The position numbers were made by a program, and so were the translations under genes. DNA of 64,000 nucleotides. Origin: Alloscardovia macacae (GTDB lineage: Bacteria > Actinomycetota > Actinomycetes > Actinomycetales > Bifidobacteriaceae). Under the pieces are notes generated by a model. That model searched no databases and was not told where the DNA came from. It saw only the letters and a list, made by a program, of their open reading frames with translations. The stretch lies in NCBI RefSeq assembly GCF_002259705.1, contig NZ_MWWT01000005.1, forward strand, positions 186,001-250,000, given 5' to 3'. Shown here one piece after another: positions 1-64,000 of this stretch (within the stretch, counting starts at the first letter, position 1; each line of letters opens with the position of its first letter).

Positions 1-324
1 TCCCAGCTGGAAAATGTGGCTGGTGGCTTCTCGATGAACTCTGACCCAGAGCTCTACGCTCCATACGTGGATAAGTATGCTGAGGTCATCGACTGGATTT
101 GGGAGAATAAGACCTTCCACATGTCCGAGGCCCTCATGAGCGGTACCGCTCGCGGAACTGGCCTGTATCCGAGCTATGCAGATCCAGCGCGTTTGGTGGA
201 AGTGGGAGAGGCGTGGATGGCCTCGCACGCGTCTGCTGATGCTGCGCTGCGCCGCATGGTGAACGAGAACCTCGACAGTTCCAAGCGCGTGCTGCGCGTC
301 CAGCGCTATAACGAGGCTCTGTAA
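1..324 (+). CDS. pepN: Aminopeptidase N (M1 family), C-terminal fragment
   Basis: The window opens inside this gene; 107 residues and the stop are visible. The helical C-terminus, with a hydrophobic WIWENK stretch and a final LRVQRYNEAL, resembles the ERAP1-like C-terminal domain of actinobacterial M1 zinc aminopeptidases, which remove N-terminal residues from peptides in the cytosol. The catalytic HExxH...E site would lie upstream, outside the window, so the name rests on resemblance of the tail only. An intrinsic terminator follows directly, so it is the last gene of its transcript. Confidence 0.6.
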   Translation, partial: SQLENVAGGFSMNSDPELYAPYVDKYAEVIDWIWENKTFHMSEALMSGTARGTGLYPSYADPARLVEVGEAWMASHASADAALRRMVNENLDSSKRVLRVQRYNEAL

Positions 325-364
325 GGCATAGTTCGCCCTCGATTGAGCACACGTCGGGACACTT

Positions 365-405
365 AACCTGCCGTCAGACTATGATGGTCTTTCGGCAGGT
401 TTTTC
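365..405 (+). terminator. Intrinsic terminator after pepN
   Basis: A 9-bp stem (aacctgccg / cggcaggtt) closes a 19-nt loop and runs into a T-tract at about 400-404. It separates the aminopeptidase gene from glmM. Confidence 0.85.
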
Positions 406-429
406 TATAGAGCATTTTAAGGAGAGAAA

Positions 430-1821
430 ATGCCACGTTTATTCGGTACTGATGGTGTACGCGGTCTGGCAAATGGCCTTCTGACTGCGGATTTAGCCCT
501 GAAAATGGGAGATGCTGCTGTGCGAGTCTTCGGAGATGACGAGCATGATGCGCAGGGAGGCCAGGGCTCGCACGATGGTACGAAAGGCCGTCAGCGTGCG
601 CTCATAGGTCGCGACACGCGTGTCTCCGGAGACTTCCTTGCTTCAGCGCTGGCTGCGGGTATGAGCGCTGGTGGCTTCGACGTCATCGACGTAGGCATTC
701 TGCCGACCCCGGGTGTGGCGTTCCTCACGTCCGTACTGAACGTGGAGATGGGTGCTGTGATATCTGCCTCGCATAACGCCATGCCGGATAATGGTATCAA
801 ATTCTTTGCTCGTGGTGGATTTAAGCTTCCGGACGCGAAGGAAGACGAGATAGAGGAGATCCTCGGCACTGAGTGGAAGCGTCCGACGGGCGCTGGTGTA
901 GGCCGCGTTTCGCACGATAACGTGACGGCTTCGAACCTGTACATAGACCACCTCGTGCAGTCCATCGCTCCTTCTGGTGAGCGCCCTCTGAAGGGGCTGC
1001 GTATCGTAGTAGACTGCGCGAATGGCGCGACGTCCGCGGTCGCACCGGAAGCGCTGCGCCGTGCGGGAGCAGATGTAGTGGTGATCAATGCTTCCCCAGA
1101 CGGATATAACATTAACGACCACGCAGGCTCTACACATCCAGAGCAGCTCCAGGCCATGGTAAAGGCATCTGATGCTGTCATGGGCGTAGCCTTCGATGGT
1201 GATGCAGACCGTTGCATAGCAGTCGATGAGGATGGTACCCTCGTAAACGGTGACCAGATTATGGGTATCCTCGCACGCGCGTACCAGCGTGAAGGAAAGC
1301 TGAAGGATAACACTCTCGTCATCACAGTGATGAGTAACCTCGGGCTCATCCTCGCCCTGAAGAAAATGGGCATTCAGACCGTGCAGACCGCAGTGGGTGA
1401 CCGCTACGTGCTCGAAAAGATGCTCGAAGGTGGGTACACTCTCGGGGGTGAACAGTCGGGGCACGTGATTAACCGCCAGTTCGCCACCACAGGCGATGGA
1501 ACTCTGACTGCCCTGTGCCTCGCGAATGAAGTGATGAAGTCCGGACACAGTCTTAAGGAGCTCGCTGCAGACTTCCCACAGCTGCCACAGCAGCTCGTGA
1601 ATGTGCCAAACGTGGATAAGATGGCTGCTGCCACGAACGAGGCAGTCCAGGCTGCTGTGCGTGCAGAAGAAGAGCTTCTCGGCGAGACAGGACGCGTACT
1701 TCTGCGCCCATCGGGAACTGAACCACTCGTACGTGTTATGGCTGAAGCTGCTACGCAAGAACAGGCAGATGCTGTGTGCGCGAGACTGGCTGATGTGGTA
1801 GCGCGAGAATTGGCACTATAA
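430..1821 (+). CDS. glmM: Phosphoglucosamine mutase
   Basis: Converts glucosamine-6-phosphate to glucosamine-1-phosphate, feeding UDP-GlcNAc and peptidoglycan synthesis. The 463-aa protein has the family hallmarks in order: N-terminal LFGTDGVRG, the active-site phosphoserine loop SASHN (Ser114), the Mg-binding DGDADR loop in the middle, the sugar-binding GGEQSGH, and the phosphate-binding RPSGTEPLVR near the C-terminus. An Asp/Gly/His-rich insert at about residues 36-55 lengthens it slightly beyond the usual ~450 aa. The ATG has a strong ribosome-binding site (AAGGAG). def follows 30 bp later, so the two are probably co-transcribed. Confidence 0.95.
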   Translation: MPRLFGTDGVRGLANGLLTADLALKMGDAAVRVFGDDEHDAQGGQGSHDGTKGRQRALIGRDTRVSGDFLASALAAGMSAGGFDVIDVGILPTPGVAFLTSVLNVEMGAVISASHNAMPDNGIKFFARGGFKLPDAKEDEIEEILGTEWKRPTGAGVGRVSHDNVTASNLYIDHLVQSIAPSGERPLKGLRIVVDCANGATSAVAPEALRRAGADVVVINASPDGYNINDHAGSTHPEQLQAMVKASDAVMGVAFDGDADRCIAVDEDGTLVNGDQIMGILARAYQREGKLKDNTLVITVMSNLGLILALKKMGIQTVQTAVGDRYVLEKMLEGGYTLGGEQSGHVINRQFATTGDGTLTALCLANEVMKSGHSLKELAADFPQLPQQLVNVPNVDKMAAATNEAVQAAVRAEEELLGETGRVLLRPSGTEPLVRVMAEAATQEQADAVCARLADVVARELAL

Positions 1822-1851
1822 AAACTCTCACAAGAAGAAAGGAACGCGCAC

Positions 1852-2505
1852 ATGGCATGGACGAGCGCACACGTGAATAAAGAGTTCGACCGCGAAGTGC
1901 GGGCGCTGCTCTCGGATACTGACGAGGACGGAAACCTGCCCATCGTGCAGCTCGGCGAGCCCGTGCTGCGAATGCAGGCAGCGCAGTACGATGGCCAGCT
2001 GAGCCAGAAGACGCTGCTCAAGCTCATCGACATGATGCGCTCGACCATGTACGCTGCTCCTGGCGTGGGGCTCGCGGGGCCGCAGATAGGTCTGGGACTG
2101 GCCATAGCCGTGATCGAAGATCATGTGCGCGGTGATGAGGATGATCCACGCGGAGTGGCTGAGCTACCGTTTACTGTTCTTATTAACCCGTCGTACGAGC
2201 CGCTGGACGATGCGACGGCGAGCTTCTATGAAGGGTGTCTGAGCTTCGACGGATACCAGGCTGTGCGCAAGCGCTGGCTGAATATCCGCGCTCGCTGGAC
2301 CGATGAGATGGGGCAGGAGCATGAGGAAGAAATGCATGACTGGCCTGCGCGCATCTTCCAGCATGAGACCGACCACCTCGCCGGTGAAGTCTACATCGAT
2401 AAGGCGGAGACTCGGAGCCTGACCACGTATGATAACCTCGAGGACTACTGGGCCTTCGAGGCTGTGCCGCGCGAGGCGGCTGAGGCGCTGGGATTCGAGC
2501 TGTAG
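1852..2505 (+). CDS. def: Peptide deformylase
   Basis: Removes the formyl group from N-terminal methionine of new proteins, using a metal ion. All three motifs are present in the 217-aa protein: GVGLAGPQIG (71-80), EGCLS (127-131, Cys ligand) and HETDH (171-175, two His ligands and catalytic Glu). The first 25-30 residues, before the family's usual start, are an extension common in actinobacterial deformylases. The start ATG is preceded by AAAGGA. It sits 30 bp behind glmM. No good terminator follows; instead there is a 549-bp gap with two paired-repeat elements. Confidence 0.95.
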   Translation: MAWTSAHVNKEFDREVRALLSDTDEDGNLPIVQLGEPVLRMQAAQYDGQLSQKTLLKLIDMMRSTMYAAPGVGLAGPQIGLGLAIAVIEDHVRGDEDDPRGVAELPFTVLINPSYEPLDDATASFYEGCLSFDGYQAVRKRWLNIRARWTDEMGQEHEEEMHDWPARIFQHETDHLAGEVYIDKAETRSLTTYDNLEDYWAFEAVPREAAEALGFEL

Positions 2506-2596
2506 GGATTTGTAGGGGACTGGAGCTGTAGCGTGGGGCTGGAGCTGAGGTCCTTTTGAGGGCTGAGAAATAGAGGGCTTATGGGGCGGGATGCGC

Positions 2597-2722
2597 TTTT
2601 GCATTTCGTCCCATTTCTTTTAAGGAGAGGTGGGACGCGCGCGAAACTCACTGGCGGAATCTGGCGGATGGGGCGTGATTGGGAACTAAGGGCATCTAGA
2701 ATCAATGGGCAGAAATGCAAAG
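2597..2722. repeat. Paired inverted-repeat element A (126 bp)
   Basis: Left arm TTTTGCATTTCGTCCCA at 2597-2613; right arm TGGGCAGAAATGCAAAG at 2706-2722. The arms are near-perfect inverted copies separated by 92 bp of unrelated sequence. Same family as six other compact elements in this window. No target-site duplication is apparent. Confidence 0.9.
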
Positions 2723-2857
2723 GCCTCGAGAGGATAGGGCTTATCGATAAGAGGACCCCAGTATCGGAGTCTGTACTGGCGATCAGTGACTCTCAAGTAG
2801 GTGGAGGAGAGTCTTCATGCTCAGGAAAAGAATCCGTGGTAGTGCAGCGCGGCGAGG

Positions 2858-2973
2858 GTTTGCATTTCGGCCCATTGGGCTCGCCACCCACCACGGCCTG
2901 CGGAAAAGTGATGGGCATATTCAAGCCGTTCATGAAAATCACGCATCCTAGAGTCGTGGGCAGAAATGCAAAA
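2858..2973. repeat. Paired inverted-repeat element B (116 bp)
   Basis: Left arm GTTTGCATTTCGGCCCA at 2858-2874; right arm TGGGCAGAAATGCAAAA at 2957-2973. The interior does not resemble element A apart from a CTAG about 13 bp before the right arm in both. It is 10 bp shorter than element A. Confidence 0.9.
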
Positions 2974-3054
2974 GCGTGCTCGAGAGCCCGGTAATCCCCA
3001 CCCTGGCTATGGGCTAGCCATGGACCCACCCTAGCCTGGCCTTTTCCTCACGCC

Positions 3055-5073
3055 TTACCGCACCAGCGGATAGTGCACATACTGCACTCGGTAGAGTGGG
3101 CGGAAAGCGGCTAGCTCGCCAGCGTTAAATCGAGAGACGCGCGTGCCTCCCTCAGTCCAGATGTCCCAGGAGCCACTCGTCGTCTGGGACGTGAGAAATG
3201 TGCTCGAGAAGAATTGAACATTTGAAAAAAGCGGACTGTACTCTACGGCCTGCGAGGATGTGAGCGTGAAAGTGCGTTCAGTAGTGTTCACGCGGTATGT
3301 GTAGATGTACGAGCGGGCGAACTCGCCGGCGTTCTGCGCGCGCTGCGAGGCAGACGGGATAGCCGTGCTCCAGTTGAAGAACGGACGCGTGGGCGAAAAT
3401 GCAAAATTATTATTAAAGAAGCTGACCGTGTAGCCGTCTGCCGTCACGTCGGAGATGTGAAGGTCGCTCTGGCCGGCAGCATCAGGGAAAGTGCCATCTT
3501 TCGTCAGCAGAAGCGGGCCGTAGTCGGCATAATACTGCGTGTCATTCCATAGGGGAGCTGGTCCAATGATGGCAGTGATGACAGGGGAATCGCCCGTCGA
3601 GACGTCCAGCGTCAGAAGCGACGAGGTTTCACGCGAGGACAGCAGAATGTGCGTGTCGTCGATAAGCGCTATCGAGTTCAGCCCGAGCCAGTCCCAGCTG
3701 GAGGTGGTGCGGGTGACCGATAGCGCGGATGAGCCGCCCGAGCCCGGGCCGCCCGAGCCTGAGACTGAGCCCGAGCCCGAGCTTCCCGCCGCAGACATAG
3801 CCACAGCCGCCCGCGTAGTCGCGGACCTATAGGAGCTCATGAGCGAGGCCATATCTGCCATTACGCGCATTTTTCCATTCAGCGCGTTAATGCGCACCAC
3901 ATAAGTGCCCACCTCGCGCGTCGAATCAAAAGTGTCCCCATTCGTCGCTATGGCGAGGATATTTCCGGAGGAATCCATCGTATAGTCGGGCTGCTGAGCG
4001 TTCAGCGTGTAGCGTCCGTCGAAATTCAGGAAGCTTTCCACATGACCACTTGGAGCGACGACAGCGAGCTGATTCGGACTAATGGCGTAATACAGCCACC
4101 CGCGACGTTCGAGAAAACGCGTCGCCGTGATATTTTTCAGGGGAATTTCGCTGCGGAGCACGCCATTCGTGTCATACATGTACGCGAAATTCGTGCTCGA
4201 GTTCGTGCGCGTGGCGGGCATGACTGCGAAGAGTCCGATGGAGCTTGCGCTGTCGGAGCTCCCGCCCTCTCCGTCGAGGTTCAGTTCTCCCAGTCCCACG
4301 CTATCTCCCGCATTATGCAGGTCATCCACGCGCACACGCACGGGAGCATCGCTGAGCGTGTCCCCCATCGTATATGTGTATTCACGCGTAGTCGTCTGTC
4401 CGTTTGCGTCCGTTATGCTGAACGTCACGACGTTTCGCGTGGCTGGAATAAGCCCCACGACCTGAAATTCGTGCGTGCTCATCCGTTGAGCGTGTGTGGA
4501 CACTGTCCGTGTGAAGGTGGGGTAGGACGTTTCTGGCGCGTTCACTGTATAGGAGACGCTCGCCGGCTCGTTCGTGACGAAGTACACGTACAGTGCGAGC
4601 GTATTCGTGCCAAACGGATTTGCTTCGATGAGCATATTATCTATCGTGTGGCGTGTGGCGTTTTTCGCGCGTTCGATGCGGTTCAGCGCGCGCGTCTGAT
4701 ATCCGATGGTATAGACACGGTCTACCGTCTGGGTGAGGACATTTTCTGGCGCATTTCTTCGTGCCGTATAGTAGGTCAATCCACCCCATACCGTCAGAGC
4801 CACGACCAGAACCACAGCGATACTCAGGCTGGCATTCACGAGGCGGTGATGAAGGGGAACGTGGCTGGAGGAGGGGGAGCTATCTGAGTCGTGTGCTCCT
4901 TCTGGCACGCGCGCTCCTCTTGCATTTCGGCCCATGGCTCCGAGGCGGGAAGAAGACACATCGCGCCACTGGTCTGCTCGCGTGCGAGTTCCTGAGGAAT
5001 GATACACCCGAGGAGTGGCGAAATCCTGCGGATCCGAAGCCATATGCGTATCCTTCTCATCGTGTGCGTTCAC
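3055..5073 (-). CDS. Membrane-anchored arylsulfotransferase-like (ASST family) protein
   Basis: A 672-aa protein with a hydrophilic N-terminus of ~80 residues, one membrane segment (about 84-107, ASLSIAVVLVVALTVWGG), and a large outer domain. The first part of that domain (PFGTNTLALYVYF...VSYTV...VVGLIP) resembles the N-terminal beta domain of aryl-sulfate sulfotransferases. Further on, WDWLGLNSIALIDDTHILLSSRE matches the propeller motif DWLHxNSI...SSR of that family. ASST enzymes move sulfate between phenolic compounds outside the membrane. Here the motif histidine is glycine, so activity is doubtful. A Gly/Ser-rich insert precedes that motif. The start is GTG with AGGAG six bases upstream. 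One repeat arm (4918-4934) lies inside the coding region, in the cytoplasmic linker. Confidence 0.6.
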   Translation of the reverse strand: MNAHDEKDTHMASDPQDFATPRVYHSSGTRTRADQWRDVSSSRLGAMGRNARGARVPEGAHDSDSSPSSSHVPLHHRLVNASLSIAVVLVVALTVWGGLTYYTARRNAPENVLTQTVDRVYTIGYQTRALNRIERAKNATRHTIDNMLIEANPFGTNTLALYVYFVTNEPASVSYTVNAPETSYPTFTRTVSTHAQRMSTHEFQVVGLIPATRNVVTFSITDANGQTTTREYTYTMGDTLSDAPVRVRVDDLHNAGDSVGLGELNLDGEGGSSDSASSIGLFAVMPATRTNSSTNFAYMYDTNGVLRSEIPLKNITATRFLERRGWLYYAISPNQLAVVAPSGHVESFLNFDGRYTLNAQQPDYTMDSSGNILAIATNGDTFDSTREVGTYVVRINALNGKMRVMADMASLMSSYRSATTRAAVAMSAAGSSGSGSVSGSGGPGSGGSSALSVTRTTSSWDWLGLNSIALIDDTHILLSSRETSSLLTLDVSTGDSPVITAIIGPAPLWNDTQYYADYGPLLLTKDGTFPDAAGQSDLHISDVTADGYTVSFFNNNFAFSPTRPFFNWSTAIPSASQRAQNAGEFARSYIYTYRVNTTERTFTLTSSQAVEYSPLFSNVQFFSSTFLTSQTTSGSWDIWTEGGTRVSRFNAGELAAFRPLYRVQYVHYPLVR
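3390..3406 (+). repeat. Isolated right-type arm inside a coding sequence
   Basis: TGGGCGAAAATGCAAAA matches the right arm of the paired-repeat family except at two or three central bases. It lies in the 3' part of the arylsulfotransferase-like gene, encoding FAFSPT on the minus strand. No left partner is seen at the usual distance. Confidence 0.5.
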
Positions 5074-5119
5074 GCGTATCCTCCTGTGTGTTCTGGGGGC
5101 TATGGGCCAAAATGCAAAA
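4918..5119. repeat. Wide paired inverted-repeat element H (202 bp) overlapping a gene start
   Basis: Left arm TCTTGCATTTCGGCCCA at 4918-4934; right arm TGGGCCAAAATGCAAAA at 5103-5119. The left arm is within the arylsulfotransferase-like coding sequence (encoding MGRNAR) and the right arm is upstream of its start. At 202 bp it is wider than the seven compact elements, and its right arm differs from the usual form in the centre. Confidence 0.7.
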
Positions 5120-5133
5120 GCCAGATAAACTCA

Positions 5134-5168
5134 AAGCCGTGGTTCGTCTATTATACGAGCCACGGCTT
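5134..5168 (-). terminator. Intrinsic terminator after rclA
   Basis: A 14-bp stem (5134-5147 with 5155-5168, one G-T pair) encloses a 7-nt loop. It lies 26 bp past the rclA stop. On the minus strand it is followed by a T-rich stretch and, 14 bases later, by the TTTTGCATTT arm of element H. Confidence 0.8.
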
Positions 5169-5193
5169 ATATGAGAGTAGAAGGGAGAAGTCC

Positions 5194-6585
5194 CTAGATG
5201 TTCAGAAGGTCATTAAAGGACTCACTCATAGTCGGGTGAGTGAAGATGGCATCTCGAACATAGGTGTATGGGATGTGGTTATCCATGGCCATCTTCAGGT
5301 AATTAATGAGCTCTTCAGACTGTGCGCCGTAGAGAGATGCTCCCACGATTTCCTTCGTGGAGCGGTCCACGACCACCTTGAAGAGACCGCGAGGGTCATT
5401 ATTAATCTTATGGCGTGGAATGGTATTCACTGGGACTGCATTCTCGACGACGTCCAAGCCCCGCTCCTGAGCTTGCGCGAAAGTGAGTCCGACGCGGCTG
5501 AGGGTAGGCGTGATGAAGACAGAATATGGGATGTGACCACGGTTCGCCGTGGTGCGTTCACCCTGACCGAAGAATTGGCTACGAAGAATGCGGAAGTCAT
5601 CCAGCGAAATATACGTAAACTGCAGACCGCCCTTTACGTCGCCCACGGCATACACGCCCGGCGCGGTCGTCTCGAGCTTCTCATTTACGAGAACCTCCCC
5701 GCGCTCGCCAGTACGAATGTCCGTGTTCTCCAGTCCAAGTCCTTCCGTGCGTGGACGGCGGCCAGTAGCCACGAGCACAGCCTCGCCCTCGAAATCTCCA
5801 GCAGAAGTGTGAACGGTCACAGTGCTCTCGCCATCCTCCACGCTTAGCGTATCCACGCCGAGCTCGAAGTGAATGCCGGCAGCCTTCAAATCAGCGACAG
5901 CCTGAGCCGCTATCTCGGCATCCTCACGCGGCATGAGCTTCTCGGAGCGCTCGAGAACGGTCACCTCGCTACCGAACGTGTTCAGCATAGACGCAAACTC
6001 GAGTGCGATGTATCCGCCGCCGATGATGACGGTGCGCTTCGGCATGTGTTCGAGGTCGAGAGCCTCAGTGGAGGTGAGCATGTAGCGTGAGTCGCGCAGA
6101 CCTGGAATGTCTGGAACGATGGACGTAGCGCCGGTGTTTATGATGATGCGCTCGGCGGTCAGGGTGCGCAGCGGCTTTTGAGCATGTGCTGGGTCTGCCG
6201 CAGCAGCGTCGCTCTCGTCGCTCTCGTCGCTTGCGAAGACGTCGACGACGTTATTCGACGCGAAACGAGCCACGCCATCGATGACATCGATGTTCTCGTC
6301 ATCGGCGAGCATGTGGTAGTTCTTTCCATTCAGCGCAGTGACGACGCTGTGCTTGCGAGCCATGGCGTCGTCGAAGCTGAGGCCTTGGTTACTCGCCATG
6401 ACCATGGTCTTGCTCGGAATGCATGCGATGTTTATGCAGGTGCCGCCGTACATCGCCGCGGAACGCTCCACGGCGGCTACTTTCTTCCCCTGCTTGCTTG
6501 CGGCCTTCGCAAAGGTCTTTCCGGCCTTTCCGAATCCGATGATGATAATGTCATACTGCTGCGTGGTCTGATCCATGCTTGTCAT
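5194..6585 (-). CDS. rclA: RclA-type flavin disulfide reductase
   Basis: A 463-aa pyridine nucleotide-disulfide oxidoreductase. It begins with the FAD-binding GFGKAG (17-22), has the redox pair C50/C55 in GGTCINIACIPSK, a central GGGYIALEFAS NAD(P)H site, AVGDVKGGLQFTYISLDD, and the C-terminal dimer motif FTHPTMSES. These segments match Escherichia coli RclA closely and ordinary dihydrolipoamide dehydrogenases less well. RclA protects against reactive chlorine species and reduces Cu(II). The ATG has AGGAGG six bases upstream, inside the end of rrf2, and the two frames overlap by 35 bp, implying translational coupling. It lacks the partner genes of a 2-oxoacid dehydrogenase complex. Confidence 0.85.
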   Translation of the reverse strand: MTSMDQTTQQYDIIIIGFGKAGKTFAKAASKQGKKVAAVERSAAMYGGTCINIACIPSKTMVMASNQGLSFDDAMARKHSVVTALNGKNYHMLADDENIDVIDGVARFASNNVVDVFASDESDESDAAAADPAHAQKPLRTLTAERIIINTGATSIVPDIPGLRDSRYMLTSTEALDLEHMPKRTVIIGGGYIALEFASMLNTFGSEVTVLERSEKLMPREDAEIAAQAVADLKAAGIHFELGVDTLSVEDGESTVTVHTSAGDFEGEAVLVATGRRPRTEGLGLENTDIRTGERGEVLVNEKLETTAPGVYAVGDVKGGLQFTYISLDDFRILRSQFFGQGERTTANRGHIPYSVFITPTLSRVGLTFAQAQERGLDVVENAVPVNTIPRHKINNDPRGLFKVVVDRSTKEIVGASLYGAQSEELINYLKMAMDNHIPYTYVRDAIFTHPTMSESFNDLLNI

Positions 6586-7009
6586 GGATATCCTCCTTGA
6601 TGTGAATAGTGTTCAGTATGTCTGAAATGCTAAAACGGGTGTAATACTCGTGCGCGAGCCGATATTCCGCCTCTGCAAAGTCGCTGACTACACTGCTCAT
6701 ATTCCGTGCTATCTCGCAGGTGCTATCCGGTTTCCCGGTCAGCGTACGCGAGTCGAGCGTAGGCGCGCGAAAGAGGTCGAAGACTTCCGAGAGACGCGTT
6801 TCTGCTATGCGTGCGGTGCTGGAGTATCCGCCCAATTTTCCGTTCGAGGACTGCACGTACCCTTCGGCGACCAGAATCTTCATCACAGCACGCAGCTGCG
6901 CGGGATTCACGCACATAAGTTCTGCCAGTCTCGTCGACGAGAAGCACTCGCCGTCATGCTTGAGCAGGAAAGTCAAGGCATGTAGGGCTATAGTGAAGCT
7001 GAGATTCAT
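6551..7009 (-). CDS. Rrf2-family transcriptional regulator
   Basis: A 152-aa protein with an N-terminal winged helix (MNLSFTIALHALTFLL..., ARLAELMCVNPAQLRAVMKILVAEGYV, then a GKLGGY wing) typical of Rrf2 regulators such as NsrR, IscR and SaiR. Cysteines at 22, 33 and 98 could sense redox state by disulfide or Fe-S chemistry; the spacing is not that of IscR. It is the first gene of a two-gene operon and overlaps rclA, so it most likely controls rclA and itself. The effector is not deducible from the sequence. Confidence 0.85.
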   Translation of the reverse strand: MNLSFTIALHALTFLLKHDGECFSSTRLAELMCVNPAQLRAVMKILVAEGYVQSSNGKLGGYSSTARIAETRLSEVFDLFRAPTLDSRTLTGKPDSTCEIARNMSSVVSDFAEAEYRLAHEYYTRFSISDILNTIHIKEDIHDKHGSDHAAV

Positions 7010-7190
7010 GACCTATCCTTTCCGTGCGAGCTGAGCTGTAGGTGAGCTGTGGGCTACTGCTTATGGTCACCGAGTGGCAGGGGTAGGAAGAGGAGTATCT
7101 AGACGGTTCTCCTAGCCCTGAGCTCTTGTGAAGCTCCCATGTCGTTCGTATTCCTAACAGTAACTTTTATAATTACTATTATAGGGTGGA

Positions 7191-7207
7191 TGGGGCCACG
7201 ATGCAAA
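7191..7207 (+). repeat. Degenerate right-type arm next to element C
   Basis: GGGGCCACGATGCAAAC resembles the right arm TGGGCCAAAATGCAAAA of element H. It lies 18 bp before the left arm of element C in the opposite orientation, so it could form a local hairpin with that arm. Confidence 0.45.
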
Positions 7208-7225
7208 CGTGCCGGCGTTTCCTCG

Positions 7226-7352
7226 TTTTGCATTCTGTCCCACTGGTTATACGTGGAATGGTGGGCTAGAGAGGGTAGTGTGGAGGAAAATAGCGGTTTT
7301 CTATGGGGGGTCAGCTCCTAGGAGCACAGAGGTGATGGGCAGAAATGCAAAA
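7226..7352. repeat. Paired inverted-repeat element C (127 bp)
   Basis: Left arm TTTTGCATTCTGTCCCA at 7226-7242 is one of the more divergent arms; right arm TGGGCAGAAATGCAAAA at 7336-7352 is the standard form. Flanking CG on both sides extends the pairing by two bases. It lies in the gap between the rrf2 promoter region and the AbiEi-like gene. Confidence 0.85.
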
Positions 7353-7473
7353 CGACGCGGGGCTCGGACATAGCGGGGCATGATCAAGAAGTATGAAAGC
7401 ATGATAAAGGACTCACAGCGCTGTTTCAGAGCGGATGAGAGTCTGAGTGAGAGTCTGAGCTAGAAGAAAAGAG

Positions 7474-7528
7474 CATGGCTTCGAGTAAGAGGGGCGCGTG
7501 TCGGAGCGCCCTCTTACTCGAAGCCATG
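7474..7528 (-). terminator. Long hairpin terminator of the AbiEi-like gene
   Basis: A 23-bp stem with a single bulged G (7474-7497 with 7506-7528) and an 8-nt loop begins 14 bp past the stop codon of the minus-strand gene. On the minus strand it is followed by a T-rich run. The stem is much longer than a normal intrinsic terminator. Confidence 0.8.
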
Positions 7529-7542
7529 TGCATTCCTAGGAC

Positions 7543-8760
7543 CTAGTCGAGCTGAAGCAAGCTAGGATCGTTAAAGCTGAGAGCTATAGCCTCCCGGCGT
7601 TGAGCCATAACGGTGTCGCTTACGCGAGGAACTCCGAGGGCTTCGAGCTTCATAATGAGATTTGCTGCGTGGTCATAGGCTGCATCATCGTAGGAGAAAT
7701 GCTGGATTCTGCAGCCTTGCTGCATGAGAGAATTATCGCGATCCACTTGCTGATAGAACACGTCACGTTCGGTCCGTGCGCCCACAGCCTCTATCATGTT
7801 TGGATTGCTATACTTCTCGAATCCGTCAAGTTCAGCGATGAGATACGTTTTCTGGTCATTAGACTCTATCCGCCACGCATAGTCCACGCGATGTGTCCGC
7901 GTATCCTTCATCCAGGGCTTGCGCATGACACGTTTCCCATAAAAGACATTCGGGAATTCTATCTGCATTTTCGGCATGACGAAGCCTGCCTTAATCATCT
8001 CCACGAGAGCGAGGGACTCGGCCTCGTTTTCCGCCTGACCCGTGGTAAAGCGTAAATTGGCAAAAACGTAACGATACCTCTTACAGCGCGTGCGCGTCTC
8101 AAGGAAAGCGAGCAGGTCAGCGCGGCTGATGCGAAAGAGGCGCAGAATGTGGTTGCACGCGGGAACAGCGAGGTCGAACGGCAGTAGGCGCATGAGGTCG
8201 AAGATGGTCTGCAGAGGCGAGGTGATGGGCAGACCGTTCAGTATTCCGACTGTAGCAGTAATAGCTTTGTACAAAAATGGGATGCGCGCGATACTAGGGA
8301 ATATGCTATCTGATATAAGCGTATTCTGCTGGTATGCTTCCTCGATTTCCTTATATGGCCGGCTGTCCGGGATATAATGATGACGCTGATGGAGGTTTTT
8401 GCGCCGTCTGGTGCAGGTATGCTGATCCATGGCGAAGTGGAGATTTTTGTGGAGATGTCCCAATTTTTTCCCGCCGTCGAAGCAGCCGTACAGCAGTGCG
8501 GCTGATATACCGGAGACGACCCAGAACGCGTGGACGACACTAATAGCGTAGAGTGTGGCGATGATGCGCTGTGCGGCAGAAAGAGACCTCCATTCCTGAG
8601 CATCAGCGAAGTAGCCCTTGAGGGGTTGGACGATTGTTCCTTTCTGGCAGCGTCGAACAGCCTGTCGGCGAAGGTTTCTATCCTTCGGGTGGTTCAGAGG
8701 CAGTCGTGGAAGGACTCTAGGGCCGGTGTACGTGCGTATAGTCATAGGTCCAGTCTGCAC
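7543..8760 (-). CDS. AbiEi-like DNA-binding domain with C-terminal DUF559/Vsr-like nuclease-fold domain
   Basis: A 405-aa protein of a kind common, and often misannotated, in bifidobacteria. Residues ~30-95 resemble the AbiEi antitoxin start: a winged-helix-like stretch, then LKGYFADAQEWRSL and an A..SGISAALLYG motif. The C-terminal part resembles DUF559/Vsr endonucleases: VDYAW (292-296), AELDG (309-313), a basic RERDVFYQQVDRDNSLM stretch and RIQHFSYDD. No AbiEii toxin gene is adjacent, so it is not a standard type IV toxin-antitoxin pair. GTG at 8760 and ATG at 8745 are both possible starts; neither has a good ribosome-binding site. Biological role unknown. Confidence 0.6.
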   Translation of the reverse strand: MQTGPMTIRTYTGPRVLPRLPLNHPKDRNLRRQAVRRCQKGTIVQPLKGYFADAQEWRSLSAAQRIIATLYAISVVHAFWVVSGISAALLYGCFDGGKKLGHLHKNLHFAMDQHTCTRRRKNLHQRHHYIPDSRPYKEIEEAYQQNTLISDSIFPSIARIPFLYKAITATVGILNGLPITSPLQTIFDLMRLLPFDLAVPACNHILRLFRISRADLLAFLETRTRCKRYRYVFANLRFTTGQAENEAESLALVEMIKAGFVMPKMQIEFPNVFYGKRVMRKPWMKDTRTHRVDYAWRIESNDQKTYLIAELDGFEKYSNPNMIEAVGARTERDVFYQQVDRDNSLMQQGCRIQHFSYDDAAYDHAANLIMKLEALGVPRVSDTVMAQRREAIALSFNDPSLLQLD

Positions 8761-8847
8761 TATTTCGAGACCGGATGCCTACTTATTTCGGGATTGTTAT
8801 CAGATGTGGAAACACGCCCGGATTCTCAGGTGATCGCTTGAAAATGC

Positions 8848-8883
8848 GGTGGATAACTCGTGGTGGACAGCCAGTTATCCACA
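8848..8883. promoter_or_regulatory. Two DnaA-box-like sites in inverted orientation
   Basis: TTATCCACA, the DnaA consensus, is at 8875-8883 (plus strand), and TTATCCACC, one mismatch, at 8848-8856 (minus strand). They face each other upstream of the AbiEi-like gene and 46 bp before repeat element D. Confidence 0.5.
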
Positions 8884-8928
8884 GGGAAAGTGGGGGGGGG
8901 CACAGGGCTTGTGTGGTTCAGGCCAGTG

Positions 8929-9043
8929 TTTTGCATTTCGGCCCACGGTGGGCTGGAGATAACGAATGGGTGTGAGAACAAAACCGCGTAAACACGCCAC
9001 TCTAGGATTTCGGGCAAAAAAGTGAATGGGCAGAAATGCAAAA
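8929..9043. repeat. Paired inverted-repeat element D (115 bp)
   Basis: Left arm TTTTGCATTTCGGCCCA at 8929-8945; right arm TGGGCAGAAATGCAAAA at 9027-9043. Both arms are the standard forms. The right arm is reached on the minus strand directly after the T-rich region downstream of tRNA-Arg. Confidence 0.9.
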
Positions 9044-9083
9044 GCAGCAAAAGCCACAAAAACCACAAAAACCACAAAAAGAG
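9044..9083 (-). repeat. T-rich 9-bp tandem repeats downstream of tRNA-Arg
   Basis: On the minus strand the tRNA is followed by about three copies of TTTTTGTGG, then TTTTGCTGC, then TTTTGCATT, which is the start of element D's arm. This could act as a hairpin-less termination zone. The graded change from repeat unit to arm is unusual. Confidence 0.6.
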
Positions 9084-9156
9084 TGCCTCGGATGCGATTC
9101 GAACGCACGACACCCACTTTAGGAGAGTGGTGCTCTATCCCCTGAGCTACCGAGGC
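9084..9156 (-). tRNA. tRNA-Arg (anticodon CCT)
   Basis: A 73-nt cloverleaf on the minus strand: acceptor GCCTCGG/CCGAGGC with discriminator A, D-arm TAGCTCAGGGGATAGAGC, anticodon stem CCACT/AGTGG with loop CTCCTAA (CCT, reading AGG), and T-arm GTTCGAATC. CCA is not encoded. Confidence 0.97.
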
Positions 9157-9283
9157 GAGACAAACATACACAGACATGAAGTGCTGTGCACTCCTCAAAG
9201 TGTACACGGTTTTGTGGATTTGTGGAACTGGGCGTGCTGAATAGAGGGGAGGAAGCTCGAGTCGTATCGCTAGAGTAACGGAT

Positions 9284-9778
9284 ATGATGATTCGCCACGC
9301 TACACTTCATGACCTTGAGCGGCTTGCTGCTCTCGAAGCAGAAGCTTTTCCAGGAGAAGAAGCAGCCTCGGAGCAGAGTATTCGGGAGAGAATACAGACT
9401 TTTCCGGAGTGCTTCTGGATAGCTGAGGGCTGTGAAGAAAATCAGACACATATCCTCGCCGCTATAAATGGCATGTGTACCCACATCCCAGACCTTATGG
9501 ACGAGATGTATGAGAAAGCGAGTCTGCATGACCCACATGGAGAATGGCAGATGATTTTCTCCGTGGCATCGGCTAAAGATCACAGGGGAGAGGGCTATCC
9601 GAGTAGGCTGATGAATGCACTCATCGATGATGCACAGATCCAGAAAAGAAAGGGTATCGTTCTCACGTGTAAAGAAGCGCTTATCGGATTCTATGAGCGC
9701 TTCGGTTTCGTAGATGAGGGCGTGAGCTCATCGGAGCACGGTGGAGCCGTGTGGCACCAAATGAGGCTCACGCTTTAA
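9284..9778 (+). CDS. GNAT N-acetyltransferase, arylalkylamine-type
   Basis: A 164-aa protein with GNAT features: N-terminal IRHATLHDLERLAALEAEAF, the beta-strand/acetyl-CoA loop FSVASAKDHRGEGYPSRLM (~90-108) and C-terminal GFYERFGFVDEG. The AFPGEEAASEQSIRERI region resembles bacterial relatives of arylalkylamine (serotonin) N-acetyltransferase. Pro replaces the more usual Ile/Leu after RGEGY in the CoA loop. ATG is doubled at the start (9284 or 9287). The substrate is unknown. It runs convergently into xseB with only 14 bp between the stops. Confidence 0.8.
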   Translation: MMIRHATLHDLERLAALEAEAFPGEEAASEQSIRERIQTFPECFWIAEGCEENQTHILAAINGMCTHIPDLMDEMYEKASLHDPHGEWQMIFSVASAKDHRGEGYPSRLMNALIDDAQIQKRKGIVLTCKEALIGFYERFGFVDEGVSSSEHGGAVWHQMRLTL

Positions 9779-9792
9779 ATCTACGCACATAG

Positions 9793-10044
9793 CTACTCTG
9801 CAGCCTGAGTTCCCGCATTTGCCTGGAACTGAGCCTGTGCCTCCTGCACCTCATTCAGCTTCTGAGCCACTTCGTCGAGAAGCTTCTGAGCATGCTGAGC
9901 GAGTGCTTCACCGAGCTCCCACTGCTGGACTGCAGCATTCAGTTCTAGTCCGCCTGCTTCGAGCTTCTGAACTACTCCTACGAGCTGATCTCGAGCCTGT
10001 TCATAGGTGAGCTTTTCTATCTCTGCGCGCTGTTCTTCGTTCAT
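9793..10044 (-). CDS. xseB: Exodeoxyribonuclease VII small subunit
   Basis: An 83-aa, highly charged helical protein; YEQARDQLVGVVQKLEAGGLELNAAVQQWELGEAL is the XseB signature helix pair. With XseA it forms exonuclease VII, which degrades single-stranded DNA in both directions. The start is ATG at 10044, preceded by AGGAGG six bases away; an in-frame upstream extension would run into xseA and is not credible. It follows xseA by 10 bp. The tail is Ala/Gln-rich. Confidence 0.93.
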   Translation of the reverse strand: MNEEQRAEIEKLTYEQARDQLVGVVQKLEAGGLELNAAVQQWELGEALAQHAQKLLDEVAQKLNEVQEAQAQFQANAGTQAAE

Positions 10045-10054
10045 GGTTATCCTC

Positions 10055-11416
10055 CTAGGAATTCTGAGTCTGAGCGTGAATTTTACCGCTCTTGAGTGTA
10101 ATGGTGATGTGCTCGCCTTCGTGGATTCGGGATGCATCGACTACGACGGTCCCCGTCGCATCCTGAACGACAGCATAGCCTCGGTCCAGTGTGGACTGTG
10201 GGCTCAGAGCCGTTAAGGTCGCATGAAGCTTATCTACTGTGGATGTGGCATCTGCAGTAAAGAAGTTCATCGCGGTGCGCATGCGGGAGCGCGAGTCACG
10301 GATGAATTGACCTGGTTTATCTAGAATGCTCTGCGGATGCGTCAAGCTCGGACGCTGCGCATACGCGGCCAGCCGCTGACGCTCCACGTCCACGCGACGC
10401 TGAAGCACAGCAAGTGCACGACGGCGTCCATCCGCGACGAACGCCAGCTCCTCACGCACATCCGGAACCACGCGCTTCGCCGCATCCGTCGGCGTGGAGG
10501 CGCGCAAATCCGCCACGAGGTCGAGCAGAGTCCAGTCATCCTCATGACCTATGGCAGACACGAGCGGAGTAGTGCACGCAGCAGCTGCGCGTACGACACC
10601 TTCATCCGAAAAGCCGATGAGATCCTCGAAAGCGCCGCCACCGCGCGCTACGATGATGACGTCCACAGCAGGATCTGCATCCAGCTCAGCTATGGCGGCA
10701 GACACCTCAGGAGGGCAGGATGACCCCTGAACGTGCACGTGCTTGACGATAAAATCCATGCTCGGCCAGCGCAAGCGACTATTCGTGATGACGTCTCCCT
10801 CTGCGCGCGCACCAGGAGCGCAGATAAGGCCGAGGGTCTTCGGGAAGCGGGGAAGTGGCACCTTTCGCTCAGCGTCGAAAAGACCTTCGCCTTTCAGTTT
10901 TTTACGTAGCAGCTCTATCTGCTCCATGAGCCCACCGCGGCCCACGTGATGAATCTCATCTGCGCGAAGGCTCAGCGAGGTGCGTGCCTGGTAGATACTC
11001 GCCTTTCCGTGGATGACGACGAGGTCTCCCTGCTGGAAGGACGCTGCCTGGTAGGCGGGCGCGCCGAAGAAGACGACCTCCATCTGCGTAGAGGACTCGT
11101 TATCGCGCAGGGTCATGTATACCTGGCCGGGGCGGCGGGCGTTCATCTGGTGAATCTGGCCTGTCACCCAGGCAGCAGGCCAGCGCTCCACTGCCGTGGC
11201 GAATTTACTACTCAGCAGGGAGACTGGCCACGGGTTTTCTTTCGTGGTCTGGCTGGCCATCGCTGGCAGCTCGCGCGGCTGGGGCTGCTGGCCCGCGCTC
11301 GCTACGCCGACGTTCGCGCCCGAGCCGACGCTCGTGCTCGCTGCGCCGACCGCGCCGCCGACCTCATACCCCGCGCCCGCGCCCTGCGCCTGGAAAAGAG
11401 TAAAACTATCTGTCAT
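10055..11416 (-). CDS. xseA: Exodeoxyribonuclease VII large subunit
   Basis: Catalytic subunit of exonuclease VII. Residues ~55-150 form the OB-fold DNA-binding domain (PWPVSLLSSKFATAVERWPAAWVTGQIHQ, VYMTLRD). The nuclease domain has GLICAPGARAEGDV, VIIVARGGGAFEDLIGFSDEGVVRA and SAIGHEDDWTLLDLVADLRASTPTDAA, all diagnostic. The first 51 residues are Gly/Ala/Ser-rich and not part of the family, so translation might start at Met52 (11263); no ribosome-binding site decides between the two. Pairs with xseB as an operon and is divergent from the downstream GNAT. Confidence 0.94.
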   Translation of the reverse strand: MTDSFTLFQAQGAGAGYEVGGAVGAASTSVGSGANVGVASAGQQPQPRELPAMASQTTKENPWPVSLLSSKFATAVERWPAAWVTGQIHQMNARRPGQVYMTLRDNESSTQMEVVFFGAPAYQAASFQQGDLVVIHGKASIYQARTSLSLRADEIHHVGRGGLMEQIELLRKKLKGEGLFDAERKVPLPRFPKTLGLICAPGARAEGDVITNSRLRWPSMDFIVKHVHVQGSSCPPEVSAAIAELDADPAVDVIIVARGGGAFEDLIGFSDEGVVRAAAACTTPLVSAIGHEDDWTLLDLVADLRASTPTDAAKRVVPDVREELAFVADGRRRALAVLQRRVDVERQRLAAYAQRPSLTHPQSILDKPGQFIRDSRSRMRTAMNFFTADATSTVDKLHATLTALSPQSTLDRGYAVVQDATGTVVVDASRIHEGEHITITLKSGKIHAQTQNS

Positions 11417-11481
11417 GCTTCAAGGATAGTCGGCGAAGTGTACACAAAAAGAGTGTATGATGGGCACTCATAGGAGGAAAA

Positions 11482-12039
11482 ATGGCGCAAATACAGGTCA
11501 GAAGGACGACACGCGACGATTTAGCCGAAATCATGGATATCGTGAATGCTGCGAAGGCCTTACTGAAGGACGACGGCAGCTCGCAGTGGCAGAATGGCTA
11601 CCCAAACGAGTACACGTTCATCGCGGACATCGAGGCAGATGCGAGTTATGTGCTGACCGTGGACGGACAGGTGGCGGCCACGGCTATGCTCTCACTCGGC
11701 GAGGAGGCGGGCTACAGTAAGATTTACGGCGGTCAGGTGCGCTATCCGTCCGCCGAGTACGGCACGTTTGGCGTGCTGCATCGTGTGGCTGTTAGTCCCA
11801 ATTTTCGCGGTATGGGCTTAGTCGAAAAGCTCTGTGTAGAGCTCTTCCGGGAGATGAGAGCAGAAGGAATCCGGGTGGCACGCGTGGATACACACCGAAA
11901 GAATGTGAGGATGCAGCGCGTTCTCGAACGCTTAGGGATGACGCAGTGTGGATTCATAACTCTCGACCATGATCCTGAAGACCCGGTGCGCGTGTGCTAC
12001 GAGGGGCTCGTGGAAAATCTGCTGGGCTTGGTAGAGTAG
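11482..12039 (+). CDS. GNAT N-acetyltransferase
   Basis: A 185-aa GNAT: IQVRRTTRDDLAEIMDIVNAAK at the N-terminus, then FGVLHRVAVSPNFRGMGLVEKLCVELF, with RGMGLVEKL as the acetyl-CoA pyrophosphate loop, and VDTHRKNVRMQRVLERLGMTQCG as the C-terminal motif. It lies alone between divergent xseA and the ileS leader. ATG is preceded by AGGAGG. The substrate is unknown; an amino-acid or small-amine acetylase is typical of this subgroup. Confidence 0.85.
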   Translation: MAQIQVRRTTRDDLAEIMDIVNAAKALLKDDGSSQWQNGYPNEYTFIADIEADASYVLTVDGQVAATAMLSLGEEAGYSKIYGGQVRYPSAEYGTFGVLHRVAVSPNFRGMGLVEKLCVELFREMRAEGIRVARVDTHRKNVRMQRVLERLGMTQCGFITLDHDPEDPVRVCYEGLVENLLGLVE

Positions 12040-12054
12040 AACCACAGAAACCAG

Positions 12055-12363
12055 CTTTGGTGGAGTGCTCGTGAAGTGTCCCGCCAGAGAAGACAGCTGG
12101 CTGGCAGTGATCCGTTATCAGCGGGGAGTCATCGGAAGAACCGCGGAGCACACAGGTACGCACGCGTAGTAGACCCGACGGAGCAGACCGGATTCTGTAA
12201 AGTGGCGCTGAATCGTCTTCTTTCAGTGCAACCGAGGTGGTACCGCGGGGTGCCGCACGGCAGGGGTGCATGTACACACGATGTGCGCACGCCACACCTA
12301 CCGAGCAGCACATCGTCCTCACGTGAAAATCCAGAAACACACATTTCACGAGAGGTAAAGCGC
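12055..12363 (+). promoter_or_regulatory. T-box riboswitch of ileS (translational type)
   Basis: The untranslated leader holds the T-box core GGTGGTACCGCG at 12236-12247; its TGGT would pair with the uncharged tRNA 3' end. A lower Stem I pairs 12065-12070 with 12146-12151, and an upper stem pairs 12079-12084 with about 12121-12127. The internal loop between them contains ATC at 12131-12133, the isoleucine codon expected as specifier. A hairpin at 12317-12355 covers the ribosome-binding site. Actinobacterial ileS T-boxes usually control translation, and this arrangement agrees. The exact 5' end is not known. Confidence 0.9.
12317..12355 (+). promoter_or_regulatory. Hairpin sequestering the ileS ribosome-binding site
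   Basis: CCTCACGTGAAA (12317-12328) pairs with TTTCACGAGAGG (12344-12355) with a single mismatch and a 15-nt loop. The 3' arm contains the Shine-Dalgarno sequence GAGAGG, eight bases before the ATG at 12364. This is the expected off state of a translational T-box. Confidence 0.8.
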
Positions 12364-15300
12364 ATGACTAATCGCGTTTATCCGAAGGCAGTAACGGATA
12401 AGTCTTTCGAGACCGTTACGCCGAGCCCGAATTTCCCTGCTATGGAAGAGTCTGTCCTGAAGTACTGGGACGTCGACGACACTTTCCAGCGCTCCATCGC
12501 GCAGCGTGACAGCGGGAATGCGAACGACGAGTTCGTCTTCTTTGATGGCCCTCCATTCGCGAACGGCCTTCCTCATTATGGTCATCTTCTCACAGGATAT
12601 GCGAAGGACGTCATCCCTCGCTTCCAGACCATGAAGGGAAAGAAAGTAAATCGCGTCTTCGGCTGGGACACCCATGGTCTTCCAGCGGAGCTCGAAGCGG
12701 AGAAGGAGCTGGGCATCACGAATAAGTCCCAGATCGACGAGATGGGCATTAAGGCCTTTAATGAGGCCTGCCGCCGCTCCGTGCTGAAGTACACGCAGGA
12801 GTGGAAGGATTACATCCACCGCCAGGCGCGCTGGGTGGACTTTGATAATGGCTACAAGACCCTGAACACCTCGTACATGGAGTCTGTCATCTGGGCCTTT
12901 AAGCAGCTTTATGATCGTGACCTGGCCTACCAGGGCTACCGCGTGCTTCCATACTGCTGGAAGGACGAGACTCCTCTGTCTGCTCACGAGCTGCGCATGG
13001 ATGCAGACGTGTACCAGGACCGCCAGGATAACACGCTGTCTGTGGCTATGAAGATGCGTGATGAAGACGCGTATGCCGTCATCTGGACCACTACGCCATG
13101 GACTATTCCGAATAACCTCGCCATCGTCGTGGGCGCGGACATCGACTATGTCCTCGTCGAGCCGAAGGAAGGTAAGTTCGCTGGAAAGAAGCTGTACTTC
13201 GCGAAAGCCCTCGTCCAGAACTTCGCTAAGGAACTTGGCGAAGACTACGCAGTGCTGAAGGAGCTGAAGGGCTCTGACCTCGTCGGCCGCCGCTACTACC
13301 CAGCCTTCGACTACTTCGAAGACGGTCACCTCACCGACCCAGAAGGAAAGCCGAACGAAGACACGAATGCATTCACCATCTACACGGCTGATTACGTGGG
13401 CACGACCGAAGGTACGGGCCTCGTACACCAGGCTGTCTACGGTGAAGATGATATTAACACGCTGAACGCGCACCGCGTGCGCACTCTGGATTATCTCGAC
13501 GAGCATGCGCGCTTCCTGGACATCATCCCAGACTACGCGGGTATGCAGGTCTTCGATGCGAACATGCCTATTACGCGTGACCTGCGTGCAGGTTCGGGTC
13601 CGCTCGAGCGCGTGCCAGAAGAAAACCGCGCCTTCATCGTGCAGGAAAAGTCCCACGTGCACAGCTATCCACACTGCTGGCGCTGCGGTAACCCGCTCAT
13701 CTATAAGCCAGTGTCCTCCTGGTTCGTGTCCGTCACGAAGATTAAGGAGCGCCTGCTCGAGCTGAACCAGCAGATTAACTGGATTCCTGGAAATGTGAAG
13801 GACGGACAGTTCGGTAAGTGGCTGGAGAATGCTCGTGACTGGTCTATCTCGCGTAACCGCTACTGGGGTAGCCCTATTCCTGTGTGGGTTTCGGATGATC
13901 CGAAGTACCCTCACGTGGACGTCTATGGTTCTCTCGAAGAGCTGAAGCGTGACTTCGGCCGCTATCCGACCGATGATAAGGGTGAAGTGAACCTGCATCG
14001 CCCATGGATAGACGAGCTGACTCGTCCAAACCCTGCCGATCCTACCGGTAAGTCCCACATGCGCCGCATCGAGGACGTGCTGGACTGCTGGTTCGAGTCG
14101 GGCTCTATGCCGTTCGCACAGTTCCACTATCCATTCGAGAATAAGGATTACTTCGAAGAGCACATGCCGTCGGACTTCGTGGTGGAGTACATCGGTCAGA
14201 CGCGTGGCTGGTTCTACCTCATGCTCGTTATGAACGGTGCTCTCTTCGATAAGATTCCGTTTAAGAATGTCATGTGCCATGGTATCGTGCTCGGTGATGA
14301 CGGTCAGAAGATGTCGAAGCATCTGCATAACTATCCAGATGTGAATGGTGTCTTTAACGAGTATGGTTCGGATGCGATGCGCTGGTTCCTCATGAGCTCG
14401 CCTATACTGCGTGGTGGTAACCTCATCGTGACTGCAGATGGCATCCGTGACACTGTCCGCCAGATCATGCTTCCTGTGTGGTCCACGTATTACTTCTTCA
14501 GCCTGTATGCGAACGCTGCCCACGAAGGGCACGGTTACGATGCGCGTATGGTCCGGGCTCAGGAAGTGCATGAATTGCCACATATGGACAGATACCTTCT
14601 GGCGCGTACCCGCACGCTCGTCGAGCAGACGGAAAAGCATCTGAGCGAGTATGCCATCGCGGAAGCCTGCGCAAGCGTGGCCGACTACATCGACCTGCTG
14701 ACGAACTGGTACGTGCGTAACTCGCGCGACCGCTTCTGGAACGAGGACGAGAACGCGTTTAACACGCTGTATACCGCGCTCGAGGTGCTCACGCGCGTGC
14801 TGGCGCCGCTCGCTCCTATGGAGGCGGAGACGGTCTGGCGCGGTCTGACGGGCGGCGAGAGCGTCCATCTGGCGGACTGGCCGTTCCTTGTGGACGCGGA
14901 AAGCGAGAAGGCGACGGACCTCGGCGACGTACTGAAGGCAGACGACGAACTCGTGCGCACGATGGATAAGGTGCGCGAGGTCGTCTCGAACACGCTCGGC
15001 CTGCGTAAGGTGCAGAAGATTCGCGTACGCCAGCCGCTCGCGAACCTGACCGTCGTGGCGGAGAACGTGGACGCCGTCTCCGAGTATGAGGAGCTGCTCA
15101 AGTCCGAGCTGAACGTGAAGAACGTGACGTATACGACGCTCGAAAACGCGGGCGAGCACGGTCTGAGCGTAGTGAACGAGCTGCGTGTGAATGCGCGTGC
15201 GGCGGGTCCTCGCCTCGGAAAGAACGTGCAGTTCGCCATTCGCGCGTCGAAGTCCGGCGCGTGGCATGTGGGCGAGGACGGCATGCCGGTGGTGGATGTG

Positions 15301-15693
15301 CCGGGTGCTGAGGGCGGTATAGCGCTCGTGGACGGCGAGTTCGAGCTGATTTCCCGCGTGGAGGCTTCTGGTTCTGAGGCTGGCGCTCAGGATTCTGGTG
15401 CGTCGTGCGCGCTGCCGACGGGCGGCTTCGTTCTGCTCGACACCGCTCTGACCGACGACTTGCTGGCTGAGGGCTACGCGCGCGACGCGATTCGTTCCGT
15501 GCAGGATGCCCGTAAGGCTGCTGGGCTGGACATCGCCGACCGCATCGAGCTGACGCTGACCGCGCCTGCTGCGGATGCGGCGAAGCTCGAGCAGTTCTCT
15601 GAGCTGATTAGCGCTGAGACCTTGTCAATTTCCTTCTCTGTCGTGCCTGATGATGCGGCGACCGAGCTGGGAGTCGAGGTGAAGAAGGCGTAG
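12364..15693 (+). CDS. ileS: Isoleucyl-tRNA synthetase
   Basis: Charges tRNA-Ile. The 1109-aa protein has the class I signatures HYGH (71-74, in PPFANGLPHYGHLLTGYAKD) and KMSKH (649-653), the editing-domain segment TTTPWTIPNN, and a C-terminal anticodon-binding region. Its length and the KMSKH variant match the large, eukaryote-like IleRS of actinobacteria, the type often linked to mupirocin resistance. The chosen start (MTNRVYPKAV) follows GAGAGG; upstream in-frame codons lie in the T-box leader. A Glu/Ser/Gly-rich insert lies near residues 995-1025. The gene stands alone and ends with an intrinsic terminator. Confidence 0.97.
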   Translation: MTNRVYPKAVTDKSFETVTPSPNFPAMEESVLKYWDVDDTFQRSIAQRDSGNANDEFVFFDGPPFANGLPHYGHLLTGYAKDVIPRFQTMKGKKVNRVFGWDTHGLPAELEAEKELGITNKSQIDEMGIKAFNEACRRSVLKYTQEWKDYIHRQARWVDFDNGYKTLNTSYMESVIWAFKQLYDRDLAYQGYRVLPYCWKDETPLSAHELRMDADVYQDRQDNTLSVAMKMRDEDAYAVIWTTTPWTIPNNLAIVVGADIDYVLVEPKEGKFAGKKLYFAKALVQNFAKELGEDYAVLKELKGSDLVGRRYYPAFDYFEDGHLTDPEGKPNEDTNAFTIYTADYVGTTEGTGLVHQAVYGEDDINTLNAHRVRTLDYLDEHARFLDIIPDYAGMQVFDANMPITRDLRAGSGPLERVPEENRAFIVQEKSHVHSYPHCWRCGNPLIYKPVSSWFVSVTKIKERLLELNQQINWIPGNVKDGQFGKWLENARDWSISRNRYWGSPIPVWVSDDPKYPHVDVYGSLEELKRDFGRYPTDDKGEVNLHRPWIDELTRPNPADPTGKSHMRRIEDVLDCWFESGSMPFAQFHYPFENKDYFEEHMPSDFVVEYIGQTRGWFYLMLVMNGALFDKIPFKNVMCHGIVLGDDGQKMSKHLHNYPDVNGVFNEYGSDAMRWFLMSSPILRGGNLIVTADGIRDTVRQIMLPVWSTYYFFSLYANAAHEGHGYDARMVRAQEVHELPHMDRYLLARTRTLVEQTEKHLSEYAIAEACASVADYIDLLTNWYVRNSRDRFWNEDENAFNTLYTALEVLTRVLAPLAPMEAETVWRGLTGGESVHLADWPFLVDAESEKATDLGDVLKADDELVRTMDKVREVVSNTLGLRKVQKIRVRQPLANLTVVAENVDAVSEYEELLKSELNVKNVTYTTLENAGEHGLSVVNELRVNARAAGPRLGKNVQFAIRASKSGAWHVGEDGMPVVDVPGAEGGIALVDGEFELISRVEASGSEAGAQDSGASCALPTGGFVLLDTALTDDLLAEGYARDAIRSVQDARKAAGLDIADRIELTLTAPAADAAKLEQFSELISAETLSISFSVVPDDAATELGVEVKKA

Positions 15694-15760
15694 GTGTGGG
15701 GAAGCGTAGAGGCGCGGGGCTGGTCCTGAAGCCCGTGATTCTCTCGATTCTCTAGGCAGG

Positions 15761-15805
15761 GGGTCTTCGTGAGGTGCCTGAGGGTGCTGTCGCGAAGACC
15801 CTTTT
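15761..15805 (+). terminator. Intrinsic terminator of ileS, fused to a repeat arm
   Basis: GGGTCTTCG (15761-15769) pairs with CGAAGACCC (15793-15801). The T-tract that follows is the first four bases of the left arm of element E (TTTTGCATTT), so terminator and arm are continuous. Confidence 0.85.
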
Positions 15806-15927
15806 GCATTTCGGCCCATTCAGGTCTCGGGGATGGTGGGGCTCCTGTACAGAGATGTGTGCAATCATGCGGATGTGTCCGCTGTGTGGCTTGTACCCTC
15901 TGAGGGGCGGTGGGCAGAAATGCAAAA
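15802..15927. repeat. Paired inverted-repeat element E (126 bp)
   Basis: Left arm TTTTGCATTTCGGCCCA at 15802-15818; right arm TGGGCAGAAATGCAAAA at 15911-15927. The left arm begins directly at the last base pair of the ileS terminator. Confidence 0.92.
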
Positions 15928-16002
15928 GCATTTCCGAGCCCACTCTTCACGAGCCGCGGGTATGCTAGAAGGGTAGTGCTGTGAGGCAGGAATGGGGGAA
16001 AT

Positions 16003-18357
16003 ATGGTGAGTGTATCTGCTGAGACATGGCCACAGTCCTGTGTGCCGTGGAGCGACGGAGAGAATATTCTCACCTTAAGAATCCATTACCATGCGTCATC
16101 TCGAGAAGAATTGGATGTCCGCGCATCCATCTGGGCGTGGCGCGACTCGGAGGATGAGGGGAAGGAGTTATCTTTCGAGCAGAGCCACACTAGCGGTTTT
16201 CTCTATGAGGCCATCATTTCTTCAAGAGACACCCACATAAACTTCCTCCTCAAAAGCCCAGACTTCACCCAGACCTCCCCGGACTACCGTGTGAAGCTGC
16301 GCCAGGATATCCCTGTGACCGACGTGTGGCTCGTCGAAGGGGATGAGACGCTCTACTATTCTCCCCGTGCTGCACGCACGAGCCCGAACTACACAGCTCC
16401 ACACGCTGACCCCCACGCATTCGACATGGTCCGAAATGCAAAAAGCTTTGATGAGACCTACGCCTTCGACGGTTGGCTCGGCGTGCGCACCGACGCGAGG
16501 CAGAACAGCGACCGTAACGCCCACGCCACCGCCCACTTCCGCCTCTGGGCGCCCACGGCTCTGGACGTGGATCTTCTTCTCTTCGAATCCGCAGAAGATG
16601 GCGCTCCTCTCGAGAGGATAGTTCCGATGAGAAGAGCAGGGGAGATTGGCAGTAAAGGCGTGTGGGAAGCGAGCGCGCAGATTAGAAAAAACCAGGCCTA
16701 CGCATACAGCCTGCAGCATACGGACGGCGCGCGCGTGCGGACGGTGGACCCGTATGCGCACGCGTGTACGGCGGACGGCATGCGCGGGGTCGTCGTTGCG
16801 AATGCTTCGCCCGCGCCATCTCCCGCCCCGTGGCGCCTCGATAATCCGAACCGCGCGGTTATCTGCGAGCTGCACGTGCGCGATTTTACTATCTCGCACA
16901 CGTCCGGCGTTCCTCGCGCGCTCCGAGGCACCTACCTCGGCGCCTGTGAGCGCGGCACAGTGAACAGTTTCGGCGACGCGACGGGCCTCGACTACCTCGT
17001 GCAGCAGGGGCTCACGCACGTGCAGCTCATGCCGGTGGCGCGGCGCGTGCACCATCATCTGTCGAAAAACACAGTTCAGTATAATTGGGGTTATGATCCG
17101 CTGCATTATATGATGCCGGAGAACATTTATGCCGCCGACCCGTCTGATCCGCTCGCCCCGCTCCGTGAGCTGAAGCACCTGATAGCACAGTTCCATGAGG
17201 CGGGTCTGGGCGTGGTGCTGGATGTGGTGTTTAATCATACGTTTTCGAGCGCCACGCATCCGTTCCAGCTGACGGTGCCGGATTATTTTTACCGTCTGGA
17301 CCCCGTTACAGGCGAGCCGTGCGATGGATCAGGCTGCGGGAATGAGGTGGCCAGCGAGCGTGCCATGGTGCGCCGCTACATCGTGGATACGGTGCTGTAC
17401 TGGGCTCGCGAGTATGGCGTGGATGGTTTCCGTTTCGACCTCATGGGCTTGCTGGACGTGGAGACGATGCGCGAGGTACGGCGTGCGCTCGACGACCTCG
17501 ATCCGCGTATCCTCGTGTATGGCGAGGGCTGGGATATGGGCACCGCGCTCGCGCCGGCTGATCGCGCTATGAAGGCGAACGCGGGGCTCGTGCCGCGCGT
17601 GGGCTTCTTTAACGATGACGTGCGTGACGCGGTGAAGGGCGGGGAGGTCTTTGGCGAGCTGAAGCGCGGTTTTGTTTCGGGTGCGCCTACGGAAGGCGTT
17701 CTGGCGAAGTGCGTGCTCGGCAGTGACGAGCTGAGCGGGTATAGTACTCCGTCTCAGGTGGTCAATTATATCGATGCGCATGATAACTACACTCTGCGAG
17801 ACTTGCTCACTGCGGTGGATGGCTCTGACAGTCCAGAAAAACGCGAGCTGGCGAATGCTCTGAACCTCGTCATGCAAGGTGTGTGTTTTATGCATCTGGG
17901 ACAGGAGTTCGGCCGCACGAAGGTGGTGGGTTCTGGTGAGCAAGTGCAGCGCGTAGCCATGAACAGCTATAACGCGCCAGATAGTGTGAACCGCATAAAC
18001 TGGGATCTCGTCAGTGAAAACGAGCACAGTGTAGACCTCGTGCGCCAGCTTATACAGATGAAAACGGCTGGGGAGTTCTTTTCCTTCGAAAGCTTCGAGG
18101 ATATCCGCGCGCATGTGTACGTGTGGTCTGCTCTGGACGGGACAGGCATCCTCGGATTCGATGTGACGAACACCCAGCGAGATACGACGTACCGCATCGT
18201 GGCTACGACGGTGGATGTGCCGGAAGAAAATGTGCTGAAGGATATGCCGGATGCGCGCGTGATTTTCACGAATAATTCGTGGGACGCGCAGAAGAATGAG
18301 TGCATCCCGCCGTGTTCTTTAGTGATATTCGAAGAAATGCACGAGAATTCGTTTTAG
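16003..18357 (+). CDS. pulA: Pullulanase, type I (GH13), intracellular
   Basis: Cuts alpha-1,6 branch points of glycogen or pullulan. The 784-aa protein has an N-terminal PUD/CBM41-like starch-binding stretch (LRIHYHASS..., WAW), a CBM48-like domain (HFRLWAPTALDVDLLLF) and a GH13 barrel. The type I pullulanase motif YNWGYDP begins at residue 360. Catalytic residues are Asp479 (FRFDLMG), Glu508 (VYGEGWD) and Asp594 (DAHDN). No signal peptide, so it works on cytosolic glycogen, which suits its place ahead of glgBCDAP. An isolated repeat arm lies in the linker at residues ~142-147. The ATG is preceded by GGGGGA. glgX is the alternative name, but the YNWGYDP motif favours pullulanase. Confidence 0.88.
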   Translation: MVSVSAETWPQSCVPWSDGENILTLRIHYHASSREELDVRASIWAWRDSEDEGKELSFEQSHTSGFLYEAIISSRDTHINFLLKSPDFTQTSPDYRVKLRQDIPVTDVWLVEGDETLYYSPRAARTSPNYTAPHADPHAFDMVRNAKSFDETYAFDGWLGVRTDARQNSDRNAHATAHFRLWAPTALDVDLLLFESAEDGAPLERIVPMRRAGEIGSKGVWEASAQIRKNQAYAYSLQHTDGARVRTVDPYAHACTADGMRGVVVANASPAPSPAPWRLDNPNRAVICELHVRDFTISHTSGVPRALRGTYLGACERGTVNSFGDATGLDYLVQQGLTHVQLMPVARRVHHHLSKNTVQYNWGYDPLHYMMPENIYAADPSDPLAPLRELKHLIAQFHEAGLGVVLDVVFNHTFSSATHPFQLTVPDYFYRLDPVTGEPCDGSGCGNEVASERAMVRRYIVDTVLYWAREYGVDGFRFDLMGLLDVETMREVRRALDDLDPRILVYGEGWDMGTALAPADRAMKANAGLVPRVGFFNDDVRDAVKGGEVFGELKRGFVSGAPTEGVLAKCVLGSDELSGYSTPSQVVNYIDAHDNYTLRDLLTAVDGSDSPEKRELANALNLVMQGVCFMHLGQEFGRTKVVGSGEQVQRVAMNSYNAPDSVNRINWDLVSENEHSVDLVRQLIQMKTAGEFFSFESFEDIRAHVYVWSALDGTGILGFDVTNTQRDTTYRIVATTVDVPEENVLKDMPDARVIFTNNSWDAQKNECIPPCSLVIFEEMHENSF
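16427..16443 (+). repeat. Isolated right-type arm inside pulA
   Basis: TGGTCCGAAATGCAAAA is identical to the right arm of element F. It lies in frame in pulA between the starch-binding region and the CBM48-like domain, encoding VRNAK. No left arm is found at 115-127 bp. Confidence 0.75.
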
Positions 18358-18377
18358 TAAATTCATTTTACTAAAAC
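18351..18377 (+). terminator. AT-rich hairpin overlapping the pulA stop codon
   Basis: GTTTTAGTAAA (18351-18361) pairs perfectly with TTTACTAAAAC (18367-18377) around a 5-nt loop; the pulA stop lies in the 5' arm. It has no GC core and no T-tract, so it may be a weak terminator or an mRNA-stabilising structure between pulA and glgB. Confidence 0.5.
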
Positions 18378-18515
18378 CAGCTTGCGGGAAGCGCATGATT
18401 TCAGGATAAAGAATTTGTTTTCTAAAAAACTAAATACTGAGAAGTTCTAGGCGTTTCTAGGGTGTGCAGGATATACTAGAAGAGGAGAGATTCATAAGAG
18501 CAGGTAGGTGGCATT

Positions 18516-20456
18516 ATGGATAATGGAGAAGCTCTACGTACTTTCGGTACGGGGGAGAATTTTCATGCGCAGCATTACTTCGGGTATCACGGAGTAGAGC
18601 GGGAAGGTGAGCGCGGCTATGTGTTCAGGGTCTGGGCCCCGCATGCGCGCAGTGTGGCGCTCATCGGGGATTTTACAAACTGGCAGGAAAAAGCCATGCC
18701 TATGGCTCGCAACGTCGCGGGAGTGTGGGAACTTTTCACGAGTGTGCCTGAAGAAGGGCAGCGATATAAGTATCTCATCGAGCGTGCAGATGGTTCACGA
18801 GTAGAAAAGATAGATCCTTTCGCCTTTTATCTCGAGCCACGTCCAGGCACAGCAGCTATCCTCACTCAGTATCAGGAGAAAAAGTGGACGGATAGTCTGT
18901 GGATGGGCAGACGCAAGCGTTTCGGATTCCGGGAGCGTCCAGTAAATATCTACGAAGTTCATGCGGGATCCTGGAAAACACACGAGGATGGCACGCCGTA
19001 CACCTTTGCAGAGCTGAAAGATACGCTGATTCCATACTTGACGCAGATGCACTACACGCATGTGGAATTCATGCCACTCATGGCGCATCCACTCGGAATG
19101 AGCTGGGGATACCAGCTCATGGGGTACTTTGCGTTCGAACACACGTATGGTACACCACGCGAGTTCCAGGACTTCGTAGATGAATGCCATAGGCAGAACA
19201 TCGGTGTGATAGTAGACTGGGTGCCAGGTCATTTTACGCGAAATGATGACGCGCTCGCGTACTATGACGGTACGCCGACCTTCGAGTATGAAGATCCGAA
19301 CCGCGCAGAAAACCGTGGCTGGGGAGCCCTGAACTTTGATCTCGGGAAGAACCAGGTCCAGTCCTTCCTCATATCCAGTGCTCTGTTCTGGATAGAGTAC
19401 TACCATCTCGATGGCATCCGAGTAGATGCGGTCAGTAATATGATTTACCGAAACTACGACCAGGGGCCGTGGACGCCGAATAAGGATGGTGGTACGCGAG
19501 ACTACGAAGGCTTCTCCTTCCTGCAGAAGCTGAATACTGTGGTGAAGGGTGAGCATCCTGACGTCATGATGATAGCCGAAGAAAGCTCCAGTGAGACGAA
19601 AGTGACTGGTCCAGTAGAATGGGATGCTCTCGGCTTCGACTATAAGTGGAACATGGGCTGGATGAATGACATCTTGAAGTTCTACGAGGAAGACCCTATC
19701 TACCGCAAGTATGACTTTAACCTCGTCACCTTCAGCTTTATGTATGCCTTTGCGGAGAACTTCATCCTGCCATTCTCTCATGATGAGGTGGTCCACGGGA
19801 AGAAAAGCCTCATGCATAAGATGTGGGGAGACAGGTATAACCAGTTCGCAGGTCTGAGAAGCCTTCTGACGTACCAGATGTGCCATCCAGGAAAGAAGCT
19901 CCTGTTTATGGGCAGCGAGTATGGCCAGTTCCTCGAGTGGAAGTATGACCATGGGCTCGAATGGGACAGCCTGAACGACCCGATGAATAAAGCCATGCAG
20001 GACTTTATTGCACAGCTCAATGCCTTCTATAAAGAGCATTCTGCTCTATGGAAGATAGAGGACGGCTTCGAAGGTCTCGACGTGGTAGATGCGGATAATA
20101 CAGACGAAAGTATCCTCAGTTTTATCCGAAAGAATGATAAAGGAGAGCTTCTGCTCTGCGTCTTTAACATGGTGCCGGTGGAACGTCGTGGCTTTACGGT
20201 GGGCGTTCCTGTAGCAGGCGAGTGGGAAGAAGTGTGGAACACGGAGCTGAAAGAGTACGGCGGAGTATGGGAGACTACGAATCCACTCACGCATACGCAG
20301 CAGGATGACTGGAAGGACTATGAGCACACGCTCACTTTCACCGCTCCGGCTCTCGGTGCGAGCATATGGAAGCTGAAACGCAGGGATCCGCGCACGGCGA
20401 TGAAGAAGCGAAAACCGAAGGCGAAGGAAGAATTGACCACACAAGAACACAAATAG
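18516..20456 (+). CDS. glgB: 1,4-alpha-glucan branching enzyme
   Basis: Makes the alpha-1,6 branches of glycogen. The 646-aa protein carries a CBM48 domain ([23 protein letters not shown], ~30-60) and a GH13_9 catalytic barrel with Asp304 ([10 protein letters not shown]), Glu355 (MIAEESS) and Asp423 ([10 protein letters not shown]), then a C-terminal beta domain and a Lys/Arg-rich tail. The length matches the shorter Bacillus-type enzymes rather than the ~730-aa GlgB with an extra N-terminal module usual in actinobacteria. The ATG is preceded by AGGTGG. It starts a tight cluster with glgC, glgD, glgA and glgP. Confidence 0.95.
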
Positions 20457-20470
20457 GGGATAACAGGAAC

Positions 20471-20500
20471 GGCGGGAGTCTCGAGGACGAAGCTCCCGCC
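20471..20500 (+). promoter_or_regulatory. Hairpin between glgB and glgC
   Basis: GGCGGGAG (20471-20478) pairs with CTCCCGCC (20493-20500) around a 14-nt loop, 19 bases before the glgC start. No T-tract follows. It may be a processing or mRNA-stability element that sets glgC translation apart from glgB. Confidence 0.55.
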
Positions 20501-20519
20501 CCTGAACAGGGAGAAAACT

Positions 20520-21743
20520 ATGAAGACAGAACTTTTAGCGCTCATCCTCGCCGGCGGACAGGGGTCGCGCCTCGGCAAGCTGACGCAGCACATCGCGAAG
20601 CCTGCCGTGCAGTTCGGAGGACGCTACCGGATTATAGACTTCGCACTGTCGAACTGCGCGAACTCGGGCGTGCGAAACGTGGGTGTCATCACTCAGTATC
20701 AGCCGCTCGCGCTGAATGAGCACATAGGAAACGGATCGAGCTGGGGTCTGAACGGCGTAGACTCGGGCGTCTCCATCCTCCAGCCATACTCGGCGACGGA
20801 AGGAAACAGGTGGTTCCAGGGAACGAGCCATGCGGTGTACCAGAACATCGACTACATCGACAGGATCGACCCGGAATACGTGCTCATCCTTTCCGGAGAC
20901 CACATTTATAAGATGGATTATGATGACATGCTCAGCCATCATAAGGAAAACCATGCGTCGCTGACCGTGGCAGTCATCGACGTGCCGCTCGAGGAAGCCT
21001 CGCGTTTCGGAATCATGAATACGGACTCGAACGGGCGCATTATGGAATTCGAGGAAAAGCCAGCGCACCCGAAGTCCACGAAAGCCTCCATGGGCATCTA
21101 CATCTTCACATGGTCGCGCCTGCGCGAACTGCTTGTGAACGCGGATAAGAACGGCGTGGATATGCTCGACTTCGGAAAGAACGTCATCCCGGCGTACCTG
21201 AAGTCAGACGAACGCGTGTACACGTATGATTTCGAGGGATACTGGAAGGATGTGGGTACCATCGACTCGCTGTGGGAAGCGAATATGGAGTACATCGGCG
21301 AAGATAACCTCCTGCATAGCCGCGACCGCAAGTGGAAGATCTACTCGAAGAATCTCATCTCGCCGCCGCACTTCATCGACGGGCATGCGCGCGTGCATGA
21401 CTCGCTCGTGGTGGACGGCTGCTTCATCAGTGGAGATGTGATTCACTCCATCCTGTCTACGAATGTGCAGGTAAAGGACGGGGCAGTGGTGGAAGACTCA
21501 TTCATTATGAGCGGCGCCATCATCGGCCAGGGGGCGCATGTGCGGCGCGCTATCGTGGGAGAAAATGCAGTCATAGGAGATGGAGTGGTCATCGACGGGA
21601 ATGTATGCGGCGTCGATGGGCAGAATGCAGATGGCGCCCCAGCTGGTACGCCATCCGCTGCTCCAGTCGCTGGCGTAGCCAGTATGCCAGAAGTTCAGGT
21701 CGTGGGCCATAACGAGATAGTAGGAGTTCCTGATGAAGCTTGA
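20520..21743 (+). CDS. glgC: Glucose-1-phosphate adenylyltransferase, catalytic subunit
   Basis: Makes ADP-glucose from glucose-1-phosphate and ATP, the committed step to glycogen. The 407-aa protein has the nucleotide-binding [11 protein letters not shown] near the N-terminus, the SSWGLN and [10 protein letters not shown] motifs, the glucose-1-phosphate site [11 protein letters not shown], and a C-terminal left-handed beta-helix. An Ala/Pro/Gly-rich insert (~365-395) extends the tail. The ATG follows AGGGAG. The end overlaps glgD by 11 bp, which implies coupled translation of the two subunits. Confidence 0.95.
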
Positions 21744-22938
21744 TAAATACACAGCCATACTGGGAAATACCATCGGCTACCCAGACATGGAAGGCCTCAC
21801 TGACAGGAGGCCGCTGGCGAGCCTGCCGTTCGATGCGAAGTACCGTCTCATCGACTTCCAGCTCTCCAGCCTCGCGAATGCTGGCATTCATAGTATCTAT
21901 GGTCTCTTCCAGCGTGATAATACGTCCTCTATCTTCGACCACGTGCGTTCGGGCCGTGAGTGGGGACTGGATTCGCTTCTGAGCCACTGGTACCTCGGCT
22001 TCTATAACACGAAGTATAACGACCATACCACGGACCGCGCCTACTATGAGCAGCTGCTTACCTTCCTCAAGCGTTCAGGAAGTGACCGTACGGTGTATAT
22101 GGGCTGCGACATGCTGTGTAACATCGATATCCGGCAGGTCATCCGCCTGGCAGAGCGTGCCCATAGTCCTATGACGGTGGTGTATAAGCGCGTTCCAGCC
22201 AGTATGGTCACTCCTGCGAATGAAGTGCTCGAAGTGTCTGCGGATGATGAAGTGATAGGGAAGGGAACGCTGCCTGAGTACCGCGCGGGGCTCGCCGGAG
22301 TAGACATCTCGCCGGACACGTCTACTGGACTAGCGCACGAGTTCGCCGACCCAGACGAGCTCATCAGCATGTCCGCAGACATCTATGTGCTTGAGACGAA
22401 CTGGCTCATCGCTCAGATGGAAGAGGAAGTAAAGAACGAGCATCCTCGAAAGCTACGTTTCCTCTTACGCAGCCTTCTCGAAGAGCATCGCGCGCTCGCC
22501 TTCGGATATACGGGGTATCTGGCGAACATTACGTCCGTGAAGTCCTACTTCGACGCGAATATGGATATGCTTGAGCCGGAACACTTCTACTCGCTGCTCT
22601 ACTCGAACCAAAAGGTGTATACGAAAGTGAAGAATGAGGAGTCTACCTACTTCTCGCCTGAGTGTGAGATAGAGGACTCTCAGTTCGCTTCAGGAAGCAT
22701 CATTAAAGGCCGAGTGAAAAAGTCGATTATATCGCGCAGCTGTCATGTAGATGAGGACAGCTTCGTGTGCCACTCCATCGCTTTCTCGAAAGTACATGTG
22801 GGTTCTGGGGCGCGTGTAGAGTACGCTGTTCTCGACAAGAACGTGGTCATCCAGCCGGGAGTAACGGTGAAGGGCACGCCAGAAAAGCCGCTCGTTATTA
22901 CGAAGGGAAGCATCGTAGAGGAGGATATTATTCGATGA
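21733..22938 (+). CDS. glgD: ADP-glucose pyrophosphorylase regulatory subunit
   Basis: A 401-aa GlgC paralogue. It keeps the overall fold ([23 protein letters not shown]..., beta-helix tail) but the N-terminal nucleotide loop GGxGxRLxxLT has become [16 protein letters not shown], so it is probably not catalytic. In Bacillus and relatives GlgD pairs with GlgC and alters its activity. Such a subunit is rare in actinobacteria. It overlaps glgC by 11 bp and glgA by 4 bp. Confidence 0.92.
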
Positions 22939-24371
22939 AAGTATTATATGCTGCTGCTGAAGGCTCTCCCTTCGCGAAGGTAGGAGGGCTCGGAGACGTC
23001 ATCGGTGCGCTGCCGAAATCCTTAGCTGCGCGCGGTCACGAGGTAGCTGTGGTCCTGCCGTACTACGACCAGATAGCCATGCGCTACGGCCATGAGATGA
23101 CAGACGTGACGCACTGGACCGTGCGCGTGGGCTGGCGCCAGGAGTATGCGGGCGTGAAAAAACTAAGCATGGGCCCAGTGACGTTCTACTTCATCGATAA
23201 TGAGCACTACTTCTTCCGCGGCCACGTGTACGGGGACTGGGATGATGGCGAGCGCTTCGCCTTCTTCCAGCAAGCTGTGCTCGAGATGATGGAACGCGTG
23301 GACTTCATCCCCGATGTCCTCCATGTGAATGACTACCATACGGCTATGATTCCGTTCCTCCTGAAAGAAAAATACCGCTGGATTCATGCCTACGAGCACA
23401 TTCGCACGGTCCTTACCATCCATAACCTTCAGTTCCAGGGCCAGTATGATGCAGGCATGCTCCCTGAGCTTTTCGGCATGGGCACCGAGCGTTTCGACGA
23501 TGGCACGGTCCGCTGGAATAATGCGCTGAACTGGCTGAAAGCGGGTATCCTCTATGCTGACCGCATTACCACCGTCTCTCCGACGTATGCGCGTGAGATT
23601 ATGACGCCGGACTTCGGCTGTGGCCTCGACCAAGTGCTGCGTATGGAAGAAGGAAAGCTTTCGGGCATTACGAATGGCATCGATACTGAGCTTTTCGACC
23701 CAGCCACAGATATACATATCCCGTACGCGTTCTCTGTAGAACAGAACCGTGACGGGAAGGAGAAGAATAAGAAAGCTCTGCAGGAGCGCTGTGGACTGCC
23801 TGTACGCGAGGATGTGCCGCTGTTCGGCATAGTCTCGCGGCTCACGGATCAGAAGGGTTTCGGCCTCGTGGTGTCGGAGCTGAGCTCTCTGCTGCAGCAG
23901 GACATCCAGCTCGTGGTCCTCGGTACGGGGGACTCGCGCTATGAGGAAGCTTTCCGATGGTTTGCCGACCAGTATCCGGATAAAGTGAGCGCACATATCA
24001 CGTTTAATCTCGAGCTCGCGCAGCAGATTTACGCGGGAACGGATGGCTTCCTCATGCCGAGTGCGTTCGAGCCGTGTGGGCTCTCTCAGATGATGGCCAT
24101 GCGTTACGGCAGCGTGCCGGTCGTGCATGAGGTGGGAGGACTTCGCGATACCGTCGAGCCGTATAACGAGTTCGCACAGACGGGCACAGGATTCGGCTTC
24201 GGGGAGTTTAGGGGCTACTGGCTTACACAGACCGTGCTGAAGTTCCTTGAGGTGTACCGAGATCATCCGGACGAGTTCGAGGCTCTGCAGACACGTGCTA
24301 TGTCTGCAGACTTCTCCTGGGATAGTGCGTGTGAAAGGTATGAGCAGCTCTACGCACAGATGAGCATGTAA
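22935..24371 (+). CDS. glgA: Glycogen synthase (ADP-glucose, GT5)
   Basis: Adds glucose from ADP-glucose to glycogen chains. The 478-aa protein begins [35 protein letters not shown] binds the nucleotide sugar. [15 protein letters not shown] and [24 protein letters not shown] are the GT5 C-terminal motifs. The start ATG overlaps the glgD stop (ATGA). This is the classic bacterial GT5 enzyme, not the GT4-type glycogen synthase found in many actinobacteria, again pointing to a Firmicutes-type operon. Confidence 0.95.
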
Positions 24372-24391
24372 AAGAGAAAATTGGGATAAAA

Positions 24392-24431
24392 TGTGTCAGG
24401 CGGCGCGCATAAGCGAGCGCCGTCTGACGCA
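24392..24431 (+). promoter_or_regulatory. Hairpin between glgA and glgP
   Basis: A 15-bp stem with two G-T pairs (24392-24406 with 24417-24431) and a 10-nt loop lies between the glgA stop and the glgP ribosome-binding site. There is no T-tract, so it may reduce rather than stop transcription, or stabilise the processed 3' end. Confidence 0.6.
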
Positions 24432-24452
24432 TGTCTACTAAGAGGGGTACAC

Positions 24453-26888
24453 ATGGAGCAGACCATGGAACTGACCACGGATCAATTCATCCGCGACTTC
24501 GAACAGACCTTTAACGAGCAGCAGCAGACGCTCTTACAGAACGCGACGCCCACCGAGCTCTTCCTCGCGCTCGCACACACCATACGGCAGTACTACACGC
24601 CTATGTGGCTCGAACGGAACGAAAGCCTGAGTGCGCGCCAGGAGAAGATAGCGTACTACTTTTCTATAGAATTCCTTCCGGGCCGTATGCTTGAGACGAA
24701 CCTGCTGAACCTCGGCATCCTCGACACGGTGAAGGAAGGCTTCACGCAGCTGGGCCTCGACTTTACCGCGGTGAAGAATGCCGAGCACGACATGGCTCTC
24801 GGAAACGGAGGACTCGGACGCCTGGCAGCAGCCTTCATGGACTCGCTGGCTACGACGGGATACGCGGGCTTCGGAAACGGTCTGCGCTATAAGTATGGCC
24901 TCTTTAAGCAGCGCATCGTAGACGGATACCAGGTAGAGCTGCCGGATGCATGGTTCGGGTCGCTGGGAAACGTGTGGGAGACGCGAAAAGACCATGACGC
25001 GGTGAATGTCCGCTTCTTCGGAAACGTATACATGGCAGACGCAGGCGAGGGGAAGCTGAAGCCTGTATACAGTAATGCGCAGGTTCTGCGAGCTGTGCCA
25101 TATGATGTGCCTCAGCTGGGATATAAGAACGGCGTGGTGAATAATCTGCGCTTGTGGGATGTAGAGATTCCTGAAGAATATGAGCTGAACTATCCGACCA
25201 TCGCCGACCGTCGTCGCGTGGAAGACATCACTGCGGTGCTTTACCCGGATGACTCCACGGAGGAGGGAAAGAAACTGCGGCTCATGCAGGAGTACTTCAT
25301 GACCTCCGCTGGCCTGCAGACCATCGTGAAATCCTACCTGAAGATGGGGCTGCCGCTGGAGAAAATCTACGAAAAGGTCAGTGTCCACATTAATGACACA
25401 CATCCAGCCGTGGCGCCAGCAGAATTCATGCGCATCCTCATCGACGACTACGGTATGGAGTGGGATGCTGCGTGGAACGCCACCACGAAGGTGATGAGCT
25501 ACACGAATCACACCATCCTGTCCGAGGCGCTCGAAAAGTGGAGCACGGGGCTCTTCTCCTTCGTGCTGCCACGCGTCTTCCAGATTATCGTAGAGATAGA
25601 TAACCGCTACATGGCACAGATGGGTGCGCAGGGCGCGGATTATGCTCGCGTGGAAAATACGCGCATCGTGCGTAACGGTCAGGTGCATATGGCACACCTG
25701 GCCATCATCGGTGGACATAGTGTAAACGGTGTAGCGCAGATCCACACCGAGCTGCTGAAAGAAGACACGCTGCGCGACTTCTATGCGCTGACTCCAGAAA
25801 AGTTTAATAATAAGACAAATGGCATCGTCCAGCGCCGTTGGACGCAGATAGCCGCTCCGGTACTCAGCCAGACCATCGACAAGTGGATAGGCTTCGAGTG
25901 GCGAAATGACATCCACGCCCTGCGTGCTCTGAATGATGTGGTGGATAATCCGCGCGCCCAGAATGACTTCTGGGAGGTCAAGCAGCTGGCGAAAAAGCGC
26001 CTGGCAGACTACATCGAAGAAACTACGGGCGTACACGTCTCCACCGATGCCATCTTCGACGTCCAGGTCAAGCGCCTCCATGCCTATAAGCGTCAGCTGC
26101 TGAACGTGATGCACATCATCAAGCTGTACTGGGACATAAAAGATAACCCTGAAGGGGACTTCACGCCACGCGTCTTCATCTTCGGCGCGAAGGCGGCTCC
26201 GGGCTACCACTTCGCGAAGTCCATCATTAAGGTCATTAACGAACTGGCGAATCTCATTAATAATGACCCGGAGATAGGCGATAAGCTGAAAGTGGTATTC
26301 CTGGAAAACTACCGCGTCAGCCTCGCCGAGCTCATCATCCCAGCGGCAAATGTCTCCGAGCAGATATCGCTGGCCTCGAAGGAAGCCTCCGGAACGTCGA
26401 ACATGAAGTTCATGATGACGGGCGCAGTGACCATGGCTACTCTCGATGGTGCGAACATCGAGATCCGCGACGAAGTGGGCGAGGAGAACATCGTCATCTT
26501 CGGTATGACGAAGGATGAAGTGTACCACCACTACGAAACGCACGATTATAATGCGCGCTACCTCTACGACACCGACCCGGTGCTGCACCGCGTTATAAAC
26601 ACCTTCGTGGACGGGACTATCCCGCGCTGCCAGTCCGAAGGCAGTGAGATCTTTGACGCGCTCGTGACCTATAACGACGAGTACTTCCTGCTCGAAGACT
26701 TCCAGTCCTACGTTGCGGCTCAGGCACGTGTCTCGGCGCTCTACCGTGACCGCGAGCGCTGGATGCATATGAGCATGATGAACATAGCAAACTCGGATAA
26801 GTTCACCTCGGATGACACTATCCGTCAGTACGCTGAGGAGATCTGGCATCTGAGCCTTCCACACGCCGGGCGGCATCGCGCAGCCTAG
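24453..26888 (+). CDS. glgP: Glycogen phosphorylase
   Basis: Releases glucose-1-phosphate from glycogen chains. The 811-aa GT35 enzyme shows NGGLGRLAAAFMDSLAT, YGIFKQ-like KYGLFKQ, VKRLHAYKRQLLN and the pyridoxal-phosphate site EASGTSNMKFMMTGAVTMATLDGANIE. The chosen start, MEQTMELTTDQF at 24453, follows AGAGGGG; an upstream in-frame Met at 24393 lies inside the leader hairpin and has no ribosome-binding site. It ends the pulA-glgBCDA-P locus, putting synthesis and breakdown together. Confidence 0.95.
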   Translation: MEQTMELTTDQFIRDFEQTFNEQQQTLLQNATPTELFLALAHTIRQYYTPMWLERNESLSARQEKIAYYFSIEFLPGRMLETNLLNLGILDTVKEGFTQLGLDFTAVKNAEHDMALGNGGLGRLAAAFMDSLATTGYAGFGNGLRYKYGLFKQRIVDGYQVELPDAWFGSLGNVWETRKDHDAVNVRFFGNVYMADAGEGKLKPVYSNAQVLRAVPYDVPQLGYKNGVVNNLRLWDVEIPEEYELNYPTIADRRRVEDITAVLYPDDSTEEGKKLRLMQEYFMTSAGLQTIVKSYLKMGLPLEKIYEKVSVHINDTHPAVAPAEFMRILIDDYGMEWDAAWNATTKVMSYTNHTILSEALEKWSTGLFSFVLPRVFQIIVEIDNRYMAQMGAQGADYARVENTRIVRNGQVHMAHLAIIGGHSVNGVAQIHTELLKEDTLRDFYALTPEKFNNKTNGIVQRRWTQIAAPVLSQTIDKWIGFEWRNDIHALRALNDVVDNPRAQNDFWEVKQLAKKRLADYIEETTGVHVSTDAIFDVQVKRLHAYKRQLLNVMHIIKLYWDIKDNPEGDFTPRVFIFGAKAAPGYHFAKSIIKVINELANLINNDPEIGDKLKVVFLENYRVSLAELIIPAANVSEQISLASKEASGTSNMKFMMTGAVTMATLDGANIEIRDEVGEENIVIFGMTKDEVYHHYETHDYNARYLYDTDPVLHRVINTFVDGTIPRCQSEGSEIFDALVTYNDEYFLLEDFQSYVAAQARVSALYRDRERWMHMSMMNIANSDKFTSDDTIRQYAEEIWHLSLPHAGRHRAA

Positions 26889-26909
26889 GAAGGTGTGAGC
26901 CTGACTTCC

Positions 26910-26967
26910 GTCCTCCCACGTATGCTTGTAACCAGATACAGAACTGGACATGCAGACGTGGGAGGAC
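26910..26967 (+). promoter_or_regulatory. Hairpin sequestering the pth ribosome-binding site
   Basis: GTCCTCCCACGT (26910-26921) pairs perfectly with ACGTGGGAGGAC (26956-26967); an inner CCAG/CTGG pair shortens the loop. The 3' arm contains GGGAGG, the pth Shine-Dalgarno sequence. It may also serve as a weak terminator for glgP. Confidence 0.7.
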
Positions 26968-26970
26968 ATT

Positions 26971-27570
26971 ATGGCATCAGATTTTTGGCTCATCGTAGGT
27001 CTCGGAAACCCGGGAAAGAAGTATGAGGGCACGCGGCATAACATGGGTTTTATGGCCGCGGACGTGCTCGCCGAGCGCTGGGGTGTGACGCTCAGCGATC
27101 ATAAGGGCCTGGCCATGCTGGGTAAGGGCGTCATGAACCTGTCTGGTCGCTCCTTTAAATTCTTCCTCGCTAAGCCGCTGACCTTCATGAATGATTCGGG
27201 GAATGCCGTCGCATCGATTTGCGCGTATTATTCTATCGATCCGAGCCACGTCATCGTTCTGCATGATGACATGGACCTGGACTTCGGCCGCATGAAGGTG
27301 AAGGCTGGCGGTTCTGCCGGCGGGCATAACGGCATTAAGTCCATCGACCGTTCGCTCGGTACGCCGCAGTATGCGCGCGTGCGGCTCGGCGTGGGGCATG
27401 CGGCGCGTGGTGCGCATGCGCATGAGAATACGGTAAACTGGGTGCTTGGCGGTTTTAGTCCGGCGCAGAAGAAGGAGCTGGACGCGTTCCTCATGGATGG
27501 CGCGGATGCTGCTGAGATGCTGCTGACGGACGGCCTGCAGCGCACGCAGGAGAAGTTTAATGGCCGATAG
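26971..27570 (+). CDS. pth: Peptidyl-tRNA hydrolase
   Basis: Frees tRNA from peptidyl-tRNA dropped by the ribosome. The 199-aa protein has the full signature LIVGLGNPGKKYEGTRHNMGF, with the catalytic His, plus KPLTFMNDSGNAV and HDDMDLDFGRMKVKAGGSAGGHNGIKSI. The start ATG at 26971 lies five bases after GGAGG; an upstream ATG at 26950 is part of the hairpin arm. It overlaps mfd by 11 bp. Confidence 0.96.
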   Translation: MASDFWLIVGLGNPGKKYEGTRHNMGFMAADVLAERWGVTLSDHKGLAMLGKGVMNLSGRSFKFFLAKPLTFMNDSGNAVASICAYYSIDPSHVIVLHDDMDLDFGRMKVKAGGSAGGHNGIKSIDRSLGTPQYARVRLGVGHAARGAHAHENTVNWVLGGFSPAQKKELDAFLMDGADAAEMLLTDGLQRTQEKFNGR

Positions 27571-30500
27571 ATTCAGCTTATACGGCACGCTTTCTGAGCT
27601 CGGCGCCGCGTTCGCGAGTGCGCCGAGCGTCGCGCGCCTGCTTTCTGAGGTCAATTCTTCCTCTTCCATTAGTGCGCTTCCCGGCACGCGAGCAGCGCTC
27701 GAAGCGCAGCTCGCCACTTCTTCTGACGGGGCTCCTGTGGTGGTGGTCGTCTCCTCGGGGCGTCAGGCAGTGCAGACTGCTGAGGAGATTCGCTCGTGGT
27801 ATGCCGGATCTCCTGAAGATGTGGCCGTGCTGGACTCCTGGGAGACCCTGCCCCACGAGCGTCTGAGTCCTCGAGCGGACACGGTGGCGCGCCGTATGGC
27901 AGTCTTTCGCCGTCTGGCTCATCCGGATGTGAGTATTCCTGCTCTCGGTCCTATCCGGGTCCTCGTTATGCCTGTGCGTTCGCTTATCCAGCCTATCGTT
28001 TCTGGAGTGCAGGATATAGAGCCGCTTATCTTTAGGCGTGGGGAAGAACTCGCTATGGAGGATGCCATAGAGCGTCTCATCGAGCATGCGTATACGCGCT
28101 CGGAGCTCGTTATGGACCGTGGTGAATTCGCCGTACGTGGCGGCATCCTGGACGTCTTTCCCCCTACAGCGCCCCATCCTGTGCGCATCGACTTCTTCGG
28201 TGATGAGATAGATGAGATTCATGAGTTTCACGCCTCAGACCAGCGTACCTATGGCGAGGGGCTTGAGAGCATCTGGGCTACGGCGTGCCGTGAGATTCCA
28301 CTCACATCTGAGGTGCGTGAGCGTGCGCGCTCATTAGTAGGGCAGATAGATAACGCTGAGGATATGCTCTCGTCCATAGTCGAAGGCATTCCTGTGGAAG
28401 GCATGGAGTCTCTTATCCCTGCTCTCATCGATGATGTGGTTCCTGTCTCCTCGCTCTTACCAGCAGGCTGCCTGGTCCTCATTCACGATGAGGAGCGAAT
28501 CCGCCGCGCTGCCGAAGACTTGAATAAGACAGCGCAGGAGTTCCTCGCAGCCAGCTGGCATGTGGCAGCTACGGGGGGAGCTTCTCGCGTGCCTATCAGC
28601 TTCGATAAAGCGAGCTTCCTGGACCTCGATGATGTCCTCGGCAGCTTTGAGCACGTGTGGATGCTCACCGAGTTTAGTGGTGAAGAGAACATCCAGGCCA
28701 CTCTTCCAGAAGAATATAGGGGAGATGAAGCACGTACGAGTCAGGGCATTCGCGCTCTGCAGGAGGACGGCCTGCGCGTGGTCATCACCAGTGCGGCTAC
28801 CGGTACCCTCGCACGCCTTCAGCGTATCCTCGCGCAGACAGATGCGGATGGCAGTGCTCTGGAATTCGTGCTGTCCCACGTGGAACAGGGATTCGTGTTA
28901 AGAGAAGGGGGAATTGCCCTTCTGACAGAAAAAGACATAACCGGCCACTCGTCTGTCGCTGCGCAAACGCGTACGCCGTCCAAGCGCCGCAAAGCCATCG
29001 ATCTCGTGGAACTCAAGCCGGGAGACTTCGTGGTCCACGAGCAGCACGGCATAGGACGCTTCGTGGAGCTGCAGCAGCGCATGGTGGGCCTCGGAAACGC
29101 GCAGAGCCAGCGCGAATACGTGGTCCTCGAATACGCGCCGAGCAAGCGGGGAGCGCCAGCGGATAAGCTCTTCGTGCCGGCTGACCAGCTCGACCAGCTC
29201 AGCAAATACATCGGCGCAGAGATGCCGAAACTGAACAAACTCGGCGGCTCGGACTGGGCACAGACGAAGGCGAAAGCGCGAAACAAGGTGAAGGAGATAG
29301 CGCAGGATCTCGTCGCACTTTACTCGGCACGTCAGCGTACCCGAGGTTTCGCGTACAGTCCAGACACGCCATGGCAGCGCGAGCTCGAAGAGGCCTTCCC
29401 ATACCAGGAGACGCCAGACCAGCTCACCACCATCGACGAGGTGAAACGCGACATGGAAAAACCGGTGCCGATGGATCGCCTCATCTGCGGTGACGTGGGC
29501 TTCGGAAAGACGGAGATAGCCATACGCGCGGCCTTTAAAGCAGTGCAGGACTCGAAACAGGTGGCCGTCCTCGTGCCGACCACTCTGCTCGCCCAGCAGC
29601 ACTATGATACCTTCAGCGCACGCTATGACGGTTTCCCGGTGAAAGTGGCGCTCATGAGCCGCTTCCAGAGCGCGAAAGAGATTAAGCAAACCATCGCGGA
29701 CATCGAGTCCGGAGTGGTGGACGTGGTCATCGGCACGCATAAACTGCTGAATCCTGCCATAAAGTTTAAGGACCTCGGCCTCGTTATCATCGACGAAGAG
29801 CAGCGCTTTGGTGTGGAGCATAAGGAGACGCTGAAGGCTCTGCGCACGAATGTGGACGTGCTGTCCCTGTCCGCTACGCCTATCCCACGCACGCTGGAGA
29901 TGAGCATCACGGGACTCCGTGAGATGTCCACTCTGGCCACGCCTCCAGAAGACCGCCTGCCCGTGCTCACCTACGTGGGCGCGTATGAGGATGCCCAGGT
30001 GGTGGCGGCGGTGCGCCGTGAAATCCTGCGTGAAGGACAGGTCTTCTTCGTACATAACCGTGTGCAGGACATCACGCGCACGGCTGAGCATATCCGCGAG
30101 CTCATTCCAGAGGCGCAGGTGGCTGTGGCACACGGGAAAATGAGCGAAAAGCAGCTCGATACAGTTATTCAGGGATTCTGGAACCGCGAGATAGACGTGC
30201 TGGTGTGTACCACCATCGTGGAGACAGGGCTGGATATCTCGAATGCGAATACACTCATCGTGGATAGGGCAGACCGTTTCGGACTCTCGCAGCTGCATCA
30301 GCTGCGCGGGCGCGTGGGGCGTGGGCGCGAGCGTGCGTACGCGTACTTCCTGTACGACCCAGCAAAGGCCATGACGCAGGCGGCGCATGACCGCCTGAGC
30401 ACCATAGCGCAGAATACCCAGCTGGGAGCGGGCTACGATGTGGCCATGAAAGACCTCGAACTGCGTGGAACGGGTAATCTTCTGGGCGGTGAGCAGTCCG

Positions 30501-31069
30501 GTCACATCGAAGGCGTGGGCTTCGACCTGTACGTGCGGATGGTATCCGAGGCAGTGCAGGAGTATAAGGATACTGGGGGCTCGCAGAGCCAGCAGAGTGT
30601 GACGGTGAGTATAGATCTGCCGGTAGAAGCATCCATACCGAGCAGCTATATCGACTCGGATAAACTGCGCCTGGAAGCCTACCGAAAGATAGCCGCCGCG
30701 CGCACGGAAGAGGAGTTCGACGAGATCCGCAGCGAGCTGACGGATAGGTATGGGCAGCCGCCGCACGAGCTGGGAGTACTCTTCGACGTGGCGCGTCTGC
30801 GTGCGCGTGCGCGAGCGTTGGGAGTAACAGACCTCATCGCTCAGGGAAAGAACATCCGTGTGGTGGGGATCGACCCTCAGGACTCTGTCATGATGCGGCT
30901 CAAACGCATCTATAAGACTGTGCAGTACCGTCCGGTTCTTCACACGCTCATTATCCCAGCGCCATTCCAGGGGACGCTCGGGCAGCCAGCTATGGGCACA
31001 GATGAGGTACTGCGCTGGACTCGCGAGCTGCTCGAAGATCTCGAGTGGAAGCAGACGGGGGCGCGGTAG
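27560..31069 (+). CDS. mfd: Transcription-repair coupling factor
   Basis: Removes RNA polymerase stalled at DNA damage and recruits UvrA. The 1169-aa protein shows, in order, a UvrB-like N-terminal module (DSWETLPHERLSP, GEFAVRGGILDVFPP), the RNA-polymerase-interacting CarD-like domain (GDFVVHEQHGIGRFV), and a RecG-like translocase with Walker A CGDVGFGKTE, DEEQ box (VIIDEEQRFG), SATPIPRT and the VHNRV motif, then a TRCF C-terminal domain. Translation starts inside the end of pth. The pth-mfd pairing is widespread in bacteria. Confidence 0.97.
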   Translation: MADRFSLYGTLSELGAAFASAPSVARLLSEVNSSSSISALPGTRAALEAQLATSSDGAPVVVVVSSGRQAVQTAEEIRSWYAGSPEDVAVLDSWETLPHERLSPRADTVARRMAVFRRLAHPDVSIPALGPIRVLVMPVRSLIQPIVSGVQDIEPLIFRRGEELAMEDAIERLIEHAYTRSELVMDRGEFAVRGGILDVFPPTAPHPVRIDFFGDEIDEIHEFHASDQRTYGEGLESIWATACREIPLTSEVRERARSLVGQIDNAEDMLSSIVEGIPVEGMESLIPALIDDVVPVSSLLPAGCLVLIHDEERIRRAAEDLNKTAQEFLAASWHVAATGGASRVPISFDKASFLDLDDVLGSFEHVWMLTEFSGEENIQATLPEEYRGDEARTSQGIRALQEDGLRVVITSAATGTLARLQRILAQTDADGSALEFVLSHVEQGFVLREGGIALLTEKDITGHSSVAAQTRTPSKRRKAIDLVELKPGDFVVHEQHGIGRFVELQQRMVGLGNAQSQREYVVLEYAPSKRGAPADKLFVPADQLDQLSKYIGAEMPKLNKLGGSDWAQTKAKARNKVKEIAQDLVALYSARQRTRGFAYSPDTPWQRELEEAFPYQETPDQLTTIDEVKRDMEKPVPMDRLICGDVGFGKTEIAIRAAFKAVQDSKQVAVLVPTTLLAQQHYDTFSARYDGFPVKVALMSRFQSAKEIKQTIADIESGVVDVVIGTHKLLNPAIKFKDLGLVIIDEEQRFGVEHKETLKALRTNVDVLSLSATPIPRTLEMSITGLREMSTLATPPEDRLPVLTYVGAYEDAQVVAAVRREILREGQVFFVHNRVQDITRTAEHIRELIPEAQVAVAHGKMSEKQLDTVIQGFWNREIDVLVCTTIVETGLDISNANTLIVDRADRFGLSQLHQLRGRVGRGRERAYAYFLYDPAKAMTQAAHDRLSTIAQNTQLGAGYDVAMKDLELRGTGNLLGGEQSGHIEGVGFDLYVRMVSEAVQEYKDTGGSQSQQSVTVSIDLPVEASIPSSYIDSDKLRLEAYRKIAAARTEEEFDEIRSELTDRYGQPPHELGVLFDVARLRARARALGVTDLIAQGKNIRVVGIDPQDSVMMRLKRIYKTVQYRPVLHTLIIPAPFQGTLGQPAMGTDEVLRWTRELLEDLEWKQTGAR

Positions 31070-31130
31070 GTAGTTTGTGTCGTGTCGCGCACGTCATTTC
31101 GTCCATAAAAACTATTATTCTGGTGAGTGA

Positions 31131-32456
<1,326 letters not shown>

Positions 32457-32511
32457 GTACTTGCTTTTCGATGCTCATCTTTGCGCGTGAGCTCCTGAGG
32501 TGAGAACCGGC

Positions 32512-32553
32512 TCGGATTTTCCGCTTCGGATTTTCTGCTTCGGATTTTCACCT
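32512..32553 (+). repeat. Three tandem 14-bp repeats after eno
   Basis: Three adjacent copies of CGGATTTTCYGCTT (the third diverges at its end) lie between the eno stop and its terminator, at 32512-32525, 32526-32539 and 32540-32553. No known function. Confidence 0.75.
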
Positions 32554-32574
32554 CGGACACGCTGGAAAGTTCAG

Positions 32575-32634
32575 ATACCCACTACGCTCAGGGGCGGGAA
32601 TGTAGTTTCCCGTCGAGCGTGGTGGGTATTTTTT
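32575..32634 (+). terminator. Intrinsic terminator of eno
   Basis: A 15-bp stem (32575-32589 with 32615-32629, one G-T pair) is followed by seven T bases. It ends only four bases before the ftsB start, so ftsB depends on read-through or on a promoter inside this region. Confidence 0.9.
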
Positions 32635-32638
32635 AAGT

Positions 32639-33532
32639 ATGGCAGACCGAACTCGTAGACATCCTTCTTCTCCACGCTCTTCTTCTCAGCGGTCCTTTGA
32701 GCGGTCCTCTGAGCGGTTCTCTCAGGCTCCTCGAAGCGCGCACAGCGGACGGAGTGTACCGAAGTCGAGCATGCAGGCACAGGGAATGAGGCGTAACGCC
32801 AGCACGGGCCGTAATGCAAGCAGGGGGCATAACGCTGGTGAAACACATAAAGTGCGAGATGAATTACGCGCTATCCACCGTTCTACAAGTCAGGAGCATG
32901 GCCGGTATAATGGGCATTCTTCCCGTTCTGCTCGCAAGGAGTCGGGAGCTGGATGGCCTAGGATGTCTGGGCATAGTGGCTCGCGCAGTGCCTCGAGGAC
33001 AGGGGCGCAAGCTACTACCCGAGCTACGGCAGGAGCATCGCGGCAGGGAAGTGTTTTCTTCATCGTCGGCGTCATTATCCTGCTGATAGCTCTCCTGAAT
33101 ATTACGCTCGTTTTACGGAGCTACGCGCAAAACGTGGGGCAGCTAAATGCAGTGAAGAATCAGGAAGCTCAGCTTATCCAGCAGAAGGCGGACCTCGAGA
33201 ATGATATCCAGCGCTGGTCGGATGATGCCTATGTGACAGCGCAAGCGCGCCAGCGTCTCGGATTTATTTACCCTGGAGAACGTAGCGTTCTCGTGAAAAA
33301 CGCGCCGAAGGATGCTCAGTCGGATGCTGCACGAAAAACTACAGTAGATACGAAGCCTAAGCTGCCATGGTATACGGAGCTTCTGTATTCCATAGAGAAC
33401 ACGGACCAGGCAGAGAAAATAGGCTCAGAAGATGTTCAGAGTGAACAGGCTGCGCATGCGCAGACCGGACAGGGCATGAGCTCACAGAACGCGAACTCGC
33501 AGAACGCGAACTCGCAGACCTCTCAAAACTAA
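32639..33532 (+). CDS. ftsB: Septum formation initiator family protein (FtsB/DivIC-like)
   Basis: A bitopic cell-division protein that links to FtsL/FtsQ at the septum. Residues 1-~140 are Ser/Arg/Gly-rich and disordered; one membrane segment follows (GSVFFIVGVIILLIALLNITLVLRSY), then a coiled coil (LNAVKNQEAQLIQQKADLENDIQRW) and the DivIC motif DDAYVTAQARQRLGFIYPGE. The tail has repeats of SQNAN. The ATG lies directly behind the eno terminator T-tract with no separate ribosome-binding site, so the start is uncertain; a later Met is possible. The eno-ftsB order supports the call. Confidence 0.85.
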   Translation: MADRTRRHPSSPRSSSQRSFERSSERFSQAPRSAHSGRSVPKSSMQAQGMRRNASTGRNASRGHNAGETHKVRDELRAIHRSTSQEHGRYNGHSSRSARKESGAGWPRMSGHSGSRSASRTGAQATTRATAGASRQGSVFFIVGVIILLIALLNITLVLRSYAQNVGQLNAVKNQEAQLIQQKADLENDIQRWSDDAYVTAQARQRLGFIYPGERSVLVKNAPKDAQSDAARKTTVDTKPKLPWYTELLYSIENTDQAEKIGSEDVQSEQAAHAQTGQGMSSQNANSQNANSQTSQN

Positions 33533-33554
33533 TCACACGTCAAAGGATCCCTCT

Positions 33555-34115
33555 ATGTGGCCACAGCACAGGTATACGACGGCGAGCGCTCTCGTCGATG
33601 AATTTATGGCACACCCAGCTACAGATGAAGACATAGCAGCCGTAGGAGCGCAGCTCGGACGCTTTCCACGTGGTATGGTGGCTGTGGGAGCCAGGTGCGT
33701 GTGCGGACAGCCACTGACCACAGTGACGCGCCCTCTCGTCGAAGGAAAGATTCCTTTTCCTACGACGTTTTATCTCACACATCCTGGCGCGACGAAAGCT
33801 ATCTCTCATGTGGAAGCCGCAGGGCGTCTTACTGAACTGACAGAGCAGCTGAGCGAGGATGAAGAGCTTGCTGCAGGATACCAGCGCGCGCATGAGGCGT
33901 ATCTGGCGGTGCGAAATGAGCTGGCTGAACGTCTCTCAGACTCTCAGGAGCATATCCAGGGCATTACAGCTGGAGGCATGCCTGAGCGCGTGAAATGCCT
34001 GCACGCAGTCCTAGCACAGACTCTGGCTATGGGCCCTGGAGTAAATCCTGTGGGAGACCTTATCCTGGGGGAGATCAGCGATGAGTTCGACCCGAATGTA
34101 TGCCGCTGCCAGTGA
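33555..34115 (+). CDS. DUF501 family protein
   Basis: A 186-aa protein of the actinobacterial DUF501 family: IAAVGAQLGRFPRGMVAVGARCVCGQPLTTVTRP, FPTTFYLTHPGATKAISHVEA and CLHAVLAQTLAMGPGVNPVGDLIL are family hallmarks. Cysteine pairs near residues 48-50 and at the C-terminal CRC could bind metal. The function is unknown; constant linkage with ftsB and ppx suggests a cell-envelope or nucleotide role, but this is context only. The ATG follows AAAGGA. Confidence 0.9.
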   Translation: MWPQHRYTTASALVDEFMAHPATDEDIAAVGAQLGRFPRGMVAVGARCVCGQPLTTVTRPLVEGKIPFPTTFYLTHPGATKAISHVEAAGRLTELTEQLSEDEELAAGYQRAHEAYLAVRNELAERLSDSQEHIQGITAGGMPERVKCLHAVLAQTLAMGPGVNPVGDLILGEISDEFDPNVCRCQ

Positions 34116-34138
34116 TAATACGCCAGAAAGAAGATAGC

Positions 34139-35209
34139 ATGACTACTGTGGCAGGAATAGACTGCGGCACGAATTCGATACGCTTGATGATAGCGCGAAC
34201 TTCTCAAGGAGCCTCAGCAGAAACTTCAGCACAAACCTCTGTACACCGAGAAAACCGAGAAAACCGCGAGACCACCGAGAATCTCGAGATTCTCGTCCCG
34301 CGCATCATGAGGGTCGTGCGCCTCGGCGAGGGAGTGGATGTTCATCATGCTTTCAGCCAGGCAGCGCTCGAACGTGTGTATGCTGCTATCGATGAGTTTG
34401 CTGCCATCATCGCTGAGCATCAGGTGGATGTAGTGCGTTTCGTCGCGACGAGTGCCACCCGCGATGCGTCGAACCGGGCACAGTTCGAAGAGTATGTGCA
34501 TGATAAGCTCGGCGTGTATCCGGATGTCATTTCAGGACAGGAGGAGGCGAGGCTGAGCTTTCTCGGAGCGCTCAGTGCGCTGCAGTCGTCCGCGATGGTC
34601 CAGTCTGAGCAGCCTTCCTACCCGTACCTCGTCGTAGATCTCGGTGGTGGTTCTACAGAACTCGTCCTCGGTGGCTCTACTGCGCACACGGCTACTGAGG
34701 TGCAGTCTGCGTACTCCATGCAGGTGGGCTCAGTGCGCATGAGTGAGCGGTATCACCTCGAGGATGCTCCCTCGGAAGAGTCTATCGAAGCGGCCGCGCA
34801 CGACATCGATATATGCTTGGCAGAGGCGTCCCGCGTGGTAGACCTTAGTCAGGTGCGTACCATCGTCGGCGTTTCCGGCACGGTGACGACCATGTCCGCT
34901 CTGGCGCTTGGACAGAGCGAGTACCGTCAGGATGCTGTGGATGGTGCTGTGCTGGACATCGATGCGGTGGATGCAGTGAATCAGCGCGTCGTGCGCATGG
35001 CGAGGTCTGAGCGCGACACGCTGAGTGTCGTTCATCCGGGCCGGCGTGACGTCATCGGAGCGGGTGCGCTCGTCTGGTCGCGCGTTCTGGCTGCTGTGCG
35101 TGCAGCGGCTGGCGAGCGGGGAACGCGCCTGGATACGTTTATCGCGAGTGAGCACGGTTTGCTCGACGGCATCGTTCGGGATTTGCTGCAGAGGTCAATT
35201 TCTGCATGA
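34139..35209 (+). CDS. ppx: Ppx/GppA-family exopolyphosphatase / pppGpp phosphohydrolase
   Basis: A 356-aa ASKHA-fold phosphatase: AGIDCGTNSIRLMIA is phosphate loop 1, and VVDLGGGSTELVLGG is loop 2. FVATSATRDASNRAQF and SGQEEARLSFLGA are further family segments. It hydrolyses long polyphosphate or converts pppGpp to ppGpp; sequence alone cannot separate the two. An Arg/Glu-rich insert (~25-48, repeats of ENRE) is unusual. The start ATG at 34139 is behind AGAAG; an upstream Met overlaps DUF501. Confidence 0.9.
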   Translation: MTTVAGIDCGTNSIRLMIARTSQGASAETSAQTSVHRENRENRETTENLEILVPRIMRVVRLGEGVDVHHAFSQAALERVYAAIDEFAAIIAEHQVDVVRFVATSATRDASNRAQFEEYVHDKLGVYPDVISGQEEARLSFLGALSALQSSAMVQSEQPSYPYLVVDLGGGSTELVLGGSTAHTATEVQSAYSMQVGSVRMSERYHLEDAPSEESIEAAAHDIDICLAEASRVVDLSQVRTIVGVSGTVTTMSALALGQSEYRQDAVDGAVLDIDAVDAVNQRVVRMARSERDTLSVVHPGRRDVIGAGALVWSRVLAAVRAAAGERGTRLDTFIASEHGLLDGIVRDLLQRSISA

Positions 35210-35265
35210 TGGACGCGCATTCGCGTTTTTCGGCAGAATGTGGCATAATCGTAACGTGTTCACAC

Positions 35266-35349
35266 GCCTCGGTGGCGAAATTGGTAGCCGCAGCGGACTT
35301 AAAATCCGCCGCCCGTCAGGGCTTACGGGTTCGAGTCCCGTCCGAGGTA
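35266..35349 (+). tRNA. tRNA-Leu (anticodon TAA)
   Basis: An 84-nt class II tRNA with a long variable arm. Acceptor GCCTCGG pairs with CCGAGGT (a terminal G-T pair), discriminator A. The anticodon stem GCGGA/TCCGC encloses CTTAAAA, giving TAA, which reads the rare TTA codon. T-arm GGTTCGAGTCC. CCA is not encoded. Confidence 0.97.
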
Positions 35350-35415
35350 CACAGGGGAGAGTACACGCGAGTCGTGTACTTTTCTTATTTTCAGCGCACA
35401 CAGAAGGAGTTTCTT

Positions 35416-35835
35416 ATGAGCGATACTGCTATGCCAGAGGTAAATGCAGAGTTCGGCGCATATCCACAGATTACGTTCCCTACGCCAGAAGCTCCTGCGG
35501 GCTTGTACTGCACCGAGCTCGTAGAAGGCGACGGCCCTATGGTTCGTAAGGGTGACATCGTCACGGTAAACTATCATGGCGTCATCTGGGGTAAGGATAA
35601 GCCATTCGACTCGAGCTTCGACCGCCATCAGCCTATCGACTTCGGCATAGGCATCGGCCAGGTCATTAAGGGCTGGGATAACACCGTTCCAGGACATAAC
35701 GTGGGCTCTCGCCTCGTCGTATCCATCCCACCACAGTACGGTTATGGTTCGCGTGGCGTACCTCAGGCGGGTATAGGCGGAACGGATACTCTCGTCTTCG
35801 TTATAGACATTATTTCCACCACGTCTGCGCGCTAA
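35416..35835 (+). CDS. FKBP-type peptidyl-prolyl isomerase
   Basis: A 139-aa single-domain FKBP: GDIVTVNYHGVIWGKDKPFDSSFDRHQPIDFGIGIGQVIKGWDNTVPG and SIPPQYGYGSRG...DTLVFVIDI carry the active-site residues of the family. It speeds up folding at proline peptide bonds. There is no signal peptide, so it is cytosolic. ATG at 35416 follows GAAGGAG; upstream in-frame sequence is the tRNA-Leu gene. A terminator follows. Confidence 0.95.
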   Translation: MSDTAMPEVNAEFGAYPQITFPTPEAPAGLYCTELVEGDGPMVRKGDIVTVNYHGVIWGKDKPFDSSFDRHQPIDFGIGIGQVIKGWDNTVPGHNVGSRLVVSIPPQYGYGSRGVPQAGIGGTDTLVFVIDIISTTSAR

Positions 35836-35867
35836 GCAGACACGTGCCATACGGGACTGCGAGCTAG

Positions 35868-35914
35868 AACCGCCGAAAGGATGCGGAAAATTCTCCGCGT
35901 GTTTTCGGCGGTTT
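35868..35914 (+). terminator. Terminator between FKBP gene and greA
   Basis: AACCGCCGAAA (35868-35878) pairs with TTTCGGCGGTT (35903-35913) and an inner GCGGA/TCCGC stem extends it. The T-tract is weak (GGTTTCAC). Confidence 0.7.
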
Positions 35915-35969
35915 CACACGAAAAATTGGTAAAATCGTGCATACGATGCTCACGGTTTAAGGAGGAACC

Positions 35970-36452
35970 ATGGCAGAACAAGTAGAAAAAGTAGTAGAAC
36001 TCACGCAAGAAGCGTACGACAAGCTCAAGCAGGAGCTCGCGTGGCGTGAAGGCGAGCTGCGCCAAGACATCACCGAAAAGATAGCTGCAGCACGCGCTGA
36101 GGGAGACCTGAGCGAAAACGGTGGCTACCAGGCGGCGCGCGAGGCACAGGGAAAGAACGAGGGGCGCATTAACGAGCTCATCGTGAAGCTGCGTAACGCG
36201 CACATCATCGAGCCAGTAGCTGAAGGGGAGATAGGAAACGGCACCGTCGTGACCATCTCTCTGGCTGGAAATGAGATGACCTACGTTATCGGTTCGCGCG
36301 AGATGGCTGTCGCATCGCAGTATGACGTCATCAGCCCAGAGTCACCTATCGGGTCGGCCATCTTCGGCCACCACGAGGGGGACACGGTCGAATATACGGC
36401 GCCAAACGGCCGCCAGCTTTCCGTGGAGATTATCTCCGCGAAGCCTATGTAA
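35970..36452 (+). CDS. greA: Transcription elongation factor GreA
   Basis: Rescues backtracked RNA polymerase by stimulating transcript cleavage. The 160-aa protein has the N-terminal coiled coil (LTQEAYDKLKQELAWREGELRQDITEKIAAARAEGDLSENGGYQAAREAQGKNEGRINEL) with the acidic tip DLSENGGY, and a C-terminal FKBP-like domain (GSREMA...SPESPIGSAIFGHHEGDTVEY). Start ATG behind AAGGAGG. It stands alone and ends with a strong terminator. Confidence 0.96.
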   Translation: MAEQVEKVVELTQEAYDKLKQELAWREGELRQDITEKIAAARAEGDLSENGGYQAAREAQGKNEGRINELIVKLRNAHIIEPVAEGEIGNGTVVTISLAGNEMTYVIGSREMAVASQYDVISPESPIGSAIFGHHEGDTVEYTAPNGRQLSVEIISAKPM

Positions 36453-36515
36453 GGTAGGTCAGGGCTGGCGCGAGCGATAAGCTAGCGTAAGCCTAGCTCA
36501 GAGCACGAGTAGGGG

Positions 36516-36554
36516 GTCTGCGGGTACGTACTCAGCGTACTCGCAGACTTTTTT
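36516..36554 (+). terminator. Intrinsic terminator of greA, fused to a repeat arm
   Basis: A 13-bp stem with one G-T pair (36516-36528 with 36536-36548) is followed by six T bases at 36549-36554. The last four of these are the first four bases of the left arm of element F. Confidence 0.92.
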
Positions 36555-36676
36555 GCATTTCGTCCCATCGCATTCCGGGATAAGGCTGAGAGACACCGAA
36601 AGAATACGAGGAAAATGGCGGAAGTTGCCGTGGCGTGGTTACTGCTGGAAGAAAGCGGATGGTCCGAAATGCAAAA
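36551..36676. repeat. Paired inverted-repeat element F (126 bp)
   Basis: Left arm TTTTGCATTTCGTCCCA at 36551-36567; right arm TGGTCCGAAATGCAAAA at 36660-36676, the same variant as the isolated arm in pulA. The length equals elements A and E. Confidence 0.9.
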
Positions 36677-36761
36677 GGCTCGTTTTGCCATCGCCAGGCT
36701 GTATGGCTGCGCCTCACACGCTGCAGGTACAGACGTTTAGACGCTGAACTACACTAAAGCT

Positions 36762-38282
36762 ATGACTGACTTCAACTCTCTGATTTCGCAGACCCCAGGC
36801 TACGATGCTGAGGATAAAAACCGTCTGCACTCGCTCATAGCAGACTGGCAGATTATAGCGGATTTAACCTTCTCTGACTTACTGCTCGTCATTCCGCCGA
36901 GTATGGATGATGCAGGGGATATGTCGCGGTTCATTATAGCGAACCAGTGCCGCCCATCTACGGTTATTACGCGCATCGCCGAGGACTGGGTGGGGAAGAA
37001 TCCAGAGCCGGACCTTCTTCCGCTTCTTTCTCACACGTGGAATTCGAATAATCTCTCGCGTATGGATCACTATCGTGTGGTCGATGGTGTTTCTGTATGT
37101 GATGTGGCTACTCCGGTTATCCGAAATGGTCGTGTCATCGCCATGGTGGTGCGTGAGACGAATATGGATACGCGTGGAGATAATGGTCGTTATGAGATGA
37201 GTAGCATAGGCGTAGGAAAGCAGCTCTTCTACATGATTACCGATGGAGGTTTCCCATACCAGAACCGTCTGTCGCTGGCTCGAGGAAAGTACCGTCGTCA
37301 TGATCCTCGCGTAGCAGATGGATTCGTAGTTCTCGACGCTGAGGGAATAGTGCGCTATGCTGCTCCGAACGCTATCAGCAGTTTCAGGCGCATAGGTGTA
37401 TCTGGGGATATGGTCGGCCAGTCGTTCAGCAAGATAGTCACTGACCGCATCGACCAGCAGTCTCGCCTTCCTGAGGCTCTTCCTATGGTCGTGACGGGTA
37501 AGGCTGCTGCAGCAGCTGTGCTGGAAGCGAATAGCGCTGTTATATCGATGCGCTCGCTTCCTCTCGAATCTGAAGGGCGTCCTACGGGAGCGCTTGTTCT
37601 ATGCCGTGATATTACAGAACTACGCTGGAGAGAACGCCAGCTGGAGACGAAGGATGCCACTATCTCTGAAGTGCATCACCGTGTGAAGAATAATCTTCAG
37701 GCGGTGTCCTCGCTTCTGCGTCTTCAGGCACGCCGTACGAAGTCTGAGGAAGTACGCAAAGAGCTAGAAGAAGCGCAGAGGCGCATCGAAACCATAGCCG
37801 TGGTCCACGAGGGGCTGAGCCAGACAGCAGATGAAATAGTGGACTTTGATGTGGTCATTTCGAAGCTGCTACGGATGAGTGTGGACCTCGCATCGCGCCA
37901 GGATCAGCATATAGACATCTCGTATGTAGGAAAGTTCGGTATGATGCCTGCTCAGGATGCGACGCCACTATCCCTCATTCTTACTGAGCTTATGACGAAC
38001 TGTGTGGAGCATGGTTTCGAGAATCTCGAAACCGGGAACATCCAGATATCGGTGGGACGTGCGGGAAATGACCTGAACATCGTTATCGAAGATAATGGTG
38101 AAGGAATAGACGCAGAAGCAGATGCAGATATGATGTCGGCAAAGTCATCTGGTTCGGGCTTGGGTACACAGATAGTGAATACTTTCGTGAAGAATGACTT
38201 TAATGGATCTATCCACTGGGCTCCGGGCCGAAATGGTGGTACACGCATCGAGATGACTATGTCGCTGCGCGCTGCTGAGTAA
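36762..38282 (+). CDS. pdtaS: Sensor histidine kinase PdtaS
   Basis: A 506-aa soluble kinase without membrane segments. An N-terminal GAF-like domain (~1-150), a PAS-like domain (~175-290) and a HisKA_2 dimerisation domain follow; EVHHRVKNNLQAVSSLLRLQARR holds the phosphorylated His at 305/306. The ATPase domain shows LTELMTNCVEHGF (N box), EDNGEGID and SGSGLGTQIV. In mycobacteria PdtaS phosphorylates PdtaR, an ANTAR antiterminator RNA-binding protein. No pdtaR gene is in this window. It faces whiB1, the same gene pair as in Mycobacterium. Confidence 0.92.
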   Translation: MTDFNSLISQTPGYDAEDKNRLHSLIADWQIIADLTFSDLLLVIPPSMDDAGDMSRFIIANQCRPSTVITRIAEDWVGKNPEPDLLPLLSHTWNSNNLSRMDHYRVVDGVSVCDVATPVIRNGRVIAMVVRETNMDTRGDNGRYEMSSIGVGKQLFYMITDGGFPYQNRLSLARGKYRRHDPRVADGFVVLDAEGIVRYAAPNAISSFRRIGVSGDMVGQSFSKIVTDRIDQQSRLPEALPMVVTGKAAAAAVLEANSAVISMRSLPLESEGRPTGALVLCRDITELRWRERQLETKDATISEVHHRVKNNLQAVSSLLRLQARRTKSEEVRKELEEAQRRIETIAVVHEGLSQTADEIVDFDVVISKLLRMSVDLASRQDQHIDISYVGKFGMMPAQDATPLSLILTELMTNCVEHGFENLETGNIQISVGRAGNDLNIVIEDNGEGIDAEADADMMSAKSSGSGLGTQIVNTFVKNDFNGSIHWAPGRNGGTRIEMTMSLRAAE

Positions 38283-38310
38283 ACCGGATACAGAGTAAAC
38301 CGGATACAGA

Positions 38311-38363
38311 CTCTATAGTGTGAGGGGTCTCGTTACCATAACGAGACCCCTCACACTATAGAG
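38311..38363. terminator. Perfect 25-bp hairpin between convergent pdtaS and whiB1
   Basis: Arms at 38311-38335 and 38339-38363 are perfect inverted copies around a 3-nt loop (CCA). It should end both convergent transcripts. The stem is twice the usual length and there is no strong T-tract on the plus strand. Confidence 0.85.
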
Positions 38364-38383
38364 TCATAAAACATCGCGTACGC

Positions 38384-38665
38384 TTAATGCGTATAACCCA
38401 TTCCCGTAGTAGTGCGGCGAGCTCGCATAGCGCGACGCTTCAGCGCGCGACGCTCATCTTCGCTCATACCACCCCATACACCATAGTCTTGGTTCGTGTC
38501 GAGCGCGGTGCGCAGGCAGGAATCGATGACTTCGCACGAACGGCATACTGTTTTCGCTTCTTCTATCTGCTGGTATGCAGCGCCTGTATTACCGACAGGG
38601 AAGAAGAGCTCAGGATCCTTATCACGGCATGCGGCTTTCGCACGCCAATCATAGGAACTGCTCAT
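38384..38665 (-). CDS. whiB1: WhiB-family iron-sulfur transcription factor (WhiB1-like)
   Basis: A 93-aa protein with four conserved cysteines (AACRDKDPELFF, then VCRSCEVIDSC) that hold a [4Fe-4S] cluster, followed by the GVWGG turn and a basic tail (ERRALKRRAMRARR). The pattern fits WhiB1, an essential NO-sensitive regulator that binds sigma region 4. It sits 10 bp behind the FtsK-like gene, so the two are probably co-transcribed, and convergent to pdtaS. Confidence 0.93.
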   Translation of the reverse strand: MSSSYDWRAKAACRDKDPELFFPVGNTGAAYQQIEEAKTVCRSCEVIDSCLRTALDTNQDYGVWGGMSEDERRALKRRAMRARRTTTGMGYTH

Positions 38666-38675
38666 GAGGCCTCCT

Positions 38676-40709
38676 CTAATCTTTTTCCTTCCTCATAGCA
38701 AACCACACATGGTCGAACTTTTCAAGACTTTTCTGAGAATTCGCAAAATTCTCTACATGAGTTCGCTTCACAGGATTTTCTGTAACTTCTACACGTGATG
38801 AGAAGAGCTGAGCATAAAAGCATGAAGGTCTCGACGATGGTGCATAGACGACAAAGCGGAGAGGATGGGGCTGAGGATAATCAGCAGTTATATCTTTAAC
38901 GGAAGCACTCATATGTTTCTCTGGAATCATCATAGAGGAGGCCAGATGTGCAGGAACGCAAAGCGTAGCAGTATCCCATAAGGCGCGGTCACTACCTGGC
39001 ACTCGTGAGAGAAAACGAGACCACTGGGATAGAGTAACCACGAGGAAGACACTTTCATCGCGAAGGAGGGCGCTGAGTTCTTCGGCCTGACGTATCGGAT
39101 CTGGCTCTACGAGAGTCAGTAGGCGTAGGGAACTGGTAGAGATGGGCGCTACCTCCTCAGACGCCTCAGACGCCTCAGACGATTCAGACGCCGAAGACGC
39201 CGATTCCACGAGCTCGAATGATTCAGTCAGGCTCTCTAATACCATACAGCCATCAGTCGCGTTCAGGCCACAGAAGACGAGGAGATGGCAGCAGGATGTG
39301 TCGAGAGTCCATAAGGTCCGCGTCATACCGTCATCCACCTCACCGACAGTGAGCTGGTAAGGGGTGTTCGAGGAATACTCTCGTAAGAGTATACGGGGCA
39401 GCGGCTCAGAAAAGAGCTCAGAGGCTGGATCTACGCGAAGAAATTCACATGCGAGGAGGCATGAGCGTAGGAGAGAGGAGGAATGATCATACGAAACGAC
39501 GCACAGAGGCTCTATATTCCCATCGCGGCAGCAGAAAGCAGCGCCAGGAAGTGTGGAAGGGATGCCAGCTGCACAGGGGGAGCCGAGCATATCTACGGAC
39601 TGCAGCGCATCGGTGACGCGTAAGCACAGATGAAGCGGCATATTCGCTTTGATATGGGAGCTGACCTGGTTCAAAGGATTTTGCGTGCAGAGAATAAAAT
39701 GCATGCCGAGAGAGCGACCAAGCGAGATGAGCGTAGCACACAGTGGCGCACAGTCAGGCAGACTATTAACGAGCGCGAAGAACTCGTCAGCGAGAATGAC
39801 CAGACGTGGTGGCGGAGCGCTGAGCTCACGTATATCTGCCACGTGTGCATCGTCGAGAAGCTTTTCGCGCAGTAGCATCTGCTCGTTCAGAGCTCTCAGA
39901 GCACGCCGAGCGTGTGCTATGTTCAGGTTCGAGACGCTACCAGCACAGTGGGGCAGAGAACGTGAGTGAGTAAACGTGGCTCCGCCTTTAAAGTCCAAGA
40001 AGATGAACTGGACGTCGGCTGGACTGTTTGCCTCAGCCAGAGCGTAGAGCCAGCGCTGTAGGAGGACGGATTTTCCTGAGCCAGTCGTCCCGGCGAGCAG
40101 CGCGTGTGGACCATCTGTACAGATATCTATCTGCGGTCCGGCGCCGAGACTGATGCGTGTGCTGGGAGCTAGCCATACGTGCACGAGACGCTGCCAGGTG
40201 GGTGCATGCTGGTTTCGTTCAAAGTTCCATTCTTCTACGTCATTCGCGAGCTCTGTCAGAGCATCGAGTGCCTGCTGGGAACGCTCAGCAGGCAGCTGTA
40301 GCTGTGAGTTTCTGCCTACTGGATCATCATCACGTCCTGTCGAAGGAGTCACATGCGTATCGTGCCCAGTCGAAAAGTCCTGTTCATTCCGAGTATTCCA
40401 CTGATCACATGCGGAGGCTACACCCATAATCGCGGAAGGAAGGAGAAAAACGAGGAACGTCCACTGTCCGTGCAGACACATCCACGCTGTCATGACGGCA
40501 TAGCTCACGAGAGGAGCGGTGAGCAGAGCACGACGTAGAAACTCACGTTTCCCGTCACCTCTACTGTGTCCTCGAAGTCTTTTTTCGTCACGCTGCGCTT
40601 GTCCACCTAAGCTCTGTACGGATGGTCCATACACATCGCTTCGGTTCCTGTTACGGAATAAAAAACTGGTCATGGCCCTACTGTAAACCGTAAAGCCATG
40701 ACCAGTCAT
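38676..40709 (-). CDS. Orphan FtsK/SpoIIIE (EccC-like) ATPase, membrane-anchored
   Basis: A 677-aa protein with two membrane segments (~61-80, 83-100) and an FtsK/SpoIIIE domain: Walker A GTTGSGKS (207-214), Walker B FIFLDFKGG (235-243) and the VILADEFFAL and FILCTQNPL motifs. The C-terminal part (HLLVFCGLNATDGCMVL) looks like a second ATPase domain that has lost its P-loop, an EccC-like layout. There is no FtsK gamma domain, and no WXG100/ESX genes are nearby, so it is neither standard FtsK nor a visible type VII system. A Ser/Glu repeat (SASESSEASEASEE) links the halves. Start is 40709 or 40673. Confidence 0.7.
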   Translation of the reverse strand: MTGHGFTVYSRAMTSFLFRNRNRSDVYGPSVQSLGGQAQRDEKRLRGHSRGDGKREFLRRALLTAPLVSYAVMTAWMCLHGQWTFLVFLLPSAIMGVASACDQWNTRNEQDFSTGHDTHVTPSTGRDDDPVGRNSQLQLPAERSQQALDALTELANDVEEWNFERNQHAPTWQRLVHVWLAPSTRISLGAGPQIDICTDGPHALLAGTTGSGKSVLLQRWLYALAEANSPADVQFIFLDFKGGATFTHSRSLPHCAGSVSNLNIAHARRALRALNEQMLLREKLLDDAHVADIRELSAPPPRLVILADEFFALVNSLPDCAPLCATLISLGRSLGMHFILCTQNPLNQVSSHIKANMPLHLCLRVTDALQSVDMLGSPCAAGIPSTLPGAAFCCRDGNIEPLCVVSYDHSSSLLRSCLLACEFLRVDPASELFSEPLPRILLREYSSNTPYQLTVGEVDDGMTRTLWTLDTSCCHLLVFCGLNATDGCMVLESLTESFELVESASSASESSEASEASEEVAPISTSSLRLLTLVEPDPIRQAEELSALLRDESVFLVVTLSQWSRFLSRVPGSDRALWDTATLCVPAHLASSMMIPEKHMSASVKDITADYPQPHPLRFVVYAPSSRPSCFYAQLFSSRVEVTENPVKRTHVENFANSQKSLEKFDHVWFAMRKEKD

Positions 40710-40755
40710 GCTCGGTGAGCATATGTGAACAGATGTGAGTAACCGTGTCGAACCC

Positions 40756-40811
40756 CTGTAGATAACTGTAGATAACTGGAGATAACTGTCGTCACCAGCG
40801 GGTTATCCACA
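40756..40811. promoter_or_regulatory. Cluster of DnaA-box-like sites
   Basis: Three direct 10-bp repeats (40756-40785) contain TGTAGATAA, TGTAGATAA and TGGAGATAA. On the minus strand the first two are one mismatch from the DnaA box TTATCCACA. A perfect TTATCCACA lies at 40803-40811 on the plus strand. The sites are one helical turn apart and lie upstream of the FtsK-like/whiB1 operon. Confidence 0.65.
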
Positions 40812-40819
40812 CACACTAC

Positions 40820-42286
40820 TCAGCCAGTGTATCCTCCCACAGTCGTACCCCCTGCTATGCTTCCATCATTCAGCTGCTGGAAGAGCTGGGTGTTTCGTGA
40901 AGCGTCGAGGTGAACGGCTGAGCCTATTCCGCCTGGCTCATAGTCGAGGTTATCGAAGTAGACACTCCCCGTCACCCCCTGTGCTCCCGTGGCATCTCGG
41001 AAGGCGAGAGCCATGGAGAGCATAGTAGCAGTGGAGGCATTCTTATCGACGGATAGCGCCTTAAAGGATGCTGAGGCTACTTTCATCGCCTTCGCAGGAT
41101 TCGCCAGAGTGCCTACGCTTGCGCTCTTTTTCATAATGGCGCTAATCACCTGGCGCTGACGCTTAGCTCGGCCTATATCTCCTTCAGGATCAGAGTAGCG
41201 CATACGCGCGAAAGCGAGAGATGTGGCGCCATCAGCTACGTGGCAGCCAGCAGTCCATACGAGGGAAGAGTTTGCGTCATTTACATCGGAGTCGTAGCAC
41301 AGTTCTACTCCGCCGAGAGCATCGACGATGCTCGCTATACCGTCGAATCCTATCTGGGCGACGTGGTCTATCTTTGTACCGGTTATGCCTTCCACGGTGC
41401 CTATGAGCGCATCATATCCCGCATACTGTGCCACGCCGTTTATCTTCATGCCCTGCCCTGCCACTTCGACATACGAATCACGTGGGATAGAGATGAGTGA
41501 GGCTGGGCCGCTTCGCGGCTTCGTGAGCACGAGGATGGTATCGTTTCTAAAACCAGTCACACCTGCTGCATCTGCACTTCCGAGGGTCTGGCCTTCGCGT
41601 GCATCGGACCCCAGGATGAGCCAGGAGTTCGCGCCAGAATTATCTGAAGAAGGCGTCAGATCTATGGTGCGGTTTAGCTGTCCATCTACCCAGAACCAGA
41701 GCCAGCCTCCGAAAGCGAGAAGAAGTGCGAGGATAATGGCTATGCTACGGCGCAGGATGCGTCCGCCTCGACTTCCACGGTAAGCGCGGGCTGCCGAGGA
41801 GGAATCGTGATCTATCCTTCCTCCGTTCCTTCCTCCGCCTTGGCTGTGATTATTCCCACGCGAGGAAACCGCCGGAGAAGATGGACGCGGGCGCTGTTCG
41901 CTCGGTGAAAAGCGTGGTGCGGCATCGTAACCTGCTGCACTGACCGTTCGAGACGATCCGCGAGACTGGCGCGACGGACGAGACTGCCGAGGAGAGAATG
42001 CCGGAGGAGTACTGCCTGAAGCACTGCCATCCTGTCCCGCGTGAGTCTGGCTACCCGTACCTTGCCCACCTGCACGCTGTGTACGCGAACGCACTGGAGC
42101 GAAGCTCGGCGGGGGAGTATGTGGGCCGGATCCAGAACTCGAAGTATGCGCAGAAGACGCCGAAGGTGCAGAAGAACCACCGTTAGCACTGCCTGAGCCT
42201 GAGCCTGAGCCACCAGTACGCTCAGTGCGTCGGTTACTCGCAGTATGTGCAGAGTTCTCGTTATTCTCGTTCAGTATTCTCGCCAT
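40820..42286 (-). CDS. LytR-CpsA-Psr family cell-wall ligase (1)
   Basis: A 488-aa protein with a ~180-residue disordered, Ser/Gly/Pro/Arg-rich cytoplasmic head, one membrane segment (SIAIILALLLAFGGWLWFWV) and an outer LCP domain: WLILGSDAREG, FRNDTILVLTKP, SLISIPRDSYVEV and LAFARMRYSDPEGDIGRAKRQRQVI hold the conserved Asp/Arg residues. LCP proteins transfer glycopolymers from lipid carriers to peptidoglycan. It lies 2 bp behind a second LCP gene. Confidence 0.93.
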   Translation of the reverse strand: MARILNENNENSAHTASNRRTERTGGSGSGSGSANGGSSAPSASSAHTSSSGSGPHTPPPSFAPVRSRTQRAGGQGTGSQTHAGQDGSASGSTPPAFSPRQSRPSRQSRGSSRTVSAAGYDAAPRFSPSEQRPRPSSPAVSSRGNNHSQGGGRNGGRIDHDSSSAARAYRGSRGGRILRRSIAIILALLLAFGGWLWFWVDGQLNRTIDLTPSSDNSGANSWLILGSDAREGQTLGSADAAGVTGFRNDTILVLTKPRSGPASLISIPRDSYVEVAGQGMKINGVAQYAGYDALIGTVEGITGTKIDHVAQIGFDGIASIVDALGGVELCYDSDVNDANSSLVWTAGCHVADGATSLAFARMRYSDPEGDIGRAKRQRQVISAIMKKSASVGTLANPAKAMKVASASFKALSVDKNASTATMLSMALAFRDATGAQGVTGSVYFDNLDYEPGGIGSAVHLDASRNTQLFQQLNDGSIAGGTTVGGYTG

Positions 42287-42288
42287 AA

Positions 42289-43764
42289 TCAGCTCTTAAT
42301 TCCGCATACAGTGTAGTTCAGGTATTCATCGGCCAGACCTATGGACCATCCTGTCGTCGGATTATGAATGACGCCAGAATCCTTATCCACATATCCGCCG
42401 GTCTTTGGATCGATGAGAGTTCCATCAGCTTGGGTCATCAGACCCGTATTCGGGTCTACAGTGGACGCGTTTTCCGTCGATGAGGTAGACGAGGAGGTAG
42501 ACGAGCTCGTAGATGAGTCCGTGGTCGTCTGCTGGGACTGCGACTGAGACTGAGACTGGCTCTGCTGCGTCTGCGACTGAGACTGCTGAGCCTGCGTCCG
42601 CGTGTTCGTGCTCGAATCCGTCGTACCGGACGTAGAAGAGGAAGACTCGCTGCCATCATCAGACAGTGGTCGGTCTTCCTGTATGCGTGTCCAGAGCTCG
42701 TCTGCTCCGGATGTCCACACGACGCGGTTTGCATCCTGAGACCATGTCGTTACTGGGACGGTCTGCGAGTAGATGCTCGCTACTTTAAAGCTCTTAAGGC
42801 TGTTCGCCAGACCTATGAGTATATTCGTGTCTGCCAGCCCGGAAGAGATGTTCAAGGACTTGAGTGCAGTAGTGGACAGCTGGAAGAGCTTATCGAAGTT
42901 CGTGAGGATGTTCTGCTTGAGTGCCTCGCGGAGCAGCATCTTAATGAGGTACTGCTGGCGCACGGTGCGCATAATGTCCGAGCCATCGCCGAGGCCGTGG
43001 CGCACGCGAGCGAACTGGGTCGCATCCGTACCATTTAGGTGGTTCAGGCCGCGAGAAAGAGTCAGATTCGCGTCACGGTCAGAGAAGTCCTGGCTGATGC
43101 ACACATCCACACCGCCCAAGGCATCTATCATATTTTTCAGGCCGCCGAAGTCCACAGTGATGAACTGCGAGATGTTCAGTCCTGTCAGTGCATTTACAGC
43201 GCTGACTGTGCAGCTGGCTGCTGAGGCGAGATTTCCGCCACGGTCGTAGGCAGTGGCGAAGACGGAGTTAAACATAATGTTTCGCTGCGCAGGGATAGTT
43301 CCATTCGAGGTTTCGCAGCTTGGCACGGAGACGATGGAGTCGCGCGGGATGGACACTATGTCTATGAACTGGCGGTTTGCAGAGATATGCACCACCATGG
43401 TCGTGTCTGCTTGGTGGTTTCCTACGTCGTTTGATCCGCCGATGGCTTGGTTTTCTGCACCGTCGCGACTGTCGGTGCCGAGCAGAAGAATGTTCAGTGC
43501 TTTACCTGAGTTCGGGTCCACTATCTCTTGCTTCACGTTCTTCTGGGCTATGAGGTCTACGCGTGCTTCGTTTACCGTGCTGACCAGCTGCGCATAGACC
43601 GTGCTGAATATGCTTCCTGCGAAGACGAGGATGCCGACGAGGAGGACTGCTATAGCTTTCCACCAGGAGAATGGAGCGCGGTATCCGTGCGTGTGCGATG
43701 GAGCAGAGAGCACCTTAGCTCTCTGTAGCTTTGTGCTGGAATGTTTCGATTTGCGTTGTGCCAC
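42289..43764 (-). CDS. LytR-CpsA-Psr family cell-wall ligase (2)
   Basis: A 491-aa protein: short basic head, a membrane segment (WWKAIAVLLVGILVFAGSIF), an LCP domain (LLLGTDSRDG, ADTTMVVHI, IVSIPRDSIV, QFARVRHGLGDGSDIMRTVRQQYLI), and a long Ser/Thr/Gln-rich low-complexity stretch (~395-450) before a conserved tail. The start GTG at 43764 is preceded by AAAGG; the longer reading frame upstream has no ribosome-binding site. It is the first gene of the two-gene LCP operon and divergent from the giant glycosyltransferase, so all three may build the cell envelope. Confidence 0.92.
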   Translation of the reverse strand: MAQRKSKHSSTKLQRAKVLSAPSHTHGYRAPFSWWKAIAVLLVGILVFAGSIFSTVYAQLVSTVNEARVDLIAQKNVKQEIVDPNSGKALNILLLGTDSRDGAENQAIGGSNDVGNHQADTTMVVHISANRQFIDIVSIPRDSIVSVPSCETSNGTIPAQRNIMFNSVFATAYDRGGNLASAASCTVSAVNALTGLNISQFITVDFGGLKNMIDALGGVDVCISQDFSDRDANLTLSRGLNHLNGTDATQFARVRHGLGDGSDIMRTVRQQYLIKMLLREALKQNILTNFDKLFQLSTTALKSLNISSGLADTNILIGLANSLKSFKVASIYSQTVPVTTWSQDANRVVWTSGADELWTRIQEDRPLSDDGSESSSSTSGTTDSSTNTRTQAQQSQSQTQQSQSQSQSQSQQTTTDSSTSSSTSSSTSSTENASTVDPNTGLMTQADGTLIDPKTGGYVDKDSGVIHNPTTGWSIGLADEYLNYTVCGIKS

Positions 43765-43937
43765 GGACGCGCCTTTCCTTATGCAGGTTCTTCTTATCCC
43801 TAATCTAGATAGTTTATAGACTGACCCAGAGAATGGGGAAGCTATGTGCACGTATCTCCACATTTTACGCGCACGCTGTAGATGTGCGCGGGCACACGCT
43901 ATGATGGGAGGAGACGAATATATGAAGGTGGATAGGC
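43765..43937. promoter_or_regulatory. Divergent promoter region, LCP operon and glycosyltransferase
   Basis: The 173-bp gap must drive both directions. TATGAT at 43900-43905 is a possible -10 box for the glycosyltransferase; the -35 box is poor. No operator was recognised. Confidence 0.4.
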
Positions 43938-46900
43938 GTGAAAAGATTACATCACAGTACGGAGGTTATCCGCGCTGCCGATACGCGTGAGACGGTGAGC
44001 GTCGCGCGCGCTGTCCTGCAGGCCGTTCAGAGCGTAGAGACGTCGCGTCCGGTTTTAGATGCGCGGACGGCTCAGTTGCGCGCTTCTGAGAGGTCAATTG
44101 ACCCTACTCTTGCAGCAGTCGTTACTGTAGAAAAAGACACGCGCTACCTCGCGCAGACGCTGACGGCGGTGCTGCGCCAGACGGTGCTGCCAGGAAGCGT
44201 CATCCTCGTGCAGTGTACGGGGGCAGAAGCACTGCAGAAGGATGCGCAGTCTGAGCAGCTCATGCTCACCACTGCGCTCGAATCCGCTCCTACTGCCGTG
44301 CACGTCGTGACGCTCGAATCCGCGCATTCCTGGGCGGGTGCCGTCACAGCCGGCGTAAACGAGGCTGCAGAACGCGGCATGATCTCGAACTCAGTGGAGT
44401 TCCTCTGGTTCCTGCATGATGACTCGCGTCCACTTCAGGATAATTATGTAGACCTTCTCAACGAGGTACGGCATAATAACTCCACAGCATCCTTCATCAG
44501 CTCCAAGCAGCTGAGCTGGGACGGGGAAGTGCTCCAGAACGTAGGATACTTCGCACGCTCAGGACACAGGCTCACTACTCTCGTCGTGGATGGCGAGCCG
44601 GATCAAGATCAGTACGACTCGCATCAGGATGTGTACGCAGCATCACTTACCGGAGCTTTCGTGCGCCGAGCGGACTGGATGCGCCTCGGCGGATTCACGT
44701 CTGCGGCGCAACCACACACAGGACAGCGCCGTACGCGAGGAACTCGCGGAACACACGGTGCTCATGCCGTGGCTGGCACGTACGGCGTGTCGCGTGATTT
44801 CGGACGGCGTGTCTCGCGCTCAGGTGGGCGTGTCATCGTCGAACCGCGAGCGCGCATAGGGCATCGTCGTGCCCGTCTGGAAGGAGTGCGCACGAATCGC
44901 GGAACAGTGCACCCTGTCCAGCATGAGGATTTGCGCACCTTTAAAAATACCGCATTAGCACAGAAAGCCGCGCGCGACACCTTCTACTACTCGGATATGA
45001 GTATGCTGCGCTGGATCTATATATGGCCTCTGAGTATCCTTCTTTCTCTCGTACGTGCAGTCAGCGGTTTTATCCACAAGCAGCCGTATGAGGCACTCTG
45101 TGAGCTTCTTCTTCCGTGGTATATGCTCACTCACCTCGGTGCTGCTCTGACTCAGCGGCGTATGCTCGCTAGTGTTCAGAAGACGACGGTGTCCCAGCTG
45201 AGCCAGTCTGGTCAGGTAGTTGCTACTGCGGACCAGCTGCGCGTTCTTCGTGATCATGAAGCAGACCTGACGTCCCAGCAAAGCCGCAGCATTATGAGCC
45301 CTATGGTGCGCAAACACGTGCGTAATCTGGCTCGTCGACGCTATGCCTGGCTCGCTGGAGCTGCTCTCGTCACCTTCGTGGCGAATGTGGCTGTCCATTT
45401 TACAGCACTGCGCGGGATAGTAGCGGGAAGCCACCTCGCTTCATCGACGCTCGTGTCCACGGCTTCGACCACGCGGGAGCTCTTTGAGGCTGCTACGACG
45501 GTCTATAGTTTCGGGGATATATCGGGCACGCCACTGCCATCCTCGCCATTCTTGCTTCTTTATGCGCTGGCATCACTGTTCACATTCGGACACGCGTATG
45601 CTACGAGTGCGCTTATACTCGTGGTCAGTGTTCCTGCAGCCTTGATGAGCATGTGGGCACTGGCTGGAGTCTTTACGCGTTCGAATCTCGCACGCATTAC
45701 TCTGGCTATGACTTGGGTAGCGTCGGGATATGGTACAGGAATCTTCCTGAACGGGAATCTTCCGCTTATGGTCGTCTATGCTGTACTGCCAGCGGCCGTG
45801 GCGTTTACTGCGAAGGCTGTGGGTGTCTACCAGACGGAAGATCCTATCGAGTCTGAGCCCTCTGTGCAGGCTGCAGCGTGGTCTGCGCTGTGCTACGCTA
45901 TCGTGTGTGTGTGTGAGCCAGCATATATCCTTCTGCTCGTAGTCGTAGGCATCGTTTCTGTGCTGGTCTGGCGTCGGCACGTCATTATGCTTGTTTCGCT
46001 TCTGCTACCATCCGTGCTGGTTCTCCTGCCTACGTTCGTGAGTGTAGTGCGTGCGCCCCAGACATTCGGACAGCTGTTCGCAGATGTGACCACCGGTGTG
46101 TCGGGACTGGGTACGGTACGCGGAAGTGATCCGCTTCGCTCTCTGCTTGGCGTGTTCCTCCCGGCGAATACCTCGCTGATATCGCTGGGTATGCCTTCAG
46201 GCGTGGCATCTGCTGTGGTTCTTGTGGCCTGTGTCGCGGGTGCTGCTCTGCTCGTTCTTTCCGTCATGGCGCTGGCTGTACCGTCTGCGCTCGGCACGTC
46301 GCGCACTCTGTGGCTTACTCTGGCGTGTGCTGCTTTCCTAGCTGCTTTCGCTCCGAGTGTGGCGGTGGCGCTCGGAGATTCAGGTGTTCTGTATGCATCC
46401 GTTCTGCCGGCTGGGCTCGTCATGCTGCTGTGCATTCTTACGTGCGCGGCTATCCTGAGCGGTCCTGCTCGAGCCCAATTCATCCCTATCCTGGCGAAAG
46501 ATAAACGTCAGTTTGCTGGACACCTCGAAGGCGTCTCAGAAAAGGAAAGCTCGAAGGGACGCATACTGTTCGGAATAAGTCGAGGACTCATCGTCGCGCT
46601 GTGTGTTCTTATGGTAGGCGTATGGACAGTGGGATCCGTGGCGAATACGCGCTCGTCTCAGGAGAATGCTCTCGTTTCGAGCTCTGCTACGCTACCTATA
46701 GTGGCACGTGAGTATGTGCAGGCAGAGCCGGGACGGCGTGTAGCAGTGGTACAGATGCAGGCAGATCAGCATCTGAGCTATTCCATTCTGCCAAGCGCAC
46801 ATGGGGACATCATTTTTTCCTCGGCAGCTCTGGACGCTTCACGCGTGGTACATACACAGTTCAGTACTGCAGAGATGAACGTGGGACAGGCCATAGCATC

Positions 46901-47243
46901 TCTGGCAGAAAGTAATGATGATGATGCTATTACTGCTCTGAGTGATGCGGGAATAGGTGGAGTGTATGTTCTGTATACATCACAGACACAGGATAGTGCA
47001 TTCAGTTCCTTCGTAGCGAATGCTTCTGCATCAAATAATACGCAGACTGTGGTGAATAACGAGCGTGGCGCGTATATACGCATTTCGGTGAAAGCCACTA
47101 GCGAGCAGGGTGTATCTCTTCAGGGATTTGATGCTGCTGTACACAGCGTGTGGCGCGTCGTGTGGATTAGTGCCATGCTCGCCTGTGCCGTTATCTACCT
47201 TGCGCTAGCACTGCCACGCATGTTTATTCGAGGAGACAAGTAA
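43938..47243 (+). CDS. Giant membrane glycosyltransferase, family 2
   Basis: An 1101-aa protein. Residues ~55-330 form a GT2 domain (AAVVTVEKDTRYLAQTLTAVLRQTVLPGSVILVQ, then WFLHDDSRPLQDNYVDLL with the DD metal site, and DFGRRVSRSGGRVIVEPRARIGHRRA). At least ten hydrophobic segments follow, from about residue 355 to the C-terminus. A basic His/Thr/Gly repeat (~255-275) is inserted in the GT2 acceptor loop. Actinobacteria conserve such proteins next to DUF5719; they probably build cell-wall polysaccharide at the membrane. Start GTG with AAGG upstream. Confidence 0.87.
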   Translation: MKRLHHSTEVIRAADTRETVSVARAVLQAVQSVETSRPVLDARTAQLRASERSIDPTLAAVVTVEKDTRYLAQTLTAVLRQTVLPGSVILVQCTGAEALQKDAQSEQLMLTTALESAPTAVHVVTLESAHSWAGAVTAGVNEAAERGMISNSVEFLWFLHDDSRPLQDNYVDLLNEVRHNNSTASFISSKQLSWDGEVLQNVGYFARSGHRLTTLVVDGEPDQDQYDSHQDVYAASLTGAFVRRADWMRLGGFTSAAQPHTGQRRTRGTRGTHGAHAVAGTYGVSRDFGRRVSRSGGRVIVEPRARIGHRRARLEGVRTNRGTVHPVQHEDLRTFKNTALAQKAARDTFYYSDMSMLRWIYIWPLSILLSLVRAVSGFIHKQPYEALCELLLPWYMLTHLGAALTQRRMLASVQKTTVSQLSQSGQVVATADQLRVLRDHEADLTSQQSRSIMSPMVRKHVRNLARRRYAWLAGAALVTFVANVAVHFTALRGIVAGSHLASSTLVSTASTTRELFEAATTVYSFGDISGTPLPSSPFLLLYALASLFTFGHAYATSALILVVSVPAALMSMWALAGVFTRSNLARITLAMTWVASGYGTGIFLNGNLPLMVVYAVLPAAVAFTAKAVGVYQTEDPIESEPSVQAAAWSALCYAIVCVCEPAYILLLVVVGIVSVLVWRRHVIMLVSLLLPSVLVLLPTFVSVVRAPQTFGQLFADVTTGVSGLGTVRGSDPLRSLLGVFLPANTSLISLGMPSGVASAVVLVACVAGAALLVLSVMALAVPSALGTSRTLWLTLACAAFLAAFAPSVAVALGDSGVLYASVLPAGLVMLLCILTCAAILSGPARAQFIPILAKDKRQFAGHLEGVSEKESSKGRILFGISRGLIVALCVLMVGVWTVGSVANTRSSQENALVSSSATLPIVAREYVQAEPGRRVAVVQMQADQHLSYSILPSAHGDIIFSSAALDASRVVHTQFSTAEMNVGQAIASLAESNDDDAITALSDAGIGGVYVLYTSQTQDSAFSSFVANASASNNTQTVVNNERGAYIRISVKATSEQGVSLQGFDAAVHSVWRVVWISAMLACAVIYLALALPRMFIRGDK

Positions 47244-48764
47244 ATGAGTTTCGCACGTCGAGTATTCCGTATTACGGGCGCTGTGGTGAGCGCTGCAGTG
47301 CTCATCGCTGCTGGAGGAGTGGCGCTTTCTGGCGCGTTACCGCTGCCATCTCTTCCTGTTGATTCAGAACGTTCTACGACGTCGACGCATGAGGTGGCGC
47401 AGCTGAATTCGTCTCTGTACTGCCCAGCGCGCATGCAGCTGGCGGATGCAGAAGACTATGGAGATGCAGCTTTTCAGGCTAGTGAGGGGAACCTCACAGC
47501 TGGTATGCGTGTGTCCATGATGGGGGCACTCTACCAGGCAGACGTCTCTGGCATAGATGGGGTCTCGCCGACATCACTCATCGGGGATGGGGCCCTGGCA
47601 GATGGGGCAGTGCGTTCGAGTGTCCAGGAAGCTTCAAACTCGCATATCCTCCATACGCGTACTCTCCAAGCACGTTCTTTTACAGGAGCTCGTGGTGTCG
47701 TAGCGTCCTGGGCAAGCCAGGGGGATCTGCGGGGCATTTCTGCCTCATCATGCGTAGGCTTCGAAACCACGCAGTCCTTCCTCGTTCCTCCCACGAGTAC
47801 GGGATGGTCGCAGCAGCTGATTCTGGTGAATTCTTCGGATAAAGCCACGACAGTCACTCTTCATGTTCATTCGACGAAGTCTTCTGACGAAGTATCTCTC
47901 GAAACCCATGCTACAGCTACTGTCGCAGCGCATGCGGAAACAGTGGTGGACCTCGCAGCTGCGTTCGCGTCCTCGGATATGAGTTTCGTGACGGTGTCCA
48001 GTGATGCTGCACCCGTGGCAGCTGTGGTGCGTGCAGTCCACATGAATGGCCTGACTCCTCAAGGCTCGGATTACATACAGCCGCTCGCTCTAGCATCGCG
48101 AAGTCAGGTTATCCCTGCGCTCAGTGATGCTGCCACAGTACAGATGGGACTATATGCAGGCGAAAGTGGAAGAGCGCAGCTGACGTTTATGGGGGATTCT
48201 GGAAAGCTCGGAACGCGAAGCCTCGACTATACTGCCCATCAGGTATTTACTCAGACTCTGAGCTCTCTTCCAGCAGGAACACGTTCTCTCCTCATCGAGT
48301 CTACGACTCCTGTGCGTGCATCGGTACTTACTACTTCTGCAGAAGCAGACCGTGGGCAGAGCGATTTCGCTGTCTCCTCAGCAGAATCTGCCCATACAGC
48401 GTACGCGCTCACCTCTCCTGACTCGGTATCTTCGCGTATAGAAGTGACGAATGCCTCACCTCAGAAGCATACTGCACGTGTGGTCGCCTACGATGATGCG
48501 GGAAATCAGGTCGGTCAGCGCGACATCGAGCTGAATGCTCAGTCTACGGATAGTTTCTCGCTCTCGGATATAGCGCAGCGAGGAACGTCTATCCATATTA
48601 CTCAGGTAGAGCAGGGCGCAGGAGCTCTCGTCGTCGGTCAGCTGCTCACCCAGTCATCTCTGACGGATGCATCCGTAGCACAGCGTTCTACACTCACAGT
48701 CCCATCTATGGAACTGTCTACTGCACAGTATGCTGTGACGCAGAGAAAGACCCTACTGAACTAG
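47244..48764 (+). CDS. DUF5719 family membrane-anchored protein
   Basis: A 506-aa protein starting on the base after the glycosyltransferase stop. It has one N-terminal membrane segment (VFRITGAVVSAAVLIAAGGVAL), and the rest is Ser/Thr/Ala-rich outer sequence with beta-sandwich repeats such as QQLILVNSSDKATTVTLHV and SRIEVTNASPQKHTARVVAYDDAGNQ. Proteins of this family always follow the giant GT2 in actinobacteria; the role is unknown, probably as an outer partner. Two cysteines could form a disulfide. Confidence 0.83.
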   Translation: MSFARRVFRITGAVVSAAVLIAAGGVALSGALPLPSLPVDSERSTTSTHEVAQLNSSLYCPARMQLADAEDYGDAAFQASEGNLTAGMRVSMMGALYQADVSGIDGVSPTSLIGDGALADGAVRSSVQEASNSHILHTRTLQARSFTGARGVVASWASQGDLRGISASSCVGFETTQSFLVPPTSTGWSQQLILVNSSDKATTVTLHVHSTKSSDEVSLETHATATVAAHAETVVDLAAAFASSDMSFVTVSSDAAPVAAVVRAVHMNGLTPQGSDYIQPLALASRSQVIPALSDAATVQMGLYAGESGRAQLTFMGDSGKLGTRSLDYTAHQVFTQTLSSLPAGTRSLLIESTTPVRASVLTTSAEADRGQSDFAVSSAESAHTAYALTSPDSVSSRIEVTNASPQKHTARVVAYDDAGNQVGQRDIELNAQSTDSFSLSDIAQRGTSIHITQVEQGAGALVVGQLLTQSSLTDASVAQRSTLTVPSMELSTAQYAVTQRKTLLN

Positions 48765-48799
48765 CTTTTCTCGCGTTCTACACTGCATAGTGACCCGAG

Positions 48800-49237
48800 C
48801 TAGCCCTGCCAGTTCGGGTCTATGTTTTCGGGATTCATGCCGTAGAGGGATGCGAGCTGGCGGACTATCTCCATACGAATAAGGAGCTGAAGGTCTATGC
48901 GGTCTCTGGCCCTCGACTCGATGGGGCGTCGATAGAGCGCGATGCGCGCAGGGACCCCGTGCTCAGCGGGGAAACTTTGTGAAAGCTTCACGCGGAATTC
49001 TTCCCATGCGAGGGGATCTGATGGTGGGACATCCTCCACAGCGCATTCGACACGGGTGAAGAGCTCTGGCCATGCTCTCTTGAGCCGGGTCACCTGAGAA
49101 AGCACCTGATCATCAAAGTAGCCTGCAGATGTGCGGTACTGAGGAATATGAGTACCGAAGACAGGACGGCGAATGCCACGTCCATGAGGATTCCTATATG
49201 TGTGCTGTTCCCAAGGCAAAACCATACTAGCGAGCAT
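48800..49237 (-). CDS. Metallopeptidase-like protein with degenerate active site
   Basis: A 145-aa member of the small actinobacterial zincin-like family: RNPHGRGIRRPVFGTHIPQYRTSAGYFDDQVLSQVTRLKRAWPEL and FAVEDVPPSDP-type VECAVEDVPPSDP are typical. The expected zinc motif HExxH near the C-terminus reads RMEIVRQL here, so both histidines are missing and it cannot be an ordinary metallopeptidase. Convergent with DUF5719 and divergent from the HAD fusion gene. Confidence 0.75.
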   Translation of the reverse strand: MLASMVLPWEQHTYRNPHGRGIRRPVFGTHIPQYRTSAGYFDDQVLSQVTRLKRAWPELFTRVECAVEDVPPSDPLAWEEFRVKLSQSFPAEHGVPARIALYRRPIESRARDRIDLQLLIRMEIVRQLASLYGMNPENIDPNWQG

Positions 49238-49297
49238 ACCAGTTCACGCATACCATGCCACTTGATAGAATGGGGCATAATGAAACAAGGAGGCGAT

Positions 49298-50407
49298 ATG
49301 AGCAGTATGTATGTGAAGGGGGGCGGTGAAGTCCCTCATGCGGGTACAGTAGATGTATCGCTCTACGCTGCGGGAACAGGGCTCATAGCGTTCGACCTCG
49401 ATAATACTCTGGCACGTTCGAAGATGCCTATGCTCGAACATACGGCAGATCTTTTCGCATCTCTCACCCATATCCTTCCTGTCGCTATAGTGACGGGAGG
49501 TCGTTTCGAACTTATCGAATCTCAGGTTCTCGATGCGGTCCAGCAGAATGCATACCTCCCACATCTGGCTTTGCTGCCGACTACAGGAACCTCTTACTAT
49601 ACGTGGAATGGTCATGCTTTTACGCGTGAATATGCTGTAGAGCTGACTGCTGATCAGCGCAAACGAGCCTGCTGTGTCCTCGAAAAGTATGCGAAAAAGT
49701 ATGGCTTGTGGCAGGAGCCTGCAGAAGGTGGCCATATAGAGGACCGTGGGTCACAGATTACGTTTTCTGCCTTAGGTGCTCATGCTCGCGCGGACCGTAA
49801 AGAAGTATGGGACCCCGACGGGTCTCGCAGGGCTCCACTGGCGGCCCGTGCCCAGGAACTTCTGCCAGAACTGACTGTGCGCGTCGCTGGTGGAACGAGC
49901 ATAGATGTGTACTCGCGTGGTGTAGATAAAGCATATGCGGTGGAAAAGCTCGCAGAACTTCATCATATACGTGTACAGGATATCGTGTTCGTGGGCGACC
50001 GTATGACACCGGGGGGAAATGATTATCCCGCTGCACAGGCAGGTGTGCGCGCGCTACGTGTGGATTCTCCGCGAGATACGGAAGTATTTATGCAGGAGTT
50101 TATGGAGAGCTATACACGAGGACTGCGTATGAATGTGCGCACTCAGGAGCTGTGGGTGCATGGGGATCTCGTGGATATCTCTCCTACGGAATTTTCTCTT
50201 CTGTGTGCTCTTCTTCACTCGGGTGGGCGGGTAATGAGCAGACAGCAGCTACTCAGCGATGCATGGGGATATGCAGACTCCGGAGATACTCGACTTCTCA
50301 GTGTATCTATAGCACGTCTGCGTTCCATTATCGAGGATAATCCTCGCATGCCGCAGCGCATTCTCACAGTACGTGGCGGAGGATACCGCTTCGTGCATGC
50401 CGGATAG
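49298..50407 (+). CDS. HAD-IIB phosphatase fused to an OmpR/PhoB-type winged helix
   Basis: A 369-aa two-domain protein. Residues ~25-265 form a HAD-superfamily phosphatase with all four motifs: FDLDNTLA (Asp33, Asp35), VTGGR (Thr66), Lys211 in VDKAYAVEKL, and GDRMTPGGND (Asp234, Asp242); the cap is of the phosphomannomutase/sugar-phosphatase type. Residues ~274-369 are a complete OmpR-type DNA-binding domain: LVDISPTEFSLLCALLHSGGRVMSRQQLLSDAWGY, SVSIARLRSIIE and ILTVRGGGYRFV. The HAD takes the place of the receiver domain of a response regulator. Start ATG follows AAGGAGG by four bases. No histidine kinase is adjacent. Confidence 0.85.
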   Translation: MSSMYVKGGGEVPHAGTVDVSLYAAGTGLIAFDLDNTLARSKMPMLEHTADLFASLTHILPVAIVTGGRFELIESQVLDAVQQNAYLPHLALLPTTGTSYYTWNGHAFTREYAVELTADQRKRACCVLEKYAKKYGLWQEPAEGGHIEDRGSQITFSALGAHARADRKEVWDPDGSRRAPLAARAQELLPELTVRVAGGTSIDVYSRGVDKAYAVEKLAELHHIRVQDIVFVGDRMTPGGNDYPAAQAGVRALRVDSPRDTEVFMQEFMESYTRGLRMNVRTQELWVHGDLVDISPTEFSLLCALLHSGGRVMSRQQLLSDAWGYADSGDTRLLSVSIARLRSIIEDNPRMPQRILTVRGGGYRFVHAG

Positions 50408-50496
50408 GAATTCTCTTCTACGGAGTGTCGCGACACGGTTATTCACATCGGGTCACATATCCTCAAGAGGTTTTACTTTTCTGGATTTTTCGATAT

Positions 50497-51234
50497 ATGC
50501 TCTCTGATATGACGGTAGATATCCTCCAGATGGCGAGCATGGTCCTCTTCCCGAGGTCTTGTGCAGGCTGTGGAGCACGCGATAGTGTGCTCTGTGATGC
50601 CTGCTCTCAGCTTTTTCTTCGATGGCGGGAGCGTAGTATAGCGCACTCATTTACAGTCTTTTCCTGCGGGCAGTATACGCGTGCTGTGCGTAACGCTGTT
50701 CTGGCGTGGAAAGACCATGGAGATGAAGAGCTCGATGTTCTCTTTGCTGGCCTCCTAGCTGAGCGCATTATCTGTGTGCTGAAGAATATTCTCTCCACAG
50801 ATGTGCAGGTGTGCGTCGTTCCTGCACCATCATCGCCGAAATCTGTGCAGTCTCGTGGCCGAGCCCATATGAATATCTTATCCATACGTATAGTTCAGCA
50901 GATAAACGCGTATACGCAGGAGCAGGGGAGTAACTGCCGTGCGCATATGTGTCCGTGTCTTCACATCGACGCGAAAATACGTAAATCCGTTACCGCATCT
51001 CACCGTAAGGAACGTGCGGAGCGCCTGAGTAAGGGCCTCCTCTATGAGCCACAGCACGCTGGCGATGCTGAGGGGAGTAAGCGGTGTACTATCATTCTCG
51101 ACGATATAGTAACCAGTGGAGCCACTCTGCGCGCATGTGTGCGCTTACTGCGCTCTCGGGGAGAACATGTTCTGGCTGCGTTTACTCTCAGCGATGCAGA
51201 CAGGCACACTCCTGATAATGCCTACTATGCATGA
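50497..51234 (+). CDS. comF: ComF-family phosphoribosyltransferase-like protein
   Basis: A ~245-aa protein with an N-terminal zinc motif (CAGCGARDSVLCDAC) and a phosphoribosyltransferase fold whose PRPP loop is CTIILDDIVTSGATLRA. ComF is needed for DNA uptake in competent bacteria and its relatives occur widely without proven biochemistry. VVPAPSSPKSVQSRGRAHMNIL is a further family motif. The start is uncertain (50497 or 50509); no strong ribosome-binding site is visible. It follows the HAD fusion gene and overlaps umuC at the stops by 10 bp. Confidence 0.85.
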   Translation: MLSDMTVDILQMASMVLFPRSCAGCGARDSVLCDACSQLFLRWRERSIAHSFTVFSCGQYTRAVRNAVLAWKDHGDEELDVLFAGLLAERIICVLKNILSTDVQVCVVPAPSSPKSVQSRGRAHMNILSIRIVQQINAYTQEQGSNCRAHMCPCLHIDAKIRKSVTASHRKERAERLSKGLLYEPQHAGDAEGSKRCTIILDDIVTSGATLRACVRLLRSRGEHVLAAFTLSDADRHTPDNAYYA

Positions 51235-52544
51235 ACGGTAGCCATCTCTGACCAGCGGGTTGTGGCGCGTGCAGACAGATGCTCGCGTTTCATGGACCAG
51301 TGAGCTCCCGTATCCTGATCCATGCGTCCCTGTCCGCGAATTCCTCCGTAGCCTACGCCTATGCGAAAGTCCCCGAAACGCTGACGTGCTGTCTCGAGAA
51401 CATCAGACAGTGCGGTATCTGTGTGAGCGGAGAATACATCGAGAGGCTGGTAGTCTGCTTCGTCGATAAGCCCATGGAGGATAACTCCCGCGCGTACATA
51501 GGCTGCTCCCACAGTAAACTGTCCATCGATACAGCGACAGGCAGCCTGAGTGAGCGCAAGAGGATCATTCGTCGGCTCGTTCAGAGCTACAGTACCGTGA
51601 ATATGGGATGCCAGTTCCTGCTCCTTAAAGCGGCTCGTCGAACAAAAGACAGATACGTACGAGCAGAGGCTTTCCTGGGCAGTGAGGCGATGGAGCGCCT
51701 TCTGCGTGTAGACGCTTACTGCCTGGCGAAGCTCGCTCGCGCTATAGATAGGGTGAGAGAACATGCGCGAGCACATAATCTGTGTGGTGCGCCGACCGTG
51801 GAGAGCATTATCCTCATCGTCGATGCGAATGCAGGATATGCCTCGAAGCTCGAAGATGGTCTGCTGGATATGCACGCCGAATTTCTTGCGCAGAAGTACA
51901 GCATCGCTATCCCGTAGATCCTGTGCAGTAAGAATACCCATGGCCATGAGTTTTGGAGCGAGGCGGCGTCCCACGCCCCACACGTCTCCTACGGGAACGT
52001 GCGCCAGAAAGTGAGAGTCGGTAGACACGGCTTCGTCCCAGGTCATAATCCCTCGCACTCCACGATAATGCTTTGACCAGTGGCTCACCACTTTCGCGAG
52101 AGTATGCGTAGGAGCTATGCCTATAGATATGGGAAGGTCGAGCCCCTGCCAGACTGCCTCTCGCATGCGTGTACTTGTTTCTACGAGCGTAACGGTATCT
52201 GCCTGTACGTCGAAGAAACACTCATCGATGGAATACACTGTTTGATGAGGAAAAAATGTGCTCATCACGTTCATCATGCGCGAGGACAAGCTCGCGTATA
52301 GCTCGTAGTTCGAGCTTCGCGCTACGATGCCGTCGCGCTGTGCCTGCTCGCGAATCTTAAACCATGCGATGCCTTCAGGAATGCCCATCTTCTTCACTTC
52401 AGCACTACGCGCGACGACGCATCCGTCATTATTCGACAGGACCACGAGGGGAGTGTGAGCGAGCTGTGGGTGGAAGACGCGCTCGCAGGAGGCGAAGAAA
52501 CTATCTGCATCTGCGAGAATAATCTGGCGTGGAGAGGTGTTCAT
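51225..52544 (-). CDS. umuC: Y-family DNA polymerase V subunit UmuC
   Basis: A 439-aa error-prone translesion polymerase. IILADADSFFASCERVFHP carries the first catalytic Asp pair, LVVLSNNDGCVVARSAEVKKMGI is the UmuC finger motif, and VYSIDECFFDV is the SIDE motif with the catalytic Asp/Glu. WGVGRRLAPKLMAMGILTAQDLRD is the HhH thumb. The start ATG at 52544 follows AAAGGA. It lies 16 bp behind umuD and is convergent with comF, overlapping its stop. Confidence 0.93.
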   Translation of the reverse strand: MNTSPRQIILADADSFFASCERVFHPQLAHTPLVVLSNNDGCVVARSAEVKKMGIPEGIAWFKIREQAQRDGIVARSSNYELYASLSSRMMNVMSTFFPHQTVYSIDECFFDVQADTVTLVETSTRMREAVWQGLDLPISIGIAPTHTLAKVVSHWSKHYRGVRGIMTWDEAVSTDSHFLAHVPVGDVWGVGRRLAPKLMAMGILTAQDLRDSDAVLLRKKFGVHIQQTIFELRGISCIRIDDEDNALHGRRTTQIMCSRMFSHPIYSASELRQAVSVYTQKALHRLTAQESLCSYVSVFCSTSRFKEQELASHIHGTVALNEPTNDPLALTQAACRCIDGQFTVGAAYVRAGVILHGLIDEADYQPLDVFSAHTDTALSDVLETARQRFGDFRIGVGYGGIRGQGRMDQDTGAHWSMKREHLSARATTRWSEMATVHA

Positions 52545-52560
52545 GGTGCGCATCCTTTTA

Positions 52561-52965
52561 CTATGCGTATACGCGAGCACACTGCGGGTGATAGTTCCCT
52601 ATAACGACGCCCCACAGAGTAACGGATTCGTCGAAATACAGCTGGATATCTGGATATGCGGGATTCTCAGCGTGAAGAACGGGATTCCCCTGAGTATCCG
52701 ACAGAAGGCGCTTTACAGTAAGGTCCCCGTCGAGGGCAGCTATGACCACATCCCCCTGCTGGGGAGTTAAGGAACGGTCGATGATGAGCAAGTCGCCGTC
52801 GTATATCCCCGCGCCTTCCATGGACGATCCGGCTACGCGTACCACGAACGACGTGTCTGGATGCACGATGACGTTCGTGTCGAAGGAGAAGTCCCCAGAA
52901 AAGTAATCCTGTGCCACAGAAGGGAATCCAGCGTGGACGGATTCGAGAGCGGTAGGAATACCCAT
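52561..52965 (-). CDS. umuD: UmuD, LexA-like self-cleaving subunit
   Basis: A 134-aa S24 peptidase. The RecA-induced cleavage site is Ala12-Gly13 (HAGFPS); the catalytic pair is Ser48 (RVAGSSMEGAG) and Lys85 (LTVKRLL). The cleaved form joins UmuC as polymerase V. The start ATG at 52965 follows AAAGG; GTG at 52974 is also possible. A LexA operator lies 12 bp upstream, so the pair is SOS-induced. Confidence 0.94.
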   Translation of the reverse strand: MGIPTALESVHAGFPSVAQDYFSGDFSFDTNVIVHPDTSFVVRVAGSSMEGAGIYDGDLLIIDRSLTPQQGDVVIAALDGDLTVKRLLSDTQGNPVLHAENPAYPDIQLYFDESVTLWGVVIGNYHPQCARVYA

Positions 52966-52976
52966 AATAGCCACCT

Positions 52977-52994
52977 TTCGAACAACTGTTCGAA
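52977..52994. promoter_or_regulatory. LexA (SOS) box upstream of umuDC
   Basis: TTCGAACAACTGTTCGAA fits the actinobacterial/Gram-positive LexA consensus CGAACnnnnGTTCG, with perfect symmetry outside the four central bases. It lies just upstream of the umuD ribosome-binding site and would block its promoter. Confidence 0.92.
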
Positions 52995-53029
52995 TATTTT
53001 GTCATAGAGTATGGACCTACGGATGAGAA

Positions 53030-53049
53030 AGCCACGCCGAAGCGTGGCT
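53030..53049 (-). terminator. Intrinsic terminator after the histidine kinase gene
   Basis: AGCCACGC (53030-53037) pairs with GCGTGGCT (53042-53049) around a 4-nt loop (TTCG on the minus strand), 32 bp past the kinase stop. The T-run is short. Confidence 0.75.
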
Positions 53050-53080
53050 CGTGAAAGAAGAGGGAGAATTGGCAGAAAAA

Positions 53081-54406
53081 CTAAGCAGAGACGTGCCATT
53101 TCGGCAGAACTGTCTCGAAGTTCACGCCGCGGCTGTCGTCTACGACCTGAACGGTGCCCTGATGCAGCTCGGCAGCCCAGCGCGCGATAGACAGGCCCAG
53201 GCCAGTGCCGCCAGAAACGGTGCCCGGACGGTTCCGGTGGCCTTTTACATAACGGCGGAAAATGTCTGAGCGGTCTTCCGGAGCTATCTGCGAGCCGAAA
53301 TTCACGACGTTAATGATGACGGTCCCATGCATCGTATCCTCACGTGCATCCACACTAATGGACGTGTTATCTGCCGAATGCTTCAAAGCATTCGCGATGA
53401 TGTTCGTAAAGAGCTGACGTAGACGGTCCTCATCGCCCTCCATCCAGATGTCTGCAGGCGCATTCAGGGCGATGGTATGGTTATGGCTCGCATCTGCTAT
53501 CTCGAGTGGAGCGATGACATCGTCGAGAAACTCGTGGACGTTAAACTTCGAAATCTCCAGACTTGCAGCTCCTGCCTCCATGCGGCTCAGGTCGAGCAGG
53601 AAAGCGATGAGGTCACCTAGGCGCTGAGTCTGCCCGACGATGCTTTCGAGGTTCGCAGGAGTCGGGTCTACGACGCCATCGGCCATATTCTCCACGAGAG
53701 CCTGAAGGGCGGAAACGGGAGTGCGCAGCTCGTGGCTCACATTCGCTATGAGGTCACGGCGCATCTGATCGGCATGCTCGAGCTCATCGGCCATCACATT
53801 AAACGAGCGGGACAGCTGGCCCACTTCGTCATTACTGTCTAAGGCCATAGAGACGCGTTTTGTGTAGTCGCCCTGAGTGAGGGCTTCTGCAGCATCGCGG
53901 ATTTCGCGCAGAGGTGCGGTGAGGCCCTGCGCGAAGAAGTACGTGAGTGCGAGTGCGAGTGCTATGGTAATGGGCAGAGCTACCCATCCGGACAGGCCTA
54001 TCTTTAAGAGGCCCCATGCAGCTACGAAAGCGAAGAAGGTGGCTAAACCGATGAGCACGCTGAGCTCTATCTTTAGCGAGGAGATAATGCCTAGAGGGCG
54101 GTAGCGGTTAAAGTGGTAGTGCTGAAAATGCTCGCGGGTAAAGAGATGGCTGCTACGGTTTTTTATACGCTGTTCAGGTGGGATTTTCTCGCGATGTACG
54201 GAAGGCGATGTAAAGAGCGCGGAAGGTGCGGAAGGCGCGCAGGATTCAGCAGATGCGCAGGATTCAGACCCAGGAACGTCAGTATGCTGAGCATTTTCAG
54301 CATACTCTGTATGCTCAGTATGCTTTGTGATTTCGGATGTGTCTGCTGGCGTAGTCTCTGCCGGTGTAGTCTCTGCTGGCATAGTGTCTGGGGAAGATGA
54401 GTTCAT
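53081..54406 (-). CDS. Two-component sensor histidine kinase
   Basis: A 441-aa kinase with a ~105-residue Thr/Glu/Ser-rich cytoplasmic head, two membrane segments (112-135, 137-159) joined by only a few residues, HAMP domain (160-212), HisKA (NVSHELRTP, His225) and HATPase (FTNIIANALKHSADNT, GTGLGLSIARW). The virtually absent outer loop suggests it senses within the membrane or through a partner. The head contains near-repeats of PAETT, with matching DNA repeats. It lies downstream of its response regulator, separated by a hairpin. Confidence 0.9.
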   Translation of the reverse strand: MNSSSPDTMPAETTPAETTPADTSEITKHTEHTEYAENAQHTDVPGSESCASAESCAPSAPSALFTSPSVHREKIPPEQRIKNRSSHLFTREHFQHYHFNRYRPLGIISSLKIELSVLIGLATFFAFVAAWGLLKIGLSGWVALPITIALALALTYFFAQGLTAPLREIRDAAEALTQGDYTKRVSMALDSNDEVGQLSRSFNVMADELEHADQMRRDLIANVSHELRTPVSALQALVENMADGVVDPTPANLESIVGQTQRLGDLIAFLLDLSRMEAGAASLEISKFNVHEFLDDVIAPLEIADASHNHTIALNAPADIWMEGDEDRLRQLFTNIIANALKHSADNTSISVDAREDTMHGTVIINVVNFGSQIAPEDRSDIFRRYVKGHRNRPGTVSGGTGLGLSIARWAAELHQGTVQVVDDSRGVNFETVLPKWHVSA

Positions 54407-54448
54407 AATTCACTCGATGTGGAGAATGTATCGGATAAAACACAAAGT

Positions 54449-54488
54449 AGTGCCGTGACGGTGAAGAGGATGAAGTCGTCACGGCACT
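54449..54488 (-). terminator. Hairpin between response regulator and kinase genes
   Basis: A perfect 12-bp stem (54449-54460 with 54477-54488) lies in the 186-bp gap between the two genes. On the minus strand it is followed by a modest T-rich run, so it may stop part of the transcripts and keep the kinase scarcer than the regulator. Confidence 0.7.
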
Positions 54489-54559
54489 AAAAAATAAGCG
54501 TTCTCATGGGATAGGGCATACGCCTATACGATGGAGATCACCATACTGCGCACTCATTT

Positions 54560-54600
54560 CGTCCTATGGTGCTCGTCCTATGGGCGCTCGTCCTACTGTG
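54560..54600 (+). repeat. Three 14-15-bp direct repeats at the end of the response regulator gene
   Basis: Copies of CTCGTCCTATGGGCG (with changes) occur at about 54560, 54572 and 54587, spanning the stop codon of the regulator. Probably slipped replication; no function seen. Confidence 0.5.
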
Positions 54601-55345
54601 CAGTGCCTTCAGCAGGTGGTTCGAACGCATATCCTACGCCATGCACCGTGCGAATCATATCTGCACCGAGCTTATGGCGCAGAGCTTTCACATGCGAGTC
54701 CACAGTACGGGTGCCGGACGCATCCACCCAGTCCCACACTTCTTCGAGAAGCTTTTCTCGCGTGAGAACGCTCTTCGGCTTGCGTGCCAGTGTGGACAGG
54801 AGGTCAAACTCGGTAGGGGTGAGGTGAATAACCTCGTCATTCATAGTGACCACGCGCTGCGCAGGGTCTATAACGAGCGTGCCGAAGGACAGAACCTTCT
54901 CGTTCTCGTAGTTCTTCGCTATGACTTTCGCACGTTCTACGCGGCGCAGTAAAGCTTTACAGCGGGCTATGAGCTCACGCATGGAGAATGGCTTGGTCAT
55001 GTAATCATCCGCGCCAGCACCGAGACCTATGACTTTATCTACTTCGTCGTCGCGTGCAGTGAGCATGAGGATAGGCACGGCGCGCGCTGTGACGATGCGC
55101 TTGGTGGCTTCGAGGCCATCCATCACGGGAAGCATGATGTCCATAATAATGAGGTCAGGATTAATCTGAAGTGCTGCCTGTACTGCAGTAGCTCCATCAC
55201 CTACGACGCGCGCATTCCAGCCTTCTGAGGCCAGGCGCTGTGCGATGGACGTCGCGAGCGACGGCTCGTCTTCCACCACGAGGATGGTGTGCTGTCGGGT
55301 AGACTGTGCAGGGGACTGTACAGAAGGTGACGTAGGCATAATCAT
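54593..55345 (-). CDS. OmpR/PhoB-family response regulator
   Basis: A 250-aa regulator: receiver domain with acidic pair Glu25/Asp26 (VVEDEPS), phosphorylated Asp69 (LIIMDIMLPVMDG), the Thr in ILMLTARDDE and Lys in YMTKPFSMREL; then a winged-helix domain (ISLTPTEFDLL-type HLTPTEFDLLSTLARKPKSVLTREKLLEEVWDW, DSHVKALRHKLG, TVHGVGYAFE). The ATG chosen at 55345 follows AGAAAG; an in-frame extension to 55387 is less likely. It pairs with the downstream kinase and is divergent from carD. Confidence 0.92.
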   Translation of the reverse strand: MIMPTSPSVQSPAQSTRQHTILVVEDEPSLATSIAQRLASEGWNARVVGDGATAVQAALQINPDLIIMDIMLPVMDGLEATKRIVTARAVPILMLTARDDEVDKVIGLGAGADDYMTKPFSMRELIARCKALLRRVERAKVIAKNYENEKVLSFGTLVIDPAQRVVTMNDEVIHLTPTEFDLLSTLARKPKSVLTREKLLEEVWDWVDASGTRTVDSHVKALRHKLGADMIRTVHGVGYAFEPPAEGTAQ

Positions 55346-55553
55346 ATCGTAGCTTTCTTGTCGAAAATTACACTCTTGTCTTATCATAGCGCATCGCGCG
55401 GCTAAATACAGGCAGCTACCATGTGAAGATGCTGAAGGTAATGAAGATATCGAGCAGATGCGAAGGACGGGAGGGAGAACGAGAAGGGCGTACGTGTCCG
55501 AACCGTATGGCAGAATTGATACATTGTATTTTTCTCTGGAGGACTTATTTTTT

Positions 55554-56156
55554 ATGGATTATCAGGTCGGAGACACAGTCGTTTATCCGCGTCATGGAGC
55601 TGCTCGCGTGGAGGAGATATCGGAGCGTGAGCTACGTGGCGTAGTGAAAACGTACCTGAAGCTGTCTGTTCTCTCATCTGACGGTTTGGTTATTAATGTG
55701 CCTGCGGATACTGTTAAGCAGCTGGGTGTTCGAGACATCGTGGACACTGTAGCCGTGGCGAAAGTATTCGAGATTTTGCGCACGCCTATCGTCGAGGAGA
55801 AGACGAACTGGTCGCGTCGTTATAAGCTGAATCAGGAGAAGATAGCTTCGGGGGATGTGAATAAGATAGCAGAGGTCGTGCGTGACCTCGCTCAGCGTGA
55901 TGACGACGAGCATGGTCTGTCTGCTGGAGAGAAGCGCATGCTTTCGCGCGCTCGCTCCGTTCTGACATCGGAGATAGCGCTCAGCGAGAAGCTCGAGGAA
56001 GATGAAGCACAGCGTCTGCTCGACGTGAACTTAGGGTACGAGAAGCCACAGCCTGGGGATGAGAAGCATCATGCTATGGCGCCGGAAGAGGCCGCGAGTC
56101 GTACGCTGGCGCGCGTAGAAGAAGAGGCTGCGAAAGCTTCGAAAAAGAAGAAGTAA
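55554..56156 (+). CDS. carD: CarD-family RNA polymerase-binding regulator
   Basis: A 200-aa protein: DYQVGDTVVYPRHGAARVEEISERELRG is the Tudor-like domain that binds RNA polymerase beta, as in Mfd, and the helical C-terminus (NWSRRYKLNQEKIASGDVNKIAEVVRDLAQRD...LSAGEKRMLSRARSVLTSEIALS) stabilises open promoter complexes. A Lys/Glu-rich tail of ~40 residues is longer than in mycobacterial CarD (162 aa). ATG at 55554 with GGAGG about 11 bases upstream. Confidence 0.95.
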   Translation: MDYQVGDTVVYPRHGAARVEEISERELRGVVKTYLKLSVLSSDGLVINVPADTVKQLGVRDIVDTVAVAKVFEILRTPIVEEKTNWSRRYKLNQEKIASGDVNKIAEVVRDLAQRDDDEHGLSAGEKRMLSRARSVLTSEIALSEKLEEDEAQRLLDVNLGYEKPQPGDEKHHAMAPEEAASRTLARVEEEAAKASKKKK

Positions 56157-56192
56157 GGCTTTCCTTCTGCTTTTTGAGTTCAATTCTTCCTT

Positions 56193-56230
56193 ACTGGGGG
56201 CTGGTGTTCAGCAGAGCACTGGCCCCCAGT
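56193..56230 (+). terminator. Hairpin after carD
   Basis: ACTGGGGGC (56193-56201) pairs with GCCCCCAGT (56222-56230), extended inwards by five pairs with wobbles. There is no T-tract. Confidence 0.65.
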
Positions 56231-56283
56231 GTGTATGTGGGTGGGGCGGCCAGACGAGGTGGCAGAGGCCTTCAGGGGAGGGC

Positions 56284-56398
56284 TTTTGCATTTCTGCCCA
56301 TGGCGTCGGGAAGGCGTCCAGTGCGACGTACGGAATTACGCCAGTCGGGTCTGGGCGTGCTCGTGGGTGCTCGGACCCGGATGGGCAGAAATGCAAAA
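56284..56398. repeat. Paired inverted-repeat element G (115 bp)
   Basis: Left arm TTTTGCATTTCTGCCCA at 56284-56300; right arm TGGGCAGAAATGCAAAA at 56382-56398. This is the only pair with perfectly complementary arms, and pairing extends outwards and inwards to 21 bp. The right arm overlaps the terminator of the metal transporter operon. Confidence 0.93.
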
Positions 56399-56429
56399 GC
56401 CGGGCACAGATACATATCCCGCCCGGCTT
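56397..56429 (-). terminator. Terminator of the metal transporter operon, fused to a repeat arm
   Basis: AAGCCGGGC (56397-56405) pairs with GCCCGGCTT (56421-56429). Read on the minus strand, the hairpin is followed by TTTTGCATTT, the arm of element G, which supplies its T-tract. Confidence 0.85.
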
Positions 56430-56472
56430 AGGAGCCCTCAGGCCCCAGAATATCGAGCCTGTAAGAGGCTCG

Positions 56473-57291
56473 TTACCGCTTCAGTGCGACTAGGCCCTTC
56501 ACTACGAGCCAGATGACCACACTCAGGCTGACGATGACGAAGCTCGGAGGCATGTCGAAGATAGTGGACAGAACTAGTCCTCCCCACATAGCGATGAGGC
56601 AGAGGACTATAGTCATGACGATGGCACGCAGCGGAGAGCGAGTGATCATCATAGCCGTGTCTGCTGGCGTGATGACCAGAGCGAAGATGAGTAGCGTGCC
56701 CACTGCAGGCACAGCTACGGTGATGACACTTCCCATCATAATCATGAAGATGATGCCCAGTAGTGTGACAGGAAGTCCCTTCGCGCGCGCCACATTCTCA
56801 TCGAGCGAGCTGAAAAGAAGTGGACGGAAGATGAGAAGGAGCACAGCGAGCAGAATGATGTCGAATGCAGCAAAGGTGAAAAGCTGCTCGTCAGTAATGG
56901 TCAGAACGGAGCCGAAGAGGATGGACTGCATCTGCTTGGCTGCTCCAGAGGATAGATTTGAGAAGTAGAGACCGAGAGCAGTAGCGAAGGCGAGGACGGA
57001 TCCCGTGGCCACCTCACGGTCAGAAGCACGCTTTCCGAGAGCTCCTATGACGAGAGCTCCGCCTATGGAAAACAGGCCCATACCCCAGAGCACAGGAATG
57101 CCGAGGAGCACTGCGCCCGTCGCGCCCGGAAGTCCTATGTGCGCCAGTGCGTGAGCGGCGAAAGCAGACTTGCGGGTGATGACGAAGTATCCCACGAGTC
57201 CTGCAGCTACAGAGATAAGAATTCCAGCGATGAATGCGCGCTGAACGAAAGGAGCCTGAAGGACAGTAAGCCAGAGTGGATTATAGGACAT
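56473..57291 (-). CDS. Zinc/manganese ABC transporter permease
   Basis: A 272-aa membrane protein of the ABC-3 (ZnuB/MntB) family with about eight hydrophobic segments; FVITRKSAFAAHALAHIGLPGATGAVLLG is the family signature and PAVGTLLIFALVITPADTA a second conserved stretch. It forms the channel for metal import together with the ATPase 5 bp upstream and the binding protein. The N-terminus lies five bases after the ATPase stop. Confidence 0.93.
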   Translation of the reverse strand: MSYNPLWLTVLQAPFVQRAFIAGILISVAAGLVGYFVITRKSAFAAHALAHIGLPGATGAVLLGIPVLWGMGLFSIGGALVIGALGKRASDREVATGSVLAFATALGLYFSNLSSGAAKQMQSILFGSVLTITDEQLFTFAAFDIILLAVLLLIFRPLLFSSLDENVARAKGLPVTLLGIIFMIMMGSVITVAVPAVGTLLIFALVITPADTAMMITRSPLRAIVMTIVLCLIAMWGGLVLSTIFDMPPSFVIVSLSVVIWLVVKGLVALKR

Positions 57292-57296
57292 AAGAA

Positions 57297-58190
57297 TTAG
57301 TCTTCTTTCGTATCGCAGTCTGATGGAGTATCTGGTGCATCGCCACTATGAGCAGAGTGCCACTGGGCTGCATCCGAAGTAGGGTGCTCATCATGCACAG
57401 TGCGCGTGGCAGGTTCCATGGCAGAGTTATGGGTGACGAACATGTCTCCCTGAGGGGTCGTAATCACTTCCACTGTCGTTCCATACAGATGGGTGAGAAG
57501 CTGAGAATCCAGCATGTTATCCATGGAGGAGTAGTGCGGGTGGCCGTCGAGGAGATAGACAGCGCCAGTGAGAATGGGCAGGAGCACGTTCAGGTCATGC
57601 GCGACCACCTGGATGGTCATGCCCATATCTTTATTCAGTGCAGACAGCAAGGAGACGATGGAATGCTGGCTCGTGATGTCGAGGTTAGCCAGTGGCTCAT
57701 CGAGGATGAGAAGCTCTGGCTTATTCACGAGAGCCTGGGCTATGGCAGCGCGCTGGCGCTGTCCACCGGACAGCTCGCGGATGCGCAAACGAGACTGCTC
57801 ACTGAGCCCCACAAAGTCGAGAATGTCCCGCGTGGCCTGGCGCTCCGTGGCGCTCGCAGGAAGGAAACCCCAGCGCGATCCCGTGATACCGAGCAGAACG
57901 AAGTCGAAGACAGTGATGTTACTTTCGCTTACCTCTGTATAGTTCTGTGGAACGTAGCCTATGCGCGCGTTATTGCGTCCCGCAGGTGCTCCGAGCACAC
58001 TCAGCGAGCCAGAGGAAAGAGGAAGAATGCCCAGCTCCGCGGAGAGCATGGTGGTCTTTCCCGTGCCATTCGTTCCCACGATGGCGGTGACGGAACCACG
58101 AGGAATAGAAAAATTGCCCTTCGACCAGATAACGCGGTTCGAGCGCTTCACAGAAGCATCCACGAACTCGAGGACAGGAGCATCAGTCAT
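57297..58190 (-). CDS. Zinc/manganese ABC transporter ATPase
   Basis: A 297-aa ATPase with Walker A GTNGTGKTT, Q-loop VPQNYTE, signature LSGGQRQRAAIAQAL, Walker B LLILDEPLANLD and the H-switch VVAHDL. It powers import of a divalent metal. After the ATPase core, a ~45-residue His/Asp/Ser tail (HDEHPTSDAAQWHSAHSGD) could bind metal and regulate the pump. The ATG at 58190 has AGAAGG upstream; GTG at 58199 is the alternative. Confidence 0.93.
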   Translation of the reverse strand: MTDAPVLEFVDASVKRSNRVIWSKGNFSIPRGSVTAIVGTNGTGKTTMLSAELGILPLSSGSLSVLGAPAGRNNARIGYVPQNYTEVSESNITVFDFVLLGITGSRWGFLPASATERQATRDILDFVGLSEQSRLRIRELSGGQRQRAAIAQALVNKPELLILDEPLANLDITSQHSIVSLLSALNKDMGMTIQVVAHDLNVLLPILTGAVYLLDGHPHYSSMDNMLDSQLLTHLYGTTVEVITTPQGDMFVTHNSAMEPATRTVHDEHPTSDAAQWHSAHSGDAPDTPSDCDTKED

Positions 58191-58278
58191 AACGTACACC
58201 TTCTGTGCAGAAGTGAGGAAAGATAAAAAGAGGGTGCTGAGCGAAATGACTCGCTCAGCACCCGAGGAAGCAGGACGC

Positions 58279-59265
58279 TTACTGCGCGCTCGCCGAGCTG
58301 GACTCGACAGCCGTGGTCACATCCTGAATCATAGCGGTAATCCACTGCGCGAGAGTGGAGTACTCCGACGGAATCTGCTCGGTGACGTCCACCACAGGCA
58401 CGTCAGAAGCGCCGGCCGTCTTCGTCAGCATATTCGTGGCATCCGAGCTCTCCTGAGGATTATTCACGAGGAAGGAGATGTCATGATTCTCGATGGCAGT
58501 CTGGAACTGCTGCAGGTCTGCCGCAGTAGGCTCCGACTCGTTCGCGCTCGCGTTCGCGTAGCCTTCCGGCGTGGCATCCGTGAGGCCGAGATCCGAGTAG
58601 AGGTAGTATGCCACGGACTCGGTGGCTGCGTACTTCACGTCCTTATGGGCAGACTTAAAGGCGTCTATCTTCTGGTCGAGTTCTGTCTCGGACTTCAGCC
58701 AGACATCATACTGCTTCTGGAAGTAATCCTTCGAAGCAGGAAGAAGCTGAGCGTACGTCTTACGCAGAGAGTCTGCGACGGCTTTACGCGCATCCTTCGA
58801 GAACCACAGGTGTGGATTATCCGACTCGCTGGCACCCACGATGGATGCGGCGTTCACCGTGGTGACGGACTTTTCTGAGGATACAGCCTTCGTGGCCCAC
58901 TCGTCATAATGTCCGCCATTCACGACGGCTACCTGAGCCGAGGTGAGCTGGGAGACTTCCGAGGTGGATGGCTCGTAATCATGAGCTTCCACAGTCGAAC
59001 TATTAATGATGGACGTGACCTTTACGTGGTCCCCACCGATTTCCTGGGCGAGGGAGCCCCACTGGTTTACAGAAGCGACCACGGTAAGTGGATCTGTGGC
59101 TTTCGCAGTATCCGAGGTGGAGGTGGAGGACTTCGTGTCTGAAGTGTGAGAAGAAGCGCTCTGCGCGCCGCATGCGCCCAGAGCTATCAAGGCCGCGCTT
59201 GCTACGACTGCAGCGAGAGAACGGCGGATGAGAGTAATGGTGTCGAAGTTTGGATGTGTGTTCAT
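58279..59265 (-). CDS. Zinc/manganese ABC transporter substrate-binding lipoprotein
   Basis: A ~328-aa cluster A-I solute-binding protein with a lipoprotein signal (LAAVVASAALIALGAC) and a Ser/Thr linker. Metal ligands by position: His in EAHDYEPS, His in NPHLWFS, Glu in ATESVAYY where zinc proteins usually have His, and an acidic residue near NNPQESSD. The His-His-Glu-Asp set is that of manganese-specific PsaA, so Mn is somewhat favoured over Zn. First gene of the operon. ATG at 59265 or GTG at 59271. Confidence 0.9.
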   Translation of the reverse strand: MNTHPNFDTITLIRRSLAAVVASAALIALGACGAQSASSHTSDTKSSTSTSDTAKATDPLTVVASVNQWGSLAQEIGGDHVKVTSIINSSTVEAHDYEPSTSEVSQLTSAQVAVVNGGHYDEWATKAVSSEKSVTTVNAASIVGASESDNPHLWFSKDARKAVADSLRKTYAQLLPASKDYFQKQYDVWLKSETELDQKIDAFKSAHKDVKYAATESVAYYLYSDLGLTDATPEGYANASANESEPTAADLQQFQTAIENHDISFLVNNPQESSDATNMLTKTAGASDVPVVDVTEQIPSEYSTLAQWITAMIQDVTTAVESSSASAQ

Positions 59266-59299
59266 CTTCACTTGACTCTTTCTACCTTAAAAGTGTTAT

Positions 59300-59334
59300 A
59301 CACGTGACCTTTTCATGTGTACTATGACATAGTA
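59300..59334. promoter_or_regulatory. Candidate metal-regulator operator before the transporter operon
   Basis: Two overlapping palindromes: ACACGTGA...TCATGTGT (59300-59320, one mismatch) and the perfect TACTATGACATAGTA (59320-59334). They lie 35-70 bp upstream of the binding-protein start, between it and folD, where a Zur- or MntR-type repressor would act. Neither matches a consensus I know. Confidence 0.45.
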
Positions 59335-59376
59335 GCATGAGACGGGTATGAGGAAGGACAGTGAGGAGTGCTGAGA

Positions 59377-60366
59377 GTGAACAAGGACTTGAGGATAGAT
59401 GCCGCGTCGGCGAGCCGTACAGATGCGCCGAATGCGCCTGAGATTGCGGATACGCCAGATTCCAGAGAGACTCCCGGCAGCGACACGCCGCTGCGCATCA
59501 GTGGCACAGCCCTCGCACATCACATTAAGGCGGAACTCGCCGAGCGTGTCGCAGAGCTGAATGCTCGGGGTGTCGCGTGCGGGCTCGGTACCATCCTCGT
59601 AGGCGAGGATCCGGGGTCACTCAAGTATGTAGAAGGAAAACATAAGGACTGTGCAGAAGTGGGCATCGAGTCCATCCGCGTGTCGCTTCCACAGACTGCC
59701 TCGCAGGAGGAGATTATCGCGGCGATAGAAAAGCTGAATGCAGACCCGCGCTGCACTGGCTTCATCGTCCAGCTTCCGCTTCCGGAGGGTATCGACACGC
59801 TGAAGGTCCTCGAGCACATCGACCCGGCGAAAGATGCGGACGGCATGCATCCTATGAATCTCGGCAAGCTCGTTCTGCACACCCAGCAGCTTCCCGCCAC
59901 GCCGCTTCCGTGTACGCCTCGTGGGGTTATCGAGCTCGTGGAGAGCGCGGGCATCGACTTTGAGGGGAAAGACGTGTGTGTCCTGGGTCGGGGGATTACC
60001 ATAGGCCGCACTATCGGTCTGATGCTGAGTCTGAAGGGGAAGAATGCCACAGTGACCACGTGTCATTCCCATACGCGCGATATCGCTGAGAAGATACGCC
60101 GCACGGACATCGTCGTAGCGGCTATGGGATCGGCACATTTCGTGAAGCCGGATATGCTGAAGGATGGTGCGGTGACGGTAGATGTGGGCGTGTCGCGCGT
60201 GTACGTGGAGGCTGAAGAGCGCTGGAGGATTCGCGGAGACGTGGATCCTGCCTGCTATGCGAAGGTGAGTGCGTACACGCCGAATCCGGGTGGCGTGGGT
60301 CCGATGACGCGCGCTATGCTGCTGAAGAACGTCGTGGAGATGGCGCAGCGTTCGGCGCGTGCATAG
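59377..60366 (+). CDS. folD: FolD methylenetetrahydrofolate dehydrogenase / cyclohydrolase
   Basis: Interconverts methylene-, methenyl- and formyl-tetrahydrofolate. The ~329-aa protein carries [23 protein letters not shown] (catalytic Tyr and Lys), [45 protein letters not shown] and the NADP loop [16 protein letters not shown]. An extra ~40 residues precede the normal start and are Asp/Ser/Thr-rich; GTG at 59377, seven bases after AGGAG, is the best start, with GTG at 59368 possible. Divergent from the transporter operon. Confidence 0.93.
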
Positions 60367-60585
60367 TTTTCCTGTATCTATGGCCAATTTTCGCTCTATG
60401 CGACACGCCCGGATGATGTGGCGGATTTGGCTAGCGGATAGCGTATCCTTAAAAGCGTATATGGCTCGTGGGTGACACAGGTCATGTGCCCGTCGCTGGA
60501 TACTGTGCTCCTTTGGGAGTACGGTATAAAGAAACGGAAAACTGAAGAACGATATCTATCCGTTAAGTCAAAGAAAATTATTTTA
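60367..60585 (+). promoter_or_regulatory. rpsA leader without Shine-Dalgarno sequence
   Basis: The 219-bp leader runs to an AT-rich stretch directly before the rpsA ATG, with no GGAG-like site in the last 30 bases. In E. coli, S1 binds such a leader and controls its own synthesis; the same is likely but not shown here. Confidence 0.5.
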
Positions 60586-62067
60586 ATGACAGATAACACA
60601 AACGAAATCCAGAAGGTCGCCATTAACGACATCGGCACCGAAGAGGATTTCATCAAGGCAGTCGACTCCACCATCAAGAACTTTGATGATGGTGATCTCG
60701 TAGAAGGTACCGTAGTTAAGATCGATCACGACGAGGTTCTTCTCGACATCGGCTACAAGACTGAAGGTGTGATTCCTTCCCGCGAGCTTTCTATTAAGAA
60801 GGACGTGGATCCAGATGATGTCGTCGAAGTAGGCGACACCGTCGAGGCACTTGTCATCACGAAGGAAGACAAGGAAGGCCGTCTCATTCTTTCGAAGAAG
60901 CGTGCACAGTACGAGCGCGCTTGGGGCGACGTGGAGAAGATTAAGGAAGCTGATGGCGTGGTCGAAGGTACCGTCATCGAAGCTGTTAAGGGTGGTCTGA
61001 TCGTAGACATCGGTCTGCGTGGCTTCCTGCCAGCATCCCTGGTCGAAATGCGTCGTGTTCGCGACTTGGCTCCATACATCGGCCAGACCATTCAGGCTAA
61101 GATTCTGGAGCTGGATAAGAACCGTAATAACGTGGTTCTGTCTCGTCGTCAGTACCTCGAAGAGACCCAGTCTGAAGTGCGCGAGACCTTCCTCTCGCAG
61201 CTTAAGAAGGGCCAGATTCGTGAGGGCGTTATTAGCTCCATCGTTAACTTCGGTGCATTCGTCGATCTCGGCGGTGTCGATGGTCTGATTCATGTTTCTG
61301 AGCTGTCATGGAAGCATATCGACCACCCATCCGAGGTAGTGAAGGTCGGCGATAAGGTCACCGTCGAGGTTCTCGACGTGGATCTCGATCGCGAGCGCAT
61401 CTCCCTGTCCCTGAAGTCCACCCAGGAAGACCCATGGCAGCGTTTCGCACGCACCCATGTTCCTGGACAGATCGTGAAGGGCAAGGTCACCAAGATCGTA
61501 CAGTTCGGTGCATTCATCTCTGTGGATGATGGCATCGAAGGTCTCGTACACATCTCTGAGCTGGCTAACCGCCACGTAGAGAACCCAGAGACCGTGGTCA
61601 AGCCTGGTGATGAAGTATTCGTTAAGGTGATCGACGTGGACCTCGACCGTCGTCGTATCTCCCTGTCTCTGAAGCAGGCTACGGATTCCGTGGATCCAGC
61701 TTCTGAGGACTTCGACCCAGCTCTGTATGGCATGCCAGCAGAGTATGACGAGAACGGAAACTACAAGTACCCAGAAGGCTTCGACCCAGAGACGAACGAA
61801 TGGATCGAAGGCTTCGAGCAGCAGCGTGAAGAGTGGGAAGCTCAGTACGCAGCAGCTCATGACCTGTGGGAAGAGCATAAGGTCTTCGCAGCGAAGCAGG
61901 CTGAACTTGCAGCAGCTTCCGCTGAGGCTGACGGTGTAACGGAAGAAGCACCAGCAGAGGTAGAAGAAGTATCGAACTACAGCTCTGCTCCAGCTTCTGA
62001 GGGCACCCTCGCAGCTGATGATCAGCTCGCCGCTCTGCGCGAACAGCTGCTCAGCGAAAACAACTAA
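60586..62067 (+). CDS. rpsA: 30S ribosomal protein S1
   Basis: A 493-aa protein with four S1 RNA-binding domains: residues ~35-105 ([29 protein letters not shown]), ~122-190, ~207-278 ([29 protein letters not shown]) and ~293-365 ([30 protein letters not shown]). A Glu/Ala-rich acidic tail follows. Four domains is the actinobacterial form, against six in E. coli. Chosen start is MTDNTNEIQ at 60586; a longer reading frame upstream has poor coding character. Codon use is strongly biased, as for a highly expressed gene. Confidence 0.96.
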
Positions 62068-62125
62068 GCGCCTTCACACGTTTAGTCAGGTTTTAAAACT
62101 GTAAAAAAGTTTTATTGCTTAAGCG

Positions 62126-62173
62126 AAAAAGGGGACATGCACGGTATTCCGGTACCGTGTGTGTCCTCTTTTT
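62126..62173. terminator. Bidirectional-looking terminator between rpsA and coaE
   Basis: A stem of about 20 bp with three G-T pairs (62126-62145 with 62153-62173) has an A-run at the 5' base and a T-run at the 3' base. Confidence 0.92.
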
Positions 62174-62202
62174 ATAGTCTTTTCTCTAGAATGAGAGATA
62201 TC

Positions 62203-62868
62203 ATGACTCATTTTCTTCGCATAGGCATCACGGGCGGCATAGCCGCGGGAAAGTCCACGGTCAGTGCGCATCTGCACGCACAAGGATATCCTGTCATCGA
62301 CTATGACGTGCTGGCCCGCGAGGTTATAGAACCGGGCAGTGCACTTCTTACCCAGATAGAGCAGGAATTCGGTCCAGAGTCCATCGCTCCAGACGGCACG
62401 CTGAACCGTGAGTGGATGGCAGAGCACGTCTTCACAGACTCTCACCAGCGCGACACGCTGAATGCGCTCGTGCATCCGGCAGTCTATGCGCTCGCAGCTC
62501 AGAAAGAAAAAGCTGTGCGAAAAGAGGGGCAGAACGTCGTTATTCATGACATTCCTCTTCTCGTCGAAACGCGAGAGACGGCACTGCGTATCCTCGGTCC
62601 AGCATGGTCACGGACGAAAAACGACACGCCGTATGACCTCATTCTCACCGTAGAAGCAGATGATGCCACGCGCATCCAGCGCATGGTAGACGCGCGGGGG
62701 ATGACCGCTCAGCAGGCTGCATCACGCATCGCCGCGCAGCTACCCAGCGAAGAGCGAAAAGCAGCAGCGGACATATGCATCGACTCGACACGCCCGATGA
62801 AACAGATGCTCCTCGACGTCGATGCGGCTGTCGATGCGGCTCTGAAAGATACCCTCGACAAAACGTGA
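62203..62868 (+). CDS. coaE: Dephospho-CoA kinase
   Basis: Last step of coenzyme A synthesis: phosphorylates the 3'-OH of dephospho-CoA. The 221-aa P-loop kinase has [34 protein letters not shown] and DIPLLVET. An insert ([17 protein letters not shown]) lies before the LID region. ATG at 62203 is preceded by GAGAG; an in-frame ATG at 62191 has no ribosome-binding site. The rpsA-coaE-uvrB order is conserved in actinobacteria. Confidence 0.95.
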
Positions 62869-62956
62869 AAATGACACGCCGCAGGAAGCGGACGAATTGA
62901 CCTCGCGCCACGCGCACGAACACACGCGCATAAACACACTCAGCAGAAAGACAGAC

Positions 62957-64000
62957 ATGAGCACCCAGAGCCTTACAGACACCTTCGGCATCGAACGCAT
63001 AGATAAGCCCTTCGAGGTGAAGTCTCCGTATACGCCGTCCGGCGACCAGCCGAAAGCTATACGCGAGCTGGCAGACCGCATAGAAAACGGCGAGACGGAC
63101 GTGGTACTCATGGGCGCCACAGGCACGGGTAAGACGGCTACGACAGCCTGGATGATCGAGCGTCTGCAGCGCCCCACGCTCATCCTCGAACCGAATAAAA
63201 CTCTCGCCGCACAGCTCGCCGCAGAATTTCGCGAACTCATGCCGGATAACGCGGTGAACTACTTCGTCTCCTACTATGACTACTACCAGCCGGAAGCGTA
63301 CATCCCGCAGACGGATACTTTCATCGAAAAGGATTCGAGCATTAACGATGACGTGGAACGCCTGCGTCACGCCACGACGGCGAGCCTGCTGACACGCCGA
63401 GACTGCGTGGTCGTGGCCACGGTCTCCTGCATCTACGGCCTCGGCACGCCAGAAGAATATGCGCGGCAGATGCTCTTCCTGAATCGCGGGCAGATCATCG
63501 AGCGCGACGACCTGCTGCGCACTTTCGTGAACATGCAGTATAAGCGTAACGACATCGAGTTCGCGCGCGGTACCTTCCGCGTGCGCGGCGACACCGTGGA
63601 GATCATCCCCGTGTATGAGGAGCTCGCCATCCGCATCGAGTTCTTCGGAGACGAGATAGACCGCATCTCCACGCTCCACCCTATTACCGGAGATGAGATA
63701 GCGGAGGAGGACTCCATTCACATCTTCCCGGCGACGCATTACTCAGCGGGGCCGGAGCGTCTCGCGCACGCCATCGGCACTATCGAAGAGGAGCTGGACT
63801 GGCGTCTGGGGCAGCTGAAGAAGGAGAATAAGCTACTCGAAGCGCAGCGCCTCGAGCAGCGCACGCGTTATGACATCGAGTCACTGGAGCAGATAGGCAC
63901 GTGCTCGGGCGTGGAGAACTACTCGCGGCATTTCGATAACCGCGCGGCCGGCACGCCGCCGCACACACTGCTGGACTTCTTCCCGGATGATTTCCTGCTC
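62957..64000 (+). CDS. uvrB: Excinuclease ABC subunit B (5' part)
   Basis: The DNA-damage-verifying helicase of nucleotide excision repair. The first 348 residues are visible: [14 protein letters not shown], Walker A GATGTGKT, the beta-hairpin [29 protein letters not shown] and [17 protein letters not shown]. The reading frame is open to the window edge, so the gene simply continues. The ribosome-binding site is weak (AGAAAGA). No LexA box was seen upstream. Confidence 0.97.

Follow-up and report, generated by a model that had tools for sequence, protein, structure and literature searches.

The OmpR-type winged helix is among the commonest bacterial DNA-binding domains, and HAD enzymes and receiver domains share phospho-aspartate chemistry. 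The closest described system to the protein reported here is NnaR, an actinobacterial orphan regulator of nitrate and nitrite assimilation which consists of a HemD-like domain and an OmpR winged helix, so that the receiver is replaced by an enzyme-type domain with no known partner kinase (PMC6277429, PMC11162112), and in which the HemD domain is reported to be catalytically inactive (PMC11162112). Two further proteins are relevant, one to each of the domains described below: MtrA, which binds direct repeats with half-sites of the form K-T-n-A-C or GTCACA (PMC6265350, PMC13189361), and the single-domain α-phosphoglucomutase (α-PGM) of Lactococcus lactis (4bnd).

We identified a gene joining an HAD enzyme to such a winged helix at 49298-50407 (+) of the window, by which we mean the whole 64,000-nucleotide stretch of Alloscardovia macacae DNA analysed here. 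It is one uninterrupted frame of 369 amino acids whose ATG (49298) follows a good ribosome site (AAGGAGG, 49287-49293) and, by eye, a likely -10 element further upstream (TAGAAT, 49266-49271; together 49266-49293, +). The original prediction of intact HAD motifs and a full winged helix in a single frame was borne out by Pfam, NCBIfam and the motif residues, and a Pfam search of the protein returned PMM (E 2.8e-9), Hydrolase_3 (2.3e-7) and Trans_reg_C (2.6e-22, residues 292-365) but no receiver, which supports the further claim that the HAD sits where a receiver would be. The HAD-IIB domain (residues 29-262; 49382-50083, +) is of the α-PGM/PMM type by its profile matches and by its sequence and fold match to 4bnd; it scores 62.5 bits against TIGR01484 (cut-off 41.8; residues 29-251) and has all the sequence features of this group (DxD, T/S, K, GD...GND and a C2B cap) as D33xD35, T66, K211, GD 233-234 and GND 240-242, so that every catalytic motif is present, as are R150, S201, D203, D234, N241 and D242. 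The OmpR/PhoB-type winged helix (residues 276-366; 50123-50395, +) scores 79.1 bits against PF00486 (curated cut-off 26.2) with both the recognition helix and the wing complete, and the recognition helix (residues 328-346; 50279-50335, +), SGDTRLLSVSIARLR, is placed by alignment and model. An AlphaFold2 model of the protein (pLDDT 93.6, pTM 0.89) contains two complete folds, and DSSP analysis of this places the last HAD helix at residues 258-272, followed by a joint of three residues (50069-50122, +, for helix and joint) before the first winged-helix strand at residue 276. The high pTM suggests that the two domains hold a defined arrangement.

NnaR and the fusion protein are alike in having an N-terminal enzyme-type domain instead of a receiver and a C-terminal OmpR/PhoB winged helix, but the HemD domain of NnaR is inactive while the HAD retains its catalytic residues, and NnaR is widespread in the actinobacteria whereas the fusion is limited to one genus. 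The model for uroporphyrinogen-III synthase-type proteins of this kind, PRK07239 (NF005568), matches the winged helix only (residues 270-365) with no HemD feature, and as judged from these profiles the fusion is NnaR-like in design and not a member of NnaR. MtrA is the best response-regulator model for the winged helix, and a tree also places it as MtrA-like, but unlike MtrA the fusion lacks the N-terminal receiver of a response regulator and an adjoining kinase, and it reaches 77.2 bits against a cut-off of 300 for the MtrA equivalog NF040689, over the winged helix only. The HAD resembles Lactococcus α-PGM (phmmer E 1.7e-38; Foldseek TM 0.88 by target length), with which it shares the HAD-IIB class, the C2B cap and a PGGNDYP motif, while the eukaryotic phosphomannomutases rank behind 4bnd as relatives. 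No enzyme/OmpR fusion is among the best 50 fold matches listed, and we found no HAD/Trans_reg_C regulator in the open-access literature. The earlier statement that such a regulator had not been characterised agrees, for the HAD version, with this search but does not hold for the general design, which is shared by NnaR; regulators that combine an enzyme domain with an OmpR winged helix are already known as a class, and the HAD protein is a new version of it.

In a comparison set of one genome per species, full-length fusions with 63-65% identity were found in three congeneric species, G001, G002 and G003. The fusion is not a sequencing artefact because these species carry it at full length, and this counters the possibility of a missed stop between the domains. 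In a fifth species (G004) both domains are encoded at this locus, but a one-base frame change divides them between two overlapping frames (L010 1467-1620; L040 7479-7594), each part being otherwise intact. Its winged helix is 89% identical to that of G002, the differences falling at 3% of second and 46% of third codon positions, and this identity indicates that the split is recent, is an assembly error, or that the winged helix is still made.

The HAD itself is found in 170 of 189 species of the family (E <= 1e-25). Among the matches listed, which cover all but the weakest 20 or so, no family HAD outside the genus extends through the winged helix, and about 165 sister-family species (again among the matches listed) have an unfused HAD gene before comF; since the HAD is unfused at the same locus in these, the fusion is a derived, genus-specific event. 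A sample of 396 genomes from the phylum included seven with a HAD match, the present genome among them, and no other fused HADs were seen in these, nor in 51 plasmid records and 10 phage records with HAD relatives. A scan of genome contigs identified a single distant relative, which matched just the HAD part. We also considered whether the 38-residue C-terminal tail of one unfused HAD (G014; L030 / L047), which resembles the first half of a winged helix, could be a decayed copy, but rejected this as 816 of 20,000 shuffles scored equally well and the resemblance is not significant.

The five HADs of the genus form one clade (support 100/100) on a stem of 0.80 changes per site, so that the fusion and the accelerated change fall on one branch. 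The winged helix clusters with MtrA from the congener G002 (88/79, with long branches) and is 47-51% identical to the MtrA winged helices of the family, and we suggest that an MtrA-type winged helix may have been attached at the end of an already established α-PGM/PMM-type HAD-IIB gene in the ancestor of the genus. A search of G000, G001, G003 and G004 gave nothing else above the MtrA cut-off. G002 is alone in the genus in having a complete MtrA besides the fusion (L218 5842-6612, +), followed by an apparent kinase gene that runs off the contig. In the outgroup G094, mtrA, mtrB, lpqB and comF adjoin each other; capture of mtrA in place as the origin of the fusion is nevertheless weakened by the family members which have kept mtrA, as in these it lies away from comF.

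Codon-position differences between the fused species indicate purifying selection on both the HAD and the winged helix, the latter varying at 0.13-0.18 of second positions versus 0.49-0.60 of third positions. By homology to PhoB, the main positions of DNA contact are presumably retained as V336, R340, R342, T357 and R359, whereas the usual His and Arg/Lys/Gln would be replaced by S337 and A339. A neutral accident which left the winged helix as a functionless remnant might be argued from the restriction of the fusion to one genus and the frame change that splits the domains in one of five species, but is scarcely credible given the strong purifying selection and a recognition helix that is invariant across five divergent species. 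We regard the fusion, on sequence grounds, as a real and unusual candidate regulator conserved in one small genus.

All five species retain the catalytic residues of the HAD and its S/D sugar-binding pair. At eight positions, however, the fused proteins all depart from a residue that is conserved to at least 90% among 29 unfused relatives. Three of the lost residues, H91, W108 and Q161, occur in all 29 of these relatives and in the Lactococcus α-PGM as well, and their absence from all of the fused copies implies that the original activity may have changed. The genome also has conventional PGM/GlmM-family genes at two other loci (PF02878), so the fused HAD need not supply PGM activity. This combination of intact chemistry and altered specificity positions would fit recruitment as a sensor, and also an enzyme that is active on a new substrate. 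It is possible, though we doubt it, that the protein is a trigger enzyme whose HAD still works as a mutase or phosphatase and whose winged helix adds an action on DNA, reporting flux with no dedicated sensor: the conserved catalytic and sugar-binding residues and the fold match to 4bnd are consistent with this, but the three lost residues and the presence of conventional PGM/GlmM-family genes argue against it. We consider it unlikely that the HAD serves only for dimerisation or stability, with the winged helix a constitutive DNA binder needing no metabolite input. Here the variable joint between the domains (residues 263-275, the least conserved stretch at 46-62% identity), the near-identity of the G004 winged helix to that of G002 despite its own frame, and the inactive HemD domain of NnaR (PMC11162112) would all be accommodated, but the retention of every catalytic residue in five species is unexpected for a mere scaffold.

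The reading we prefer, to which we would give a little less than an even chance, is that the fusion is a kinase-free, one-component regulator which arose in the ancestor of the genus and uses a former sugar-phosphate mutase as its sensor. The HAD would bind a hexose phosphate or bisphosphate, closure of the cap or formation of the phospho-aspartate would change its shape, and the last helix and three-residue joint would pass this change on to alter winged-helix pairing on DNA. The phospho-aspartate intermediate of HAD enzymes is normally short-lived; this suits catalysis better than signal storage and counts against the sensor reading to that extent, and because of it we think ligand-driven closure of the cap a likelier signal than a stored phospho-aspartate. 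A cap that closes on a bound sugar phosphate would be at least as simple a signal as a phospho-aspartate switch. In favour of a sensor are the full-length fusion in four of five species, with both domains in the fifth, the kept catalytic residues, the codon-position differences and invariant recognition helix of the winged-helix domain, and the conventional PGM/GlmM-family genes of the genome, as well as a model confident over both domains and the precedent of a receiver replaced by an enzyme-type domain in NnaR; the long HAD stem and the lost residues also fit a new role for the HAD. Against it are the poorly conserved joint, the lack of an operator seen at the gene's own promoter, and the separate frames in G004, which may mean that tight coupling is not needed there or may be an assembly error.

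The order LCP, glycosyltransferase, DUF5719, divergent zincin, HAD and comF is common to the family members we inspected, and in the window the fusion gene is flanked by a divergent zincin-like metallopeptidase gene (48800-49237, -; PF06262) and by comF, with a likely start at 50497 (50497-51234, +; TIGR00201 E 3e-11, under the model cut-off). Inspection by eye of the short divergent region, which holds the gene's own promoter, revealed no direct repeat. An element that looked conserved by eye in this region was rejected as an operator for the fusion as it is explained as the -10 of a leaderless metallopeptidase gene, and a conserved internal start giving a free winged helix was likewise rejected, there being two conserved Met codons with no convincing ribosome site.

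A direct repeat, TTCACA-N4-GTCACA, is found at 50442-50457 (+) between the fusion gene and comF. It is one site of a genome-wide promoter class, GTTATYCACATNSGTTCACA (loci L150-L209), which has a second site in the window at 40714-40739 (-), and the repeat is probably not specific to the fusion gene. Genomes of the fused genus have 21-41 GTTATYCACATNSGTTCACA hits each with up to two mismatches versus 4-8 for a reversed control, and G002 has 12 exact copies. Of 62 collected sites, 42 have the start of an open reading frame 48-50 bases downstream, 31 of these at exactly +49, which implies leaderless messages. The genes concerned include comEA, comF, yraN (UPF0102), ssb, recA and those for CpaE/TadZ-like, DUF4244 pilin-like and SAF/CpaB-like proteins, along with an M23 peptidase, WXG100, an FtsK/EssC-type ATPase and several expanded families of unassigned function. 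We propose this class as a candidate natural-competence regulon of the family, including Tad-pilus and type VII genes, and found no description of it in the literature. In two species an inverted pair of repeat units lies directly 5' of a methionyl-tRNA-synthetase-like gene (G001:C9:268106-268146; G000:C1:187830-187880; L100, L106).

Orthologous genes in other genera are preceded by CACATTCGACCACA with the same +49 geometry (L221-L248, L139-L145; genera g5, g7, g15 and g16), with 16 exact sites in G018, nine in G008 and seven in G034, and this form is also found in G019, which belongs to a genus with no matching HAD. At one locus (G009:C32:107686-136110; L228, L234, L240) there are 73-base tandem units with CACATTCGCTCACA, while other genera have single promoter sites. 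The presence of the regulon in genera without the fusion indicates that it predates the fusion. It is very unlikely that the fusion protein activates the competence-type regulon which TTCACATnnGTTCACA defines, even though one TTCACATnnGTTCACA site lies between its gene and comF, its winged helix is MtrA-type and MtrA itself binds direct repeats, with GTCACA among its half-sites (PMC6265350, PMC13189361), and nothing else in G000, G001, G003 or G004 exceeds the MtrA cut-off. The change of the second half-site from GACCACA to GTTCACA also coincides with the fusion, the first half-site being already common to the unfused genus g5. Set against this are the occurrence of the same regulon and geometry in genera without the fusion, one of them without the HAD, and a repeat period of 10 versus 11 for MtrA. 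A better candidate regulator is an OmpR-type response regulator found across most of the family with 73-94% identity (L004 1483-2211, -; G000:C19:74740-75468), the gene for which is divergent from the WXG100 gene and adjoins it and the repeat in several lineages, with the repeat in the shared upstream region in the fused genus; this response regulator is, however, present too where there is no enrichment of the repeat. Judging by where the sites are found, the fusion probably does not regulate these genes. Still harder to credit is the combined proposal that a catalytically competent mutase senses through a phospho-aspartate in place of receiver phosphorylation and tunes a competence and DNA-uptake regulon from beside comF.

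Taken with NnaR, the fusion suggests that actinobacteria have repeatedly recruited enzymes as sensors onto the OmpR winged helix. The unfused orthologues in about 165 sister-family species provide a clean before-and-after comparison for this recruitment, and the HAD/OmpR hybrid would show if an enzyme intermediate or a ligand-bound state can replace the input of a kinase.
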